Assembly: GCF_900128475.1 (NCBI RefSeq) | Contig: NZ_LT635837.1 | Span: forward strand, 417,615-481,614 | Direction: 5' to 3' | Source: Mediterranea massiliensis | GTDB lineage: Bacteria > Bacteroidota > Bacteroidia > Bacteroidales > Bacteroidaceae | DNA: 64,000 bases | Shown: piece by piece, positions 1-64,000 of the stretch | Position numbering within the stretch: the first letter of the stretch is position 1 | How the letters are laid out: each line of letters opens with the position of its first letter | Notes under the pieces: generated by a model | The model's database searches: none | Told to the model about the DNA's origin: nothing | The model's input: only the letters and a program-made list of their open reading frames with translations | Translations under genes and position numbers: made by a program

Positions 1-1101
1 CAGCGGTGCATAGCAAAGTACCACACCCATACGGCGGTTGATGCGCGTAGTGGGCTTGCCGAAAATGCGCAGATACGTATCTTCCGCCTTTGTCACTTCC
101 TCCATGCCACGGTAGTTGGGACGTTCCTGACTGGCTATGGGCGACAGGATAACTGCACTGGCTCCCATCCGCTCCAATTTGATGTTCGGAATAGGCAATC
201 CCAAAACAGCACGCAGATGCAGTTCAAATTCGTTCAGATTCTGGGTACCAGCCAAGGTCACCATACCCGTATCGTGCGGACGGGGAGAAAGTTCGGAGAA
301 ATAGACACCGTTCTCATGGCTCAGGAAGAATTCCACTCCCCACAGACCGGCACCTGTCAGGGCACGGGTTACTTTCTCTGCCATCTCCTGCGCTTCCTTC
401 AGATGGGCAGGATCAATGTGGGCAGGCTGGAAGCTCTCCCGATAGTCACCACCTTTCTGCACGTGACCGATGGGCGGGCAGAACAGCGTAGGCCCGTTCT
501 TCTGAGTGACCGTAAGCAAGGTAATCTCACTGTCGAATTTGATGAACTCTTCGATAATCAGTTCCTTGATGTCACCTCGACTTCCGTTGCAACCATATTC
601 CCAAGCATGTTCCAGTTCATCGGCACTCTTCACCAACGACTGTCCTTTCCCCGAGGATGACATCAGTGGCTTCACAACGCAGGGGAAACCTATCTTAGCA
701 GCTGCTTCCTTCAGTTCATCGAGCGACTTCGCATAGAAGTATTTCGCCGTTTTCAGCCCAAGTTCCTTGGCTGCTAAGTCACGGATAGCCTTACGGTTCA
801 TGGTAAAGTTCACCGCACGCGCACTGGGCACCACCTGAATGCCTTCCTTTTCGAAATCGTAAAGGCGTTCGGTACGGATAGCCTCAATTTCGGGAACGAT
901 AATGTCCGGCTGATGCTTGCGCACAACGCGTTCCAGAGCATCGCCATCGAGCATGCTGAATACTTCACACTCATCTGCCACCTGCATCGCAGGAGCTCCC
1001 GCATACGAATCGCAGGCAATGATATACTGTCCCTTGCGCTGGGCAGCAATCACAAATTCCTTGCCCAACTCACCGGAACCCAATAACAAAATTTTCTTCA
1101 T
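1..1101 (-). CDS. purT: Phosphoribosylglycinamide formyltransferase 2 (PurT), 3'-truncated by window edge
   Basis: ATP-grasp enzyme that uses formate and ATP to formylate GAR in purine synthesis. The minus-strand frame starts [24 protein letters not shown], a Rossmann-like nucleotide loop typical of PurT/PurK, and continues through [11 protein letters not shown], the ATP-grasp segment [12 protein letters not shown] and the end motif [10 protein letters not shown]. All 367 codons visible are open; the family is about 390 residues, so only the last 20 or so residues lie outside the window. A short gap separates it from the upstream DUF4301 gene, with a strong hairpin terminator between, so it is probably transcribed on its own. 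Confidence 0.93.
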
Positions 1102-1146
1102 CGTACTATCTGTCTATTATAAAATGTATATATTCCAATAAAAGAA

Positions 1147-1188
1147 GAAGACCTTTCCAACAAGAATCATCTTGTTGGAAAGGTCTTC
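1147..1188 (-). terminator. Long perfect hairpin terminator after the DUF4301 gene
   Basis: Eighteen base pairs pair without mismatch (1147-1164 with 1171-1188) around a 6-nt loop; on the minus strand the stem is followed by a T-rich stretch (TTCTTTTATT). It sits 12 bases after the DUF4301 stop codon and before purT. Confidence 0.8.
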
Positions 1189-1199
1189 CAAAAAGTTTA

Positions 1200-2717
1200 T
1201 TACTGATGCTGTGCTCTCAACAAATCGTTGACTGTCTTCACGGGATTGAACGTACTCAAAGGTACTTCTACAAAGACAGTATTCCAATCGCTCATCGCTC
1301 CGTTCCACAGCCCTGGCAATTCGAGTGCCTTCAGATCCTTGCCATTTTTCGATTTATAGGAAATGAATCCTGTCGCCTTGTCGACGTACTTCACCAGGTC
1401 AAACTTATGACCTTTATAGTCGCGCACAGCGCACACCAGATCTACCGGATTGAAGTGAGTCCCCTTCTCGAACATTTCCTTCTTGGCCGGATCTTTCATA
1501 TCTATCTGAGAGCTTTCCAAAATTTGCAAAGAAATGGTACCGTCACTGTTATAAGCCAGAAACGGACCACCGCCAGGCTCGCCTACATTCTTCACCATAC
1601 CACAGACACGCATCGGGCGGTTCAGCTTTTTCTTCAAGTAAATGGCCAGTTCGGAGTCTTCGAGATTCTTCACTTCCGGATTCTTGCAATGCAGGTTCTT
1701 CTGCAAGAACTGAAGAATCTCAAGCACCTGGTCGTGGGTGTATTTCCCGCTGTCCAGCAATTGCAGATAGCTGAATGTCTTCTGCTGTAAAGCCACCAGC
1801 ACACCGGCAATCAATTTCTTGTAAAGAACGGTGTCCCCCTTCATCTTGTCGGGTACCACATTGTCGATGTTCTTGATAAAGATGATGTCAGCATCCAAGT
1901 CATTCAAGTTCTCAATCAAGGCGCCATGACCTCCCGGACGGAAAAGCAGTTTTCCATTGTCACGGAAAGGTTTGTTTTCCATATCCGCAGCGATTGTATC
2001 GGTACTTGGTTTCTGTTCAGAGAAACTGACGTTATAGTCTACTCCGTATTTCTTGGCATAAGCGGAAGCCTTTTCATCGACCAATGCCTTGAACAAAGCC
2101 CGGTGTTCGGGTGATACGGTAAAGTGAACGTTCACCTTTCCGTTCTTGTTGGCTGCATAAAGGGCGCCTTCTACCAGATGTTCTTCTACCGGCGTGCGGT
2201 TGCCATCTTCGTATTTGTGAAACTTCAACAAGCCTTTTGGCAAAGAACCATAATTCAGCCCCGCAGCCTCTAGCAAAGCCGACACAACAGCTTTGTATTT
2301 GCCTACAGCCAGTAATTCCGAAATTCCCTGGCCTGCAGTCTTCAGACAAGCTTCATTCAGATCGGAATAAAAAGCGAATTTCTCAATTTTCTCAAAGAAT
2401 GTCTTCTCAAATGTAGTCTGGGGAACCTCATAATTAGCTCCCAGAAATTCGAACAAGTTCTTGAACATGCGGCTGGCTGCGCCCGAAGCCGGCACAAACT
2501 TCACAACCACTTTATCCGTCTTCATATAGGCTTCCCACGCATCCAGATACTTTTTCTGAGCATCGGCATCAAGAGCCAGAATACCATTCTCGACCGAAGC
2601 GGCCGCATACAGTTTCAGGTAGGGAAAGCCTTTTTCAAAACAAGCCAGCTGTTCGGCAATCTGTTGTTCCGAGATGCCTTTTTGGGCAAGCATCTCTTTG
2701 TCTTGTTGTGTTATCAT
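1200..2717 (-). CDS. DUF4301 family protein
   Basis: A 505-residue cytoplasmic protein without signal peptide or membrane segments. The opening MITQQDKEMLAQKGISEQQI, the segment VKFVPASGAASRMFKNLFEFL near residue 75, and RPGGHGALIENLNDLDADIIFIKNIDNV near residue 265 match the Bacteroidota family DUF4301; the last segment resembles the metal/nucleotide sugar site of UDP-sugar pyrophosphorylase-like folds, but the substrate is unknown. It is a single-gene unit ending at a strong terminator. An AT-rich upstream region with no gene separates it from the OMP85 gene. I recognise the family, not a function. Confidence 0.85.
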   Translation of the reverse strand: MITQQDKEMLAQKGISEQQIAEQLACFEKGFPYLKLYAAASVENGILALDADAQKKYLDAWEAYMKTDKVVVKFVPASGAASRMFKNLFEFLGANYEVPQTTFEKTFFEKIEKFAFYSDLNEACLKTAGQGISELLAVGKYKAVVSALLEAAGLNYGSLPKGLLKFHKYEDGNRTPVEEHLVEGALYAANKNGKVNVHFTVSPEHRALFKALVDEKASAYAKKYGVDYNVSFSEQKPSTDTIAADMENKPFRDNGKLLFRPGGHGALIENLNDLDADIIFIKNIDNVVPDKMKGDTVLYKKLIAGVLVALQQKTFSYLQLLDSGKYTHDQVLEILQFLQKNLHCKNPEVKNLEDSELAIYLKKKLNRPMRVCGMVKNVGEPGGGPFLAYNSDGTISLQILESSQIDMKDPAKKEMFEKGTHFNPVDLVCAVRDYKGHKFDLVKYVDKATGFISYKSKNGKDLKALELPGLWNGAMSDWNTVFVEVPLSTFNPVKTVNDLLRAQHQ

Positions 2718-2869
2718 AATAATATCTATTATATTTTTGAATCGTCTTCCATTCTTTTATTGCCCAAAAATACAAAAAAACTGTAACAGAGACGCGAAAA
2801 TAAGGGAAAATCTGCAATAGAATCCCGATATGGTATCTACACCATTTCCAAAAGATGAAAAGGCTGTGT

Positions 2870-5182
2870 TCAGAAAGGATATCCAACCGCAAAATGGAAA
2901 GCAAAGTCACGACCGAAATCAGGATGAATAATGGGATAACGGTCCCGACCACTTTCGTAAACCGGATTAATGGCCTTCATACCTCCATCAAAACGAAGGA
3001 CAAAGAAATCAAGGTCCAGACGCAATCCTATTCCATAGGCCACAGCTATTTGCTTATAAAACCGATTGAACTTAAATTGTCCGCCCGGCTGGCTTTCATA
3101 ATCACGCAATGTCCAGATGTTGCCCGCATCAACAAACACCGCCCCACGGAATTTCCAGAACAAACGAGTACGATACTCCACACTAGCATCCAGTTTGATA
3201 TCTCCTGACTGGTTCAAGAAGTTATTCTTATCCCCCTGATAAGATCCCGGACCTAACTCTCGGACCGACCAACCACGGACGCTGTTGGCTCCTCCCGAAA
3301 AATAACGCTTCTCGAAAGGCACGACACTGGCGTTGCCGTATGGAACAGCGATTCCTCCGCCAATGTGAAAAGCCAAAGAATTACGGTTGTCTATCACAAT
3401 ATTCTTGGCATAGTCAAAATCACCCTTCACGTATTGAGCAAAAGGAATATTCAACAGCGTATATTCTCCAGCCTCATTCTTCTTCATGCCGGTCAGTTTG
3501 GCCAACCCATACAAGATATTGCCTACCGACTCCACGTTCACACGGATAGAATAAGAATTTCCAATCAGCGTATTGTTGGTCAACGCTTGCCCTGCACTAT
3601 TATAGGTATACGTATAACCTGTACGAACGATAAAGCGGTCCTCGTAATTGTAGGCCAGAATATAGTTCTCTTCCTGCTCCAGATATTTTTCCTTGAAACT
3701 CGGATCAATCCAAGGCATATAGAGATAATTGATATCCAACAAATCAATGCGATGTTGCGCGCGCTGGTGCTGTACCCCCCAACGGTAACTCCAACTGCCC
3801 GAAGCTACGATACGGGTAAACTCAGGACGCATCTGATAATTGTACTGCAGACCAAATTCCGTAGTAGCCCTTATCTTCCTTTTGTAATCATTACTTAAAA
3901 AAGGAAACATGAAGCGTGGAAAGTTCAAGGAGACTTCAGCTCCCAGCTCCGTATAATTTTCCTGACTATATCCACTACTCAAAGGTGAAATGGCCTCGTA
4001 AGCCCCACGCAGACGGAGCGTCAACCCTTCCGACCCACGAAACAAGTTGCGATGTTGAAAAGACAAAGCCGCTGCCGCCCCCAAATCGCCCGCAGAGTTA
4101 GTTCCTTCCAGTTCAAAAGAAACGGATTGATGTTTGCTTTTGGTCAACATCACATAAGCATTCAAGAGCGTACTGTCCTTGTGGTTTTCTAAAAAACGGA
4201 TATTGGTATATTTCAAAGCCTGCAGACGTCCGAAATTGGAATAGGTGCGCTGCACCTGCTGTTCGTTATACAAACTGCCCGGCACGATACGCAAGTTATT
4301 CTCCAATACTTGGGGACGAAGGTACAACTTGTCCTTAAAATAAATGGGAAAGCCTTTGTAATGCAACGAATCGTTCACTTCAATGCCATTGGTAGAAGAA
4401 GATTTCATCACGTCATAATCCGTCACAAAACTTACTTTATCCACCCGATACTGAGGATGGGGTACCTCCCTTTGTCCAGCTCTCGGCCTATAAAGGGAGA
4501 GGTGAAGAGTAAGGTCTACCTGATAAGTATTCTTCACCGTATCGGCCGAATAGTAAAAATAATCCTTGTTGAATTTATAATACCCGTTCTCCAGTAAAAT
4601 ATTGGTGATGCGCAACCGCTCCGCATCCAGGCGATTAACGTTCATCACCATTCCTTCGTTCAAAAGTGTAGAGACAGAGTCCTGCTGCATATAGTTCCAG
4701 ACAGTCGTATCGGGGATATCATAATGAATGCTGCGTACGATGTAGGGATTGCCCGTATGTACCCGATAAATCAGTTTGAGCTTTTTCTTCTTCACATAAC
4801 GCAGCGGCTCAACGGTGGCTCCCAAATACCCCATGTTCTGAACGGCTTTTGTCATTTCCTCGGCCGTACGTGCCGTTTCCTCTTCCTTGTAGATGACCGG
4901 CGCATCTCCCAATTTTCGCAACATACGATTTCCCCAACGTGTCGTGTCTGCCCCCGACCAATTGTATACATACAACTGGGTCTTGATCAGGCTGAACCAT
5001 TTGGAATTGGGAGTCTGACGTACATAAGGAGAAAGATCCGACGGCTTTACATTCTTATTGTCCGTCTGTATCTTCACATCGTCCAGCAGGAAAGAGCCGT
5101 CGGGCACATACTTGGTGGAAGAGCAAGATGCCGACAACAACAGAACCAGAACGGACAATACACTGTAAAAGCCTTTCTTCAT
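2870..5182 (-). CDS. TamA/BamA-like OMP85 outer-membrane assembly lipoprotein
   Basis: Predicted 770-residue outer-membrane protein. I start it at the MKKGFYS methionine because this gives a clean lipoprotein signal (hydrophobic run then LLSASC, Cys at about 20) rather than five residues upstream. The middle carries POTRA-like beta-alpha repeats (about 90-330) and the C-terminal half is an OMP85 barrel: RNLFRGSEGLTLRLRG, YFSGGANSVRGWSVRELGPG (the conserved VRG loop) and a C-terminal Phe in FHFAVGYPF. The family inserts barrels or lipoproteins in the outer membrane. A lipid-anchored OMP85 protein is a Bacteroidota trait. It is divergent from the RNA methyltransferase gene. Confidence 0.9.
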   Translation of the reverse strand: MKKGFYSVLSVLVLLLSASCSSTKYVPDGSFLLDDVKIQTDNKNVKPSDLSPYVRQTPNSKWFSLIKTQLYVYNWSGADTTRWGNRMLRKLGDAPVIYKEEETARTAEEMTKAVQNMGYLGATVEPLRYVKKKKLKLIYRVHTGNPYIVRSIHYDIPDTTVWNYMQQDSVSTLLNEGMVMNVNRLDAERLRITNILLENGYYKFNKDYFYYSADTVKNTYQVDLTLHLSLYRPRAGQREVPHPQYRVDKVSFVTDYDVMKSSSTNGIEVNDSLHYKGFPIYFKDKLYLRPQVLENNLRIVPGSLYNEQQVQRTYSNFGRLQALKYTNIRFLENHKDSTLLNAYVMLTKSKHQSVSFELEGTNSAGDLGAAAALSFQHRNLFRGSEGLTLRLRGAYEAISPLSSGYSQENYTELGAEVSLNFPRFMFPFLSNDYKRKIRATTEFGLQYNYQMRPEFTRIVASGSWSYRWGVQHQRAQHRIDLLDINYLYMPWIDPSFKEKYLEQEENYILAYNYEDRFIVRTGYTYTYNSAGQALTNNTLIGNSYSIRVNVESVGNILYGLAKLTGMKKNEAGEYTLLNIPFAQYVKGDFDYAKNIVIDNRNSLAFHIGGGIAVPYGNASVVPFEKRYFSGGANSVRGWSVRELGPGSYQGDKNNFLNQSGDIKLDASVEYRTRLFWKFRGAVFVDAGNIWTLRDYESQPGGQFKFNRFYKQIAVAYGIGLRLDLDFFVLRFDGGMKAINPVYESGRDRYPIIHPDFGRDFAFHFAVGYPF

Positions 5183-5257
5183 ATCGGATACGCACATAAA
5201 CAGCTACAAATATAGGCTTAATTTTCGGTTCCTAAAAACAAACTGATGCCAAAGAGT

Positions 5258-5290
5258 TTTTGATTATCTGAAAATAATGGCGTACTTTTG
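5258..5290 (+). promoter_or_regulatory. Bacteroides-type promoter for the TrmH-like methyltransferase
   Basis: TTTTG (5258-5262) and TACTTTTG (5283-5290) are spaced by 20 bp, matching the Bacteroides primary sigma consensus TTTG-N19-21-TAnnTTTG. The start codon follows 25 bp after the -7 element. Confidence 0.7.
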
Positions 5291-5314
5291 CGGAAAAAGC
5301 AATTCCACACCTGT

Positions 5315-6088
5315 ATGACACTGAGCAAGAACAAAATTAAATACATCCGTTCACTGGAACTGAAGAAAAACCGCCAGGCAGAAGGCGTCTTTCTGGCCGA
5401 AGGGCACAAATTGGTCGGCGACTTGCTGGGACACTTCCCCTGCCGTTTCCTGGCTGCCACAGCCGAGTGGTTCGCGGTTCCTGAAAACCGTTGCAAGGTG
5501 TCTGCAGACGAAACGGCCGAAGTCAGCGAAGAAGAACTCTCACGGGCCAGCCTGCTGAAAACACCCCAACAAGTATTGGCCATATTCGAACAACCCAAAT
5601 ACCCAACAGATCCGTCCGTCATCCGTCAGTCGCTCTGTCTGGCACTGGACAATGTACAGGATCCCGGCAATCTGGGGACCATTGTCCGACTGGCCGACTG
5701 GTTCGGCATCGAACACATCTACTGCTCCCTCCATACCGCCGACATCTACAACCCCAAAGCTATCCAAGCCACAATGGGCGGCATAGCTCATGTAAAGCTG
5801 CACTACACCCCCCTGCCCGACCTTATCGCATCATTGGACAAGGACATTCCTGTCTACGGAACCTTCCTCGATGGAGAAAACATGTATAAGGAATCTTTGT
5901 CAACCCACGGACTGATTGTCATGGGAAACGAAGGAAACGGCATCAGCCCGGAAGTAAGAAACCTGATCAACCGACGACTGTATATTCCCAATTACCCGGT
6001 CGGACGGGAAACGGCAGAGTCGCTCAACGTAGCCATTGCTACCGCAATCGTATGTGCTGAGTTCCGGCGACAGGCTTCATCCCTGTAA
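5315..6088 (+). CDS. TrmH/SpoU-family RNA 2'-O-methyltransferase
   Basis: SAM-dependent rRNA or tRNA ribose methyltransferase of about 257 residues. The start MTLSKNKIKYIRSLELKKNR is chosen because it lies just after a good promoter and begins the SpoU substrate-binding domain (AEGHKLVGDLL). The catalytic SPOUT domain shows all three motifs: LALDNVQDPGNLGTIVRLADWFGI, LIVMGNEGNGISPEV and YIPNYPVGRETAESLNVAIATAIV, which form the knotted SAM site. The exact target nucleotide cannot be told. Its 3' end overlaps the convergent 108-residue gene by about 50 bp. Confidence 0.9.
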   Translation: MTLSKNKIKYIRSLELKKNRQAEGVFLAEGHKLVGDLLGHFPCRFLAATAEWFAVPENRCKVSADETAEVSEEELSRASLLKTPQQVLAIFEQPKYPTDPSVIRQSLCLALDNVQDPGNLGTIVRLADWFGIEHIYCSLHTADIYNPKAIQATMGGIAHVKLHYTPLPDLIASLDKDIPVYGTFLDGENMYKESLSTHGLIVMGNEGNGISPEVRNLINRRLYIPNYPVGRETAESLNVAIATAIVCAEFRRQASSL

Positions 6089-6365
6089 AATCGAAAGGAA
6101 ACAACAGAATCGGTATCCATTGCGACAGCTTATCCTTTACGTCAGATGGTACCTCCTCCAACAGCGTCTTTACTCTGAACAATGAGGCATCCACTTCGTG
6201 TTCCGAAGCCGTCAGCACAATTACCCCCGGCTGCCATTCTGTGTTTTCAATCTCCGATGTCAGTGGGAACAGGGCAATGACATGTCCGTCCAGCATTTCC
6301 ACCACATGCTGTTTCAGAAAGCCATAGTCGGGCAAATAGACATAATGGGCCGCATAACGTATCAT
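6039..6365 (-). CDS. Small conserved-position hypothetical at the end of the ileS-lspA operon
   Basis: A 108-residue soluble protein (MIRYAAHYVYLPDYGFLKQHVVEMLDGHVIALFPLTSEIENTEW) with no family I recognise. Its ATG overlaps the stop codon of the DUF4296 gene by four bases, which argues for translational coupling and that it is real. It is the last gene of the ileS-DksA-lspA-DUF4296 unit, and its C-terminal coding end runs into the opposite-strand methyltransferase gene. The compact length and single domain suggest an accessory role; nothing more can be said. Confidence 0.7.
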   Translation of the reverse strand: MIRYAAHYVYLPDYGFLKQHVVEMLDGHVIALFPLTSEIENTEWQPGVIVLTASEHEVDASLFRVKTLLEEVPSDVKDKLSQWIPILLFPFDFTGMKPVAGTQHIRLR

Positions 6366-7384
6366 TGCCGACGGGGATTTCTTTCACGATTGTTCAATTT
6401 CAACGGCTTGTTCTGCACCGGACGTGCAACAGGCTGTTTCTGCACTTTTCGGTCTTCCTCAAACGCGGACGGCCTGGGACGGACACGAGGCGTACTGCCC
6501 GGCTTACCCATGTCAGCGGGTTTGTCCTTCACCGAATCGGTTTTCACAACCGTTTCAGGCTGTTCGCCAGAAACCGTCTTCAACGTATCTTTTGCCGCTA
6601 CAGACGTCGTGTCGGTACAATGATAGCGCATCAAGGAGATCCGGTTGAGCAACAATGCACGCTGCTCTGCCTGCCGGGGATAATACACAAAGCCGGTCAC
6701 TTCCTCGATTGCACCCAACGTATCGCCCTGCAAGGTCAATGAATGGTAGCCCGCAGACAAGATCCTACGGATATCCCCCACGATGCTGTCGTTCTTGTAA
6801 TGAATCTGCATGGCCATTACCGGTGCCGACAAACTGTCAAAACCGGTTCCCTGAAAAGCGAAATGCACATTCCACCGCAACGTGTCCCGATCCTGGAAGT
6901 TACTGTCGGCCGGCAAGACAAAGGTTATCTTGTTGTCCATCGGCATACCAGACAGCTGATAGAGCCGTTGCCAGCCCCATACATCAATGCTGTCACCCGG
7001 CTTCGAAGTGCGAGGTTTGTTGTCGCGTTGGGCAATCAGCGTTTCCAACGATTCCTTTTCCGCTTTCAGCCGCGTATTGATGTTCTCATATATTTTGGAA
7101 AGCACCTCCGGATTGCGCGCAAACCACGTCATCGAAGAGTCGAACTGAGCCTCCGTAATGCCATACTTGCGGTATACAGCCTCCACATAGAGTACACGTT
7201 TGTAGTTCTCATTATAGGGAAGCCCTTCCCCCATCGCCTTGGCAATGTGATAATCATAAAGCACGTTTTCCATCTCCGCATCCGAAAAGACGCCGTCGGG
7301 CCTCTTCACTTGACAGGAAGCCAAGGCCAGCAACAGGAAAACCGCTGCTCCATACCACTGAAGTCTATTTTTGTTTTTCATCAT
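6362..7384 (-). CDS. DUF4296 lipoprotein
   Basis: A 340-residue predicted lipoprotein: MMKNKNRLQWYGAAVFLLLALASCQVKRP gives a lipobox LASC, Cys near 24. The N-terminal domain (GVFSDAEMENVLYDYHIAKAMGEG ... VEAVYRKYGITEAQFDSSMTWFARNPEVLSKIYENI) is the DUF4296 helical domain; the C-terminal third is low-complexity, proline- and lysine-rich. The first ATG overlaps the lspA stop (ATGA), a tight coupling. Placed directly after lspA, the enzyme that matures lipoproteins, it may assist in envelope biogenesis, but that is inference. Confidence 0.85.
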   Translation of the reverse strand: MMKNKNRLQWYGAAVFLLLALASCQVKRPDGVFSDAEMENVLYDYHIAKAMGEGLPYNENYKRVLYVEAVYRKYGITEAQFDSSMTWFARNPEVLSKIYENINTRLKAEKESLETLIAQRDNKPRTSKPGDSIDVWGWQRLYQLSGMPMDNKITFVLPADSNFQDRDTLRWNVHFAFQGTGFDSLSAPVMAMQIHYKNDSIVGDIRRILSAGYHSLTLQGDTLGAIEEVTGFVYYPRQAEQRALLLNRISLMRYHCTDTTSVAAKDTLKTVSGEQPETVVKTDSVKDKPADMGKPGSTPRVRPRPSAFEEDRKVQKQPVARPVQNKPLKLNNRERNPRRQ

Positions 7385-8052
7385 TTCCGGATTACTGTAT
7401 GATAGGCTTCATTCAAATATCTGCTGTAGAAAAGCAGCAGGGCAATGATGCCGCAACTGATGGAAGCGTCGGCAAAGTTGAAAATAGGGCTGAAGAAAAT
7501 GAAATGTTCACCGCCGACGAAAGGCATCCACGACGGCCAATCGGTCTCAATAATCGGGAAGTAGAACATATCGACCACCTTTCCGTAGAACAAGGGAGCA
7601 TATCCGCCACCCTCGGGCAGGAACGAAGCCAGCTGGTAGGTCGTGCTTTCACTGAACAGCACGCCATAGAACACACTGTCGATGATGTTGCCCAAAGCTC
7701 CCGTCAGCACCAACGACACGCAGACGATGAAACCGGTCTTCATCTTGTGCTGCACAAACTTATACAGGAACCAGGCAATGACGGCCACGGCTGCAATACG
7801 GAAGGAGGTCAGGAACAGTTTTCCTACAATTTCCATACCGAAGGCCATGCCGTTGTTCTCCGTAAAGAAGATGTAAAACCACGTAGGAGGTTCGGCATGG
7901 ATACCCAGTTTGTCGTACAACCAGCCAATGGCATTGACACTGTCGTGCCAGTACATGCCCGTCTTCACGGCCACCTTAATCAGCTGGTCGACAATCAGTA
8001 CCGAAAATATTACAAGCAGGGCTATCCGTCCCTTGGTCCAAAAGTTCTTCAT
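7381..8052 (-). CDS. lspA: Lipoprotein signal peptidase (signal peptidase II)
   Basis: Inner-membrane aspartyl protease that removes signal peptides from prolipoproteins. Four membrane helices are visible in 223 residues. Conserved boxes: VDQLIKVAVK (N-terminal), FTENNGMAFGM, the first catalytic Asp in LTGALGNIID and the second in FNFADASISCG. A 45-residue insertion rich in aromatic residues between the two Asp boxes (FLPEGGGYAPLFYGKVVDMFYF) makes it longer than the E. coli enzyme (164 residues); such insertions are common in Bacteroidota. It lies between the DksA-like gene and DUF4296, with overlap to the latter. Confidence 0.95.
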   Translation of the reverse strand: MKNFWTKGRIALLVIFSVLIVDQLIKVAVKTGMYWHDSVNAIGWLYDKLGIHAEPPTWFYIFFTENNGMAFGMEIVGKLFLTSFRIAAVAVIAWFLYKFVQHKMKTGFIVCVSLVLTGALGNIIDSVFYGVLFSESTTYQLASFLPEGGGYAPLFYGKVVDMFYFPIIETDWPSWMPFVGGEHFIFFSPIFNFADASISCGIIALLLFYSRYLNEAYHTVIRK

Positions 8053-8141
8053 TCCAATCTCTACCGATTATAAAAAAACGCAAGCTACGGACGTACAGAG
8101 ACGATTGCCCCTGCACAGCCCATAGCCTGCTCTGTTCCCTA

Positions 8142-8522
8142 TTACTTCTTGCCACTGTTCTTGGCCTCGATGCTCAGGGTAGCATGAGGCACGGCACGCA
8201 GGCGTTCCTTCGGAATCAGCTTGCCGGTCTCGCGGCAAATGCCGTACGTTTTGTTCTCAATGCGCACCAAAGCAGCCTGAAGTCCCTGGATGAACTTCAG
8301 CTGACGCTGGGCCAGGCGGGTCGTTTCTTCCTTCGACAAGGTGTTGGCACCTTCTTCCAATACCTTATACGTAGGAGAGGTATCGTCGGTATCATTGCCG
8401 TCGGCACCGGTCAGGCTGGCTTTCAGCAATTCATAGTCGCGTTGCGCCAACTCCAGCTTCTCCAAAATAATGGCGCGAAATTCTTCCAATTCTGCATCCG
8501 AGTATCTTGTCTTTTCTGCCAT
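8142..8522 (-). CDS. TraR/DksA-family protein with degenerate zinc finger
   Basis: A 126-residue RNA-polymerase secondary-channel-type protein. The N-terminal coiled coil (RYSDAELEEFRAIILEKLELAQRDYELLKASL ... LAQRQLKFIQGLQAALVRIENKTYGICRETGKLIPKERLRAVPHATLSIEA) matches DksA/TraR. The C-terminal zinc-finger fold is recognisable, but only one of the four expected cysteines remains (GICRETG, then VPHAT). It therefore probably does not bind zinc in the classic way. It sits between ileS and lspA, a gene order frequent in Bacteroidales. It could modulate transcription under stringent conditions. Confidence 0.9.
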   Translation of the reverse strand: MAEKTRYSDAELEEFRAIILEKLELAQRDYELLKASLTGADGNDTDDTSPTYKVLEEGANTLSKEETTRLAQRQLKFIQGLQAALVRIENKTYGICRETGKLIPKERLRAVPHATLSIEAKNSGKK

Positions 8523-8575
8523 AATTGTAAATGCGTTTAGTTTGTTCGGTATTAAATTATCTTTTCCATTCTCTC

Positions 8576-11500
8576 TCAGTTCTTTTCAACCTTCACGAAG
8601 AGCGAGAAGTCGTCGAAGTTCAGCTCGGTGCCGTCCTTCACTTCATCGGCCAACGTGAGCGAGGTTGCCAGAACCTGGTTGCAAATATAGTCTTTATATT
8701 CATTCACCGCATCATCTGTCTGTGTATTTTTAGACAATGTGACATTTATTTTGTCGGTTATCTCAAAGCCACTGGACTTGCGGATGTTCTGAATGCGGTT
8801 CACCAGTTCGCGGGCCACACCTTCGCGACGCAGCTCCTCGGTGACGGTAACTTCCAGTGCCACAGTCAGTCGGCCTTCGTTGGCCACCAGCCAGCCGGGG
8901 ATGTCTTCGCTAAATATCTCGACATCGGAGGCCTCGACGACAGCTTCCGCACCGTCCAGATGGAAGGTGTAACGGCCGTCCTTTTCCAACTCGGCAATGG
9001 CTTCCTGTGACATTTCTGCTACAGCGGCGGCCACGGCCTTCATCTGCTTGCCGAACTTCGGACCCAGCTTCTTGAAGTCGCACTTCACGCGCTTCACCAG
9101 TACGCCGGCGGCTCCGTCGACAAACTTGATTTCTTTCACGTTCACCTCGTTCATGATGAGCGTCTTCACGGCTTCGATGTGGGCACGCTGTTCTTCGTCC
9201 ACCACAGGAATCATGATGCACTGAAGCGGCTGGCGTACCTTGATGTTCACCTTGCGGCGCAGGGCCAGCACCATGGACGTGATGTCCTGAGCCACCTGCA
9301 TGCGGGCTTCGAGTTCGGTGTTGACCAATGTCTCGTCGCAGACGGGGAACTTGGCGAGGTGGACGGAAACCACCTGGTCGCGGCCAGTCACGGCAATCAG
9401 GTCGCCGTAGAGCATGTCGGCATAGAACGGCGCGATGGGCGCCATCAGCTTGGCCACCGTCTCGAGGCAGGTATAGAGGGTCTGATAAGCCGAGAGTTTG
9501 TCCTCGGTCATGCCGCCGCCCCAGAAGCGTTTGCGGTTGAGGCGCACATACCAGTTGGACAGGTTGTCGTTGACGAAGTCGGATATCAGACGGCCGGCCT
9601 TGGTAGGCTCGTAGTCGTTGTAGCAGGCATCCACGTTCTTCACCAGCGTGTTGAGCAGGGACAGAATCCAGCGGTCTATTTCGGGGCGCTTCTCCATGGG
9701 TACGTCGGCTTCCTTGTATTCGAAGCCGTCGACGTTGGCATAGAGTGCGAAGAAGGAATACGTATTATATAAGGTGCCGAAGAACTTGCGGCGCACTTCC
9801 TCCACACCTTCGACGTCGAACTTCAGGTTGTCCCACGGCGAGGAGTTGGTTATCATGTACCAGCGCAAGGGGTCGGAACCGTACTTCTCGATGGTCGAGA
9901 AGGGATCGACGGCATTGCCCAGTCGCTTGGACATCTTGTTGCCGTTCTTGTCGAGCACCAGACCGTTGGAGATGACGGCTTTGTAGGCCACGCTGTCGAA
10001 CACCATCGTGGCGATGGCATGGAGCGTGAAGAACCAGCCGCGCGTCTGGTCAACGCCTTCGGCGATGAAGTCGGCGGGATATACCTGATGGCTGTCCAGC
10101 AGCTCCTTGTTCTCGAACGGATAGTGTATCTGCGCATAGGGCATGGAGCCGGAGTCGAACCAAACGTCAATCAGGTCGGTCTCGCGCTTCATGGGCTTGC
10201 CGTCCTTCGAAACGAGGATGATGTCGTCCACGTAGGGGCGGTGCAGGTCTATCTTGTCATAGTTCTCCTTCGTATATTCACCCGGCACGAAGCCTTTTTC
10301 CTTATAGGGGTTGCCCGTCATGAGGCCGGCGGCCACGGACTTCTCTATTTCGTTGTAGAGTTCTTCTACAGACTCGATGCACTTCTCTTCCGTGCCGTCT
10401 TCGGTGCGCCAGATGGGCAGCGGCGTACCCCAGTAGCGCGAACGGCTCAGGTTCCAGTCGTTCAGGTTCTCGAGCCACTTGCCGAAGCGTCCCGTACCCG
10501 TTGACTCGGGCTTCCAGTTGATGGCCTTGTTCAGCTCCATCATGCGCTCCTTGCAGGCGGTACTGCGGATGAACCAGCTGTCCAGCGGATAGTAGAGCAC
10601 CGGCTTGTCCGTGCGCCAGCAGTGCGGATAGTTGTGCACATGTTTCTCTATCTTGAAGGCCTGGTTGGCGGCTTTCATCATCATGCAGATGTAGAAGTCG
10701 AGCGACTCGGCTGCCTGGGCGGCCTTCTCGTCGTACTTGCCGTCCACGGTGAACTGCGGGTCGTAGGCATTCTTCACCCAGCGGCCCTGGTATTCCTTGT
10801 AGGCCTCGGTATCGACGCACTGGGCCACAAACTTCTCGTCCAGCTCGTCCAGCAGGTAGAATTTACCCGTGAGGTCCACCATGGGGCGGGTTTCGCCACG
10901 CTTGTTGATCATGAACAGCGAGGGAATGCCGGCCGCACGTGCCACGTTGGCGTCGTCGGCACCGAAAGTCGGAGCGATGTGTACGATACCCGTACCGTCC
11001 TCGGTCGTCACATAGTCGCCGGGGATGACGCGGAACGCCTTGGCCGATGCTTCCTGCCAGTTGCCTTCGTTGTCCAGCTCGGTGGGCTTCACCCAGGGGA
11101 TGAGCTGTTCGTACTCCATGCCCACGAGGTCCGTACCCTTGTACTCGCCTACTACCTTGAAGGGGATCAGCTTGTCGCCTGGCTTATAGTCCTCTAATGC
11201 AACGTCTTCGGCCTTTTTGTTGAAGTGCGTATAGAGCAAAGCCTTGGCCAGTACGACGGTCATCTTCTCGCCCGTATAGCCGTTGTAGGTCTGCACGGCC
11301 ACGTAGTCAATCTTCGGGCCTACGCAGAGGGCTGTGTTGCTGGGCAAGGTCCAGGGCGTAGTGGTCCAGGCGATGAAGTAAGGTGTACCCCACTCTGCCA
11401 TTTCGGGCTTCGGGTTCTTCATCTTGAACTGGCCTACCACCGTCAGGTCCTTCACGTCGCGGTAGCAGCCGGGCTGGTTCAGCTCGTGCGAGCTCAGTCC

Positions 11501-12064
11501 CGTACCTGCGGCAGGCGAATAGGGCTGGATGGTATAGCCTTTATAGAGCAGGCCCTTCTTGTAGAGCTGCTTCAGCAGCCACCAAAGGGTCTCGATGTAG
11601 CGGTTATCGTAAGTGATGTAAGGGTCTTTCATGTCCACCCAGTAGCCCATCTTGTGCGTCAGGTCCTCCCACTCCTTCGTGAACTTCATCACGTCCTTGC
11701 GGCAGGCGGCGTTGTAGTCGGCCACGGAGATGGTCTTGCCGATGTCTTCCTTCGTGATGCCCAGTGCCTTCTCCACGCCCAGCTCTACGGGGAGTCCGTG
11801 CGTGTCCCATCCGGCCTTACGCTTCACCTGGAAGCCCTTCATCGTCTTGTAGCGGCAGAAGATGTCCTTGATGGTACGAGCCATGACGTGGTGAATGCCC
11901 GGCATACCGTTGGCCGAGGGAGGTCCTTCGAAGAATACGAAGGAAGGACATCCTTCACGTTCTGTCATACTCTTGGCGAAAACCTGGTTTTCGTCCCATT
12001 TCTTCAACACTTCCTTGTTGATTTCCGATAGATTAAACTTTGAATGTTCGGCAAATTTACCCAT
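8576..12064 (-). CDS. ileS: Isoleucyl-tRNA synthetase
   Basis: Class I synthetase charging tRNA-Ile, 1162 residues. The HIGH-type box is in GMPGIHHVMA near residue 57 and the KMSKR box is in NGNKMSKRLGNAVDP near 710; between them lies the CP1 editing domain (TEDGTGIVHIAPTFGADD) and the WFDSGSMPYAQ motif. The C-terminal anticodon and IF2-like/DUF5915 regions make it much longer than E. coli IleS, closer to the long eukaryote-like IleS2 group. The start MGKFAEHSKFNLSEINKEVLKKW is typical. First gene of a minus-strand unit running to the small hypothetical gene. Confidence 0.97.
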   Translation of the reverse strand: MGKFAEHSKFNLSEINKEVLKKWDENQVFAKSMTEREGCPSFVFFEGPPSANGMPGIHHVMARTIKDIFCRYKTMKGFQVKRKAGWDTHGLPVELGVEKALGITKEDIGKTISVADYNAACRKDVMKFTKEWEDLTHKMGYWVDMKDPYITYDNRYIETLWWLLKQLYKKGLLYKGYTIQPYSPAAGTGLSSHELNQPGCYRDVKDLTVVGQFKMKNPKPEMAEWGTPYFIAWTTTPWTLPSNTALCVGPKIDYVAVQTYNGYTGEKMTVVLAKALLYTHFNKKAEDVALEDYKPGDKLIPFKVVGEYKGTDLVGMEYEQLIPWVKPTELDNEGNWQEASAKAFRVIPGDYVTTEDGTGIVHIAPTFGADDANVARAAGIPSLFMINKRGETRPMVDLTGKFYLLDELDEKFVAQCVDTEAYKEYQGRWVKNAYDPQFTVDGKYDEKAAQAAESLDFYICMMMKAANQAFKIEKHVHNYPHCWRTDKPVLYYPLDSWFIRSTACKERMMELNKAINWKPESTGTGRFGKWLENLNDWNLSRSRYWGTPLPIWRTEDGTEEKCIESVEELYNEIEKSVAAGLMTGNPYKEKGFVPGEYTKENYDKIDLHRPYVDDIILVSKDGKPMKRETDLIDVWFDSGSMPYAQIHYPFENKELLDSHQVYPADFIAEGVDQTRGWFFTLHAIATMVFDSVAYKAVISNGLVLDKNGNKMSKRLGNAVDPFSTIEKYGSDPLRWYMITNSSPWDNLKFDVEGVEEVRRKFFGTLYNTYSFFALYANVDGFEYKEADVPMEKRPEIDRWILSLLNTLVKNVDACYNDYEPTKAGRLISDFVNDNLSNWYVRLNRKRFWGGGMTEDKLSAYQTLYTCLETVAKLMAPIAPFYADMLYGDLIAVTGRDQVVSVHLAKFPVCDETLVNTELEARMQVAQDITSMVLALRRKVNIKVRQPLQCIMIPVVDEEQRAHIEAVKTLIMNEVNVKEIKFVDGAAGVLVKRVKCDFKKLGPKFGKQMKAVAAAVAEMSQEAIAELEKDGRYTFHLDGAEAVVEASDVEIFSEDIPGWLVANEGRLTVALEVTVTEELRREGVARELVNRIQNIRKSSGFEITDKINVTLSKNTQTDDAVNEYKDYICNQVLATSLTLADEVKDGTELNFDDFSLFVKVEKN

Positions 12065-12183
12065 GGTTTTATTTTTGTTTTTACTTTGAACGTTGTTTGT
12101 CGGAAGCCTCCGGCCACGCCCGCTTCGGACGCTTGAGGCCCTGCCTCCTGTTTTAAGGCTGCAAAATTATAAAAAAAGTGGAG

Positions 12184-12708
12184 AAAAGCGTTGTTTTAGA
12201 GAAGAAAAACATTTCCCGCCCCGCGACCGCTCTGTCCCGACGGCCTGCAACGCCCTCCGAACTCCGACCGACGGAAGGCTTGACATTTTGACACTTTGTC
12301 GGACAAACGGCCTGAGAATCGTCTGTTTCGGCCCGAAGGAGAGGCCGCCTCCAACGGACGAAGCGCGAAGGGGCTTATCCATTCTCGTACAGCAAGTTAT
12401 CGAAATCCTTACATTTCAACCAGCTGAAAAAAGCCCCGAACGGGCGGCCGCAAAGCCTCATCGAGGACAAAACAATGCTTTCGCCAGAGGAAAACAATGC
12501 TTTTCGGAGCAGAAAACATCCTTTTTTCTCTTCTATTTCATACCACCTTCCGCTACGGAACCCACAACCTGACGGCCGAAAACATACAATGTCCGCGCAA
12601 AACGTCTACTTCCTGCCCCGAAAAACACGGTTTCCGCCCCTCTTTTTCCGCTATTTCCGCCCGAACGAAAAAAGGAGGAGTAAGCGAAAAGGCGCTTTTC
12701 CCCTCCAT
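12184..12708. repeat. Array locus A: 22-bp-period AAAAC..GCTTT dyads in a gene-free stretch
   Basis: The roughly 690 bp between ileS and the flavodoxin gene holds no credible gene. It is built of short dyads in 22-bp steps. Best block: AAAACAATGCTTT at 12469 and at 12491, then AAAACATCCTTTTTT at 12513, with weaker units in register at 12447 and 12425. A pair in another register begins at 12184 (AAAAGCGTTGTTTTA) and 12206. A third block has units at 12577, 12599, 12621 and 12687 (AAAAGGCGCTTTTC), with 12643 and 12665 degenerate. It lies downstream of the flavodoxin stop on the minus strand and upstream of ileS. Confidence 0.65.
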
Positions 12709-12753
12709 TTGTCAAGCACAAAGCCCGTTTTCCCGACAGGACGTCTGCGAGCA

Positions 12754-13320
12754 TCAAAGCCCCAACTGCTCCGTCCAGCGGCGCACATCGGCCTCTCCTG
12801 CCCTATTGAGCAGGCGGCCGTCCTCCCACTTCAGGTCGGGATATTGCTTCCGCAGGGCCTTCACGCTCTGCGCAATGCTGCTTCCGCCCGACGTGGCAAA
12901 GGGAATCAGCCTCTTTCCTTTCAAGCCGTGGCTCTCGATAAAGGTGTTGATGATGCGCGGAGCCGCATCCCACCAGATGGGATAACCGATGAACACGACG
13001 TCGTATCCGTCCATGCCCTCCTTTTTCCCCTTCAGGGCGGGGCGCGCCTTCGGGTCATTCATCTCGACCGAACTCCTCGACTGCTTGTCGTGCCAGTCGA
13101 GGTCGGCACCCGTATAAGCCTCTTGGGGAACAATGGCAAAGAGCTCGCCACCCGTCACCCGTGCCAGCGTCTGAGCCGCACGGGCAGTAGTTCCGGTTGC
13201 CGAGAAATAGGCAACCAACACGTTAGAAGATTCTTTCATTGTCCGATTGTTTTTGCTTTGGGCACAGGCCGCGAGGCTCATGCCGCAGAGCAGGGTTAAT
13301 GCAAATAACAGTTGTTTCAT
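12754..13320 (-). CDS. Exported flavodoxin (lipoprotein)
   Basis: FMN-binding electron carrier of 188 residues. Start MKQLLFALTLLCGMSLAACAQ is preferred since it gives a lipoprotein signal with lipobox LAAC (Cys 17); the mature protein opens with VLVAYFSATGTTARAAQTLARVTGG, the flavodoxin phosphate-binding loop (SATGTT). FIGYPIWWDAAPRIINTFIES and PFATSGGSSIAQSVKALRKQYP are the other two FMN loops. It belongs to the flavodoxin_4 type seen often in Bacteroides. Its redox partner is not encoded nearby. The stop codon is followed by the 22-bp array region. Confidence 0.9.
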   Translation of the reverse strand: MKQLLFALTLLCGMSLAACAQSKNNRTMKESSNVLVAYFSATGTTARAAQTLARVTGGELFAIVPQEAYTGADLDWHDKQSRSSVEMNDPKARPALKGKKEGMDGYDVVFIGYPIWWDAAPRIINTFIESHGLKGKRLIPFATSGGSSIAQSVKALRKQYPDLKWEDGRLLNRAGEADVRRWTEQLGL

Positions 13321-13537
13321 ATCACTTCGTTTTTTTCGTTTACAGATACACGACAAAAGTAGCGCTTTCCGCCCACAACGCCATGACCCGTTTTACAGAG
13401 AAACCGACCCCAATTACAGCTTCCTGCGCATCGGCCTAGCGCACTTTCCTGCCCGCAACATTTGGAAGTCACGATAATAAAGCCTATCTTTACCCAAGAA
13501 AAAGACATACATTAACCCGAATAACAAAAACCTACTG

Positions 13538-14005
13538 ATGAAAAAAGAAGACTTCATGCGGAAAGCCATCGAGCTTTCCATCGAAAATGTGAAGAACGGC
13601 GGAGGTCCGTTCGGAGCCGTCATCGTGAAAGACGGCGAGATAGTAGCCACGGGCGTGAACCGCGTGACGGCCAACCACGACCCTACGGCACATGCCGAAG
13701 TAAGTGCCATCCGTGCCGCCTGCCAGAAGCTGGACACGTTCGACCTTAGCGGATGCGAAATCTATACTTCGTGTGAGCCCTGCCCCATGTGTCTGGGAGC
13801 TATCTACTGGGCCCATCTGGACAAAATCTATTACGGCAACAACAAGACCGACGCCGCCCGCATCGGCTTCGACGACTCGTTCATCTACGACGAACTGGCC
13901 CTGAAGCGCGAAGACCGCAACAAGGCCATGGAAGAACTCCTGCCCGACGAAGCCATCGCCGCCTTCCAGGCATGGGAAAACAAGGCCGACAAGGTGGAAT
14001 ATTGA
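13538..14005 (+). CDS. Nucleoside deaminase, guanine deaminase (GuaD)-like
   Basis: Zinc-dependent CDA-fold deaminase of 155 residues. The zinc and proton-shuttle residues are in PTAHAEVSAIRAA (HAE) and YTSCEPCPMCLGAIYWA (PCxxC). The tail FDDSFIYDELALKREDRNKAMEELLPDEAIAAFQAWENKADKVEY resembles B. subtilis GuaD, which is also about 156 residues and uses a C-terminal tail near the active site, more than tRNA adenosine deaminase TadA. So conversion of guanine to xanthine is the most likely activity. It is divergent from the flavodoxin gene and ends before a hairpin near 14036-14090. Confidence 0.85.
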   Translation: MKKEDFMRKAIELSIENVKNGGGPFGAVIVKDGEIVATGVNRVTANHDPTAHAEVSAIRAACQKLDTFDLSGCEIYTSCEPCPMCLGAIYWAHLDKIYYGNNKTDAARIGFDDSFIYDELALKREDRNKAMEELLPDEAIAAFQAWENKADKVEY

Positions 14006-14035
14006 GGTATCCGTCCTTCCTTCAGCCAGAAAAAA

Positions 14036-14093
14036 TACGGACTTACCCGAGGTGTCTGAATGCACCTTCCAGGTAAGTCCGTTTATTTTATTG
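14036..14093. terminator. Hairpin between convergent genes
   Basis: AATACGGACTTACC (from 14035) pairs with GGTAAGTCCG (14071-14080) around a loop of about 20 nt and is followed by TTTATTTTATT on the plus strand. It can end the deaminase gene and perhaps the convergent beta-propeller gene. Confidence 0.6.
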
Positions 14094-14117
14094 TCCGATG
14101 GCCCGAACGGTCACAAC

Positions 14118-15068
14118 TTATTTTTTGAAACGACAACGGATGAGACAAAGATTGTCTTCCTCCGTCCGCAACGACAGTTCGGCAAATTCCTGTTCCGACA
14201 AGTAGGGACGAAGAAGTTCATACTCCGTAAAATTGACCAACGAAAGGAAATATCCGTCCGTAAACAACAACGGACGCAAGCGTAAGCCACCTTCCATCGT
14301 CTCAAAGACGAACGTACGACCGTCGTCCTTCCGGTAGAAGACATGGATGGAACGGTCAGCCGTACCCAATCCCTTCTGCAGGTTTACATAATAATACGTA
14401 GGGTTCTCCCGATGAAACTTCATACAGAAGGGCAATATACCCTCCGACAAATCTTCAATCAAAAGCCTGTTCCGTTGGCTCTCATTCTCGATAGAACGAT
14501 ACTTCTGCAACATCTGTTCACTGATACCGTCCTTTCCGAAGTCCCACGAATAGGCCGGCTCCATACTCTCCCGTCCCAGTTCATAGACCACATTCTGGTA
14601 GCCCGAAGCAAAATATACCTTACCGGCGTATTCATAGAACGGCTGCATGCAGCCCATATCCAGTATGCGGTCGTTCCTCCAGAAACCACAGACCACATTC
14701 AAGGAGTCCTTCCCCACAACAGACAGTCCGTCTTCGTCCTCCCTCACACACGACCAAAACACCAGATTCTCCGCATCCAGAGAAGAGACAGCATAATAAT
14801 TGGGCTTGGCGGGCAGCTCGTCCTGTCTGATAAAACTTCCATCCAAACCATATCTTCCCATCCATCCAAAAGGGCTCAACAGACAAATGTTCCGTCTGTC
14901 TCTGTCGATCATGAAATCACAAATCAACTGATACTCCCCCGGCCCGTTGCCCTTACGACTAATTTGCCGCACAAATCGGCCTTCTTCATCAAATTCGTAC
15001 AATGCCGGACGCTGGCTATCGAACACATATAAACGGTTTTCAAAAGCCACGACTTTGTCCACACCCAT
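14118..15068 (-). pseudogene. 5'-truncated 6-bladed beta-propeller protein
   Basis: The 316 residues match the Bacteroides 6-bladed beta-propeller lipoproteins (NRLYVFDSQRPALYEFDEEGRFVRQISRKGNGPGEY is a typical blade). Intact members are about 370-400 residues and start with a lipoprotein signal; none is present. The frame stays open upstream of the first ATG and still reads like the family (VWETTDSCLLMGVDKV), up to an in-frame TAA near 15130; that upstream stretch overlaps the T tract of the neighbouring gene's terminator. So the gene has lost its first 50-70 codons and its export signal. Translation from the internal ATG is possible, but normal function is doubtful. Confidence 0.7.
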
Positions 15069-15095
15069 CAGCAGACAGCTGTCCGTAGTCTCCCA

Positions 15096-15171
15096 TACAA
15101 AAAAGGCTGTATCAAAACGAAACCGCCCTTGTTAATCTGCGGTAAGTTCTGACACAGCCTTTATCTGCTTT
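15096..15171 (-). terminator. Rho-independent terminator of the GNAT-nitrilase gene
   Basis: On the minus strand AAAGGCTGTGTCA pairs with TGATACAGCC around a loop of about 35 nt and is followed by TTTTTT. It lies directly after the nitrilase-fusion stop codon and its distal arm runs into the truncated beta-propeller frame. Confidence 0.65.
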
Positions 15172-15187
15172 GTCAATGATGACAGAC

Positions 15188-16750
15188 TTATTCGCTCGCC
15201 TTCTGCGACTCTGCGCTGCGGTTCTTCATCTTCACCTCGTACAGGTCGTGACGACGGTCTTTCAGGTTGCGGACGCTGCCGTAGGTGTGCAGTTCGCTCA
15301 GCAGGTCAAGATCGACGTCGGACACCAGAATCATTTCCGTATTGGGCGTAGCTTCGGCACGCTTGCCGTCCGTGGGGAAGGCAAAATCGCAAGGCGTGAA
15401 GACACCCGACTGGGCATACTGGATGTCCATGTTGTGCACACGGGGCAGATTGCCCACACTGCCGGCAATGACCACGAAGCACTCGTTCTCGATGGCACGG
15501 GCGTGGGCACATACCTTGACGCGGCTGTAGGCATTCTGCGTATCGGTCAGGAAAGGCACGAACAGAATCTGCATGCCCTGGTCGGCCATGATGCGCGACA
15601 GTTCGGGGAACTCCACGTCGTAGCAGATCAGGACACCAATCTTGGCACAGTCGGTCTCGAACGTCTTCAGGGCCTTGCCTCCGCTCAAGCCCCAGCTCTT
15701 GATTTCGTCGGGCGTGACGTGAATCTTTTCGTACATCTCGTACGTGCCGTCGCGGCGGCAGAGGAAGCCCACGTTGTACAGGCGGCCGTCTTCCTTGATG
15801 AGCGGCATGCTGCCCGTGATGATGTTGATGTTGTAGCTGATGGCCAGCTTGATGAAGCGTTCGCGTATTTCGTCGGTATAGGCGGCCAGACCGCGGATGG
15901 CTTCGGATTCGCCCTCGTTGTTGAAGCGGGCCATAAGCGGCGCGTTGAAGTATTCGGGGAAGAGAACAAAGTCGCTCTTGTAGTCGGACACGGCGTCGAC
16001 AAAGAACTCCACCTGCTCGAAGAGGTCGTCCAGCGAAGTGTAGGTACGCATCTGCCACTGCACGAGGCCCACACGGACAGTGGTCTTCGGGTTGATGTAC
16101 TCCTGCGTGGGCGGCTGGTAGTAGATGTTGTCCCACTGGAGCAGGCAGGCGTAGTGCTTGGACTCTTCGTCGTTGGGCAGGTAGTTTCGCATCACCTTGC
16201 GCACGTGGAAGTCGTTGGAGAGCTGGAAGGTAAGCACGGGGTCGTAGATTTCCTTCTGGCGCACCTTGTCGATGTATTCCTTGGGGCGCATCTGGTCGGC
16301 ATACTTGTGGTAGTTGGGGATGCGGCCGCCGAACATGATGGCCTTCAGGTTGAGCTTTTCGCAGAGGTCCTTGCGGTATTCGTACATACGGCGGGCCAGG
16401 CGAAGACCGCGGTACTGCGGATGGATGAAGACCTCGATGCCGTAGAGGATATTCCCCTTGGGGTTGTGGGTATTGAACGTCTCCTTGCCCGTCACCTGGG
16501 CATAGGTGTGGTCGTTCTTCACGTCGTCATAATTGACGATGATGGAAAGGGCGCAGCCCACAATCTTCTCGTCGACCACCGTCACGATCTGCCCCTCGGG
16601 GAAGATGCGTATCAGTTTCTCTATCTGCTTGTGTGTCCAGAAGACGTCGCTTCCGTCCGTATAGACACGTGTGAACGACTGGGCCAGCTGGTCGTAGTCT
16701 TCAATCTGCAGATTGCGTATCTGCACTTTGTTAATCTTGATGGAATCCAT
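15188..16750 (-). CDS. GNAT acetyltransferase - nitrilase fusion protein
   Basis: A 520-residue two-domain enzyme. Residues about 8-190 form a GNAT domain (IRNLQIEDYDQLAQSFTRVY, then IEVFIHPQYRGLRLARRMYEYRKDL as acetyl-CoA site). Residues about 225-500 are a carbon-nitrogen hydrolase with the catalytic triad visible: Glu in FPEYFNAPL, Lys in YEKIHVTPDE, Cys in GVLICYDVEFPE. Together this resembles the widespread GNAT-amidohydrolase fusion group; the substrate is not known. It is followed by a strong terminator and preceded, 38 bp away, by the threonine aldolase-like gene, so the two may be cotranscribed. Confidence 0.88.
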   Translation of the reverse strand: MDSIKINKVQIRNLQIEDYDQLAQSFTRVYTDGSDVFWTHKQIEKLIRIFPEGQIVTVVDEKIVGCALSIIVNYDDVKNDHTYAQVTGKETFNTHNPKGNILYGIEVFIHPQYRGLRLARRMYEYRKDLCEKLNLKAIMFGGRIPNYHKYADQMRPKEYIDKVRQKEIYDPVLTFQLSNDFHVRKVMRNYLPNDEESKHYACLLQWDNIYYQPPTQEYINPKTTVRVGLVQWQMRTYTSLDDLFEQVEFFVDAVSDYKSDFVLFPEYFNAPLMARFNNEGESEAIRGLAAYTDEIRERFIKLAISYNINIITGSMPLIKEDGRLYNVGFLCRRDGTYEMYEKIHVTPDEIKSWGLSGGKALKTFETDCAKIGVLICYDVEFPELSRIMADQGMQILFVPFLTDTQNAYSRVKVCAHARAIENECFVVIAGSVGNLPRVHNMDIQYAQSGVFTPCDFAFPTDGKRAEATPNTEMILVSDVDLDLLSELHTYGSVRNLKDRRHDLYEVKMKNRSAESQKASE

Positions 16751-16788
16751 TTCGTTATAGTTTTATTTGTTATCCGTTTCTGTTACAG

Positions 16789-17814
16789 TCAAAGCAAGGC
16801 TATCAGCTTGTCCACGTCTTCCTCGCGCGTGGCCCAGCTGGTGACGAAGCGTACCACCGTCTCCGTTTCGCCGCGGGGGCCCCACAGCTCGAAGGTGGCT
16901 TCGCGCTTCAGGCGGTCAATGGTCTCGTTGGGCAGGCAGACGAACTGCTGGTTGGTGGGCGAATCGAGATGGAGACGGTAGCCCTTCTCTACAAACGCCC
17001 GCTTCAGCTTCAGGGCCAGACGGACGGCATGGGCGCCGATGCGCTGATAGAGGCCGTCGGTGAAGAGCGTGCCGAACTGGATGCCCAGCAGACGTCCCTT
17101 GGCCAGAAGCGCACCGTGCTGCTTGACGAGGGTGAAGAAATGGGGCAACCGTTCGGGACGGGCAGCCACCACCGCCTCCCCGAAGAGGGCACCGACCTTG
17201 GTGCCGCCGATGTAGAACACGTCGCACAGACGGGCAATGTCCCCCAGCGTGACGTCCGTTCCCTCGGCTGCCAGCCCGTAACCCAGGCGGGCGCCGTCCA
17301 TATATAAAGGTATATCCGCCTCACGGCATACGCGGCTCAGGTCTTCCAGTTCGCGGAGGGTGTAGAGCGTGCCCAGCTCGGTGGGGTGCGAGATGTAGAG
17401 CATGCCCGGCGCCACCATATGTTCGTAGGTCTCATCGCGGTAGAAGTTGCGGATGTAGGCCTCCACGTCGGCGGCTAATACCTTACCGTCATGGGCAGGC
17501 AGGGTGAGCACCTTGTGGCCCGAAGCCTCGATGGCACCCGCTTCGTGCACGTTGATGTGGGCCGACTCGGCCGCCAGCACGCCTTCGTGACGGGCCAGCA
17601 GGGCGTCGATGACGGTAGCGTTGGTCTGCGTGCCGCCCACCAGGAACTGCACGGCTGCCTGCGGCTGTCCGCAAGCCTCACGTATCAGGTCCTTGGCACG
17701 GGCCGTATAGTCGTCGCAACCATATCCGGGCGTCTGCTCCAGATTGGTTTCCAGCAGGCGGCGCATCACTTCGGGATGTGCGCCCTCCATATAGTCGGTA
17801 TCAAAATGTATCAT
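16789..17814 (-). CDS. Threonine aldolase-family PLP enzyme
   Basis: PLP fold-type I enzyme of 341 residues that probably cleaves L-threonine or allo-threonine to glycine and acetaldehyde. It begins with the family's MIHFDTDYMEGAHPEVMRRLLETN, where the substrate arginine/aspartate loop sits. HPTELGTLYTLRELEDLSRVCREADIPLYMDGARLGYGLA carries the Asp that pairs with the pyridine nitrogen (MDGARL), and FYIGGTKVGALFGEAVV carries the Schiff-base Lys. A minus-strand TAACTTTG element (17843-17850) lies 29 bp upstream of the start. The 22-bp repeat array B is further upstream. Confidence 0.88.
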   Translation of the reverse strand: MIHFDTDYMEGAHPEVMRRLLETNLEQTPGYGCDDYTARAKDLIREACGQPQAAVQFLVGGTQTNATVIDALLARHEGVLAAESAHINVHEAGAIEASGHKVLTLPAHDGKVLAADVEAYIRNFYRDETYEHMVAPGMLYISHPTELGTLYTLRELEDLSRVCREADIPLYMDGARLGYGLAAEGTDVTLGDIARLCDVFYIGGTKVGALFGEAVVAARPERLPHFFTLVKQHGALLAKGRLLGIQFGTLFTDGLYQRIGAHAVRLALKLKRAFVEKGYRLHLDSPTNQQFVCLPNETIDRLKREATFELWGPRGETETVVRFVTSWATREEDVDKLIALL

Positions 17815-17953
17815 GGTTCGGATGTTTTTAGTAATTCGGGTGCAAAGTTACGGTTTATTTCAGCACGCGGTTCGACGGCAGGCATCTTTTTATGGAGAAA
17901 AGATAGGCCACTGATTGTCAGCAACAAACGAGTTTATTTTTGTTTACCAGAAA

Positions 17954-18056
17954 TAAACTGACAGTTTATCCGTATTAAACTGATAGTTTAAAGCGGTTAA
18001 ACTGATAGTTTAAACGGAGTAAACTGACAGTTTAAAGCCTGTAAACCGAAAGTACA
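17954..18056. repeat. Array locus B: TAAACTGAYAGTTTA every 22 bp
   Basis: Four copies of the 15-bp palindrome TAAACTGAYAGTTTA start at 17954, 17976, 17998 and 18020, exactly 22 bp apart, with unrelated 7-bp spacers (TCCGTAT, AAGCGGT, AACGGAG). A decayed fifth unit (TAAACCGAAAGTACA) sits in register at 18042. The gene-free stretch 17815-18160 also holds a terminator near 18096. The array lies between the GH3 stop codon and the threonine aldolase start, both on the minus strand. Confidence 0.9.
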
Positions 18057-18094
18057 AAGCCTGTGAAGCAAAGCAACGAGACGCCCGCGGTACA

Positions 18095-18136
18095 AAAAAT
18101 CCCCTGCCAGGCCTCACCGCCAGGCAGGGGATTTAT
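18095..18136 (-). terminator. Terminator of the xylose/GH3 unit
   Basis: AAATCCCCTGCC and GGCAGGGGATTT (about 18097-18108 and 18123-18134) form a GC-rich stem of some 12 bp around a short loop, with T/A runs on both sides. It lies 25 bp after the GH3 stop codon. Confidence 0.8.
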
Positions 18137-18160
18137 CCAACTATTCCTTTACTACACACC

Positions 18161-20329
18161 TCAGAACTCGTACATCAGTGTCTGCAAGGCTTGGTCGTCC
18201 GAACTTCCTCCGTATAGCAACTTATAACTGCCCTTCAGAGGATGAACCGTATTGGTCGCCGTATCCCACCAGTTGAAGGTTTCCTCCGTCAACGGCAAGC
18301 TGACCGTGCGGGTAGCTCCGGCAGGAATGTGTACACGCTTGAAGGCGCGCAGCGTCTTGAGCGGCCCGTTGGCATCGTCGGGACGGTTCAGGTAAAGCTG
18401 AACCACTTCATCGCCGTCCATACGACCTGTATTGGTGACGGGCACCAGCAGACAGCCCTCCTTCACCTCGGCCTTGCCGTAGGCAAAGGTGGTATAGCTC
18501 AATCCGTGGCCGAAGGGGAAGAGCGGCGTACCTTCGAAATAACGGTACGTGCGTCCCTTCATGCTGTAATCCTGAAAGTCGGGCAGCTGGCCCACATTCT
18601 TGTAGAAGGTGACGGGCAGGCGTCCGGCCGGATTGTAGTCGCCATAAAGCACATCGGCCACGGCTGTACCACCAGCCTCGCCGGGATACCATGCCTGCAG
18701 GATGGCATCGCACGTCTGCGTTTCAGGCTCCAGTCCCATGGCACTACCCGAGAAGTTGACGAAGACCACTTTCTTGCCGGCAGCCTTCAACGCCTTGAGC
18801 AACTGACGCTGGATGGCAGGCAGCTCGATGTCCGTACGGTCACCCCCCTTGAAGCCAGGGATATTGACCGACATCTGCTCGCCTTCCAACATCGGCGAGA
18901 TGCCTCCGGCAAAGACCACGACATCCGCACGGCCTACTTGCTTCAACAGGGATGCCGCATCCAATGGTTTCGTCTGCTCCATCTCTTCTTTCTTGTGTTC
19001 CGGCACAAAACCTTCTGCATAAAGGGCGCCGGGCACATAGATCAGCTGTTCTTCGGGCAGCCGTTCACGCAGAGCCTCGAGCAGCGTCACGGTATGGCCG
19101 GGGAAACCGTTGTAGTTACCCCACTGCATCACCGAGTCATTGGCATTGGGACCGACGAGGGCAACGGTCATGCCGGCCTTCAACGGCAACAAGCTGTTCC
19201 TGTTCTGAAGCAAAGTCATACTCTCGCGGGCCATACGAAGAGCCAGCGCCTGGTGTGCATGACAGTTGACAACCGAGTCGGGAATAGCATCCCAAGGCGT
19301 AGTCTCGTCCATCTCGCCCAGTTCGAAACGGGCCTTCAGCAGACGCGATACCGAACGGTCCAGATCAGACTCCTTAATCTTGCCTTGACGGACAGCGTCG
19401 GGCAGCGACTTATAGGCATCGCCACACTCCAGGTCCGTCCCCGACAGGACAGCTGCCGACGAAGCATCCGCCTTGTCCTTGTGCGTCCCGTGACGGCCTT
19501 CCTCGAAGAAGTCGTAAATAGCGCCGCAATCACTTACCACCAGTCCTTCGTACCCCCATTCATCACGCAGGATCTGCATCAGCAGGCGGTCGCTGTTGCA
19601 ACAAGGCGATCCTTCAAACCGGTTGTAGGCACACATCACTTCCTTCACGCCGGCCTTCTGCACCAAGTCCTTGAAAGCGGGCAGATAAGTTTCCCACAAG
19701 TCGCGCGGATCAATGTTCTCGGCATTGAAGCTATGACGGTTCCATTCGGGACCGGAGTGGACGGCATAATGCTTGGCGCAGGCATGCGCCTTGTCGTATT
19801 GACTGTCTTCAGGGCCTTGCAGACCTCTGACGACGGCCATGCCCAACCGGCCCGTCAGGTACGGATCTTCACCGTAGGTTTCCTGCCCGCGTCCCCATCG
19901 CGGATCGCGGAAAATGTTGATATTGGGTGTCCAGAAAGTCAGACCTTCATAACGCTGGTAACTGCTGTCCCTGCGGGCCATGTGATTCTTGGCACGTGCT
20001 TCATCGCTCACGGCGGTAAACACCACGTGAAGCAGCGAATCATTGAAGGCAGCGCCCATACCGATGGCCTGCGGGAAAACGGTAGCCCGACCGTTGCGCG
20101 CTACCCCATGCAGGGCCTCGTTCCACCATTCATAAGGCTTGATACCCAAACGCGGCACAGCGGACGAATTGTTCTGCATCAACGACACTTTCTCTTCCAA
20201 CGTCAGGCGTTGAACCAGGTCAGCCGCACGCTCCTCGGGCGACAGGGAGGCATCCTGATAGGGAAGTTTCTGCTGACAGGCCGACATCAAGGCACCGGCC
20301 AGCAGGACAGGAATAAAAAACTTTTTCAT
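18161..20329 (-). CDS. Glycoside hydrolase family 3 lipoprotein (beta-xylosidase-like)
   Basis: Exo-acting retaining beta-glycosidase of 722 residues. The start MKKFFIPVLLAGALMSACQQ gives a lipobox LMSAC, so it is lipid-anchored, probably in the periplasm or on the surface. GH3 N-terminal barrel signatures: YEWWNEALHGVARNG, FWTPNINIFRDPRWGRGQETYGEDPYL, CAKHYAVHSGPE and the nucleophile Asp in GLVVSDCGAIYDFF. The C-terminal alpha/beta sandwich and fibronectin-III domain follow (FPFGHGLSYTTFAYG). Subfamily features and the place after xylB-xylA argue for release of xylose from xylo-oligosaccharides; beta-glucosidase activity is the alternative. Confidence 0.9.
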   Translation of the reverse strand: MKKFFIPVLLAGALMSACQQKLPYQDASLSPEERAADLVQRLTLEEKVSLMQNNSSAVPRLGIKPYEWWNEALHGVARNGRATVFPQAIGMGAAFNDSLLHVVFTAVSDEARAKNHMARRDSSYQRYEGLTFWTPNINIFRDPRWGRGQETYGEDPYLTGRLGMAVVRGLQGPEDSQYDKAHACAKHYAVHSGPEWNRHSFNAENIDPRDLWETYLPAFKDLVQKAGVKEVMCAYNRFEGSPCCNSDRLLMQILRDEWGYEGLVVSDCGAIYDFFEEGRHGTHKDKADASSAAVLSGTDLECGDAYKSLPDAVRQGKIKESDLDRSVSRLLKARFELGEMDETTPWDAIPDSVVNCHAHQALALRMARESMTLLQNRNSLLPLKAGMTVALVGPNANDSVMQWGNYNGFPGHTVTLLEALRERLPEEQLIYVPGALYAEGFVPEHKKEEMEQTKPLDAASLLKQVGRADVVVFAGGISPMLEGEQMSVNIPGFKGGDRTDIELPAIQRQLLKALKAAGKKVVFVNFSGSAMGLEPETQTCDAILQAWYPGEAGGTAVADVLYGDYNPAGRLPVTFYKNVGQLPDFQDYSMKGRTYRYFEGTPLFPFGHGLSYTTFAYGKAEVKEGCLLVPVTNTGRMDGDEVVQLYLNRPDDANGPLKTLRAFKRVHIPAGATRTVSLPLTEETFNWWDTATNTVHPLKGSYKLLYGGSSDDQALQTLMYEF

Positions 20330-20371
20330 AAGCATTCTCGTTTGTCATGATATTTAAGATTTCAGAAATCA

Positions 20372-21688
20372 TTAAACGTACATATTCACGATGGCCTCAT
20401 ACAGCTCCTGCTTGCCGCTGATCTGCTTCGGCTCGCCGTTCCGCTTGGCGTAGGCCACGATGTCTTCCAGCGTCAGCTTGCCGTCTTCGAAGTCCTTGCC
20501 CAGGCCGCTGTCGAAGGAAGCGTAGCGCTGGGCCAGCATCTGACGGTAGGGCGACTCCTCGAGCAGCTTGGCAGCGCTCTCCAAAGCACGGGCCATGGCA
20601 TCCATGCCTGAGATGTGGGCGATGAAGATGTCCTCCAGATCGGTGGAGTTGCGGCGCGTCTTGGCGTCGAAGTTCGTACCGCCGTCCTTGAAGCCACCAC
20701 CGCGGATAATCTGCATCATGGCCTGGATGAGTTCGAAGTTGTCGATGGGGAACTGGTCGGTGTCCCATCCGTTCTGATAGTCACCACGGTTGGCGTCGAT
20801 AGAGCCCAGCATACCGTTGTCCACAGCCACGGCCAGTTCGTGTTCGAATGTATGTCCGGCCAGGGTCGCGTGGTTCACCTCGATGTTCACTTTGAAATCC
20901 TTGTCCAGCCCGTGTGCCTTCAGGAAGCCGATGACGGTCTCCGTGTCCACATCATACTGATGCTTGGTGGGTTCCATAGGCTTCGGCTCCACGAGGAAAG
21001 TACCCTTGAAACCGTGGGCGCGGGCATAGTCGCGGGCCATGCGCAACATCGTGGCCAGGTGTTCCTTCTCACGTTTCTGATCAGTGTTGAGCAGACTCAT
21101 GTAGCCCTCGCGGCCACCCCAGAAGACGTAGTTCGATCCGCCCAGCTCGATGGTGGCGTCGATGGCATTCTTGATCTGCACAGCGGCACGGGCTACGACG
21201 TCGAAGTCGGGATTCGTGGCGGCACCGTTCATGTAGCGCTTGTGGCCGAAGACATTGGCTGTGCCCCACAGCAGTTTGATACCCGTCTCCTGCTGCTTCT
21301 GCTTCAGGTAGGCTACGATTTCCTTCAGATGGGCTTCGTACTCCTCGATGGTGTCGGCCTCGGCGCAGAGGTCCACGTCGTGGAAGCAGTAGTATTCGAT
21401 ACCCATCTTCTGCATGAACTCGAAACCGGCATCCACCTTGTGCCTGGCAGCCTCCACGGGGTCGACCGAATCGTTCCACGGGAAAGTCTTCGTGCCGCCG
21501 CCAAACTGGTCGCTACCCTCGGCGCACAGCGTGTGCCACCAGGCCATGGCGAACTTCAGCCATTCGCTCATCTTCTTGCCCATAATCATCTTGCCGGCGT
21601 CGTAGTAGCGGAACGCCAGGGGATTCTTACTCTCTTTACCTTCAAACTTAATCTTTCCTATGCCAGGAAAATACTCTTTTGTTGCCAT
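20372..21688 (-). CDS. xylA: Xylose isomerase
   Basis: Converts D-xylose to D-xylulose in the cytoplasm; 438 residues, the usual length of class II enzymes. Active-site motifs: [20 protein letters not shown] (catalytic His and Asp), [48 protein letters not shown] (metal-binding Glu and base), [19 protein letters not shown]-like segment with metal His, and [19 protein letters not shown]. It lies between xylB (59 bp upstream) and the GH3 gene (43 bp downstream) in one transcription unit. No xylose transporter or NUDIX-type regulator is visible beside it. Confidence 0.97.
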
Positions 21689-21746
21689 ATTCTTTCTGAT
21701 GTTTTGCGAGGCCCAAGCCTCGGTTTCTATGATTGATCGTTATTCC

Positions 21747-23231
21747 TTAAATCAGTTTCTCCAACCACCGCTTCCAGCGGGCATAAGCAGCGAGATACTC
21801 CTCGCGCCGCTTCATGTCCGGCTCGATGACGGCCAGGCGCTCCAGCGTGGCGAAAGCCTCGACGTTATCGCGATAGAAACCTGCGCCGATACCTGCCCCC
21901 TTGGCAGCACCCACGGAGCCGTCCGTGTCGTAAAGCTCGATGGTGGCGCCCGTCACGCCGGCCAGCGTGTCGCGGAAGACCGGGCTAAGGAACATGTTGG
22001 CCCGTCCGGCGTGTATCTTCTGCACGGGGATGCCCATCTGCTCCATGATGTCGATGCCATACTTGAAGGCGAAAACAATACCTTCCTGTGCGGCGCGGGC
22101 CACGTGGCGACGGTCGTGCAGGTTGAAGTTCAAGCCGCAAACAGAGCAACCTGTCTCACGGTTCTCCAGCATACGCTCGGCACCGTTGCCGAAGGGCAGG
22201 ATGCTGACGCCGCCGCTGCCCACGGGCACTTGGGCGGCCAAATCGTTCAGTTCGGCATAGGAGATACCTTCGGGAGCCACGTTGCGCTTCACCCACGAAT
22301 TGAGGATGCCCGTACCGTTGATGCAGAGGAGCACGCCCAGGCGGGTTTGGTCGGCCGTGTGGTTGACGTGCGCAAAGGTGTTGACACGGCTGCGCGGGTC
22401 GTAATTCACCTCGCCGTTCACACCATAGACCACGCCGCTCGTACCTGCCGTCGAGGCTATCTCACCGGGGTTGAAGACGTTGAGCGAAAGGGCGTTGTTG
22501 GGCTGGTCGCCCGCACGGTAGGTGACGGGCGTACCCTCGGCCAGACCCAGCTCGCGGGCCACGTCAGCCCTCACCCGTCCCTGCTCGGCAAAGGTAGGTC
22601 GGATATCGGCTATCAGCGAATGGTCGAAGCCGTAGTAGTCCAGCAGGAAGTCGGCCACGCAGCCGCGACGGAAGTCCCAGAACATGCCTTCGGACAGGCC
22701 GGAGACGGTGGTGCACACCTCGCCCGTCAGGCGCATGGCGATGTAGTCGCCGGGAAGCATCACCTTATCTATCCGTTCATACACCTGCGGCTCGTTCTCC
22801 TTGACCCATGCCAGCTTGGCGGCGGTGAAGTTGCCCGGCGAGTTGAGCAGATGCGTCAGGCATCGTTCCTGCCCCAGGGCTTCGAAAGCCCGCTGTCCGT
22901 AGGGCACGGCGCGCGAGTCGCACCAGATGATGGCCGGACGCAGCACCCGCTGCTCACGGTCCACACACACCAGCCCGTGCATCTGATAGGAGATGCCGAT
23001 GGCCTTGACGTCCCTGCCATCGGCACTGGACTCGTGCAGCACAGCCTGCGTGGCCAGCTTCAGGTTCGTCCACCAGCTTTTGGGGTCCTGTTCGGCCCAT
23101 CCCGGCCTGACAGCCAAGATAGATGCCTCCGTCTTCGGATAGAAAGCCGAGGCCACGCACTTGCCGCTCACGGCATCCACCAGGCTCGCCTTGACCGACG
23201 AGCTCCCTATGTCGTAACCTAATAATATCAT
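21747..23231 (-). CDS. xylB: Xylulokinase
   Basis: FGGY-family kinase of 494 residues that phosphorylates D-xylulose. The N-terminal phosphate motif is MILLGYDIGSSSVKASLVD; substrate and ATP motifs include GLVCVDREQRVLRPAIIWCDSRA, SAGNFTAAKLAWVKENEP-like segment, AGTSGVVYGV (phosphate 2) and the C-terminal AGRANMFLSPVFRDTLAGVTGATIELYDTDGSVGAAKGAGIGAG. First gene of the xylose unit. A minus-strand TATCTTTG element (23257-23264) lies about 25 bp before the start. Confidence 0.96.
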   Translation of the reverse strand: MILLGYDIGSSSVKASLVDAVSGKCVASAFYPKTEASILAVRPGWAEQDPKSWWTNLKLATQAVLHESSADGRDVKAIGISYQMHGLVCVDREQRVLRPAIIWCDSRAVPYGQRAFEALGQERCLTHLLNSPGNFTAAKLAWVKENEPQVYERIDKVMLPGDYIAMRLTGEVCTTVSGLSEGMFWDFRRGCVADFLLDYYGFDHSLIADIRPTFAEQGRVRADVARELGLAEGTPVTYRAGDQPNNALSLNVFNPGEIASTAGTSGVVYGVNGEVNYDPRSRVNTFAHVNHTADQTRLGVLLCINGTGILNSWVKRNVAPEGISYAELNDLAAQVPVGSGGVSILPFGNGAERMLENRETGCSVCGLNFNLHDRRHVARAAQEGIVFAFKYGIDIMEQMGIPVQKIHAGRANMFLSPVFRDTLAGVTGATIELYDTDGSVGAAKGAGIGAGFYRDNVEAFATLERLAVIEPDMKRREEYLAAYARWKRWLEKLI

Positions 23232-23503
23232 GATTCTTTTTAGGATTCGTTCCTGTCAAAGATAGGCATGTTTCGCCAAAGGAAAAAGAAATGCACCTGC
23301 TTTTTGCATAAAAGGTCATAAATCAACGCTCGCAACATGCAGCCTCAACATAAACGAAAGCAACAAGGCTCTTATATATAGAAGAAAAGGACACCATTGC
23401 ACAAAAAGACCGATTTTGTGTGGTGGTTATCAGAAAAAGACCTACCTTTGCAGCGTTTTTCAGAAACAAAAGCTTATTTTTTACCAACCAAATAATTAAA
23501 AAG

Positions 23504-24391
23504 ATGAAAGCATTTGTATTTCCGGGCCAAGGCGCCCAATTCGTAGGAATGGGCAAAGACCTGTACGAGAACTCGGCTTTAGCCAAAGAATTGTTTGAAA
23601 AAGCGAATGATATCCTCGGATATCGCATTACTGATATCATGTTCAACGGCACGGACGAAGACCTCCGTCAGACAAAGGTTACACAGCCTGCCGTATTCCT
23701 CCACTCCGTAATCTCTGCCCTCTGCATGGGCGATGCCTTCCAGCCTGAAATGACTGCCGGACACTCGCTCGGCGAATTCTCGGCCCTGGTTGCTGCCGGT
23801 GCCCTGAGCTTCGAAGATGGCCTGAAACTGGTATATGCACGTGCCATGGCCATGCAAAAGGCTTGCGAAGCCCATCCTTCTACGATGGCCGCCATCATTG
23901 CCCTGCCCGACGAGAAGGTTGAGGAAATCTGCGAGCAGGTAAGCAAGGAAGGTGAAGTTTGTGTCGCTGCCAACTTCAACTGCCCGGGACAGATTGTTAT
24001 CTCCGGTACCATCGAAGGCATCAACAAGGCCTGCGAACTGATGAAGGCTGCCGGTGCCAAGCGTGCCCTGCCGCTGAAGGTGGGCGGTGCTTTCCACTCT
24101 CCGCTGATGAACCCCGCGAAGGTTGAACTGGAAGCTGCCATCAACGCTACCAACTTCCACACGCCGAAGTGCCCCGTTTACCAGAACGTGGATGCCCTGC
24201 CCCACACCGACCCCGCAGAAATCAAGAAGAACCTCGTGGCACAGCTCACGGCTTCCGTACGCTGGACACAGTCTGTAAAGAACATGATTGCCGACGGTGC
24301 TACCGACTTCACCGAATGCGGACCGGGCGCCGTACTGCAGGGCTTGATCAAGAAGATTGACAGCACCGTATCTGCCCACGGTATCGCATAA
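23504..24391 (+). CDS. fabD: Malonyl-CoA:ACP transacylase
   Basis: Loads malonyl units on acyl-carrier protein for fatty-acid synthesis; 295 residues. MKAFVFPGQGAQFVGMGKDLY is the family N terminus and sets the start. The catalytic Ser is in TAGHSLGEFSALVAAG (near 90) and the His in LKVGGAFHSPLMNPAK (near 200). A TACCTTTG -7 element lies at 23443-23450, about 54 bp before the start, with a TTTTG 24 bp upstream of it. A hairpin with T7 closes the gene. The 270-bp gap to xylB shows nothing else I can name. Confidence 0.97.
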   Translation: MKAFVFPGQGAQFVGMGKDLYENSALAKELFEKANDILGYRITDIMFNGTDEDLRQTKVTQPAVFLHSVISALCMGDAFQPEMTAGHSLGEFSALVAAGALSFEDGLKLVYARAMAMQKACEAHPSTMAAIIALPDEKVEEICEQVSKEGEVCVAANFNCPGQIVISGTIEGINKACELMKAAGAKRALPLKVGGAFHSPLMNPAKVELEAAINATNFHTPKCPVYQNVDALPHTDPAEIKKNLVAQLTASVRWTQSVKNMIADGATDFTECGPGAVLQGLIKKIDSTVSAHGIA

Positions 24392-24417
24392 TCCTATAAT
24401 TATCCGATAACACACCA

Positions 24418-24456
24418 AAGGCTGCATCTTCTCCGGAATGACGCAGCCTTTTTTTA
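24418..24456 (+). terminator. Rho-independent terminator of fabD
   Basis: AAGGCTGC (24418-24425) pairs with GCAGCCTT (24443-24450) and is followed by seven T. It sits 27 bp after the fabD stop, leaving only about 20 bp before the next start codon. Confidence 0.85.
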
Positions 24457-24471
24457 TCCCTTTATCAACCT

Positions 24472-25626
24472 ATGAACAAGAAACTGATTCTATGCTGCTG
24501 TGCCGGAGCCGCCATTCTGACAGCCTGCACAGGCAAAAAACAACCGGCATCACCTGCCACCGAGACAGATACCCTCTATATGCTGGTGGGAAGTTATGGC
24601 CCTGCCGACCAGGAAGGCATCAAAGTATATAAATTCAATCAGGAGACTGGCAAAGGACAATACGTAAGCGGCCTGAAAGGCATCTCCAACCCATCTTATC
24701 AGACTGTATCGGTAGACGGTAAGCGAGTATATAGCGTAGGCGAAGACGACGGAGGAACAGCTTGCGCCAATGCACTGACCTTTGACGCCACCACCGGCAT
24801 CTTGACGCTGGTCAACAGCCAACCCACCCAAGGCGCCGCCCCCTGCCACATCGCACTGAGCCCTGAAGAAGACTACGTCGTAACGGCCAACTATAACGGC
24901 AGCAACATCACCCTCTTCCCGCTCGATGCGGAAGGCCGCCTGAAACCAGGAAAAAACATCGGTTTCGACGGTCATGGCGCCGACAAGGAACGCCAGGCCC
25001 AACCGCACCTGCACTTTGTCTATTTCACTCCCGACAACAAATACCTGCTGGCCAACGACCTGGGTACCGACCGCATCCACCGCTTCCCGCTGAACAACCG
25101 GCAGAAAGGCAGCGACACACCGCTGGTGGACGAAAGTAGTGCTTCGGACATCCTCCTGGCTCCCGGTTCCGGCCCACGCCACACCGAGTTCTCCGCCGAC
25201 GGACGGTTTGCTTACTTGATAACAGAGCTCTCCGGCGAAGTAATGGCTTTCACCTATAACGGTGACAGCCTGACATGGATGCAGACCATCCAGGCCGACA
25301 CGCTGGACGCCCGCGGAAGTGCCGATATCCACCTTTCGCCTGACGGCCGCCACCTCTATGCCTCCAACCGCCTGAAAGGCGACGGGCTGGCCATCTTCCA
25401 AATCAACGGAGAAGGCGGCACCCTGACCAAAATCGGTTATCAACCTACCGGCATCCATCCGCGTAATTTCATTATCACACCCAACGGGAAGTATGTACTC
25501 GTGGCCTGCCGCGACACCAACGAAATCCAGGTATTCGCCCGCGATGCCTCGACCGGCCTGCTGACCGACACCGGGCAGAGCATCAAAACCACGAAACCCG
25601 TCTGCTTGAAATTCATCAAGATGTAA
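24472..25626 (+). CDS. Lactonase-family beta-propeller lipoprotein (6-phosphogluconolactonase-like)
   Basis: 384 residues. MNKKLILCCCAGAAILTACTGKK gives a lipobox LTAC, so the protein is exported and lipid-anchored. The rest is a seven-bladed propeller of the YbhE/Pgl lactonase family: LYMLVGSYGPADQEGIKVYKFNQETG, PCHIALSPEEDYVVTANYNGSNITLFPLDAEGRLKP, GSGPRHTEFSADGRFAYLITELSGEV and IHPRNFIITPNGKYVLVACRDTNEIQVFARD. Cytoplasmic relatives hydrolyse 6-phosphogluconolactone; export here suggests another lactone or sugar. It stands alone, with repeat array C behind it. Confidence 0.88.
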   Translation: MNKKLILCCCAGAAILTACTGKKQPASPATETDTLYMLVGSYGPADQEGIKVYKFNQETGKGQYVSGLKGISNPSYQTVSVDGKRVYSVGEDDGGTACANALTFDATTGILTLVNSQPTQGAAPCHIALSPEEDYVVTANYNGSNITLFPLDAEGRLKPGKNIGFDGHGADKERQAQPHLHFVYFTPDNKYLLANDLGTDRIHRFPLNNRQKGSDTPLVDESSASDILLAPGSGPRHTEFSADGRFAYLITELSGEVMAFTYNGDSLTWMQTIQADTLDARGSADIHLSPDGRHLYASNRLKGDGLAIFQINGEGGTLTKIGYQPTGIHPRNFIITPNGKYVLVACRDTNEIQVFARDASTGLLTDTGQSIKTTKPVCLKFIKM

Positions 25627-25696
25627 AATTAAATAACTCTCTTCGAAAAACATTCCTCAACCGCTTCCGCAACAACTTCCAGGAGCGTCTTGGGGA

Positions 25697-25775
25697 ATGT
25701 TTCAAACATGGCGGCCTTATGTTTCAAACATTCCCCCTTTATGTTTCAAACATAAGCCCCGTAGGGTTGAAACCC
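25697..25775. repeat. Array locus C: ATGTTTCAAACAT every 22 bp
   Basis: Three perfect copies of the 13-bp dyad ATGTTTCAAACAT start at 25697, 25719 and 25741, spaced exactly 22 bp, with spacers of 9 bp that differ. A fourth unit in register at 25763 reads AGGGTTGAAACCC: both arms are changed so that the dyad is kept. The rest of the gene-free stretch 25627-26019 is AT-rich and ends in a TACATTTG -7 element (25980-25987) before the DUF362 gene. Confidence 0.9.
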
Positions 25776-26019
25776 ATTTATTGCGAGGGGAAACGAGCAC
25801 TTTGGAAATAGCGCTCCAATTGTAAAAATAAAACTACTTAAGTTCATCTTCTACCTTATCTTCTCTATCGACAAACATAATTATACCCCATTTACTGCTC
25901 CGACTACCAGAATTACAGAAGAAAAGCCCGCTGCTGTATTTTTTAGAAACAAATACCTATATATATGGATATTTTCAGCTACATTTGCGCTACATATCAT
26001 CACAAATAGGTAAAACGAC

Positions 26020-27138
26020 ATGGAAAAAGCAAAAGTCTACTTCACAGACCTGCGTACTTCACCCACCTCCAACCTACTCGACAAAATGGAACGGCTGGTG
26101 AAGAAGGCAGGCATCGCCCAACTGCCTTTGAAAGACAGCTTCGTGGCTATCAAAATACATTTCGGCGAGCCGGGCAACCTGGCCTACATCCGTCCCAACT
26201 ATGCGGCACGCATGGCCAACCTGCTGCGCAGCTATGGTGCCAAACCGTTCCTGACCGACTGCAACACCCTCTACTCCGGCCGACGTTCCAATGCCGTAGA
26301 CCACCTGGAAAGCGCCATGGAGAACGGTTTCAATCCGATCTCCGCCCAATGCCAGGTCATCATCGCCGACGGCTTGAAAGGCACTGACTACCGCGAAATT
26401 CCTATTGACGGACAATATTGCAAGGCTCCCAAAATCGGTGCTGCCATCGCCGATGCGGACATCGTCATCAGCATGACCCACTTCAAGGGACACGAGCAGG
26501 CAGGATTTGGCGGAGCACTGAAAAATCTCGGCATGGGAGCTGCTGCCGTTCCCGGCAAACTGGAACTGCACGCTTCGGCCCAGCCAAAAATTGAAACGGA
26601 CAACTGCATCGGATGCAACATCTGCGTGAAACATTGTGCCCACGATGCCATACACCTGAATGCCAACCGCAAGGCTGAGATTGACTACTCAAAGTGCGTG
26701 GGTTGCGGCCAATGTGTGGCCCTGTGCCAACACGACGGTGCCGTCGTAGGCAGCTGGGACACCTCCGAGAACATGAACTACAAGATAGCCGAATACACCA
26801 AAGCCGTATTGAAGGACAAGCCTCACTTCCACGTCAGCTTCGTGATGAACGTGTCGCCCGAATGCGACTGCTGGAACCACAACGATGCCGCCATCATCCC
26901 CGACCTGGGCATCCTGGCTTCTACCGATCCGGTCGCACTGGACCAGGCCTGTGCCGACCTGGTAAACAATACACCCGTGCTCCACGGCAACAACGTGCTG
27001 GGCAACAAGCACGAGCATGAGGACCTCTGCGGCTGCGACAAGTTCCACCTGATTCATCCCAATACCAACTGGCAGGCCGGCTTGAAACATGCCGAAGAAA
27101 TCGGTATCGGTACCCGCAACTATGAACTGATTGTCTAA
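26020..27138 (+). CDS. DUF362 domain protein with two 4Fe-4S clusters
   Basis: A 372-residue cytoplasmic protein. Residues about 35-180 match DUF362 (VAIKIHFGEPGNLAYIRPNYAARMANLLRSYGAKPFLTDCNTLYSGRR; HFKGHEQAGFGGALKNLGMG). Two ferredoxin motifs follow: DNCIGCNICVKHCAHDAIHL and YSKCVGCGQCVALCQHDGAV. A Cys-rich tail (DLCGCDKFHLIHPNTNW) completes it. The family is thought to carry out Fe-S-dependent electron transfer; no substrate is established. Just 27 bp separate it from the ECF-S-like membrane gene, so the two likely act together. Confidence 0.88.
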   Translation: MEKAKVYFTDLRTSPTSNLLDKMERLVKKAGIAQLPLKDSFVAIKIHFGEPGNLAYIRPNYAARMANLLRSYGAKPFLTDCNTLYSGRRSNAVDHLESAMENGFNPISAQCQVIIADGLKGTDYREIPIDGQYCKAPKIGAAIADADIVISMTHFKGHEQAGFGGALKNLGMGAAAVPGKLELHASAQPKIETDNCIGCNICVKHCAHDAIHLNANRKAEIDYSKCVGCGQCVALCQHDGAVVGSWDTSENMNYKIAEYTKAVLKDKPHFHVSFVMNVSPECDCWNHNDAAIIPDLGILASTDPVALDQACADLVNNTPVLHGNNVLGNKHEHEDLCGCDKFHLIHPNTNWQAGLKHAEEIGIGTRNYELIV

Positions 27139-27165
27139 TCTCCCAACACTAATAACATTACAATT

Positions 27166-27678
27166 ATGAATACATCTGCAAAACTCTATTCGCTTTCGTT
27201 CGGAAACGTAAAAACTTATCTGTTTGCCTTGTTGTTCGTGGCAGGCAACATCCTTCTGCCGCAACTCTGCCACCTGGTCCCCCTGGGAGGCCCTACGCTG
27301 CTGCCCATCTATTTCTTCACCCTGATAGCAGCCTATAAGTTCGGCTTCCGCGTCGGACTGCTGACAGCCATCCTTTCCCCCGTCATCAACCACCTGTTGT
27401 TCGGAATGCCTGCTGCAGCCGTACTGCCGGCCATTCTTATCAAATCCGGTCTGCTGGCACTTGCAACCGCCGCAGTAGCCCGTTACGCCAAAAACAAAGT
27501 ATGGTTCGGAGGCCTGCTGATTGCTGTATTAGCTTATCAGGTAATCGGTACCGGTTTCGAATGGGCTTTATGCGGTGATTTTCACCTCGCTGCGCAAGAT
27601 TTCCGCATCGGAGTACCAGGCATGTTGCTCCAATGGCTGGGCGGCTACTTCATACTGAGAGCTATCGCCAACAAATAA
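27166..27678 (+). CDS. ECF transporter S-component-like membrane protein
   Basis: 170 residues with about five to six hydrophobic helices and an Arg/Lys-rich C terminus. The pattern (LPIYFFTLIAAYKFGFRVGLLTAILSPVINHLLFGMPAAAVLPAILIKSGLLALATAAVARY) resembles ECF-type substrate-binding S subunits, with the conserved Asn-His in the third helix. Energising A and T subunits are not seen nearby, so it would share a general module elsewhere. It follows the DUF362 Fe-S gene closely; a vitamin or corrinoid-like substrate is conceivable but unproven. Confidence 0.7.
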   Translation: MNTSAKLYSLSFGNVKTYLFALLFVAGNILLPQLCHLVPLGGPTLLPIYFFTLIAAYKFGFRVGLLTAILSPVINHLLFGMPAAAVLPAILIKSGLLALATAAVARYAKNKVWFGGLLIAVLAYQVIGTGFEWALCGDFHLAAQDFRIGVPGMLLQWLGGYFILRAIANK

Positions 27679-27994
27679 AGAGCATATACAGAAAAAGAAA
27701 CGCGGGTTCGTAGCATTGAAAAGCTATGAATCCGCGTTTCTTCTTTTTCCAGCATACTTCTATCCAATATACTTCATATTATCCAATAAAAGAGATTGAG
27801 AATTCTTCAAATAAAATCACAATTTTGCAACACAGTAAAAAAAATATTCAATTCAACAAACTACGAACAAAGAGGAAACATATTTATACAAATATCTCAA
27901 AAAGCATTCTTTAGAACTCTAAAAAGGAAAATCGGGACACTGACAGGCCAAGCGAATGACCTACCTTTGCCAACGGACCAAAAAAAGCAAGCGA
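27679..27994. other. Gene-free stretch with terminator and promoter element
   Basis: A hairpin at about 27697-27746 (AGAAACGCGGGTTCGTAGC with GCTATGAATCCGCGTTTCT, then TTCTTTTT) ends the DUF362/ECF-S unit. The rest is AT-rich without a credible reading frame. TACCTTTG at 27962-27969 is the probable -7 element of the metallophosphoesterase gene. Confidence 0.7.
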
Positions 27995-28804
27995 ATGAAT
28001 ATACTCAGCAAACTGGCAATCCCTGCCTTGTGCTGCATGCTGTTTGGCGGGTGCGACCTCATTGACTACCACCCCTACGACGTACGCATAGACGGGGAAA
28101 CAGGTATCAATGACAAAAACATCGCCCGCATCGAAACGCTGTGTCAGGGGAAAGATACCCTGCGTTTTGCCTTCATGGGCGACTCACAACGATGGTATGA
28201 CGAAACGCAGGACTTCGTGACGGACGTGAACCGACGCGACGACATCGACTTCGTCATCCATGGTGGTGACCTGAGCGACTTCGGCGTGACGGATGAATTC
28301 CTGTGGCAGCGCGACATTCTGAACAGGCTGAAGATGCCCTACGTAGCCCTCATCGGCAATCATGACTGTCTGGGCACTGGCGAAGAGACCTTCCGGGCCG
28401 TGTTCGGCAACCCGAACTTCGCTTTCATTGCCGGACGGGTGAAGTTCGTATGCCTCAACACCAATGCCATCGAATACGACTATTCGCGCCCTATCCCCGA
28501 CTTCGACTTCATGGAAAACGAAATGACCGAACGGGCTGATGAATTCGACCGGACTGTCATCGCCATGCACATACGCCCCTATTGCGGAGAATTCAACAAC
28601 AACGTCGCCCGTGTCTTCCAGCGCTACGTCAACCTCTACCCCGATGTCCAGTTCTGTCTGGCCGCCCATGAACACCGCCTGGCCGAAGAAGACCTCTTCG
28701 ACGACGGCATCATGTATTATCTGAGCGACTGCATGAAGCATCGCAACTACTATATATTCACCCTAACTCCCGACGGATATGAACGCGAAGTGGTCTATTT
28801 CTAA
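27995..28804 (+). CDS. Exported calcineurin-like metallophosphoesterase (lipoprotein)
   Basis: 269 residues from MNILSKLAIPALCCMLFGGCDLIDYHP; the lipobox FGGC gives a lipid-anchored start, better than the longer upstream frame. The two-metal site is clear: FAFMGDSQRWYDE (D near 60), DFVIHGGDLSDFGVT, ALIGNHDCLG, VIAMHIRP and CLAAHEHRLAEED. The family cleaves phosphomonoesters or diesters. The stop overlaps the start of the next gene by 26 bp, so the two are translationally linked and probably act at the same membrane. Confidence 0.88.
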   Translation: MNILSKLAIPALCCMLFGGCDLIDYHPYDVRIDGETGINDKNIARIETLCQGKDTLRFAFMGDSQRWYDETQDFVTDVNRRDDIDFVIHGGDLSDFGVTDEFLWQRDILNRLKMPYVALIGNHDCLGTGEETFRAVFGNPNFAFIAGRVKFVCLNTNAIEYDYSRPIPDFDFMENEMTERADEFDRTVIAMHIRPYCGEFNNNVARVFQRYVNLYPDVQFCLAAHEHRLAEEDLFDDGIMYYLSDCMKHRNYYIFTLTPDGYEREVVYF

Positions 28805-29507
28805 TCGCCGACAAAAACTATGCCTGCTGCTGACAGGCTTGTGGCTGATTGTCCAATCGCCGCTGTCTGCCGTTACCCCGCAGGGATGCGACAGCCTTAT
28901 AACAGCCCCCGATACGATTCAACACACATCCTCGCCACACAGCCGCTACGACAAGCGCGTACACCGCTACCGCAAACATTGGGAGAAGCTGATACCCACC
29001 TACAGCAAACTTCAGTTTGCCGGCAACATGGGCCTCCTGTCCATAGGTACCGGCTGGGATTATGGCAAACGCAACCAATGGGAAACAGACATCTTCTTCG
29101 GCTTCCTGCCCAAATACCAGTCGGACAAAGCCAAGCTGACCTTCACCCTGAAGCAGAACTACATACCCTGGAGCCTGCCCATCAAAAACAGCGTCTTTGC
29201 CATCGAACCGCTCACTTGCGGCATGTACTTCAACACCGTCTTCGGCAGCGACTTCTGGGTGCATGAACCCGAACGGTATCCCAAAGGATACTATGGCTTC
29301 TCGTCGAAAATACGCACCCACGTGTTTCTGGGACAACGGCTCACCGTCAACATTCCCGAACAATACCGCCTTTCGGCACGGGCCGTCACCTTCTTCTACG
29401 AGCTGAGCACTTGTGACCTCTACATTGTCAGCGCCTTCACCAACCGTTACCTCAAGCCCAAGGACTATCTGAGCCTCTCCTTCGGCATGAAGCTACAGTT
29501 GTTGTGA
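28779..29507 (+). CDS. Outer-membrane beta-barrel-like protein of unknown function
   Basis: 242 residues beginning inside the metallophosphoesterase gene. A long positive N terminus and hydrophobic run (LCLLLTGLWLIVQSPLSA) make a signal peptide. The body alternates hydrophobic and polar residues with many aromatic ends (GKRNQWETDIFFGFLPKYQSDKAKLTFTLKQNYIPW), which suggests a small barrel. No domain name comes to mind. Coupling to the phosphoesterase gene is the only functional hint. Repeat array E begins four bases after its stop codon. Confidence 0.75.
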   Translation: MNAKWSISNRRQKLCLLLTGLWLIVQSPLSAVTPQGCDSLITAPDTIQHTSSPHSRYDKRVHRYRKHWEKLIPTYSKLQFAGNMGLLSIGTGWDYGKRNQWETDIFFGFLPKYQSDKAKLTFTLKQNYIPWSLPIKNSVFAIEPLTCGMYFNTVFGSDFWVHEPERYPKGYYGFSSKIRTHVFLGQRLTVNIPEQYRLSARAVTFFYELSTCDLYIVSAFTNRYLKPKDYLSLSFGMKLQLL

Positions 29508-29510
29508 CAG

Positions 29511-29569
29511 AAAGCAATGCTTTCCTCCCGACAAAGCACTGTTTTCTACGCTGGAAAGCAGCGCTTTCC
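29511..29569. repeat. Array locus E: AAAGCAnnGCTTT every 22 bp
   Basis: Units begin at 29511 (AAAGCAATGCTTTCC), 29533 (AAAGCACTGTTTTC) and 29555 (AAAGCAGCGCTTTCC), exactly 22 bp apart. The first and third are near-perfect dyads; the centre differs. The array begins directly after the stop codon of the barrel-like gene and lies about 150 bp before the NtrC-type regulator gene. The core resembles that of locus A. Confidence 0.85.
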
Positions 29570-29715
29570 GACAAGCATTTTTACGAACGACATATATAGC
29601 ACTATATCAATAAGATAAGTCAAAAACAGATGCATTCCTCTTTATGGAGCAACCAACTTCCTGTCAAAAGTCTTATATTTGTGGGGTAAAACAGAAAGAC
29701 AAAGACTTGCACGAT

Positions 29716-31056
29716 ATGAAGAAATCAGGCAACATACTCATCATAGACGACAACCGAGGGGTGCTGAGCGCCCTGCAACTGCTGCTGAAGCCCTACTTCG
29801 ACCGCATCGAAGTCCTGCCTTCGCCCGTCAGCCTGCCCAGCATGCTGAATGCCGCCCCGTGGCAGGTGGTATTGCTCGACATGAACTTCACCGCCGGCAT
29901 CAACAACGGCAACGAGGGCCTCTACTGGCTGCACGAAATCAAACGCCTGCGCCCTCAGTTGCCCGTCGTGCTCTTTACGGCCTACGCCGACATCGACCTG
30001 GCCGTGAAAGGCATCAAGGAAGGGGCTGCCGACTTCGTCGTGAAACCTTGGGACAACGCCAAGCTGATAGAAACGCTGCTCGCCGCCTGCTCTCCCCAAC
30101 GCAAGACGAAAACAGGCGCACCCGCCATCACAGAAAGCAACCGCATGTACTGGGGCATGAGTCCGACCATGCAACACCTTCGCCGACTGGTGGAAAAGGT
30201 AGCCACAACCGACGCCAACATCCTGATAACCGGCGAAAACGGCACCGGCAAGGAAATGCTGGCCCGCGAGATACACGCCCTCTCGCCCCGACGGGAGCAC
30301 GAGATGGTCAGCGTAGACATGGGAGCCCTGACAGAAAGCCTCTTCGAAAGCGAACTCTTCGGACACGTGAAGGGCGCCTTTACCGACGCCCACGCCGACC
30401 GCATGGGCAAGTTCGAAGCCGCCAACGGCAGCACCCTCTTCCTGGACGAGATAGGCAACCTGTCCTACCACCTGCAGGCCAAGCTGCTGACCGCCATCCA
30501 GCGCCGCGCCGTGGTCCGCGTAGGCAGCAACGACCTCATTCCCGTAGACATCCGCCTGATATGCGCCACCAACCGCAACCTGGGCGAACTGGTACAACGG
30601 GGCGAATTCCGCGAAGACCTGCTCTACCGCATCAACACCATCCACCTGGAGATTCCTCCCCTGCGCCAGCGGCCGGAAGACATCCTGCCCTTGGCCGAAC
30701 GGTTCATCGCCCGCTTCTGCCGCCAATATGGCAAGCCCCAGCTGACACCCGACGACGAAGCCCGCGAGAAACTGATGCGCCATCCCTGGTACGGCAACAT
30801 CCGCGAACTGGAGCATGCGGTGGAGAAAGCAGTCATCATCTGCGACGGCCCCACACTGACGGCCGGCAGCTTCCAGCTGTCCCGCCCCTCGGCTCCGGCA
30901 ACCCATGCAACCGAAGCCACCACCCTCGAAGCCATGGAGCGGCAGATGATTGCCCGAGCCCTCCAGACGTGCGAAGGCAACCTCTCGGCCGTGGCCGCCA
31001 GCCTGGGCATCACGCGCCAGACGCTCTACAACAAGATGAAACGTTACGGACTTTAA
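29716..31056 (+). CDS. Sigma-54-dependent response regulator (NtrC family)
   Basis: 446 residues: receiver domain (about 1-120: NILIIDDNRGVLSALQLLL, phospho-Asp in VVLLDMNF, Lys in DFVVKPWDN), AAA+ domain (about 145-380: Walker A GENGTGKE, the sigma-54 contact loop GAFTDA, Walker B STLFLDEIGNL, RPEDILPLAERF) and a Fis-type HTH (NLSAVAASLGITRQTLYNKMKRYGL). The start MKKSGN is used because it begins the receiver domain; the upstream codons have no RBS-like feature. It is 15 bp before the histidine kinase gene and should be its partner. Confidence 0.94.
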   Translation: MKKSGNILIIDDNRGVLSALQLLLKPYFDRIEVLPSPVSLPSMLNAAPWQVVLLDMNFTAGINNGNEGLYWLHEIKRLRPQLPVVLFTAYADIDLAVKGIKEGAADFVVKPWDNAKLIETLLAACSPQRKTKTGAPAITESNRMYWGMSPTMQHLRRLVEKVATTDANILITGENGTGKEMLAREIHALSPRREHEMVSVDMGALTESLFESELFGHVKGAFTDAHADRMGKFEAANGSTLFLDEIGNLSYHLQAKLLTAIQRRAVVRVGSNDLIPVDIRLICATNRNLGELVQRGEFREDLLYRINTIHLEIPPLRQRPEDILPLAERFIARFCRQYGKPQLTPDDEAREKLMRHPWYGNIRELEHAVEKAVIICDGPTLTAGSFQLSRPSAPATHATEATTLEAMERQMIARALQTCEGNLSAVAASLGITRQTLYNKMKRYGL

Positions 31057-31071
31057 ATACAGACACGCCCC

Positions 31072-32450
31072 ATGAACCTCTTTCAGAAACTTTCACCCTA
31101 CTACAGCTTCCGTTTTGCGGTGTGCCTGCTCTCCGCACTGGCAGCCGGCGGTGCATGGGCAGTCTTCCTCGTCGGGCCCACCTCTCTGCCCAGCTGGTGC
31201 AACCCGCTCTTCTGGTCCATCCTGCTGACGGTGCTCACTGCGGCAGCCGTCTGGTGGACCGCCAGGTTCTACCGCCAGCACGTACGCAAGGTATTGTTTC
31301 TGCTCGATGCCATCGAAAACGACGACGGCTCGCTCCACTTTTCCGAAGAGGACGGCACCCCCGACAGCCGCCTGCTGAACCATGCCTTGAACCGCGTCTC
31401 CCAAATCATGACCCACACTAAGCAGGAAATCATCCAGCAGGAGAAATATTACGAACTGATACTGAACTGCGTGGACACGGGCATCGTGGTGCTGAACGAC
31501 AAGGGAGCCGTGTACCAGAAAAATGAAGAAGCCCTGCGCCTGCTGGGCCTCACCGTACTGACCAACCTGAGCCAGCTGAACCGCATCGACCCGCAACTGG
31601 CCGCCCAACTCTCGGCCTGCCGCACGGGCAGCAAACTCCAGCTGGCCTTCCACAACGAACGGGGCACAATGAACCTCTCGGTCCGTACGAGCGACATCAC
31701 CATCCACGGCGAACACCTGCGCATCCTGGCCCTGAACGACATCAACAACGAACTGGACGAGAAGGAAATAGACTCCTGGACACGGCTCACCCGCGTGCTG
31801 ACCCACGAAATCATGAACTCTGTGACCCCCATCACGTCGCTGAGCGACACCCTGCTGCACCTGGTGGACCAACGCCCCGCCGCCCCCGACCGGACGGATG
31901 AGATACGGCAGGGACTGCAGACCATCAGCAGCACGGGCAAGGGACTGCTGTCCTTCGTGGAGTCCTACCGCCGCTTCACCCGCATCCCTACGCCCGAGCC
32001 CACCCTGTTCTTCGTGAAAGGCTTTGCAGAGCGCATGGTCCAGCTGGCCCGCCACCAGTTTCCCGAAGCAGGCGGCATCACCTTCAGCATCGACGTGACT
32101 CCCGACGACCTCATCCTGCATGCCGACGAGAACCTCATCGGGCAGGTAGTGACCAACCTGCTGCGCAATGCCATCCAGGCCATCGGCGAGCAACCGGCTC
32201 CAGCAGGAGGCGGACACATCGGCATCCGTGCCTACTGCAACGACGAGGAAGCGGTACTCATAGAAGTGTCGAACGACGGCCCCCCATTCCGCCCGAGGTA
32301 GCCGACCATATCTTCATCCCCTTCTTCACCACCCGCGAAGGAGGAAACGGCATCGGGCTGAGCATCTCGCGCCAGATCATGCGCCTGTCGGGAGGCAGCA
32401 TTTCCCTCCTGCCCGGCGAAAAAACGACTTTCCTGCTGAAATTCAACTGA
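31072..32450 (+). pseudogene. Sensor histidine kinase, frameshifted in a C tract
   Basis: Membrane sensor for the NtrC-type regulator: two N-terminal helices (about 15-65), a PAS-like domain (ELILNCVDTGIVVLNDKGAVYQKNEEA), H box LTHEIMNSVTPITSL, N box NLIGQVVTNLLRNAIQAIGE, and the G1 motif VSNDGPP. At 32280-32285 six C occur in a row; the frame then meets TAG at 32299. One extra C would continue as IPPEVADHIFIPFFTTREGGNGIGLSISRQIMRLSGGSISLLPGEKTTFLLKFN to 32450 and restore the F and G2 boxes (about 459 residues). As given, the ATP lid is lost. Mutation, slippery-tract phase variation and sequencing error are all possible. Confidence 0.85.
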
Positions 32451-32504
32451 ACCGACAGGAAGAAATAATTGTTGAATAATCATTAAATTAAGAATAGAAC
32501 AGAT

Positions 32505-33998
32505 ATGATATTGACAGCTGAACACATTCTCCTCACCTGCTCCATCCTGCTCTTCGTCAGCATCTGGGCAGGAAAGACAGGCTACCGTTTCGGAGTGCCT
32601 ACCCTGCTGCTCTTCCTGCTGGTAGGCATGCTCTTCGGCAGCGACGGTCTGGGCATCCAGTTCCACGACATGAAGGCCGCCCAATTCATCGGTATGGTGG
32701 CCCTCAGCATCATCCTTTTCACCGGCGGTATGGACACCCGCTTCGCCGACATCAAGCCGGTGCTGAAGCCGGGTATTGCCCTCTCCACCCTCGGCGTCCT
32801 GCTCACCACCCTCTTCACCGGCCTCTTCATCTGGTGGCTCTCGGGCATGAGCTGGACCAACATCCACTTCCCGCTCATCCCCTCGCTGCTGCTGGCTGCC
32901 ACCATGTCGTCTACCGACTCGGCCTCGGTGTTCGCCATCCTGCGCTCGCAGAAGATTAACTTGAAACACAACCTGCGTCCCCTGCTCGAGCTGGAAAGCG
33001 GAAGTAACGACCCCATGGCCTACATGCTGACCATCGTACTGACCCAGCTCACCCAGTCGACAGGCATCGGAGGCTGGGGCGAGATAGCCGGTTCGTTCGT
33101 CATCCAGTTTGTAGTGGGCGGTGCCGCCGGCTACCTGCTGGGCAAGCTGGCCGTCCTCATGCTCAACCGCCTGAACATCGACAACCAGTCGCTCTACCCC
33201 ATCCTGCTGCTGGCTTTCGTCCTCTTCACGTTCTCCATCACCAGCCTGCTCAACGGCAACGGCTATCTGGCCGTCTACATCGCCGGCATGATGGTGGGTA
33301 ACCACAAGATAGCCTACCGCAAGGAGACCAATACCTTCATGGACGGACTGACGTGGCTCTTCCAGATTATCATGTTCCTCTGCCTGGGCCTGCTGGTCAA
33401 CCCGCACGAAATGTTGCAGGTAGCCGCCGTAGCCTTGCTGATCGGAGCATTCATGATACTTGTCGGCCGACCGCTCAGCGTGTACCTCAGCCTGCTGCCC
33501 TTCGGGCGGAGCATCACCCCCAAGTCGCGGATGTTTATCTCGTGGGTGGGCCTGCGCGGAGCGGCGCCCATCATCTTCGCCACCTACCCCGTCGTAGCCG
33601 ACGTGCCCGGCGCCAACAGCATCTTCAACATCGTGTTCTTCATCACCATCCTTTCGCTCATCATACAGGGAACCACCATTGCCCGCATCTCCCGCCTGCT
33701 GGGACTCTCCCTGCCGCAGGAAAAGACCGGCAACGACTTCGGCGTGGAACTGCCCGAAGAGCTGGGATCGGATCTGCATGAGGTGACCGTCAGCGCCGAT
33801 ATGCTCTCGCGTGCCCAGACCCTGAAGGACATGCAGCTCCCCAAAGGCACACTGGTCATGATTGTGAAGCGCGACGACGAGTACCTCATCCCCAACGGTT
33901 CGCTGAAGCTACACACGAACGACAAACTGCTGCTCATCTCCGAAAAGAAAAAAGAGCAGACCACCCAGGAAAAAACGGAAGGCAACCCGAAGTTGTAG
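32505..33998 (+). CDS. K+/H+ (or Na+/H+) antiporter, NhaP2 type
   Basis: Inner-membrane CPA1 exchanger of 497 residues with about 12-13 helices (residues 1-390) followed by a cytoplasmic TrkA_C domain (about 400-480: ELPEELGSDLHEVTVSADMLSRAQTLKDMQLPKGTLVMIVKRDDEYLIPNGSLKLHTNDKLLLIS). The ion-binding region includes TMSSTDSASVFAILRSQKI and LESGSNDPMAYMLT. The fusion with TrkA_C and the size match NhaP2/CvrA, which exports K+ or Na+ for protons under high salt or alkaline load. It lies 54 bp after the kinase gene, so the two-component pair may control it. Confidence 0.92.
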   Translation: MILTAEHILLTCSILLFVSIWAGKTGYRFGVPTLLLFLLVGMLFGSDGLGIQFHDMKAAQFIGMVALSIILFTGGMDTRFADIKPVLKPGIALSTLGVLLTTLFTGLFIWWLSGMSWTNIHFPLIPSLLLAATMSSTDSASVFAILRSQKINLKHNLRPLLELESGSNDPMAYMLTIVLTQLTQSTGIGGWGEIAGSFVIQFVVGGAAGYLLGKLAVLMLNRLNIDNQSLYPILLLAFVLFTFSITSLLNGNGYLAVYIAGMMVGNHKIAYRKETNTFMDGLTWLFQIIMFLCLGLLVNPHEMLQVAAVALLIGAFMILVGRPLSVYLSLLPFGRSITPKSRMFISWVGLRGAAPIIFATYPVVADVPGANSIFNIVFFITILSLIIQGTTIARISRLLGLSLPQEKTGNDFGVELPEELGSDLHEVTVSADMLSRAQTLKDMQLPKGTLVMIVKRDDEYLIPNGSLKLHTNDKLLLISEKKKEQTTQEKTEGNPKL

Positions 33999-34021
33999 CG
34001 AATTCAAAAAATATGAAAACT

Positions 34022-34054
34022 GTTTGCAAGAGATTAGTGTAAGCCCTATCTTTG
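34022..34054 (+). promoter_or_regulatory. Promoter of the acyl ligase gene
   Basis: TTTG (34022-34025) and TATCTTTG (34047-34054) with 21 bp between match the Bacteroides consensus; the start codon lies 45 bp downstream. Confidence 0.75.
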
Positions 34055-34099
34055 CGCAGTTTTTCAACTACTGTGCAGAATTGAAAAGAAAACAAAGGA

Positions 34100-35767
34100 A
34101 TGAAACCAGATAAAAGCTTCATCGGATATATAGAGCAAAGCATCGTCCGCAACTGGGACCGCGATGCGCTGACAGATTACAAAGGAGCAACCCTACAATA
34201 CAAAGACGTGGCCCGGAAGATAGCCAAGTTCCACATCGTACTGCAAAGTGCAGGCATCCAGCCCGGCGACAAGATTGCCGTCTGCGGACGCAACAGCGCC
34301 CATTGGGCCGTCACCTTCCTGGCCACCATCACCTATGGAGCCGTCATCGTCCCCATTCTGCACGAGTTCAAGGCCGACAACATCCACAACATCGTCAACC
34401 ACTCCGAAGCCAAGCTGCTCTTCGTGGGCGACCAGGCTTGGGAGAACCTGAACGAAGACCGCATGCCCGGCCTGATGGGCGTGGTGCTGCTCACCGACTT
34501 CACGCCCGTCGTATGCCGCGACCCGCGCCTGATGGAAGCCTTCGAGCACCGCAACGCCATCTACGGCCAGCGCTACCCCAAGAACTTTCGCCCCGAACAC
34601 ATCCGCTACCGCCACGAAGAGTCGCCCGAAGAATTGTCCATCATCAACTACACGTCGGGCACCACCGGCTACTCGAAAGGCGTCATGCTGCCCTACCGCA
34701 GCATCCGCTCGAACGTTGACTACTGTTTCGAGATGCGCCCCATCCAGGCCGGCGACCACATCGTCTCGATGCTTCCGCTGGGACACGTGTTCGGCATGGT
34801 GTACGACTTCCTCTATGGCATCTGTGCCGGCGCCCACCTGTACTTCCTGACGCGCATGCCTTCACCCAAAATCATCGAGCAGTCGTTTGCCGAAATCAAG
34901 CCGCGTATCATCTCTTGCGTACCGCTCATCGTAGAGAAAATCATCAAGAAGAACATCCTGCCGCGCGTGGACAACACCATCGGCAAGCTGCTGCTGCGCG
35001 TACCCATCATCAACGACAAGATCAAGGCGTCGGCACGCAAGGCAGCCATGGAAATCTTCGGTGGCGAGTTCAACGACATCATCATCGGCGGCGCCCCGTT
35101 CAATGCCGACGTGGAGCGGTTCCTCAAGCAGATAGGCTTCCCCTACACCATCGCCTACGGCATGACGGAGTGCGGCCCCATCATCTGCTCCAGCCGCTGG
35201 CAGGACCTGAAGCTCGCTTCGTGCGGCAAGGCAGCCTCACGCATGGAGGTGCGCATCGACTCGAACGACCCCGCCCACCGCGCCGGCGAAATCATCTGCC
35301 GCGGCGAAAACCTGATGCTTGGCTACTACAAGAATCCCGAGGCGACAGCACAAATCATCGATGTCAGAGGCTGGCTCCATACCGGCGACCTGGCCACGAT
35401 GGACAGCGAAGGCAACGTCACCGTCCGCGGCCGCAGTAAGAACATGCTGCTCACCGCCAGCGGCCAGAACATCTACCCCGAAGAGATTGAGAGCAAGCTG
35501 AACAACATGCCCTACGTTGCCGAGTCGCTCATCGTGCTACAGAACGACAAGTTGGTGGCCCTCATCTATCCCGACTTCGACGAAGCCTTTGCCCGCGGAC
35601 TCCAGCAGAGCGACATCGAAGAGGCCATGGAGCAGAACCGCCAGGAACTGAACCAGCAGCTGCCCGCCTACTGCCAGATTACCAAAGTGAAAATCCACTT
35701 TGAGGAGTTCGAAAAGACAGCCAAGAAAAGCATCAAGCGCTTCCTCTACCAGGAGGCCAAAGGATAA
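34100..35767 (+). CDS. AMP-forming long-chain fatty acid-CoA ligase-like
   Basis: ANL-family adenylating enzyme of 555 residues. The P loop IINYTSGTTGYSKGVMLPY near 185, the A5 motif AYGMTECGPII near 350, the A7 motif GWLHTGDLATMDSEGNVTVRGRSKNMLLTASGQNIYPEEIE near 430 and the C-terminal Lys in TAKKSIKRFLY are all present. It activates a carboxylic acid to an acyl-AMP and then probably to a CoA ester; the substrate is likely a fatty acid by overall similarity. It stands as a single gene, with repeat array D downstream. Confidence 0.9.
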   Translation: MKPDKSFIGYIEQSIVRNWDRDALTDYKGATLQYKDVARKIAKFHIVLQSAGIQPGDKIAVCGRNSAHWAVTFLATITYGAVIVPILHEFKADNIHNIVNHSEAKLLFVGDQAWENLNEDRMPGLMGVVLLTDFTPVVCRDPRLMEAFEHRNAIYGQRYPKNFRPEHIRYRHEESPEELSIINYTSGTTGYSKGVMLPYRSIRSNVDYCFEMRPIQAGDHIVSMLPLGHVFGMVYDFLYGICAGAHLYFLTRMPSPKIIEQSFAEIKPRIISCVPLIVEKIIKKNILPRVDNTIGKLLLRVPIINDKIKASARKAAMEIFGGEFNDIIIGGAPFNADVERFLKQIGFPYTIAYGMTECGPIICSSRWQDLKLASCGKAASRMEVRIDSNDPAHRAGEIICRGENLMLGYYKNPEATAQIIDVRGWLHTGDLATMDSEGNVTVRGRSKNMLLTASGQNIYPEEIESKLNNMPYVAESLIVLQNDKLVALIYPDFDEAFARGLQQSDIEEAMEQNRQELNQQLPAYCQITKVKIHFEEFEKTAKKSIKRFLYQEAKG

Positions 35768-35830
35768 ACGCCTTCCCGGCTCATATCTTCTCCTCTGTCC
35801 CATCGGTTTAAAAGTTCTCAATGCCCGCAG

Positions 35831-35932
35831 CATAGCGCCAGTACTTCCAGCCAAGTACTCCAGTACTTATATGCAAGTACTCGAGTACTCCCAAGCAAGT
35901 ACTGGAGTAATCCTCTGGAAGTACCGACCGAA
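35831..35932. repeat. Array locus D: AAGTACTCSAGTACTT every 22 bp
   Basis: Units at 35853 (AAGTACTCCAGTACTT), 35875 (AAGTACTCGAGTACTC) and 35897 (AAGTACTGGAGTAA) are exactly 22 bp apart. The flanks keep the register: 35831-35846 retains only the right half (CCAGTACTT) and 35919-35926 only the left half (AAGTACC). It lies between the acyl ligase stop and the CMD-cupin gene. A TAACTTTG element (35995-36002) follows as likely promoter of the next gene. Confidence 0.9.
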
Positions 35933-36041
35933 AAACCATGGATTCGGGTACAAACATCCGTAATCGGTATACAAGACCTGCCCTCACCATGCACTAACTT
36001 TGCAAACGAAAAGATTGGCGAACCCTTTAAACCTCTTCATC

Positions 36042-36863
36042 ATGAAAATCAAACTGATCCTTGCGCTTGTCGCATTGACCGTAAACAGTACAACCATTAT
36101 GGCACAGAAAACTATCAAACAGACAGCCGGACGCGACCAGCTGGGCACTTTCGCCCCCAAATTCGCGGAACTCAACGACGACGTCCTCTTCGGAGAAGTG
36201 TGGAGCCGCACCGACCAACTCGGCCTGCGCGACCGCAGCCTCATTACACTTACCTCGCTCATCAGCCAAGGCATCACCGACAGCTCGTTAACCTACCACC
36301 TCCAGACCGCCAAGCAGAACGGCATCACCCGCAGCGAGATTGCCGAAATACTGACCCACATCGCCTTCTATGCCGGATGGCCGAAAGCCTGGGCAGCCTT
36401 CCGCCTGGCCAAGGAAGTGTGGACCGAAGACACGGCCGCCGCAGATGCCAAGGCTGCCTTCCAGCGCGAAATGATCTTCCCCATCGGCGAGCCCAACACA
36501 GCCTACGCCCAATACTTCGTCGGCAACAGCTACCTCGCCCCCCTCTCGAAGGAACAGGTAGCCGTCTCCAACGTCACCTTCGAGCCGGGCTGCCGGAACA
36601 ACTGGCACATCCACCACGCCACAAGCGGCGGCGGGCAGATGCTCATCGGCGTGGCCGGACGCGGTTGGTACCAGGAAGAGGGCAAGCCCGCTGTAGAGAT
36701 TCTGCCGGGAACCGTCATCCACATCCCCGCCAACGTCAAGCACTGGCACGGAGCGGCAGCCGACAGCTGGTTTGCCCACCTGGCCTTTGAGGTAGCCGGA
36801 GAAAACACGTCCAACGAATGGCTGGAGCCCGTTTCCGACGAAGCGTACGACCGACTGAAATGA
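36042..36863 (+). CDS. Exported carboxymuconolactone decarboxylase-cupin fusion
   Basis: 273 residues. MKIKLILALVALTVNSTTIMAQ is a signal peptide, hence this start. Residues about 30-125 are a CMD domain (DRSLITLTSLISQGITDSSLTYHLQTAKQNGITRSEIAEILTHIAFYAGWPKAWAAF), lacking the CxxC of AhpD peroxidases. Residues about 155-260 are a cupin (SNVTFEPGCRNNWHIHHATSGGGQMLIGVAGRGWYQEEGKPAVEILPGTVIHIPANVKHWHGAAADSWFAHLAFE) with metal ligands HIH and the later His. Such fusions are common in Bacteroides; the substrate is unknown. Likely periplasmic. Confidence 0.88.
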   Translation: MKIKLILALVALTVNSTTIMAQKTIKQTAGRDQLGTFAPKFAELNDDVLFGEVWSRTDQLGLRDRSLITLTSLISQGITDSSLTYHLQTAKQNGITRSEIAEILTHIAFYAGWPKAWAAFRLAKEVWTEDTAAADAKAAFQREMIFPIGEPNTAYAQYFVGNSYLAPLSKEQVAVSNVTFEPGCRNNWHIHHATSGGGQMLIGVAGRGWYQEEGKPAVEILPGTVIHIPANVKHWHGAAADSWFAHLAFEVAGENTSNEWLEPVSDEAYDRLK

Positions 36864-36910
36864 CAAGCTGAAGACTTCCGACACATTCCTGACATCATCC
36901 CTTTTTGGTA

Positions 36911-36971
36911 TACAGACAGAGGATTGCGGCTTTCCGGTACGACTGCCAGATGCCGCATCCTCTGTTTTCAT
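36911..36971 (+). terminator. Hairpin after the CMD-cupin gene
   Basis: ACAGAGGAT-GCGGC (36913-36931) pairs with GCCGCATCCTCTGT (36953-36966), loop about 20 nt, then TTTTC. It separates the CMD-cupin gene from the PPOX-family gene. Confidence 0.7.
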
Positions 36972-37091
36972 TCCTCCCCGTCCGATATCATGACCAGAAT
37001 TATCGGTTGTCCGACCGTTTTCTCAAACAAAAGTGTTACTTTTACCTCCCGAATCGGCAACCGGTCTATACGACCCCGAAAAAACGAAATT

Positions 37092-37607
37092 ATGAGAAAA
37101 GCAAGCAGAGAAATGAACAGCGACTGGGCCTTGGACATCATGCACAAAGCCCCTTACATCACCGTCAGCTTCACAAGGCCGGACGGCACGGCATACGGCG
37201 TTCCACTTTCGTTGGCCTCCACCGACGACCACGTCTGGTACTTCCATTGCGCGCTGGAAGGAGAAAAGCTGGAAGCCATCGTGGCCCATCCCGAAGTGTG
37301 CCTTTCAGCCGTCACCAAATGCCAGCCCACCGTCGGTCCCAAGGACGGAAGCTTCACCCTGCAATACCGATCCGCCATGGCTTTCGGGAAAGCAGAGCTG
37401 GTAACGGATGAAGCAGAGAAGGTGCAGGCCCTCAAGGCAATCAGCCAACGGTTCCTGCCCCAACACATGGATGCCTTCGACGAAGCAGTCCGGAGAAGCC
37501 TCCACCGCACCGCCGTCGTGCGCATCACCTTGTCCGCCCCTCCTACCGGCAAACGCAAACAGTACGACGAGCAGGGAGAAGAAATGAAGTACGGACGGAT
37601 GGAGTGA
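37092..37607 (+). CDS. Pyridoxamine 5'-phosphate oxidase-like (NimA-type) flavoprotein
   Basis: 171 residues with a split-barrel FMN fold: YITVSFTRPDGTAYGVPLSLASTDDHVWYFHCALEGEKLEAIVAHPEVCLSAVTK, then FTLQYRSAMAFGKAELVTDEAEKVQALKAISQRF. It belongs to the COG3467 group that includes Nim nitroimidazole reductases of Bacteroides. The match is to the family fold, not specifically to a known nim allele, so drug resistance should not be assumed. The start is the methionine just before the conserved region. Confidence 0.82.
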   Translation: MRKASREMNSDWALDIMHKAPYITVSFTRPDGTAYGVPLSLASTDDHVWYFHCALEGEKLEAIVAHPEVCLSAVTKCQPTVGPKDGSFTLQYRSAMAFGKAELVTDEAEKVQALKAISQRFLPQHMDAFDEAVRRSLHRTAVVRITLSAPPTGKRKQYDEQGEEMKYGRME

Positions 37608-37637
37608 ACAATTTACCCCATATCTCCTCTTGAACAA

Positions 37638-38255
37638 TTAAAGCTCATCCAACTCTTCACCGCTCCGTTCCATAATATTGGCAGCCAGTTTGTCTGCAAC
37701 CTGAATGATGGTAACCAGGGGATAAAGCTTTTGGGAGGTATCAAAACATCGCTGGTCTTCATAACTGTTCATATTGATGCCCCATGCTCCCATGTGCCAA
37801 CGGATTGCCAGCATCTCATCGTCACTCAAGGCTATACCATTGCAGAGCAGCAGAATGACGGATTTCTCTCCGTGCCCCATGGGGAAGTTCTTGTAGGAAA
37901 CCTTATAACCCTCATTGTCCTCCCAAGTTCCTATGGCAGTTTTCTTCTTTTTCACTGTACGGAAATAGATGTCACTTTTGCAGACATCATGCAGCAGACT
38001 GGCTATTATCACACTTTCCCTTTCCACTTCTTTCTCCAGGCCGGGCTCGATGGCAGCCATTCCTTCCCACACCATCAGGGCAGCCTTGCAGGTATTCAGT
38101 GAATGCTGTACCAATCCTCCTTCCGTATTCAGGTGGTGATTGGCAGAAGCCGGAGCCGTAAAGAACCCCATGTTCTCCAGACCTTCCAGTAAATCTTCCA
38201 CTCCTTCACGATGAGTAGAGCGGAGCAATTCTATAAATTCTTCTTTAGTAGTCAT
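37638..38255 (-). CDS. HD-domain hydrolase
   Basis: 205 residues. The HD metal site is spread as in phosphohydrolases: HHLNTEGGLVQHSLNTCKAALMV, then ASLLHDVCKSDIYF (HD near 90), KNFPMGHGEKSVILLLCNGIALSDDEMLAIRWHMGAWG and a distal Asp in IIQVADKLAANI. It probably hydrolyses a nucleotide or nucleic-acid phosphate. It is convergent with the PPOX-family gene and has no close partner. Confidence 0.85.
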   Translation of the reverse strand: MTTKEEFIELLRSTHREGVEDLLEGLENMGFFTAPASANHHLNTEGGLVQHSLNTCKAALMVWEGMAAIEPGLEKEVERESVIIASLLHDVCKSDIYFRTVKKKKTAIGTWEDNEGYKVSYKNFPMGHGEKSVILLLCNGIALSDDEMLAIRWHMGAWGINMNSYEDQRCFDTSQKLYPLVTIIQVADKLAANIMERSGEELDEL

Positions 38256-38568
38256 CTTAGCACTGTTTTCTTAATTCAGTGCCTAAAGTTATGGAAAAAA
38301 TTGGCTCCATAATCTCCTATGAAGAAAAATAAAACTGAATCTGCATGGAATGCCATTTTATCATATGAGAAGGAAACAATAGAGGGGAATAGAACATTCA
38401 TAAAAAACAGCTGAAAAATCAGCATGAATAAAGTCCTCAGTCAGAGAGAAAGGTTTCATGAGTTATAAAATAATCATGCAATAAAAATCGTATAAGGCAC
38501 AAGGATTGGCAAATAAAAAAACAACTTTATAACAAGTACGTTAGAACTAAAATCTTTAACTTTGTAAT
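38256..38568. other. Gene-free AT-rich stretch
   Basis: No credible gene. A TAACTTTG element at 38557-38564 ends five bases before the next ATG, so a transcript from it would be nearly leaderless. The rest shows no repeats or strong hairpins that I can name. Confidence 0.5.
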
Positions 38569-39006
38569 ATGGTTCAAGACGAATTCCAATTTTATAAGCC
38601 ATGTAAGTTCTTGCAACCTTACGTCAGGTACTATTGGGTATTCAAAAGCTATCAACCGCTGAATACCCTTACTTTTCCTATTGGCTGTCCTCAAATCATT
38701 TTCCATAAGCGAACACCGCTTTATATTCTGGAGTTGAAAACCGCCCAATCGGGATTTACCATTAGCGGTCAGGTTAATTATCCTTCCCATTTATATGTGG
38801 ATGGGAATGTGGAAATGATTGTGGTTGTGTTTCAGCCATACGTTCTAAAAGCCTTCTTGAATCTACCCATATCCTTATTGCACAATCAAGAGATTTCCGG
38901 TTATGACCTTGAAAACGCAGAATTAAAACAACTGGCTGCGCAAATCTTTGACTGTGAAGATGCCAATTCATGTATTACAAGAATAACCGGCTTACCTTTG
39001 CTCTGA
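38569..39006 (+). pseudogene. Truncated AraC-type regulator (N-terminal ligand domain only)
   Basis: 145 residues match the DUF6597-type N-terminal domain of Bacteroides AraC regulators: FQFYKPCKFLQPYVRYYWVFKSYQPLNTLTFPIGCPQIIFHKRTPLYI ... GQVNYPSHLYVDGNVEMIVVVFQPYVLKAFLNLPISLLHNQEISGYDLENAELKQLAAQIFD. Intact proteins continue for about 120 residues into two HTH motifs. Here the frame stops 14 codons later, just before the chloramphenicol acetyltransferase-like gene. So it has no DNA-binding domain and probably marks an old recombination joint. Confidence 0.8.
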
Positions 39007-39017
39007 CTAAACTTAAA

Positions 39018-39650
39018 ATGAATGATAAAATGAAAGAAGTGAATCCAAAAGAAACGACCCGTGCCTATGCATTTGAATTGTGGATGAATGCCCCCATGCC
39101 TATGCTCACCTTTTTCAAGACCATAGATGTTACTCGTCTGACCCGTATCAGCAAACGGACAAGGCTAAAATTCAATATGTTGATGTGCTGGTGCATCGGA
39201 CGGGCTGCAAGCGACATAAAAGAGTTCTATATGCTTCCTGTTGGCAGAAAATTAATGCAATTCGACAACCTTGCCGTCTGTACCATTGTAACCAATCGGG
39301 AGGGCGAAGTCAGTTCCTGCGATATTCCGTTCTCCGATAATTTGCAGCAGTTCAATGCTGATTATCTGAGACTGACGAAGCAAGTTTCTGAAAGTTGCCA
39401 GAATCATGACCTGACGGACAGCATGGTCATCGGTACATCTGCTCTTGCACAATATGAGATAGATGGGGCGGTAGGCATGTACAGCGGTGTGTTCAATAAT
39501 CCGTTTTTAATCTGGGGTAAATACAAACGGGGGTTATGGAAGCGTACATTGACTGTCTCTTTTCAATTTCACCATACACAAATGGATGGCGCGCATGCTT
39601 CCCGTTTTTTGGAAAATCTGCAAAAAGAAATCAAGAACTTGGAAGTATAA
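39018..39650 (+). CDS. Chloramphenicol acetyltransferase-like protein (CatA family)
   Basis: 210 residues, the usual CAT length. The catalytic motif is FQFHHTQMDGAHASRFLENLQ near residue 190, equal to the HHxxxDG of CatA; the N-terminal part (YAFELWMNAPMPMLTFFKTIDVTRL) and TCSFQFHH-type final strand fit the trimeric fold. The substrate need not be chloramphenicol; some Bacteroides homologues are uncharacterised. I start it at the first Met after the AraC fragment stop. TACCTTTG (38993-39000), inside the truncated gene, may be its -7 element. An inverted repeat at 39879-39916 may end transcription. Confidence 0.78.
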   Translation: MNDKMKEVNPKETTRAYAFELWMNAPMPMLTFFKTIDVTRLTRISKRTRLKFNMLMCWCIGRAASDIKEFYMLPVGRKLMQFDNLAVCTIVTNREGEVSSCDIPFSDNLQQFNADYLRLTKQVSESCQNHDLTDSMVIGTSALAQYEIDGAVGMYSGVFNNPFLIWGKYKRGLWKRTLTVSFQFHHTQMDGAHASRFLENLQKEIKNLEV

Positions 39651-40120
39651 TCAGGAACAAATACTATCTTTGCAATACTAACTAAAATCAGGCTACGTTA
39701 TTTTAATTCTATTTGTGGAATGATTAGATACTATTTGAATATTGTTTTTAGATACCACAAATAGAAAGTTATTAAAGCTATGATAAAAAGCTAGATAAGG
39801 CATCTTAATCGCTATGTAAAGATAATAGTAAAATAATAGCAAACGACCCAATTTTTACGGAATATTTCCAAGAAAAGACAATGATTTAATGGCGTTTAAA
39901 CTCCATTAAATCATTGTTTGAATATCACTCGAAAAATCTAATATTGTCACATTTTGTTTTGGAAACCAATTTGTTAAAATAACACATTTCGATTTGGGAA
40001 AGTCACACAAAGCGATTTGCGTTTTTTAATCGTTACAGAAGATTTTCCCGATTTTCCTGTAACGATTTAGTAACGGAACTTTGTCAGAAGTGGCATTTTA
40101 ATGGGGGAATAGAGCATTTA

Positions 40121-40156
40121 TTAAAAAAGAAAAACCCGCTGATTTTCAGCGGGTTT
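40121..40156 (-). terminator. Original tRNA-Ser terminator, now cut off from its gene
   Basis: AAACCCGCTGA (40132-40142) pairs with TCAGCGGGTTT (40146-40156). On the minus strand it is followed by TTCTTTTTT. It is 12 bp beyond the left att core, where the chromosome would have followed the tRNA-Ser gene before integration. Confidence 0.75.
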
Positions 40157-40167
40157 CCAATTCATTA

Positions 40168-40180
40168 GCGGAGAGACAGG
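40168..40180. repeat. Left attachment core of the element
   Basis: GCGGAGAGACAGG, identical over 13 bp with the tRNA-Ser 3' end copy at 55424-55436. Sequence beyond the core diverges on both sides. Confidence 0.85.
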
Positions 40181-40339
40181 CTCTCAAACCTACATATTCA
40201 AGAAATATCATAAAATTACAAATTACTGATAATCACACACAATTTGGAATACATAGTAAATCTAAATCTTTCTGAATATCTTTTGCTATTCCAAATATTG
40301 GGTGTATATTTGGGTGTAGAATTTCAAACGCACCCAATT

Positions 40340-41623
40340 ATGAATATCAAACGAAACATCATTTTTGCATTGGAAAGCCGGAAAAAGAACGGTGTGCCAA
40401 TTGTGGAGAATGTCCCCATCCGTATGCGCGTCATATACGCAAGCCAGCGCATTGAGTTTACAACGGGTTACCGCATCGATGTAGCCAAATGGGATTCCGA
40501 CAAGCAGCGAGTAAAGAACGGGTGTACCAACAAACTAAAGCAAAGTGCATCTGAAATCAATGCCGATCTGCTGAAATACTATGCCGAAATTCAAAATGTG
40601 TTCAAGGAGTTTGAGGTACAGGAAACCATGCCAACTACCCAACAACTAAAGGATGCATTCAACCTGCGGATGAAGAATGCCAACGAAGAACAGCAGGAAG
40701 AAGCACAGATAAGTTTTTGGGAGGTGTTCGATGAATTTGTAAAAGAATGCGGCAATCAGAATAACTGGACTGAATCCACATACGAAAAGTTTGCAGCCGT
40801 AAAAAATCACCTTAAAGAGTTCAAGGAAGATTTAACCTTTGAATATTTCAATGAATTCGGACTGAACGAATATGTCAATTTCCTGCGCGACAAGAAAGAC
40901 ATGAGAAACAGTACCATCGGTAAACAAATGGGATTCCTCAAATGGTTCCTGCGCTGGAGCTTCAAGAAAGGACATCATCAGAACATTGCATACGATACGT
41001 TCAAACCGAAACTGAAAACCACCTCGAAAAAAGTAATCTTCCTGACTTGGGATGAACTGAACAAGCTGAAAGACTACCAGATACCCAAGGATAAGCAATA
41101 CCTGGAACGTGTGCGTGATGTTTTCCTGTTCTGCTGCTTTACGAGTTTGCGGTATTCGGATGTTCGCAATCTGAAAAGAAGCGATGTGAAGTCCGACCAC
41201 ATCGAAATAACCACAGTCAAGACTGCCGACAGCCTGACGATTGAACTGAACAAATACAGCAAAGCCATACTGGACAAATACAAGGACATCCATTTCGAGA
41301 ATTACATGGCTCTGCCCGTCATCAGCAACCAGAAGATGAACGATTACCTGAAAGAGCTGGGCGAACTGGCAGAAATTAACGAACCTATACGTGAAACCTA
41401 CTACAAAGGAAATGAACGTATAGATGAAGTTACACCGAAATACGCATTACTCAGCACACATGCAGGAAGAAGGACATTCATCTGTAATGCACTGGCTCTC
41501 GGTATTCCTGCACAGGTTGTAATGAAATGGACAGGGCACAGTGATTATAAAGCCATGAAGCCTTACATTGACATAGCAGATGATATTAAGGCCAATGCAA
41601 TGAACAAGTTTAACCAACTCTAA
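40340..41623 (+). CDS. Tyrosine recombinase (element integrase)
   Basis: 427 residues from MNIKRNIIFALESRKKNG; the longer upstream frame is not needed. An Arm-binding-like N terminus and SAM-like core-binding domain (about 110-200) precede the catalytic domain with Arg in CCFTSLRYSDVRNLKRSDV, HAGRRTFICNALALGI (H-x-x-R) and the nucleophile Tyr in MKPYIDIADD. It is 160 bp from the left att core, the usual place for an NBU/CTn integrase acting at a tRNA 3' end. Confidence 0.95.
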   Translation: MNIKRNIIFALESRKKNGVPIVENVPIRMRVIYASQRIEFTTGYRIDVAKWDSDKQRVKNGCTNKLKQSASEINADLLKYYAEIQNVFKEFEVQETMPTTQQLKDAFNLRMKNANEEQQEEAQISFWEVFDEFVKECGNQNNWTESTYEKFAAVKNHLKEFKEDLTFEYFNEFGLNEYVNFLRDKKDMRNSTIGKQMGFLKWFLRWSFKKGHHQNIAYDTFKPKLKTTSKKVIFLTWDELNKLKDYQIPKDKQYLERVRDVFLFCCFTSLRYSDVRNLKRSDVKSDHIEITTVKTADSLTIELNKYSKAILDKYKDIHFENYMALPVISNQKMNDYLKELGELAEINEPIRETYYKGNERIDEVTPKYALLSTHAGRRTFICNALALGIPAQVVMKWTGHSDYKAMKPYIDIADDIKANAMNKFNQL

Positions 41624-41689
41624 AAGTATCAGTCAGTTTCACAGATTATCCATTATTAGAGTTATCTTTGTTAAGTAATAGTTAGTGAT

Positions 41690-42094
41690 ATGGAAAATAA
41701 CAACGAACATAATATAAAGAAAGGTCATTTTGATGCCTTTGTCCATGCTGTCGGTTCGGAAATAGAACAGGCACAAATCCGGTTAATTACCGCAGCCAAT
41801 GCCCAGATGTTGTTCCATTACTGGAAAATGGGCAACTATATACTGTATCATCAAAACCTGCATGGGTGGGGAGGTAAAATTATCAAGAAGTTGGCGCAGG
41901 CAATCCGATTCAATTACCCGGAAAAGAAAGGATATTCGGAGCGTAATCTTACTTATATGTGCCAGTTTGCCCGTTTATATCCGTTAAATGTACTTCGTAG
42001 TTTTATTGAAACAGATTCAATACTGTCTGTCCCCAATATTCAAAACATTACTAATCAAAATAGAAATTCAAGCAAAATAATATGCAGGAGATAA
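41690..42094 (+). pseudogene. DUF1016 (YhcG-like) nuclease gene, N-terminal fragment
   Basis: 134 residues; MENNNEHNIKKGHFDAFVHAVGSEIEQAQIRLITAANAQMLFHYWKMGNYILYHQNLHGWGGKIIKKLAQAIRFNYPEKKGYSERNLTYMCQFARLYP is the DUF1016 N-terminal domain. After about residue 122 the family sequence stops (NQNRNSSKIICRR). The C-terminal nuclease half reappears at about 47376, so the macrolide cassette splits the gene; about 100 or more middle residues are lost. Intact members are about 350 residues, PD-(D/E)XK proteins found often on Bacteroides mobile elements. Confidence 0.85.
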
Positions 42095-42099
42095 TATCA

Positions 42100-43317
42100 A
42101 TGGAAAAATACAACAATTGGAAACTTAAGTTTTATACAATATGGGCAGGGCAGGCAGTATCATTAATCACTAGTGCCATCCTGCAAATGGCGATTATTTT
42201 TTACCTTACAGAGAAAACAGGATCTGCGATGGTCTTGTCTATGGCTTCACTAGTAGGTTTTTTACCCTATGCGGTCTTTGGACCAGCCATTGGTGTATTA
42301 GTGGATCGTCATGATAGGAAGAAGATAATGATTGGTGCTGATTTAATTATCGCAGCAGCTGGGGCAGTGCTTGCTATTGTTGCATTGTATATGGAGCTAC
42401 CTATCTGGATGGTTATGGTAGTATTGTTTATCCGTAGCATTGGAACGGCTTTTCATACCCCAGCACTCAATGCTGTTACGCCACTTTTAGTACCAGAAGA
42501 ACAGCTTACGAAATGTGCAGGCTATAGTCAGTCTTTACAGTCTATAAGCTATATTGTTAGTCCGGCGGTTGCAGCATTGTTATATTCCGTTTGGGGATTA
42601 AATGCTATTATTGCCATCGATGTATTGGGGGCAGTGATGGCGTCTATTACGGTAGCAATTGTACGTATTCCTAAGCTGGGCGTTCAAGTGCAAAGCTTGA
42701 AACCAAATTTCATAAGAGAAATGAAAGAAGGAATTGTCGTACTGAGACAAAACAAAGGATTATTTGCCTTATTACTCTTAGGAACACTATATACTTTTGT
42801 TTATATGCCAATTAATGCACTATTTCCTTTAATAAGCATGGAATACTTTAATGGAACACCTGTGCATATTTCTATTACCGAAATCGCTTTTGCATCTGGA
42901 ATGCTAGTAGGAGGCTTACTATTGGGGAGATTAGGAAGTTTCAAAAAGCGTGTACTACTAATAACAGGTTCATTTTTTATCATGGGGGCCAGTTTAGCCG
43001 TTTCAGGAATACTTCCTACAAGTGGATTTGTTATATTTGTAATTTGCTGTGCAATAATGGGGCTTTCGGTGCCATTTTATAGCGGCGTGCAAACAGCTCT
43101 TTTTCAGGAGAAAATTAAACCTGAATATTTAGGACGTGTATTTTCTTTGACTGGTAGTATCATGTCACTTGCTATGCCAATTGGATTAATTCTTTCTGGG
43201 TTCTTTGCTGATAGAATCGGTGTAAATTATTGGTTTTTACTATCAGGTATTTTAATTATTTGCATTGCCATAGCTTGCCCGATGATAACTGAGATTAGGA
43301 AATTAGATTTAAAATAA
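42100..43317 (+). CDS. mef: Macrolide efflux MFS transporter, Mef family
   Basis: 405 residues, the exact length of Mef(A)/Mef(E). MEKYNNWKLKFYTIWAGQAVSLITSAILQMAIIFYLTEKTGSAMVLSMASLVGFLPYAVFGPAIGVLVDRHDRKKIMIGADL is nearly the Gram-positive Mef sequence by memory, with scattered substitutions. Twelve helices in two six-helix halves; motif A in GVLVDRHDRKKI. Exports 14- and 15-membered macrolides. Start: the second ATG, after AGGAGATAATATCA, fits. Low GC and codon use unlike the chromosome point to a Firmicutes origin. It is followed by msr(D), as in MEGA elements. The allele (En2 or other) needs alignment. Confidence 0.95.
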   Translation: MEKYNNWKLKFYTIWAGQAVSLITSAILQMAIIFYLTEKTGSAMVLSMASLVGFLPYAVFGPAIGVLVDRHDRKKIMIGADLIIAAAGAVLAIVALYMELPIWMVMVVLFIRSIGTAFHTPALNAVTPLLVPEEQLTKCAGYSQSLQSISYIVSPAVAALLYSVWGLNAIIAIDVLGAVMASITVAIVRIPKLGVQVQSLKPNFIREMKEGIVVLRQNKGLFALLLLGTLYTFVYMPINALFPLISMEYFNGTPVHISITEIAFASGMLVGGLLLGRLGSFKKRVLLITGSFFIMGASLAVSGILPTSGFVIFVICCAIMGLSVPFYSGVQTALFQEKIKPEYLGRVFSLTGSIMSLAMPIGLILSGFFADRIGVNYWFLLSGILIICIAIACPMITEIRKLDLK

Positions 43318-43337
43318 ACAATATTGGAGGGATATTT

Positions 43338-43358
43338 ATGTATCTTATTTTCATGTAA
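43338..43358 (+). CDS. MsrDL leader peptide (MYLIFM)
   Basis: Seven codons ATG TAT CTT ATT TTC ATG TAA encode MYLIFM, the leader known to stall ribosomes when a macrolide is bound and so permit msr(D) expression. It has a good RBS (GGAGG, 7 bp upstream). It is far too short for automatic gene calls. The 100 bp between mef and msr(D) with the hairpin downstream forms the regulatory region. Confidence 0.88.
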   Translation: MYLIFM

Positions 43359-43374
43359 TTCTTCCTGCTAAAAT

Positions 43375-43392
43375 CGCAGGGTTTTCCCTGCG
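43375..43392 (+). promoter_or_regulatory. Attenuator hairpin between MsrDL and msr(D)
   Basis: CGCAGGG (43375-43381) pairs with CCCTGCG (43386-43392) around TTTT, 17 bp after the leader stop codon. In known MEGA elements the corresponding hairpin is the attenuator that drug-stalled ribosomes relieve. Confidence 0.75.
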
Positions 43393-43437
43393 TACAAGCA
43401 AATGAAAACATGCGATTATAGACAGGAGGAAAATTTT

Positions 43438-44901
43438 ATGGAATTGATATTAAAAGCTAAAGACATTCGTGTGGAATTCAAAGGACGCGATGTTTTAGAT
43501 ATAGAAGAATTAGAAATATATGATTATGACCGTATTGGTTTAGTAGGAGCAAATGGTGCTGGAAAAAGCACTTTACTCAGGGTACTTTTAGGAGAATTAA
43601 CTCCCCCAGGATGTAAAATGAATCGTCTGGGTGAACTTGCCTATATTCCCCAGTTGGACGAGGTAACTTTGCAGGTGGAAAAAGATTTTGCACTTGTAGG
43701 CAAGCTCGGTGTTGAGCAATTAGATATACAGACCATGAGCGGTGGTGAAGAAACAAGGCTTAAAATAGCACAGGCCTTATCGGCACAGGTTCATGGTATT
43801 TTAGCGGATGAACCTACGAGCCATTTAGACCGTGAAGGAATTGATTTTCTAATTGGACAACTAAAATATTTTACAGGTGCACTGTTAGTTATTAGCCATG
43901 ACCGATATTTTCTTGATGAGGTAGTAGATAAAATATGGGAGCTGAAAGATTGCAAAATCACTGAGTATTGGGGAAACTATTCTGATTATCTTCGCCAGAA
44001 AGAGGAAGAACGCAAGAGTCAAGCTGCAGAATACGAACAATTTATTGCGGAACGTGCCCGATTGGAAAGGGCTGCGGAGGAAAAGCGAAAACAGGCTCGT
44101 AAAATAGAACAGAAGGCGAAAGGTGCTTCAAAGAAAAAAAGTACTGAAGGCGGAGGGCGTTTAGCTCATCAAAAATCAATAGGAAGTAAGGAAAAAAAGA
44201 TGCATAATGCCGCTAAATCCCTAGAGCACAGGATTGCAGCCTTAGGAAATGTAGAAGCTCCGGAAGACATTCGCAGAATTCGTTTCAGGCAAAGTAAAGC
44301 ATTGGAGCTCCATAATCCATACCCTATAGTCGGTACGGAAATTAATAAAATATTTGGGGATAAGGCACTGTTTGAAAATGCATCTTTTCAAATTCCTCTA
44401 GGAGCAAAAGTGGCGTTAACTGGTGGTAATGGAACCGGAAAAACAACTTTAATCCGAATGATCTTAAACCATGAAGAAGGAATTTCTATTTCACCTAAGG
44501 CAAAAATAGGTTACTTTGCACAAAATGGTTACAAGTACAACAGTAATCAGAATGTTATGGAGTTTATGAAGGAGGATTGTGATTACAATGTTTCAGAAAT
44601 TCGTTCCGTGCTTGCATCCATGGGGTTTAAGCAGAACGATATTGGAAAAAGCTTATCTATTTTAAGCGGTGGCGAAATTATGAAATTATTGCTAGCTAAA
44701 ATGCTTATGGGTAGATATAACATCCTACTAATGGATGAACCCAGTAACTTCCTTGACATACCAAGCCTGGAGGCCTTGGAAATACTAATGAAGGAATATG
44801 CAGGAACGATCATGTTTATCACCCATGACAAACGGTTACTTGAAAATGTGGCTGATGTAATTTATGAAATTAAAGATAAGAAATTAAACTTAGTCCGATA
44901 A
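43438..44901 (+). CDS. msr(D): ABC-F ribosomal protection protein Msr(D)
   Basis: 487 residues, the length of Msr(D)/Mel. The start [47 protein letters not shown] is correct; 12 codons before it contain the RBS. Two ABC domains without membrane helices: Walker A GANGAGKS (37-44) and GGNGTGKT (near 325), signatures TMSGGEE and ILSGGE, Walker [12 protein letters not shown] and [11 protein letters not shown]. The highly charged interdomain linker (about 190-265) is the antibiotic-resistance domain that reaches the peptidyl-transferase region and displaces macrolides. It works with mef in one transcript. Confidence 0.96.
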
Positions 44902-45004
44902 TTATTTTACTTTTCGTATTTGACAGATCGTAAGTAGGCCGTGAAAGAGGTTATTGATTTTAACTAAACGTTAAGTAGGTTAGACCTCTAATCAGAAAAA
45001 ATAA

Positions 45005-45035
45005 GGCCTTCAAGATGAATTTTGAAGGCCCTCTT
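45005..45035 (+). terminator. Terminator after msr(D)
   Basis: GGCCTTCAA (45005-45013) pairs with TTGAAGGCC (45022-45030), loop of eight, then CTCTTTCC. It lies about 100 bp after the msr(D) stop and before the nucleotidyltransferase gene. Confidence 0.7.
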
Positions 45036-45131
45036 TCCATAGAAATATACGTAAAGCATAAGGAACACATGGCAAAAAAGGCGTTTCTCAGCATGGGATA
45101 TAGCTTTTGATATTGAAAGGAGTGATTCAGT

Positions 45132-45986
45132 ATGATAGATAATATTATTCAATCAGTGACAGAAAAATTATCCTCTTTGCCTTATATAGAAGGCATCGTA
45201 TTAGGGAGTTCCCGTGCAAGAGGCACCCATACAGAGGATTCTGATATAGATATCGGAATCTATTACAATTCAGAATCATTTGACCTGACAGCGATTAATC
45301 AAATTGCTACAGAATTGGATGATGAGAATAGAAACAACCTTGTTGTACCTCCCGGAGCGTGGGGTGATTGGATCAATGGCGGCGGATGGTTAGTTATGAA
45401 CGGGTATCATGTTGATTTGATTTTACGTGATATAAAACGGGTGGAACAAATAATCAAGGATACGGAGCAAGGAATTGTTACTGCAAATTATCAGACCGGG
45501 CATCCCCATGGTTATATAAGTGCTATGTATCGTGGAGAATTGGCTATCAGCAAGATACAATATGCTAAAAATGAAAGCTTATGCGAATTAAAAAATCAGG
45601 CGGAAATTTACCCTGGTGCTCTAAAGAAGAGCTTGATAAACTTTTTTATATTTGAAGCAGAGTTCTCTTTAATGTTTGTAAAAGCAAATGCGGGAGCAGA
45701 GGATAAATATTATATTGCAGGCCATGTTTTTCGTATTATTTCATGCTTAAATCAAGTACTATTTGCATGCAATAATGCTTATTGCATTAACGAAAAGAAA
45801 GCTATAAAACTGCTTGAAACTTTTGAATATAAACCTGAAAAATATGCCGAAAGGGTTAATCATATTTTTGAAGTACTCGGTCTTTCACTTTTTGAATGCT
45901 ACGATATGACCGAGAAGCTTTATAAAGAAGTGAAAAAAATTGCAACGGAGATAAATAACTTTTTAAACGAGGGGGAATTCAGATGA
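45132..45986 (+). CDS. Nucleotidyltransferase-domain protein (Firmicutes-type)
   Basis: 284 residues of low GC. The nucleotidyltransferase motif is IVLGSSRARGTHTEDSDIDIGIYY (GS at 25-26, catalytic carboxylates D38 and D40), with a third carboxylate in YHVDLILRD (D95). The C-terminal half is helical. Antibiotic adenylyltransferases share the fold, but this is not the short LinA/Lnu(A) type and not clearly ANT(6); resistance is unproven. RBS AAGGAG precedes the ATG. Its last four bases overlap the methyltransferase start, so they form one operon. Such a pair occurs near aadE-type genes in Firmicutes; aadE itself is missing. Confidence 0.8.
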   Translation: MIDNIIQSVTEKLSSLPYIEGIVLGSSRARGTHTEDSDIDIGIYYNSESFDLTAINQIATELDDENRNNLVVPPGAWGDWINGGGWLVMNGYHVDLILRDIKRVEQIIKDTEQGIVTANYQTGHPHGYISAMYRGELAISKIQYAKNESLCELKNQAEIYPGALKKSLINFFIFEAEFSLMFVKANAGAEDKYYIAGHVFRIISCLNQVLFACNNAYCINEKKAIKLLETFEYKPEKYAERVNHIFEVLGLSLFECYDMTEKLYKEVKKIATEINNFLNEGEFR

Positions 45987-46723
45987 AAGAAAACAAATAT
46001 GATGATAATATATTTTTTCAAAAATACAGTCAAATGAGTCGCTCACAGCAGGGACTAGCCGGTGCAGGAGAATGGGAAACATTGAGAAAGCTGCTGCCGG
46101 ATTTTAAAGATAAGCGTGTGCTTGATTTAGGATGCGGCTATGGATGGCACTGTATTTATGCGATGGAACACGGTGCTTCTTCTGTTGTAGGTGTTGATAT
46201 TTCTCATAAAATGCTCGAGGTAGCCAAAGAAAAAACACATTTTCCACAGGTTGAATATAAATGCTGTGCTATAGAAGATGTGGAATTCCCAGAGGAGAGT
46301 TTTGATGTAATATTAAGTTCACTTGCGTTTCACTATGTAGCAGATTATGAGATTTTAGTAAAAAAGATATATAGAATACTGAAGTCTGGTGGTAAGCTAG
46401 TTTTTACGGTTGAACATCCTGTTTTTACTGCCTATGGAACACAAGACTGGCATTATAACGAAAAAGGAGAAATACTGCATTTTCCGGTGGATAATTATTA
46501 TTATGAGGGCAAACGGACAGCTGTGTTTTTGGGAGAAAAGGTTACAAAATATCATAGAACACTGACCACATATCTAAATACACTGCTTTCAAATGGTTTT
46601 ATAATAAATCATATTGTGGAGCCGCAGCCGCCGGAAAACATGATGGATATTCCGGGGATGCAGGATGAAATGCGCCGTCCCATGATGCTGATTGTATCGG
46701 CGAACAAAAAAGTGGATAGATAG
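45983..46723 (+). CDS. Class I SAM-dependent methyltransferase
   Basis: 246 residues. SAM motif I is KRVLDLGCGYGWHCIYA (46-56 region), motif II SSVVGVDISHKMLEVA, and a catalytic-side strand FDVILSSLAFHYV; the C-terminal end has PPENMMDIPGMQDEMRRPMMLIVSA, a small-molecule methyltransferase tail. I recall near-identical proteins next to aminoglycoside nucleotidyltransferase genes of enterococci and staphylococci. No rRNA-methyltransferase (Erm) motif NxPY/F is visible, so it is not an erm gene. Coupled to the preceding gene by overlap. Confidence 0.82.
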   Translation: MKENKYDDNIFFQKYSQMSRSQQGLAGAGEWETLRKLLPDFKDKRVLDLGCGYGWHCIYAMEHGASSVVGVDISHKMLEVAKEKTHFPQVEYKCCAIEDVEFPEESFDVILSSLAFHYVADYEILVKKIYRILKSGGKLVFTVEHPVFTAYGTQDWHYNEKGEILHFPVDNYYYEGKRTAVFLGEKVTKYHRTLTTYLNTLLSNGFIINHIVEPQPPENMMDIPGMQDEMRRPMMLIVSANKKVDR

Positions 46724-46760
46724 AACTAAAACACCTATAAGGTATAAATGGAGGTAATTT

Positions 46761-47258
46761 ATGTTTAAAGAAAAAATTATTATAGAGATGAAAGAAGTAT
46801 TCAAAGAAATTCCTTTTGGCATAGAGCATACTCTCAAAGTTTTGAAAAATGCAGAAGATATAATGAAAGGAGAAAATATCGGAGAGGAAGAAAAAGAATT
46901 CATCAGTATTATTGCTATACTACATGATATTGGTGCGGTTGAAGCACAAAAAAAATACGGTTCTATTGATGGTGTCTATCAAGAAAAGGAAGGACCAGCA
47001 GTAGCGAAAGAAATATTAAAAAAGGTAGGCTATAACAAAAATATTGATAGAATATGCTTTATAATAGGCAACCATCATACTCCATCTAAAATTGATGGAC
47101 TTGATTTTCAAATACAATGGGAAGCTGATTTGCTTGAAAATTTAACGGTTATGGATAAAGAAAAAGAACAGGAAAAGATAAAAAAGTGTATAGGTGAAAA
47201 CTTTAAAACAAACACAGGAAAAAGGATAGCTTATAATCGCTTTATTTTAGATTGGTAG
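46761..47258 (+). CDS. HD-domain phosphohydrolase (small, Firmicutes-like)
   Basis: 165 residues: IEHTLKVLKNAEDIM (first His), IAILHDIGAVEA (HD at 55-56), CFIIGNHHTPSKIDG (His pair) and QWEADLLENLTVM (distal Asp). The low GC, RBS GGAGGT and position right after the methyltransferase say it came with the same cassette. It probably hydrolyses a phosphorylated nucleotide; the substrate is unknown. Confidence 0.82.
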   Translation: MFKEKIIIEMKEVFKEIPFGIEHTLKVLKNAEDIMKGENIGEEEKEFISIIAILHDIGAVEAQKKYGSIDGVYQEKEGPAVAKEILKKVGYNKNIDRICFIIGNHHTPSKIDGLDFQIQWEADLLENLTVMDKEKEQEKIKKCIGENFKTNTGKRIAYNRFILDW

Positions 47259-47375
47259 TAGATTATTACAGTTATGTATTTTATATCGCAAAGAAAAATA
47301 GTAGTTAAGTTTAACCCTAGGGAACCTCTGATTTTATCCGCACTACCATGCGGGTTCCGGATATGGTATAATTAT

Positions 47376-47813
47376 AAGCACGTTACCCGTTACTTGCTGG
47401 AAATGGGCAATGGCTTTGCTTTCGTTGCACGACAGAAACATTTCCAAGTCGGAAACAGCGATTTCTATGCAGACCTGATACTATATTCTATTCCACTGCA
47501 CGCATATATCGTGGTAGAATTAAAGGCTACCCCATTCAAACCGGAGTATGCAGGGCAACTGAACTTCTACATCAATGTGGTGGATGATAAACTGAGGGGA
47601 GAGAATGACAACAAGACTATCGGGTTGTTGCTGTGCAAGGGAAAAGACGAAGTTGTAGCACAATACGCATTGACAGGCTATGACCAGCCGATAGGTATCA
47701 GCGATTACCAACTGAGCAAGGCAGTACCCGAAAATCTGAAATCTGCCCTACCGAGTATAGAAGAAATGGAAGAAGAACTGACCTTATTCCTTGACAAGGA
47801 CAAGAACCCATAA
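47376..47813 (+). pseudogene. DUF1016 nuclease gene, C-terminal fragment
   Basis: From KHVTRYLLEMGNGFAFVARQKHFQVGNSDFYADLILYSIPLHAYIVVELKATPFKPEYAGQLNFYINVVDDKLR the sequence is the PD-(D/E)XK half of DUF1016: D in FYADLI and ExK in VVELKA are kept. An open frame continues upstream to 47274 (MYFISQRKIVVKFN...) but that part is not of the family, so a chimeric 179-residue protein could be made. The break reflects insertion of the resistance cassette between about 42060 and 47375. Confidence 0.82.
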
Positions 47814-47823
47814 TATAAAGTAT

Positions 47824-48843
47824 ATGGCAGGAAAGATACAGACGATGATTCCCCAATATGGAGAACTCAACAGAATATACAGAGACTATATAGATAATTA
47901 CGCTTTTTCTTTTGACAGGCAGAAATTCATATCGGATTTCTATCAGGAGTATAATGACATGAAATCTTTTGAAGCCGCTATCCTTGAACTGGTGCTTGAC
48001 AAGCAAAAAGAGCAATACACCTTGATACTCAACAGCCTGAAAACTGAAATAGAAAAGAGCATACAGGCTTATGAGATACGCCCGTTAAGTGACAGAGCCA
48101 TAGAACGTGCTTGCTATCAGCACATGGAAAGGTATTCTCAGGAAATTGAAGCCCAGCTGGATGTTACAAGAAGTCTGAGCAAGCCGCTGAATGAAGCCAA
48201 CAACAGGTATGATTCCATTGGTTACAGGGAGCATACAGCCGAAGAGGAAAAACAGGCAGAGAAAGAATATGAACGCTGCAAGGCTGAATATGACAGGGAA
48301 AAAGCCAAACTGAACAAACTCTATGACCAGCAAAAGGCTACAAGAACAGAGGCATTCCAATATATGAAGAACTGTTGTGCGGACATATACCGTCAAAGCT
48401 GCCTTTTTCTGGATATATTGAAGAAATACATTCCTGACGGGCAGCAAGAGTATGAACCGGATAAACCAATCAATCAACGGGAAACAACAGAAGAACAGCA
48501 GGAATATTTCAGCATGAAATTACTTTCGCTCATTCATGAGGTGTGCGAAGGAGAACAGTTCGAAGAAATTTCCGCACCGGATTTTTATGCCAATATGAAT
48601 CTTCACCCCTGCAACTGCAAGCTGAAAATAAAACCGAGAGAGAAAATACGTGTATGCTATCTGATATTCCTGATGAGCGAGAAACTCTCCAAACAGGACA
48701 GGGACAAATGGAAAGACAGAATACTGAAACTGCTGGATATTGACGACAGCTACTACAAATCCAAGTACAAGGAGCCTGTTTCAGATTTCCCCAGTGACAG
48801 CAACCAAAATTTCGCCAAGGAAATGGAACATATATTCAGATAA
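47824..48843 (+). CDS. Coiled-coil hypothetical of the element
   Basis: 339 residues, start MAGKIQTMIPQYGELNRIYRDYIDNYAFSFDRQKFISDFYQEYNDM just 10 bp after the DUF1016 stop. The middle (about 60-200) is charged and helical, with KAEYDREKAKLNKLYDQQKATRTEAFQYMKNC as a probable coiled coil. No family that I recognise. A strong hairpin terminator follows. It is an element backbone or accessory gene and may have formed a unit with the intact DUF1016 gene. Confidence 0.7.
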   Translation: MAGKIQTMIPQYGELNRIYRDYIDNYAFSFDRQKFISDFYQEYNDMKSFEAAILELVLDKQKEQYTLILNSLKTEIEKSIQAYEIRPLSDRAIERACYQHMERYSQEIEAQLDVTRSLSKPLNEANNRYDSIGYREHTAEEEKQAEKEYERCKAEYDREKAKLNKLYDQQKATRTEAFQYMKNCCADIYRQSCLFLDILKKYIPDGQQEYEPDKPINQRETTEEQQEYFSMKLLSLIHEVCEGEQFEEISAPDFYANMNLHPCNCKLKIKPREKIRVCYLIFLMSEKLSKQDRDKWKDRILKLLDIDDSYYKSKYKEPVSDFPSDSNQNFAKEMEHIFR

Positions 48844-48883
48844 TCCGTGATATATCCTGATACTTTACGAAAGTTCCACTTTT

Positions 48884-48916
48884 ACCACTCAAAATAATTT
48901 TTGAGTGGTATTTTTA
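48884..48916 (+). terminator. Terminator after the coiled-coil hypothetical
   Basis: ACCACTCAAAA (48884-48894) pairs with TTTTGAGTGGT (48899-48909), loop four, then ATTTTTATTTT. Confidence 0.9.
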
Positions 48917-49066
48917 TTTTCTGATATTCAATAAGATACAATGATATTCAGTTTGTACCGTCCCCATCCTTACCACTCATAACCCTACCTAATTTTGCAT
49001 CGTTCGAGAACAGAAATAACAGCCAGTGCGCAGGGCTGATTGTTTAACGACTAAATAGATTGGACG

Positions 49067-49375
49067 ATGACAAATATCCAAGAATTATTATCAAAACCCG
49101 TCTGGCAGATGACAGGCGAAGAATTCATATTCCTGAGTAAGCACGCTTCAGGTCAGGCCGAAGCATTGCCGCAACCCGTTACAGACACGGAAAAGAAGTA
49201 TGTGTACGGAATACTCGGCATAGCCAAACTGTTCGGGTGCAGTCTGCCCACTGCCAACCGCATAAAGAAAAGCGGTAAGATAGACAAGGCGATTACCCAG
49301 ATAGGGCGCAAGATTATCGTAGATGCGGAATTGGCTCTTGAACTTGCCGGGAAGAAAACAGGAGGACGGAAATAA
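49067..49375 (+). CDS. DUF3853-family HTH protein
   Basis: 102 residues. The second half has an HTH of the excisionase/helix-turn-helix-17 type: YGILGIAKLFGCSLPTANRIKKSGKIDKAITQIGRKIIVDAELALELAGKK. In Bacteroides NBU and CTn elements a gene of this type lies just upstream of the RepA-like ATPase. It may act as an Xis-like factor or as a regulator. Stop TAA and the next ATG share one base, so translation is coupled. Confidence 0.82.
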   Translation: MTNIQELLSKPVWQMTGEEFIFLSKHASGQAEALPQPVTDTEKKYVYGILGIAKLFGCSLPTANRIKKSGKIDKAITQIGRKIIVDAELALELAGKKTGGRK

Positions 49376-50466
49376 TGGGAGGTATGCTTATGGACTATAT
49401 GAAAGAAATAAAGGAGATTTCGGCAGAACAGGCTATAATCCTTTGGCAAGCCTCACGCCTGAGCCTGTCGAAAATCTACGAAAAAGCACCTGAGATTCTA
49501 AAAGTGCAAGGTTCGGTCATTGGTACACTGGGCAATTTCAGTGCATCCATCGGCAAAGCCAAGAGTAAAAAGACTTTCAATGTATCGGCTATCGTAGCCG
49601 CCGCATTGAAAAACGGTACGGTACTGCGGTATGTTGCGGAACTACCGGAAGAAAAAAGGAAGATTCTTTATGTGGACACGGAACAAAGCCATTATCACTG
49701 TCTGAAAGTCATGAAACGTATTTTACGGCTTGCTGGTCTTCCTGATGACAGGGATAATGAACATCTGGAGTTTCTCGCTTTGAGGAAATACACGCCCGAA
49801 CAGCGTATCAGGATTGTCGAACAGGCTATCTATAATACACCGGACATAGGGCTTGTAATCATAGACGGCATCCGTGATATGGTATATGACATCAACAGTC
49901 CGGGAGAATCGACACGCATTATATCCAAACTGATGCAGTGGACGGATGACAGGCAGATACACATCCATACGATACTCCACCAAAACAAAGGCGATGAAAA
50001 CGCAAGAGGGCATATCGGTACGGAGCTGAACAACAAGGCGGAAACTGTTCTGCTGGTGGAAAAGGACAAGAGCAACGGGGATATAAGCAATGTTTCAGCC
50101 ATGCACATCCGTGCAATGGATTTCGAGCCTTTCGCTTTCCGTATCAACGACAATGCATTGCCTGAACTCATAGAGGGGTACAGACCCGAAGCGAAGAAAC
50201 CCGGAAGACCGGAAGAGGAAAAGTTCGACCCTTACAGGCATATTACCGAACAACAGCACCGCATAGCACTGGAAGCGGCTTTCGGACTGAAAGAGGAATA
50301 CGGCTACAAGGATTTGGAAACCGCCTTAATCAAGTCATATATGTCGGTAGGTGTAAAACTGAACCATCAAAAAGCAGTATCACTTATCACCATGCTCCGG
50401 AACAAACGGATGATAGTACAGGAGAACGGCAGGAAATACACGTTCAAGCCGGACTTTCACTATTAG
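49375..50466 (+). CDS. RepA-like RecA-fold ATPase (element helicase)
   Basis: 363 residues. RecA-type core: Walker A as SASIGKAKSKKTFNVSAIVAAAL (near 60), KILYVDTEQSHYHC, Walker B DIGLVIIDGIRDMVYDI, and HIHTILHQNKGDENARGHIGTELNNKAETVLLVEKD. A winged-helix-like C terminus (about 290-363) follows. It resembles the hexameric RepA helicase of RSF1010-like replication and the mobilisation-linked ATPases of NBUs. Together with the primase it likely lets the excised circle or transferred strand replicate. Confidence 0.85.
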   Translation: MGGMLMDYMKEIKEISAEQAIILWQASRLSLSKIYEKAPEILKVQGSVIGTLGNFSASIGKAKSKKTFNVSAIVAAALKNGTVLRYVAELPEEKRKILYVDTEQSHYHCLKVMKRILRLAGLPDDRDNEHLEFLALRKYTPEQRIRIVEQAIYNTPDIGLVIIDGIRDMVYDINSPGESTRIISKLMQWTDDRQIHIHTILHQNKGDENARGHIGTELNNKAETVLLVEKDKSNGDISNVSAMHIRAMDFEPFAFRINDNALPELIEGYRPEAKKPGRPEEEKFDPYRHITEQQHRIALEAAFGLKEEYGYKDLETALIKSYMSVGVKLNHQKAVSLITMLRNKRMIVQENGRKYTFKPDFHY

Positions 50467-50479
50467 ACCGTCTAACCTG

Positions 50480-50603
50480 TAATCACTTCACTTTATTCGG
50501 CAGGTCTATATATTAAGGATAAAGCGAAGCGGTTGCAGAGAATGTAAAACCGCTTCACTTTATTACCGTATCCTATATATACGAAAATAAAGTGAAGTGA
50601 TTA
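50480..50603. other. Nested inverted repeats upstream of primase (possible ssi/oriV)
   Basis: Outer arms of 18 bp are perfect: 50480-50497 (TAATCACTTCACTTTATT) and 50586-50603. Inside, 50521-50534 (AAAGCGAAGCGGTT) pairs with AACCGCTTCACTTT (from 50549) with one mismatch and repeats the same CTTCACTTT word. So the word appears four times, two in each orientation. The position between helicase and primase genes fits a primase-recognised single-strand origin, by analogy with ssi sites of RSF1010. Confidence 0.55.
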
Positions 50604-50682
50604 TACAGACCGTACTTCACAAAAAGGTACGGGCGAAAAGAGAAATAAATATTCCAACCATTATTCAAGCACTCATCTTATT

Positions 50683-51642
50683 ATGGATATACAAACAGCA
50701 AAACAAATCAGGATAGCGGATTTTCTGTACAGTTTGGGACATTCTCCCGTCAAGCAGCAAGGTATCAACCTGTGGTATAAATCCCCGCTACGGGAAGAAA
50801 CAGAACCTTCATTCAAAGTAAATACCGAGCGCAACCAATGGTATGATTTTGCAATCGGCAAAGGTGGAAATATCATCGCACTGGCACAGGAACTCTACTG
50901 TTCCGACTATGTGCCTTATCTTCTGCAGAAAATCGAGGAACAGACACCGTACATACGTCCCGTATCTTTCTCTTTTGGAAAGCAATCATTTTCCGAACCG
51001 AGTTTTCAGCAATTGGACATTGTGCTGCTGGCTTCTCCTGCCCTGCTTGCCTACCTACAGGAAAGAGGGATAAACACGGCACTGGCGAAAAGAGAATGTA
51101 AGGAAGCCCGTTTCACCCACAACGGCAAACGGTATTTCGCCATTGCTTTTCCGAACATATCGGGCGGATATGAAATCCGCAACCGATATTTCAAGGGATG
51201 TATCGCACCGAAAGAAATATCCCATATCAGACAGTCAGGAAAGCCAAGGAGTGCATGTTACGTTTTTGAGGGATTTATGGATTACCTTTCCTTTCTTACC
51301 TTAAGGCTGGAAAGCTGTCCGCAATCACCCGATTTCGACAGACAGGATTACATAGTTCTTAATTCCGTAGCCAATGTTCCCAAGGCACTCTATCCGTTGG
51401 GAAGCTATGAGCGCATCCACTGTTTCTTTGACAATGACCGTGCAGGAATGGAAGCAATACAGCAAATCCGAAAGGAGTATGATGCTACCCGGTATATACG
51501 TGACGCCTCGCAAATCTACAGTGGATGTAAAGATCTGAACGAATATTTACAGAAACGAATAGCCGATAGGAAAGAGCAAGCGCAATCTGTCAAAAAGAGG
51601 AATGATACGCTATCCAAGAAACCGAAAGGCTTCCGGTTATAG
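50683..51642 (+). CDS. Toprim-domain primase of the element
   Basis: 319 residues. The N terminus resembles a CHC2 primase domain without the zinc ligands (IRIADFLYSLGHSPVKQQGINLWYKSPLREETEPSFKVNTERNQWYDFAIGKGGNIIALAQ). The Toprim domain (about 175-290) has the Glu in CYVFEGFMDYLSFLT and the DxD-like ERIHCFFDNDRAGMEAIQQI. In NBU1 a primase gene (prm) lies before mob; the order is the same here. It probably primes the complementary strand after transfer. Confidence 0.88.
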   Translation: MDIQTAKQIRIADFLYSLGHSPVKQQGINLWYKSPLREETEPSFKVNTERNQWYDFAIGKGGNIIALAQELYCSDYVPYLLQKIEEQTPYIRPVSFSFGKQSFSEPSFQQLDIVLLASPALLAYLQERGINTALAKRECKEARFTHNGKRYFAIAFPNISGGYEIRNRYFKGCIAPKEISHIRQSGKPRSACYVFEGFMDYLSFLTLRLESCPQSPDFDRQDYIVLNSVANVPKALYPLGSYERIHCFFDNDRAGMEAIQQIRKEYDATRYIRDASQIYSGCKDLNEYLQKRIADRKEQAQSVKKRNDTLSKKPKGFRL

Positions 51643-51775
51643 CCCACTATAACTACACGCTTCGCTTACGTAGTTGTGGGCTCTCCCGAGGGGATTAGGG
51701 TTTTACCCTAATAACCCACTCAGGGCGTTTCTCCCCTGAGAACCCAGAGCAAAGAGTGACCCTCTCTTTGCAATC
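51641..51775. other. oriT-like hairpin cluster upstream of the relaxase
   Basis: Three GC-rich hairpins stand in a row: AGCCCAC + AACTAC (51641-51656) with GTAGTT + GTGGGCT (51670-51682); ATTAGGG (51694-51700) with CCCTAAT (51706-51712); CTCAGGG (51719-51725) with CCCCTGAG. The place just before mob is where NBU oriT regions lie. The nick site cannot be fixed by eye. The following 90 bp up to the mob start have no gene. Confidence 0.7.
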
Positions 51776-51866
51776 TCCGCTTATGGGTTACACCCCTAAG
51801 AACCCTGTGCGGTTATGAGCGGACAACAGAAAATTTCACCAACAATCCAAATCAAATTTTAAGAAT

Positions 51867-53270
51867 ATGGCAACAAAATCAAGCATACATATCAAGCCCT
51901 GCAGAATTACATCAAGCGGGGCTCATAACCGAAGAGCAGCAGAGTATATGCGCAATATCGGCAAATCTCAAATCTACATCGTGCCCGAACTGACTTCCAA
52001 TAACGAGCAGTGGATAAACCCCAGCTTCGGTAGTCCTGACCTGCAGGCGCACTATGAAAACATCAAACGGATGGTCAAGGAAAAGACCGGACGAGCGATG
52101 CAGGAAAAGGAGCGTGAACGCAAGGGAAAGAATGGGAAGATTATAAAAGTGGCTGGATGCTCACCAATCCGTGAGGGAGTATTACTCATCAGACCGGATA
52201 CGACACTGGCAGACGTGCGTAAATTCGGTGAGGAATGCCAAAGACGCTGGGGTATCACACCGCTGCAAATCTTCCTGCACAAGGACGAGGGACACTGGCT
52301 TAGTGGACAACCCGAAGCCGGAGATAGGGAGAGTTTCCAAGTCGGTGAAAAGTGGTTCAAGCCGAATTACCATGCACATATCGTTTTCGACTGGATGAAC
52401 CACGATACAGGTAAAAGCCGAAAGCTCAATGACGAGGATATGACGGAAATGCAGAGTTTGGCATCCGACATTCTCCTGATGGAGCGTGGGCAGTCAAAGG
52501 CTGTTACTGGCAAGGAGCATCTGGAGCGTAACGATTTCATCATTGAGAAGCAGAAAGCCGAACTGCAACGCATGGATGCTGCAAAACGGCACAAAGAAGA
52601 ACAGATAGGTCTTGCTGAACAGGAACTGAAACAGGTGAAATCAGAAATACGCACCGACAAGCTAAAGAAAACAGCCACCAATGCAGCCACCGCCATAGCA
52701 AGCGGTGTCGGTTCTCTTTTCGGTAGTGGAAAGTTGAAAGATTTGGAACAAGCCAATGAAAAATTGCGTCAGGAAGTTGTCAAGCGTGATAAAGGTATTG
52801 ATGCATTAAAAGCCAAGATGCAACAAATGCAGGAACAGCACGGCAAACAGATACGCAATCTTCAAGGAATACACAATCAAGAGCTTGAAGCCAAAGACAG
52901 GGAAATTTCCCGGCTTAACACCTTGCTTGAAAAGGCATTCAAGTGGTTTCCGATGCTTAAAGAGATGCTGAGAATGGAAAAATTGTGTGCTACCATCGGA
53001 TTCACCAAAGAAATGATAGAGAGCCTCTTGACAAAGAAAGAAGCCATACAATGTAGTGGCAAAATTTATTCCGAAGAACACAGACATAAGTTTGATATCA
53101 AAAACGATGTTTTCAGGGTTGAGAAACATCCGATGGATAGCGGTAAGCTCATACTGACTATAAACAGGATACAGATGGGAGAATGGTTCAAAGAGCAGTT
53201 TGATAAATTACGGCAAAGTTTACGAAGACCAACAGAAGAGCCAAGAAAAAGCAGAGGATTCAAATTGTAA
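51867..53270 (+). CDS. mob: MobV-family relaxase (Mob/Pre)
   Basis: 467 residues. Motif I is at ITSSGAHNRRAAEYMRN (HNxR) and the metal-binding motif III is FLHKDEGHWLSG ... NYHAHIVFDWMN (HxDE and HxH). Residues about 225-380 are coiled coil (QKAELQRMDAAKRHKEEQIGLAEQELKQVKSEIRTDKL). A Mob/Pre protein nicks oriT and leads the strand in transfer when a conjugative helper supplies the pore. The C-terminal part resembles the Bacteroides BmgA/MobN1 group. The oriT-like region is directly upstream; a terminator follows. Confidence 0.92.
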   Translation: MATKSSIHIKPCRITSSGAHNRRAAEYMRNIGKSQIYIVPELTSNNEQWINPSFGSPDLQAHYENIKRMVKEKTGRAMQEKERERKGKNGKIIKVAGCSPIREGVLLIRPDTTLADVRKFGEECQRRWGITPLQIFLHKDEGHWLSGQPEAGDRESFQVGEKWFKPNYHAHIVFDWMNHDTGKSRKLNDEDMTEMQSLASDILLMERGQSKAVTGKEHLERNDFIIEKQKAELQRMDAAKRHKEEQIGLAEQELKQVKSEIRTDKLKKTATNAATAIASGVGSLFGSGKLKDLEQANEKLRQEVVKRDKGIDALKAKMQQMQEQHGKQIRNLQGIHNQELEAKDREISRLNTLLEKAFKWFPMLKEMLRMEKLCATIGFTKEMIESLLTKKEAIQCSGKIYSEEHRHKFDIKNDVFRVEKHPMDSGKLILTINRIQMGEWFKEQFDKLRQSLRRPTEEPRKSRGFKL

Positions 53271-53298
53271 TTGTTAAATCGCTCAAATTTAGAAGAGA

Positions 53299-53333
53299 GG
53301 AGTAATCAAATGCTATTTTGGTTGCTCCTTTTT
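53299..53333 (+). terminator. Terminator after the relaxase gene
   Basis: GGAGTAATCAAA (53299-53310) pairs with TTTGGTTGCTCC (53317-53328), 12 bp with two G-U pairs, then TTTTTC. It separates the transfer genes from the right-end cargo. Confidence 0.8.
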
Positions 53334-53369
53334 CGTATCTTTATGGCATCACTTATAATACTGAATTAT

Positions 53370-53780
53370 ATGGATAAACAAATAAAATCAACAATTTGTG
53401 CCACATTAAACTGTAATATACAAACAGTTTGGAAAGTTGTAACATCCTTAAATGACTATTCATGGCGTAGTGATATTGTTTCTATTAGCTTTTCTGATAA
53501 AAGGCATTTTACTGAAAGAAATAGCGATGATATTATCACACATTTTATAGTCAGAGTGTTTGAGCCATATAGCCAATATTCATTTGATTTGGATAACAAA
53601 AACTTATATGGTACGTGGACTGGATATTTCAAGCAAGTTGATACAAAAACTGAAATTAAATTTATAGAAATGATTTCTGTAAAGAAATGGTGGTTATATC
53701 CATTTGCCAAATGGTATTTGAAAAAACAACAGAAACAATATGTATCAGATTTACAACGAAAGTGTGAACGCTATGAGTAA
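53370..53780 (+). CDS. SRPBCC/polyketide cyclase-like protein
   Basis: 136 residues from MDKQIKSTICATLNCNIQTVWKVVTSLNDYSWRSDIVSISFSDKRHFTERN. The opening strand, helix and WRSD turn, and the last helix (YPFAKWYLKKQQKQYVSDLQRKCERYE) fit the START-like SRPBCC fold of small hydrophobic-ligand binding proteins. Low GC. The stop codon overlaps the fusion gene start by 8 bp, so the two are coexpressed. It may bind the substrate or product of the acetyltransferase; no direct evidence. Confidence 0.7.
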   Translation: MDKQIKSTICATLNCNIQTVWKVVTSLNDYSWRSDIVSISFSDKRHFTERNSDDIITHFIVRVFEPYSQYSFDLDNKNLYGTWTGYFKQVDTKTEIKFIEMISVKKWWLYPFAKWYLKKQQKQYVSDLQRKCERYE

Positions 53781-55317
53781 TGCAATAAATTATAAAACTC
53801 GTCCTTTACGTCAAGAGGAAACGTTCTTATTAAGAGAATTCCTTTATGAAGCTATTTTCATCCCAAAAGGAATAGAAACTCCCTCAAAAGAGGTTATAAA
53901 TGCACCTGAATTAAAATTATATATTGAAAACTTTGGAACAAAAAAGGATGATTTTTGTTTGGTCGCTGATTGTGCAGGAAAAGTAATTGGTGCTGTATGG
54001 GTACGGATTATGAATGATTACGGACATATAGACAACCAAACTCCCTCCCTTTCCATTTCTTTATATAAAGAATACCGTAATAAAGGTATTGGAAGTCATT
54101 TAATGAACGAAATGTTAGCATCCCTTAAAGATAAGGGATATAATCGTGTATCTCTTTCTGTACAAAAAGCCAACTATGCAGTTAATATGTATCTTAAGTT
54201 GGGATTCAAAATAATAAAAGAGACATTGGAGGAATTCTTAATGGTAAATGAATTGAATAAAAAAATGAGCAATTACCAACATTTTTTGTCAGGAGAATAT
54301 TGTAACTATCTGGATGCAGAAGTGTTAGTGATGATAAATAGAACAAAAGGTTATTTGTCCGTGTTAAATGACATAAAAACAGCGGAAAATGAAAAAAAAG
54401 AAATCCTTTCCAAAATGTTAGGAAACATTGGAAATCATTCAAGCGTAGGACAAAACTTTACTTGTCAATGTGGTAAGCATATTTTTATTGGTGAACAAAC
54501 TATTATTAATAAGAACTGTACGATGATGGATGAAAATCAGATTCATATTGGTGATAGAGTACTAGTTGCTCCAAACGTGCAGTTTTATACGGCTACTCAT
54601 CCAATTAATTTTGATGAGAGATTTGTGGAAAATTGGAATGAAGATTCGGGGGAACTATTTTTCAGAACCAAAGCTTTACCAATCACCGTAGAAGATAATG
54701 CATGGATTGGCGGTGGTAGTATCATTCTTGCCGGAGTAACCATTGGAAAAGGTAGTGTAATTGGTGCAGGAAGTGTGGTTACAAAATCAATACCTGAGAA
54801 TTGTCTTGCTGCTGGAAATCCATGTAAAGTGATTAGATGGTTAAGCCCCCAATATAGGCTTCTCCCACTCGAAGAAAAGGACATTCCCGAAATGCAGGAA
54901 TTATTTCGCTCTACCGTGCTGAATGTTAATATCAGGCATTATACACAAGAAGAGGTAGAAGATTGGGCATCTTGTGGTGACAGTGTAGAGCATTTGAAAG
55001 AGCTTCTGTCACACAATCATTTTATAGGTGCTTTTGATGAGGCGGGCCGCATGGTTGGCTTTTCATCTATGAATAAAGACGGCTATCTGCATTCCATGTT
55101 CGTACACAAGGATTGGCAAGGCAAAGGTGTGGCCACACAACTTCTTTCTGAAGTTGAACGCATTGCCAAGCAATTGGAAGTTGCTGAAATAACATCCGAA
55201 GTAAGCCTGACAGCCAGACCGTTCTTTGAAAAGAAAGGATATGAAATAGTCAAAATACAGAAGTATAGGGCAAACAAACTGGAACTGACAAATTTTGTCA
55301 TGCGCAAATTATTATAA
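53773..55317 (+). CDS. Triple-domain acetyltransferase: GNAT - left-handed beta-helix - GNAT
   Basis: 514 residues in a single open frame. Residues 5-160: GNAT, with acetyl-CoA loop YKEYRNKGIGSHL (98-110). Residues about 165-360: NodL/maltose-type O-acetyltransferase, with hexapeptide turns (IGEQTIINKNC, IGDRVLVAPNV, IGGGSIILAGVTIGKGSVIGAGSVV) and catalytic His in ATHPINF (H276). Residues about 365-514: second GNAT, with KDWQGKGVATQLL (446-458). I start at ATGAGTAATGC, overlapping the SRPBCC gene. The last domain seems less AT-rich than the first two, so the gene could be a recent join. Each half has its own cofactor loop. Substrate unknown. Confidence 0.83.
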   Translation: MSNAINYKTRPLRQEETFLLREFLYEAIFIPKGIETPSKEVINAPELKLYIENFGTKKDDFCLVADCAGKVIGAVWVRIMNDYGHIDNQTPSLSISLYKEYRNKGIGSHLMNEMLASLKDKGYNRVSLSVQKANYAVNMYLKLGFKIIKETLEEFLMVNELNKKMSNYQHFLSGEYCNYLDAEVLVMINRTKGYLSVLNDIKTAENEKKEILSKMLGNIGNHSSVGQNFTCQCGKHIFIGEQTIINKNCTMMDENQIHIGDRVLVAPNVQFYTATHPINFDERFVENWNEDSGELFFRTKALPITVEDNAWIGGGSIILAGVTIGKGSVIGAGSVVTKSIPENCLAAGNPCKVIRWLSPQYRLLPLEEKDIPEMQELFRSTVLNVNIRHYTQEEVEDWASCGDSVEHLKELLSHNHFIGAFDEAGRMVGFSSMNKDGYLHSMFVHKDWQGKGVATQLLSEVERIAKQLEVAEITSEVSLTARPFFEKKGYEIVKIQKYRANKLELTNFVMRKLL

Positions 55318-55350
55318 CCACTAGAACATGATTCCTTAAATGAATATAAA

Positions 55351-55390
55351 AACACCCGACTTTACATTCTTGGGTGTAAAATCGGGTGTT
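55351..55390 (-). terminator. Element-borne terminator now serving tRNA-Ser
   Basis: AACACCCGACTTTACA (55351-55366) pairs with TGTAAAATCGGGTGTT (55375-55390), 16 bp with one G-U. On the minus strand, reading out from the tRNA, it ends in TTTTTATATT. It lies 34 bp beyond the tRNA 3' end, inside the element. Confidence 0.8.
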
Positions 55391-55423
55391 AACCTTGTAA
55401 GCCATTGATTTCCAATGTTTATT

Positions 55424-55436
55424 GCGGAGAGACAGG
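55424..55436. repeat. Right attachment core (3' end of tRNA-Ser)
   Basis: GCGGAGAGACAGG, same 13 bp as at 40168-40180. It covers the 3' acceptor arm and part of the T arm of the tRNA, so integration leaves the tRNA gene intact. Confidence 0.85.
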
Positions 55437-55509
55437 GATTCGAACCCCGGGTGCCTCGCAGCACAACGGTTTTCAAGACCGCCGCAATCGACCACTCTGC
55501 CACCTCTCC
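55425..55509 (-). tRNA. tRNA-Ser (anticodon UGA)
   Basis: The minus strand folds as an 85-nt class II tRNA: acceptor GGAGAGG with TCTCTCC, anticodon arm CGGTC-TTGAAAA-CCG with anticodon TGA, a variable arm of about 15 nt (TTGTGCTGCGAGGCA region) and T arm GGGGTTCGAATCCC. Discriminator G, as in bacterial serine tRNA. CCA is not fully encoded. It reads TCA serine codons (and by wobble others). It is the integration target of the element. Confidence 0.96.
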
Positions 55510-55551
55510 AAAACTCCATCGGAGGAGTGCCTCTGTTTTTCTTAGGCGGTG

Positions 55552-55582
55552 CAAAGGTACAAATCATTTTTAAATCTGCAAA
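55552..55582 (-). promoter_or_regulatory. Promoter of tRNA-Ser
   Basis: On the minus strand TTTG (55582-55579), 19 bp, then TACCTTTG (55559-55552), the full Bacteroides consensus. The mature tRNA begins 43 bp downstream. Confidence 0.8.
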
Positions 55583-55644
55583 CTTATTGCCTGTTTTTTC
55601 ATGGATTAATCGTACTTTTGTACGCAAAATAACAGGATAAGCCC

Positions 55645-58191
55645 ATGATATATCCACAAAACTTTGAACAAAAGATAGGTTTCGACCAGATCAGACAGCT
55701 GCTGAAGGAAAAATGCCTCAGCCCACTGGGTGAGGAACGGGTGACGGAAATGACCTTCACCGACCACTTCAGTGAAGTGAACGAACGACTGGAACAGACC
55801 GACGAATTCATACATATCCTGCAGGAAGAAGACAATTTTCCGGCACAATACTTCTTTGACGTACGCCCGGCCCTGCGGCGCATACGAGTGGAAGGCATGT
55901 ATCTGGACGAGCAGGAACTATTCGACCTGCGCCGTTCGCTGGAAACCATCCGCGACATCGTGCGCTTCCTGAAGGCGACAGGCAATGACGGGCAGGAAAC
56001 GGAAGAGGAGAACATCCCCTATCCCCGCCTGAACAGGCTGGCCGGCGACATCAACGTATTTCCGCAACTCATCGCCCGCATCAACGAAATACTGTCGCCC
56101 TACGGAAAAATCAAGGACAACGCATCACCCGAACTGGCGCGCATCCGCCGCGAGCTGGCCTCGACCATGGGCAGCATCTCGCGCTCGCTGAACAGCATCC
56201 TGCGCAACGCACAGAGCGAAGGTGTGGTAGACAAGGACGTGACCCCCACCATGCGCGACGGCCGACTGGTAATCCCTGTGGCTCCCGCTCTGAAACGGAA
56301 GATAAGAGGCATCGTCCACGACGAATCGGCCAGCGGAAAGACGGTATTCATCGAGCCGGCCGAGGTGGTGGAGGCCAACAACCGCATCCGCGAGCTGGAG
56401 AGCGACGAACGACGCGAAATCATCCGCATCCTGACGGACTTCTCCAACCGGATGCGCCCGCAGATTCCCGACGTACTGCTGTCCTACGAATTTCTGGCCG
56501 AGATAGACTTCATCCGCGCCAAGGCCCTGCTGGCCTTGCAGACCTCGGCCCTGAAGCCTGTGGTCGAGGACCGGCAGGTCATCGACTGGACCATGGCCGT
56601 GCATCCGCTCCTACAACTGTCGCTGGCCCGCCACGGCAAGAAAGTGGTGCCGCTGGACATCGAACTGAACGACAAGCAGCGCATCCTCATCATCTCCGGC
56701 CCCAACGCCGGCGGCAAGTCGGTCTGCCTGAAGACCGTCGGACTGCTGCAGTACATGCTGCAATGCGGACTGCCCGTCCCCATGCACGAACGCAGCCATG
56801 CGGGCATCTTCAGCAGCATCTTCATCGACATCGGTGACGAGCAGTCCATCGAGGACGACCTGAGTACCTACTCGTCACACCTGACGAACTTGAAAATCAT
56901 GATGAAGCAGTGCAACGAGCGGAGCCTCATCCTCATCGACGAATTCGGCGGCGGCACGGAGCCACAGATAGGTGGTGCCATTGCCGAAGCGGTGCTGAAG
57001 CGGTTCAACCAGAAGCGGGCCTTCGGTGTCATCACTACTCACTACCAGAATCTGAAGCACTTCGCCGAGAACCACGAAGGGGTGGTAAACGGAGCCATGC
57101 TCTATGACCGACACCTGATGCAGGCCCTCTTCCAGCTGCAGATAGGCAACCCGGGCAGCTCGTTCGCCGTGGAAATTGCCCGCAAGATAGGTCTGCCCGA
57201 GGACGTCATCGCCGATGCATCCGAAATCGTGGGCAGCGAATACATCCAGAGTGACAAGTACCTGCAGGACATCGTCCGCGACAAGCGCTACTGGGAAACC
57301 AAGCGACAGAACATCCGCCAGCGCGAGAAGCAGATGGAAGAAACCATCGCCCGCTACCAGGCCGAGATGGAATCGCTGCAGAAAGAAAGGAAAGAGATAC
57401 TGAAGAAGGCGCGCGAAGAGGCCGAGCAGCTGATGCAGGAAGCCAACGCACGCATCGAGAACACCATACGCACCATCAAGGAGTCGCAGGCCGAGAAAGA
57501 AAAGACCCGCCAGGCACGCCAGGAGCTGACCGACTTCCGCGAGAACCTCGAGGAACAGACCGGCCGCGAACTGGAAGAGAAGATAGCCCGCAAGATGGAG
57601 AAGCTGAAGGAGAAGCAGAACCGCAAAAAGGAAAAGAAGAACCGCAAGGCTGAAACCCCGGCCCTGTCACCCGAAGAACAAGCCGCCCGTCAGGCACGCC
57701 AGGAAGCCGAACGCCTCAAGGCCATCGTGCCCGGCTGCAGTGTCCGCATCAAGGGGCAGACCGCTGTGGGCGAAGTGATGGAAGTGGGCGGGAAGAGTGC
57801 CGTCGTGGCCTTCGGAAGCCTGAAGACTACTGTCCGCCTGGACCGCCTGGAAGTGACACAGGCCCGACCGCAGACCACTCCGACCAACGCCAAGGCCACC
57901 TTCCTCAGCAGCCAGACGCAGGACAGTATGTACGAGAAGAAGCTCGCCTTCAAGCAGGACATCGACGTGCGCGGCATGCGAGGCGACGAGGCCCTGCAGG
58001 CAGTGACCTACTTCATCGACGACGCCATCCTGGTAGGCGTACCGCGTGTCCGCATCCTGCACGGAACAGGGACAGGCATCCTGCGCACCCTCATCCGGCA
58101 ATACCTGCAGACCGTGCCCGGCGTACGCCACTTCCAGGACGAGCATGTACAGTTCGGCGGAGCAGGCATCACCGTAGTCGACTTAGAATAA
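55645..58191 (+). CDS. mutS2: MutS2 (endonuclease/ribosome-rescue type)
   Basis: 848 residues. The core domain is followed by an ABC-ATPase with Walker A ISGPNAGGKSVCLKT (near 350), Walker B RSLILIDEFGGGTEPQIG and the H loop FGVITTHYQNLKHFAE. Then comes a long coiled coil (about 535-680, rich in Glu/Lys/Arg), a KOW-like region and a C-terminal Smr nuclease domain (DIDVRGMRGDEALQAVTYFIDDAILVGVPRVRILHGTGTGILRTLIRQYL). No mismatch-recognition domain, so it is MutS2, not MutS. It suppresses recombination and in other bacteria splits collided ribosomes. TACTTTTG (55613-55620) is a candidate -7 element. Confidence 0.95.
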   Translation: MIYPQNFEQKIGFDQIRQLLKEKCLSPLGEERVTEMTFTDHFSEVNERLEQTDEFIHILQEEDNFPAQYFFDVRPALRRIRVEGMYLDEQELFDLRRSLETIRDIVRFLKATGNDGQETEEENIPYPRLNRLAGDINVFPQLIARINEILSPYGKIKDNASPELARIRRELASTMGSISRSLNSILRNAQSEGVVDKDVTPTMRDGRLVIPVAPALKRKIRGIVHDESASGKTVFIEPAEVVEANNRIRELESDERREIIRILTDFSNRMRPQIPDVLLSYEFLAEIDFIRAKALLALQTSALKPVVEDRQVIDWTMAVHPLLQLSLARHGKKVVPLDIELNDKQRILIISGPNAGGKSVCLKTVGLLQYMLQCGLPVPMHERSHAGIFSSIFIDIGDEQSIEDDLSTYSSHLTNLKIMMKQCNERSLILIDEFGGGTEPQIGGAIAEAVLKRFNQKRAFGVITTHYQNLKHFAENHEGVVNGAMLYDRHLMQALFQLQIGNPGSSFAVEIARKIGLPEDVIADASEIVGSEYIQSDKYLQDIVRDKRYWETKRQNIRQREKQMEETIARYQAEMESLQKERKEILKKAREEAEQLMQEANARIENTIRTIKESQAEKEKTRQARQELTDFRENLEEQTGRELEEKIARKMEKLKEKQNRKKEKKNRKAETPALSPEEQAARQARQEAERLKAIVPGCSVRIKGQTAVGEVMEVGGKSAVVAFGSLKTTVRLDRLEVTQARPQTTPTNAKATFLSSQTQDSMYEKKLAFKQDIDVRGMRGDEALQAVTYFIDDAILVGVPRVRILHGTGTGILRTLIRQYLQTVPGVRHFQDEHVQFGGAGITVVDLE

Positions 58192-58227
58192 CTAATCAAA
58201 TCAAGAATCCATAACCATAGACGACCT

Positions 58228-59439
58228 ATGAAATCAATCAAAGAACTTTACCGCATCGGCACCGGACCTTCGAGCAGTCACACCATGGGACCGCGCAAGG
58301 CTGCCGAAATCTTCCTGAAACGACATCCCGAAGCCGCCGGCTTCAAAGTAACCCTATACGGCAGCCTGGCTGCCACGGGTAAAGGCCACATGACCAACGT
58401 GGCCATCACCGAAACTCTGCAACCCGCCGCACCGGTAGAAATCATCTGGGAGCCCAAAATCTTCCTGCCCTTCCACCCCAACGGCATGAAGTTCGTATCT
58501 GTGGATGCCGAAGGCAAGGAGACCGACTCGTGGACGGTATTCAGTATCGGCGGAGGCGCCCTGGCTGAAGAAAATGACGGCGACGCGTCGGTCAACACGC
58601 CCGATGTCTACGAAATGAACCACCTGACAGAAATCCTGCACTGGTGCGAACGTACGGGCAAGAGCTACTGGGAGTACGTAAAGGAATGCGAGGAAAGCGA
58701 CATCTGGGACTATCTGGCCGAAGTGTGGACCACCATGAAGGAAGCCATCCACCGCGGACTGGACAGTGAAGGCGTGCTGCCCGGCCCCTTGAACCTGCGC
58801 CGCAAGGCATCGACCTACTTCATCCGCGCCAGCGGTTACAAGGCTTCGCTCCAAAGCCGCGGACTGGTCTTTGCCTACGCCCTGGCCGTCAGTGAAGAAA
58901 ATGCCGCCGGAGGCACCATTGTGACGGCCCCTACCTGCGGTTCGTGCGGCGTGGTTCCCGCCGTTCTCTACCACCTGCAGAAGAGCCGCGAATTCACCGA
59001 CATCCGCATCCTGCGCGCGCTGGCCACAGCCGGACTCATCGGCAACATCGTGAAGCAGAACGCCTCCATCTCGGGAGCCGAAGCCGGATGCCAGGCCGAA
59101 GTGGGTACCGCCTGCTCCATGGCCTCGGCCGCTGCCAACCAGCTGTTCGGCGGAAGCCCGGCCCAGATTGAATATGCAGCAGAGATGGGTCTGGAGCACC
59201 ACCTGGGCATGACCTGCGACCCTGTGTGCGGACTGGTACAGATACCCTGCATCGAGCGCAACGCCTATGCCGCCGCCCGTGCGCTGGACGCCAACCTCTA
59301 CTCATCGTTCACCGACGGCATGCACCGCGTGTCGTTCGACAAGGTGGTGGAAGTGATGAAACAGACCGGCAACGACCTGCCCTCGCTCTACAAGGAAACC
59401 AGCGAAGGCGGACTGGCCAAGGACTACCACCCGATGTAA
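58228..59439 (+). CDS. sdaA: L-serine ammonia-lyase, iron-sulfur dependent
   Basis: 403 residues; deaminates L-serine to pyruvate and ammonia with a 4Fe-4S cluster. The N-terminal domain begins SIKELYRIGTGPSSSHTMGPRKAAEIF, a serine-binding signature. The C-terminal domain has the cluster cysteines in TAPTCGSCGVVPAVL, NASISGAEAGCQAEVGTACSMASAAANQL and LGMTCDPVCGLVQIPCIERNAYAA. Single-chain form. It is 36 bp after mutS2 without a terminator between, so read-through is likely. Repeat array F lies downstream. Confidence 0.95.
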   Translation: MKSIKELYRIGTGPSSSHTMGPRKAAEIFLKRHPEAAGFKVTLYGSLAATGKGHMTNVAITETLQPAAPVEIIWEPKIFLPFHPNGMKFVSVDAEGKETDSWTVFSIGGGALAEENDGDASVNTPDVYEMNHLTEILHWCERTGKSYWEYVKECEESDIWDYLAEVWTTMKEAIHRGLDSEGVLPGPLNLRRKASTYFIRASGYKASLQSRGLVFAYALAVSEENAAGGTIVTAPTCGSCGVVPAVLYHLQKSREFTDIRILRALATAGLIGNIVKQNASISGAEAGCQAEVGTACSMASAAANQLFGGSPAQIEYAAEMGLEHHLGMTCDPVCGLVQIPCIERNAYAAARALDANLYSSFTDGMHRVSFDKVVEVMKQTGNDLPSLYKETSEGGLAKDYHPM

Positions 59440-59550
59440 CGGGACATCACAGCAACAGCCTTGCAGGGACACCGCAAAGGCTTAAAGCAATATACTAAAA
59501 AAATAAAGATAAAAGTAAAGACAATGTCATCATAATTTCTCTTCCATTTA

Positions 59551-59660
59551 AGCAGAGAAAATCAACATTTTGCCCAGCCTAAACAATCCGTTTACCCAGC
59601 TTAAACAATTCATTTGAGCTGGGAAAACGAATGCTTTAAGCTGGGCAAACAACTGTTGAA
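59551..59660. repeat. Array locus F: AAACnnnnnTTT units every 22 bp with CCCAGCTT/AGCTGGG words
   Basis: Five units start at 59551, 59573, 59595, 59617 and 59639, each 22 bp apart. Unit 2 and 3 open with CCCAGCYT, units 4 and 5 with the opposite word AGCTGGG; all keep AAA at unit positions 9-11 and most keep TTT near 19-21. Because the words invert in the middle, 59595-59611 can pair with 59629-59645 over 15 of 17 bases. The array lies between the convergent serine ammonia-lyase and PepSY-like genes. Confidence 0.82.
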
Positions 59661-59706
59661 AACGGGTCTTTTTCTTCACCCTACTTCAAAGAGAAACCTA
59701 ACCAGG

Positions 59707-60144
59707 TCAGTCATCTATGTCTATCAGCTGTCCCTTCTTGTTGAACTTCAGTGAAAGACGGTTACTCAGTTCCACTTCGACCTCACCGCGGTCGCGCTCA
59801 ATCTTGTGATAAATGACTCCCGGATATTGTGCGTTGACATATTGCTGTATATACGCCGGAACCAACGTTTTGGGCAGTTCAGCCCGCTTGCAATCCACTT
59901 CTTCCCAGTTGCCCTTGCCGTCGAACTCAATCTTCGTACGGTCGGTCATCACCACCTCATATTTCTTCGAGAGGAATTCACTTTCCACCTTTATATAGGA
60001 AATCTGCCGATTGCCGAAATATTGTTTCAAGAAAGTCTGGGCCGCAGCCGGCAGTTCTTTGGGATCCATTGTAATCACATCGCGGGCAAAACCGAGCTGT
60101 ACGGTCAACACCATCACCATCAGGAAGGCAATCATCTTTTTCAT
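59707..60144 (-). CDS. Secreted PepSY-like (DUF2874-type) protein
   Basis: 145 residues. MKKMIAFLMVMVLTVQLGFARD is a signal peptide. The mature part has two tandem beta-lactamase-inhibitor-like repeats: LPAAAQTFLKQYFGNRQISYIKVESEFLSKKYEVVMTDRTKIEFDGKGNWEEVDCKRAELP and LVPAYIQQYVNAQYPGVIYHKIERDRGEVEVELSNRLSLKFNKKGQLIDID. Such proteins are periplasmic and of unknown role, frequently near two-component systems, as here; it may be a target of the system encoded upstream. Confidence 0.85.
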   Translation of the reverse strand: MKKMIAFLMVMVLTVQLGFARDVITMDPKELPAAAQTFLKQYFGNRQISYIKVESEFLSKKYEVVMTDRTKIEFDGKGNWEEVDCKRAELPKTLVPAYIQQYVNAQYPGVIYHKIERDRGEVEVELSNRLSLKFNKKGQLIDIDD

Positions 60145-60217
60145 CTTCTTTCTTCTTTTTATGAGTTAATACTTTCTTTGTTATCGTTTATGATGCAAAG
60201 GAAGCAGGCAAATTGGG

Positions 60218-60254
60218 AAAAAATCGGGAAAAACAGAACATGTCCCGATTTTTT
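60218..60254. terminator. Bidirectional terminator behind the histidine kinase
   Basis: AAAAAATCGGGA (60218-60229) pairs with TCCCGATTTTTT (60243-60254), loop about 13, with T tracts on both strands. It stands right after the histidine kinase stop codon. Confidence 0.85.
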
Positions 60255-60257
60255 ACA

Positions 60258-61529
60258 CTATTTAACCAGCGAAAAGACATGCATACCGTCTTCCCACTGA
60301 TAGGACAGATGGAGCGAACAGCCCGAAGCAATGGCCTCGCTGATGGCCAACCCCAGTCCGGTGGACTCCTTCTTGCGGTCCACGCTGTGGGCAAAGCGTT
60401 TGAACAACATGGCCTCGTCCAGCGGAGCCGTTCCGCTGTTCTTCACTACCAGCGATACGGGAGTAGTCTGCACCACCAATCTTCCTCCATCCAAATTATG
60501 GAGAAGGGCGTTCTTCACCAGATTCGTGACAAGAATATGGGCCAGCGAAGCGTTGCAACGTATCACGAAAGGAGCGTCTCCCTTCAACCGTTCCAGCCGG
60601 ATCTGCTTATGCTCGTAGATGTCCATCAAGTCGGGCAACAGCTCGTCCAGCAACTCGTCCACCGATACGTCTTCCGTCTCGGCATACTGTCCGTTCTCGA
60701 TGCGCGAAAGCAGCAGCAAGGCTCTGTTCAGCTTCACGGCCCGTCCCAGGGTGGCATAAATGGAATCAATCTCCTTCAGTTGCTCTTCGGTCATGCCGTC
60801 GCTTTCTGCCAGCAGTTCCAGCTTGCCGCGGGCAATGGCCAGCGGAGTCTGCAACTCGTGCGAGGCGTTCTCGATGAACTGCTTCTGCTCCTCGTAGGCC
60901 TTGTGGCTGCGGTTGGCCATGTCACAGGCCACATCGCCCAGCAGGCGGAATTCGCGGATACCGGTATCGTTGTCCAACGGCGGTACCTCTGCCCCGGGAT
61001 GCAACCGCTGCAACCAGTCCATCAGCCTATTCATGGGTCGGAATATCTTCTGAAGAATGAGCCGTGTACCGACAGCCGTACAACAAAGGAACAGAACGAA
61101 CAACGCCGCCAGGTACCAGAACATCGCATTGACCATATCGTCGCGCTCCAAGGTGGATATCATCAGTTCCAGTTCGTAAAACTGTCCGTCGGGCATGCGG
61201 AAAGCCGTGCGGTAAACGCGTACCGGCTCGTGCTCGTCCTCGCTCTCCACATAGACCAGCGAATCGTAGAACATGTCGCGATAGTCTTCCCCCTCCTCTA
61301 CCGAAATGGGGTGGAAATAGTAAAAGGACATCAGGTTGCCTTCGGTCTCCAGCGTCGAAGGGTCGTAAAGAGCATTGTTGATGATAATCTGAGCATAGTT
61401 TTCCAGCGTGTCATCGGTCTCGTCCATTACTTCGTACATAATAGTGTAATAGAACAACACACCCCACACAGCCATCAATCCCAGCAGCCAGAGGGAGAGC
61501 TTGCAATAGGTATAATGAAGCAGCTTCAT
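60258..61529 (-). CDS. Sensor histidine kinase (OmpR-system partner)
   Basis: 423 residues. Two membrane helices (about 10-32 and 140-160) enclose a periplasmic sensor of about 110 residues. A HAMP-like linker (RPMNRLMDWLQRL) leads to the H box NASHELQTPLAIARGKLELL, N box SLAHILVTNLVKNALLHN, G1 LVVKNSGTAP and G2 STGLGLAISEAIAS. Complete catalytic set, so functional. It overlaps the response regulator stop by four bases. Confidence 0.93.
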   Translation of the reverse strand: MKLLHYTYCKLSLWLLGLMAVWGVLFYYTIMYEVMDETDDTLENYAQIIINNALYDPSTLETEGNLMSFYYFHPISVEEGEDYRDMFYDSLVYVESEDEHEPVRVYRTAFRMPDGQFYELELMISTLERDDMVNAMFWYLAALFVLFLCCTAVGTRLILQKIFRPMNRLMDWLQRLHPGAEVPPLDNDTGIREFRLLGDVACDMANRSHKAYEEQKQFIENASHELQTPLAIARGKLELLAESDGMTEEQLKEIDSIYATLGRAVKLNRALLLLSRIENGQYAETEDVSVDELLDELLPDLMDIYEHKQIRLERLKGDAPFVIRCNASLAHILVTNLVKNALLHNLDGGRLVVQTTPVSLVVKNSGTAPLDEAMLFKRFAHSVDRKKESTGLGLAISEAIASGCSLHLSYQWEDGMHVFSLVK

Positions 61530-62203
61530 ACTTCCGACAGCTTGTAACCGAAACCGTAAACAGCCTTCACCTCCACCGTCGCCCCAGCCTGCTTCATTTT
61601 TTTACGCAGGTTCTTGACCTGCGAATAGATGAAATCGAGCGAATCAGCCTGGTCGATGTTATCCCCCCAGACAGATTCAGCCAGGCTCATGCGGTTGATG
61701 ACCCGGTTGGGATTGACTACAAAATAATAGAGCAGGTCGAATTCCTTGCGATTGAGCTGCATGGGGACGCCGTCCACCTCGGCCTGCCGTTTGTCAGGGT
61801 AGAGTACCAGGTTGCCCATGGTCACACTGGTATCGCCGTTGTTCTGCCGGCGGCGTATCAGCGACTTCACGCGGGCGTTGAGTTCGGCCAGGTGGAAAGG
61901 CTTCGTCAGATAGTCGTCAGCTCCCAGTTCCAGCCCGTCGACCTTGTCGTCCAGCGAATCCTTGGCCGAAATGATGAGCACACTGTCGCTGCGGTGCAAG
62001 CGCTTCAGCTCACGCAGCAGGTCCAGACCGCTTCCGCCCGGCAGCATGATGTCCAGCAGAATGCAGTCGTAATCATAGTCATTGATCTTGTCGAATGCCG
62101 AATGATAGTCTGCGGCAGTCTCGACCACAAATTTTTCTTTCAGGAGCGAAGTGCGGATGGTTTCACGCAAGTCCTGCTCGTCTTCTACTACTAATATCTT
62201 CAT
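61526..62203 (-). CDS. OmpR-family response regulator
   Basis: 225 residues from MKILVVEDEQDLRETIRTSLLKEKF; upstream codons in the same frame look non-coding, so the later Met is chosen. Receiver: acidic pair ED, phospho-Asp in CILLDIMLPGGSG, Lys in DDYLTKPFHLAEL. Winged-helix DNA-binding domain: QLNRKEFDLLYYFVVNPNRVINRMSLAESVWGDNIDQADSLDFIYSQVKNLRKKMKQAG. It is first in the pair with the kinase and divergent from trpB2, so it may regulate nearby genes. Confidence 0.94.
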   Translation of the reverse strand: MKILVVEDEQDLRETIRTSLLKEKFVVETAADYHSAFDKINDYDYDCILLDIMLPGGSGLDLLRELKRLHRSDSVLIISAKDSLDDKVDGLELGADDYLTKPFHLAELNARVKSLIRRRQNNGDTSVTMGNLVLYPDKRQAEVDGVPMQLNRKEFDLLYYFVVNPNRVINRMSLAESVWGDNIDQADSLDFIYSQVKNLRKKMKQAGATVEVKAVYGFGYKLSEV

Positions 62204-62436
62204 GGCAACAAATGTAACGTGCAATGTTGGAAAGATTCTGGATTGCACCAGACAAAGAAACGAAAAATCAAGGGGAACACCAAGCGAAACTGCAGGAAAT
62301 AAACAAGTCGAAAGGTAAGCCGGCAGCGTCTTCAAACAACAAAAACGACATAACAAACAAAATAATTATAGAAAAAAGACAGATATTTAAAAATAATCCA
62401 TACATTTGGACGCACAAATTTTAAAAACTAACCACT

Positions 62437-63807
62437 ATGAGCAAACGAACAAAAAGATTTATCCTGACGGAAGACGAAATTCCACAATATTGGTACAACA
62501 TACAGGCCGACATGGTGAACAAGCCCATGCCACCTCTGAACCCAGCCACCCGCCAGCCGCTGAAAGCCGAAGACCTCTACCCCATCTTCGCCAAAGAGCT
62601 GTGTCACCAGGAGCTGAACCAGACGGATTCCTGGATCGAAATCCCCGAAGAAGTGCGCGACATGTACAAGTATTACCGCAGCACGCCGTTGGTACGTGCC
62701 TACGGACTGGAAGAGGCACTGGGCACACCGGCACACATCTATTTCAAGAACGAGAGCGTCAGCCCTATGGGATCGCACAAGCTGAACTCCGCCCTGCCAC
62801 AGGCCTATTACTGCAAGAAAGAAGGCGTGACCAACGTGACAACCGAGACCGGCGCCGGACAATGGGGAGCCGCCCTGGCCTATGCCGCCCGACTCTTCGG
62901 ACTGGAAGCCGCCGTCTATCAGGTAAAGATCAGCTATGAGCAGAAACCTTACCGCCGCAGCATCATGCAGACCTATGGCGCGCAGGTCACCCCCTCGCCG
63001 TCCATGTCGACCCGTGCAGGAAAAGACATCCTGACGGCCCACCCCAACCATCAGGGCTCACTGGGAACAGCCATCTCCGAGGCTATCGAACTGGCCCGCA
63101 CCACGCCCAACTGCAAATACACCTTGGGATCTGTCCTGAGCCACGTCACCCTGCACCAGACCATCATCGGCCTGGAAGCGGAAAAGCAGATGGCCATGGC
63201 CGGCGAATATCCCGACATGGTGATTGCCTGCTTCGGCGGAGGTTCCAACTTCGGCGGCATCTCCTTCCCCTTCATGCGTCACAACATTCTGGAAGGAAAG
63301 ACAACCCGATTCATTGCGGCCGAACCTGCTTCCTGTCCCAAGCTGACGCGAGGCAAGTTCCAGTACGACTACGGTGACGAGGCCGGCTACACGCCGTTGT
63401 TGCCCATGTTCACCCTGGGACACAACTTTGCCCCTGCCAATATCCATGCAGGCGGACTGCGTTACCACGGTGCCGGTGTCATCGTTTCACAGTTACTGAA
63501 GGACCACATGATGGAAGCTGTCGACATCCAGCAGCTGGAGTCGTTCGATGCCGGCTGTCTTTTTGCCCGTGTCGAAGGCATCATCCCGGCGCCCGAATCG
63601 TGCCACGCCATCGCCGCCACCATCCGCGAGGCTAACAAGTGCAAGGAAACGGGAGAAGAGAAAGTCATCCTGTTCAATCTCTCGGGCCACGGCCTCATCG
63701 ACATGGCCTCGTACGACAAATTCCTCGCAGGCGACTTGGTGAACTACTCGCTCACCGACGCCGACATCCAAAAGAACCTGGACGAAATCAACGGACTGGC
63801 CCAATAA
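62437..63807 (+). CDS. TrpB-like PLP enzyme (tryptophan synthase beta, TrpB2 type)
   Basis: 456 residues, longer than TrpB1 (about 400), with the extended N terminus of TrpB2: YWYNIQADMVNKPMPPLNPATRQPLKAEDLYPIFAKELCHQELNQTDSWIEIPEEVRDMY. PLP Lys in NESVSPMGSHKLNSAL; ETGAGQWGAALAYAARLFGLE and CFGGGSNFGGISFPF (phosphate loop) follow. Joins indole and serine; the family often works as indole salvage enzyme without TrpA. No trp operon genes are beside it. TACATTTG (62401-62408) is a likely -7 element. Confidence 0.93.
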   Translation: MSKRTKRFILTEDEIPQYWYNIQADMVNKPMPPLNPATRQPLKAEDLYPIFAKELCHQELNQTDSWIEIPEEVRDMYKYYRSTPLVRAYGLEEALGTPAHIYFKNESVSPMGSHKLNSALPQAYYCKKEGVTNVTTETGAGQWGAALAYAARLFGLEAAVYQVKISYEQKPYRRSIMQTYGAQVTPSPSMSTRAGKDILTAHPNHQGSLGTAISEAIELARTTPNCKYTLGSVLSHVTLHQTIIGLEAEKQMAMAGEYPDMVIACFGGGSNFGGISFPFMRHNILEGKTTRFIAAEPASCPKLTRGKFQYDYGDEAGYTPLLPMFTLGHNFAPANIHAGGLRYHGAGVIVSQLLKDHMMEAVDIQQLESFDAGCLFARVEGIIPAPESCHAIAATIREANKCKETGEEKVILFNLSGHGLIDMASYDKFLAGDLVNYSLTDADIQKNLDEINGLAQ

Positions 63808-63905
63808 GCCGCTCCGGTCAGCCTATTATCAAACAATCAGGAGGCTGTCTCAAAATAGAAATTCAAAAGTAATAATCTTACAGATTGAAACTTAGTAATA
63901 AAAAG

Positions 63906-63961
63906 CCTCCTGCTTTAGCCCTTATTTATTGCAATTATAAGACTAAAAGCAGGAGGTTTTT
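63906..63961 (+). terminator. Terminator of the TrpB2 gene
   Basis: CCTCCTGCTTT (63906-63916) pairs with AAAGCAGGAGG (63946-63956), loop about 29, then TTTTTAT; A tract on the left side means it also works in reverse. The remaining 40 bp to the window end and the region 63808-63900 hold no gene. Confidence 0.8.
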
Positions 63962-64000
63962 ATGTTGTAGCTTATAAATTGTAAGTAAACTTATCTCTGT

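Follow-up and report, generated by a model that had tools for sequence, protein, structure and literature searches.

Among the described repeats closest to those of this study are the REP elements, which are located near gene ends, and the BrickBuilt repeats of Porphyromonas gingivalis, a species of the same order as the genome analysed here. PMC2817692 and PMC3733652 present the REP and BIME of enterobacteria as dispersed extragenic palindromes, set in regularly spaced groups, and a part of PMC12306157 places REP near gene ends; arrays of the kind reported below are not described in the parts of PMC12306157 and PMC3733652 that were consulted. BrickBuilt, according to PMC4596501, consists of imperfect tandem units of 23 nt at 19 intergenic loci, predicted to form long stem loops, and comes with a leader, a tail and terminal inverted repeats; the number of units ranges from 1 to 22.8 and differs among strains, and no BLASTn match outside the species is reported. 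A third system, the subclass 2.6 TnpA-REP of Bacteroidetes, appears in a portion of PMC6006769 as Y1 genes flanked by 'atypical secondary structures'. Our search of the literature, with most subscription journals and preprints outside its scope, returned no description of such arrays in Bacteroides.

Array C lies at 25697..25775 of the window, i.e. the whole stretch of 64,000 nucleotides that was analysed, and like the other features given here it has no strand assigned. We posit that it is one copy of a dispersed, REP/BIME-like chromosomal intergenic element of about 80-90 bp with four candidate dimer-binding sites, and put the probability of this reading at roughly 0.5. The anatomy of the element, its dispersal, the conservation of its arms relative to the flanks, the lack of covariation between arms, and its place near gene ends and between convergent genes are established observations.

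The end unit of array C

Array C is made of four palindromic units in a 22-bp register. The first three, at 25697..25709, 25719..25731 and 25741..25753, all read ATGTTTCAAACAT, whilst the fourth, at 25763..25775, reads AGGGTTGAAACCC; the 9-bp spacers between them occupy 25710..25718 (GC-rich, and different among copies), 25732..25740 and 25754..25762. The first-pass annotation had these coordinates and sequences right, and unit 4 does stand exactly in register with units 1-3, as it said. The array does show dyad symmetry: in its best dyad 16 of 20 positions are complementary, against 11.0 +/- 1.1 in controls whose 22 columns were permuted alike in all units (n=300), which keeps the periodicity and destroys the dyad. 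None of the 300 controls reaches 16, and the dyad symmetry thus exceeds what periodicity alone would lead us to expect. As for unit 4 itself, it had been claimed that both arms changed in such a way that the pairing was kept. Three of the outer pairs are affected when unit 4 is read on the axis of units 1-3, and the claim holds for pair 2/12 (G-C) but fails for 4/10 (G-A) and 1/13 (A-C); the full pairing of unit 4 (GGGTT with AACCC) is reached only when the axis is moved by half a base pair.

The explanation of the odd unit is family membership. Similarity to the window copy led to 14 places in its own genome (G000), array C among them; they gave 27 match rows, as the element matches on either strand. 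The family is a narrow one, with an exact two-unit C pattern in 4 of 149 genus genomes. The two-unit pattern was also found in 19 stretches, 15 from Candidatus Bacteroides merdavium, three from other Bacteroides assemblies and one on a contig binned as Enterocloster (L106), probably a mis-binned Bacteroides contig. To judge by these nearest matches, the genome of array C is probably a Bacteroides; G132, one of the genomes compared below, appears to be that of Candidatus Bacteroides merdavium, as both yield the same contig place. The alignment comprises 33 distinct copies from five sources (14 from G000, 2 from G023 and 15 from merdavium, with L103 and L106); of the original 35 rows, L107 and L108 were dropped because they duplicate L022 and L103. 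Loci L090-L108 had been found with a pattern requiring two adjacent exact units, and in L013 one base was taken from a 10-nt spacer 1 to hold the register.

The four-unit anatomy is common to all 33 copies, aligned in register. The sequence ATGTTTNAAACAT fills unit 2 in 31 of the 33 and unit 3 in 29, proportions for which the copies from the pattern scan were partly selected. It fills unit 4 in none, a unit that carries GG at left positions 2-3 in 25 copies, CC at right positions 11-12 in 25, and both in 20. The other end of the element is mixed: unit 1 is exactly ATGTTTNAAACAT in 17 of the 33, and either of its halves may be of the GG/CC type (AGGTTT or AAACC). Which end counts as unit 4 is partly a matter of construction, since copies close to symmetric were given whichever orientation best fitted the window copy. 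Because unit 4 is never ATGTTTNAAACAT and has GG and CC on its two sides in 20 of 33 copies, we take it to be no local change but a terminal piece that was inherited, with its dyad axis half a base pair off. The patterns of units 1 and 4 together imply two types of half-site, with the GG/CC type proper to the element's ends; the inner sites of C have ATGTTT half-sites and the end site GGGTT half-sites.

Covariation of the arms among orthologous intergenic regions had been proposed as the check on the compensatory reading, and the outcome went against it. In the alignments of six orthologous pairs (five good and one, L021/L097, weak at 74% identity), arm changes are, by eye, one-sided. In the orthologue of array C itself, L093, unit 4 has two changes, neither of them compensated. 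Across units 1-3 of the 33 copies, change on both sides is seen at one pair only, positions 2/12 of unit 1, where 18 T-A, 3 G-C, 1 G-T, 7 T-C and 4 G-A are consistent with independence (Fisher p = 0.67 for the 33 copies, and 1.0 for the 26 independent copies that remain when L025 and, from every one of the six orthologous pairs, one partner are set aside). Arm pairing within copies is not above pairing between copies for unit 1 (z 0.53) or unit 4 (z 0.36), nor is the pairing of spacers 1 and 3 (z -0.23). When covariation was sought across units and spacers (14 segment pairs in two modes, i.e. 28 tests), the sole excess was that between the left flank and spacer 1 in register, with z 2.9 (4/2000 shuffles); we set it aside because it is one of 28 tests and drops to z 1.0 with small shifts allowed. 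Spacers 1 and 2 pair less than mispaired copies do (z -1.6 and -2.6). A compensatory double change that preserved a local hairpin or dyad in unit 4 is therefore rejected as extremely improbable: unit 4 does pair on its shifted axis, but it deviates from ATGTTTNAAACAT in 33/33 copies, its changes in L093 are unpaired and the arms do not covary. A deviant terminal unit should not be taken as compensatory evolution before the dispersed copies have been checked.

Outside the element, the flanks of the C copies, compared by eye, have nothing in common except among orthologues and in the pair L022 and L025 of G023. These two share ~30 bp of flank on either side, and a longer piece was therefore duplicated in that genome. 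Also in G023, the lactonase gene beside array C and the array itself are both absent between otherwise syntenic neighbours (window 24472-25626, and L151), and a 69-bp stretch of the lactonase gene still matches. In G141, the orthologue of the window gene at 23504-24391 is followed by a 22-bp array from another family (GAATCATTGCCGATGATTCATG; L154:374-491).

Many families in a 21-23-bp register

Array C belongs to a larger class. In twenty 20-kb stretches and the window, 464 kb altogether, the noncoding, non-microsatellite arrays fall at periods 21 (5), 22 (21) and 23 (7), against a total of 3 at the remaining 14 periods between 15 and 31. Merged, these give 32 noncoding arrays, some of which share a family and hence are not independent; the dyad is significant beyond periodicity in 20 of the 32 at 0.05 and in 12 at 0.01, and 12 have no significant dyad. 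The families share the register and not the sequence, as the four further ones within the window illustrate. An array of AAAACAATGCTTTT units at 12469..12525, of period 22, has a dyad that is not significant (p = 0.11). Another 22-bp family, with TAAACTGAYAGTTTA units at 17954..18064, has 9 genome places and is present at the orthologous place in G132; a third, with AGTACTT N6 AAGTACT units at 35838..35924, has 6 genome places; and a fourth, also of 22 bp, with AAAC N5 GTTT units and CCCAGCTT/AAGCTGGG spacers at 59570..59655, has 38 genome match rows, some of them both strands of one place. Three of these four families were looked for genome-wide, and all three are dispersed.

Arrays of period 21-23 with other sequences occur in further genomes of the genus: 6 in 160 kb of G020, 4 in 60 kb of G003, 2 in 40 kb of G011, 1 in 20 kb of G045, 3 in 280 kb of G046 and 1 in 40 kb of G060. 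Three were found in 80 kb of G017, together with 7 at other periods, and none in 60 kb of G016. In 216 kb from other families of the order, sampled in small pieces, we counted one period-23 array and three of other periods, i.e. no excess. A register of 21-23 bp that is common to unrelated families is a clue to a joint machinery of binding or copying. Units may also be gained or lost within it: one orthologous 23-bp array is shorter by exactly 23 bp in G132, and none was detected at that place in G023.

Several related observations were made along the way. In G023, an array resembling window array B lies at L148:4204-4330, and the interval that holds array B (346 bp in the window) is about 4.8 kb there. 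G046 (L224:7057-7125) and G017 (L232:6926-7029) each have, about 3 kb from the Y1 gene and probably at an orthologous place, a 22-bp array that belongs to the same family in both (GTTCCACC..GGTGGAAC). Tandem repeats with 7-bp units (e.g. GATATTT, AATTCTC) recur in the genome of array C (L122, L125, L127, L116 and others). Finally, a 10.7-kb segment (L112:9263-20000 on contig C25 of G000; C13:19635-30350 of G132) is 99% identical between the two species, against about 86% in neighbouring DNA, an alignment that suggests recent transfer.

Half-sites, folds and gene ends

If pairing as such is not what is kept in array C, the half-sites themselves may be. In the five good orthologous pairs (L021/L097 is excluded from these counts), differences number 10/240 in the arms, 3/20 in the dyad centres, 22/135 in the spacers and 143/625 in the 60-bp flanks. 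Without the units used in the pattern search, the arms still differ less than the flanks (5/72 vs 143/625, p = 0.001), and the comparison of arms with spacers reaches only p = 0.08. For the second family (17954-18064), compared via synteny and not by pattern, the figures are 0/48 for arms, 2/12 for centres, 3/55 between units and 29/186 for the flank, and here the spacers are conserved as well. Less changed than their flanks, the half-sites look constrained and, judging from these alignments, appear to be held as sequence; together with the lack of covariation, this makes a dimer site a better fit than a hairpin. The suggestion of selection for the dyad thus survives as a constraint on half-sites and is lost as compensation. 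A homodimer site is the best reading because the arms are conserved while the flanks, and less clearly the dyad centres and spacers, drift.

The reading proposed above also covers how such an element would work. Each palindrome would be the site of a dimeric DNA-binding protein, and four dimers would sit side by side on about one face of the DNA. The bound array may then act at the ends of transcription units as the BIMEs of E. coli supposedly do, by analogy as a roadblock, a supercoiling site or a nucleoid site.

The position of the arrays bears on this proposal, considering that genes were called with a simple, purpose-written hexamer finder and no published caller. Convergent gaps hold 6 of the 32 arrays, against 1.4 expected from random intergenic placement (P = 0.004), divergent gaps 4 against 6.0, '--' gaps 13 against 9.4 and '++' gaps 9 against 15.3; the '++' gaps are under-filled despite the arbitrary strand, and arrays of the same family are not independent in this comparison. 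The 22 codirectional arrays lie on the stop-codon side, at a mean relative position of 0.33 (one outlier clipped) and a median of 68 nt from the stop vs 238 nt from the start. The neighbours of the C copies are unrelated and include a release factor, MutS domains, a rubrerythrin, a MIP channel, a methionine synthase activation domain, an IPP transferase and others (20 of the 25 listed genes were scanned for domains, and 3 of the 20 had no match); in the window, they are the lactonase and a DUF362 protein. An operator array would be looked for at the promoters of related genes; the arrays here are on the stop side and in convergent gaps, and no common function emerged among the 20 of 25 neighbours scanned.

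The main rival of the protein-site explanation is an RNA hairpin: the array would be transcribed at the 3' end of the mRNA, and the long hairpin would protect or terminate transcripts. Besides the place of the arrays on the stop-codon side, two results speak for it that a pure protein-site model does not require. Strong single-stranded folds were obtained for the four families that were folded (z -3.0 to -8.5), and the spacers pair better than shuffled ones: in 26 of 33 copies the fold becomes weaker once the bases within the spacers are shuffled (mean z -1.19). On the other hand, a palindromic period gives good folds trivially, and the stem covariation of a structured RNA was not found among the 33 copies, neither in the arms nor between spacers 1 and 3. 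The window copy has no T-run beside it, as an intrinsic terminator would, and the 9 codirectional C copies are not oriented alike with respect to the upstream gene: 5 lie one way and 4 the other. With Rfam at gathering scores, the window gave no match at array C and only a tRNA at 55425-55509. Weighing these points, we regard the RNA hairpin as rather unlikely.

Intrinsic terminators bear on the same rival. With a crude finder, they were seen before the array or at its edge in 8/32 gene ends with arrays and anywhere within 300 nt in 10/32, about as commonly as in ends without arrays (32/163). Of the 10 ends in which this finder detected one, 8 had it ahead of the array or at its margin, a point against the hairpin. 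That the arrays replace terminators was considered and rejected, as these frequencies (8/32 vs 32/163) give no sign of it.

Could such arrays be mere by-products of mutation? Quasi-palindrome correction is known in bacteria, and template switching together with slippage at quasi-palindromes might build and repair arrays without selection, so that paired changes would be corrections. The orthologous array that differs by exactly one 23-bp unit would agree with this, but the paired changes it predicts were not observed, and it leaves the single register of unrelated families, the conservation of the arms and the position at gene ends unexplained. We consider it very unlikely.

Spread of the arrays and comparison with known systems

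Under the protein-site reading, some machinery would have copied the entire array as a block. Neither a clean empty site nor a target duplication was found, so that block copying is deduced from the shared anatomy. In 26 C copies, no target-site duplication is seen (the best excess, 7 vs 2.5, consists of dinucleotides at arbitrary offsets). At C copy L019, the intergenic region is unalignable in G132 and G023 and no C unit core was found in the region of either genome; G132 has an array of another family there, 650-810 bp past the last aligned base. This 23-bp array (GGGTATCTGATACTCTTCGTCAA; L157:884-1047) sits in the gap that matches the gap of L019 in G000.

A selfish element like a MITE or REPIN, moved by a transposase and without function for the cell, would also account for dispersed copies with a common anatomy and a narrow range. 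The Y1 (RAYT) transposase, PF01797, has a match in 7 of 29 genus genomes, 6 of them above the cut-off. Four (G011, G046, G017 and G060) combine a Y1 match with arrays of the class. No match was found in the genome of array C (G000), nor in G132, G023, G141, G003, G020 and G045, all of which carry arrays of the class. At 3 of the 11 Y1 loci of the genus (L208, L209 and L210, in G046, G017 and G062), tandem arrays do adjoin the Y1 gene, which favours a selfish element, but those of L208 and L209 have a period of 18 or 20, that of L210 is weak and purine-rich (22/26), and none of the three has a dyad (P 0.42-1.0). They are possibly the 'atypical' REP repeats of Bacteroidetes. None of the 11 Y1 loci is directly flanked by a palindromic 21-23-bp array; at L217, a palindromic 22-bp array lies about 1.1 kb from the Y1 match with one gene between. 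Two of the Y1-side motifs, sought in exact form in G046 (280 kb) and G017 (80 kb), turned up once or never in the stretches sampled; palindromic 22-bp arrays are present there. We found no match for C in phages, for two other families in plasmids or for two patterns in viral contigs.

In G023, a 23-bp palindromic array adjoins a stretch that has an inverted repeat at its two ends (TAGTCCTGTCACACCAA on one side, the complement on the other), and the whole is repeated across the genome (L167-L186), at no fewer than 36 places, with 40 of 166 candidates scored; 19 copies were aligned, with L171 excluded. This composite is BrickBuilt-like in its build, and it is a point in favour of a selfish element. 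Against this stand the lack of a Y1 match in seven genomes with arrays, the different make-up of the Y1-side arrays, the absence of target duplication and clean empty site, and the phage, plasmid and viral searches. A selfish origin thus seems doubtful to us, and mobilisation of the C family by RAYT/REPIN in this genome was rejected, given that it has no Y1 match and that the Y1-side arrays of the genus belong to another class.

A wider extension of the protein-site reading, which we offer as a quite improbable speculation, is that Bacteroides carry fast-evolving chromosomal DNA addresses. These palindrome arrays (by extrapolation some hundreds in this genome) would form many families on one 21-23-bp ruler at the ends of transcription units, and for every family there would be a separate dimeric protein, itself diversifying, that reads the arrays and ensures their spread, directly or via the array; the arrays would hold the position of BIMEs without a REP tag or transposase.

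How, then, do the arrays compare with the systems described? Going by its description, BrickBuilt resembles them in that both have imperfect tandem units of 22-23 nt in intergenic DNA. C differs in having four units with nothing conserved outside them and, by eye, no terminal inverted repeats in the flanks, and its 26 copies lack the target-site duplication of a BrickBuilt-type MITE; a BrickBuilt-like composite was seen only for the 23-bp family of G023. With the subclass 2.6 TnpA-REP, the arrays have in common their occurrence in Bacteroidetes, structured repeats and further copies in the genome. Those repeats lie beside a Y1 gene, whereas none does here, and the arrays at the Y1 genes of the genus (3/11 loci) have other periods and no dyad.

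The arrays also resemble REP and BIME: C consists of dispersed extragenic palindromes in many copies (14 places, with 32 arrays of the class, 20 of them with a dyad), and the class lies at the 3' ends of genes (68 nt from the stop vs 238 nt from the start). The arrays here differ in being short palindromes of 13-15 bp in a 21-23 bp register, often four together, with many families per genome. Nor is there a conserved tag, as GTAG is found in 8/33 and CGTC in 4/33 copies, anywhere in the element and on either strand; a further difference, also from REPIN/RAYT, is that this genome gave no match to a Y1 transposase. Should the class be borne out, one of the dominant genera of the gut has, in Bacteroides, a REP-like repeat system lacking the known REP transposase. 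With its one narrow register, many sequences, narrow families and no known mobiliser, the class is an unusual one, which we regard as a variant of the dispersed extragenic palindromes.
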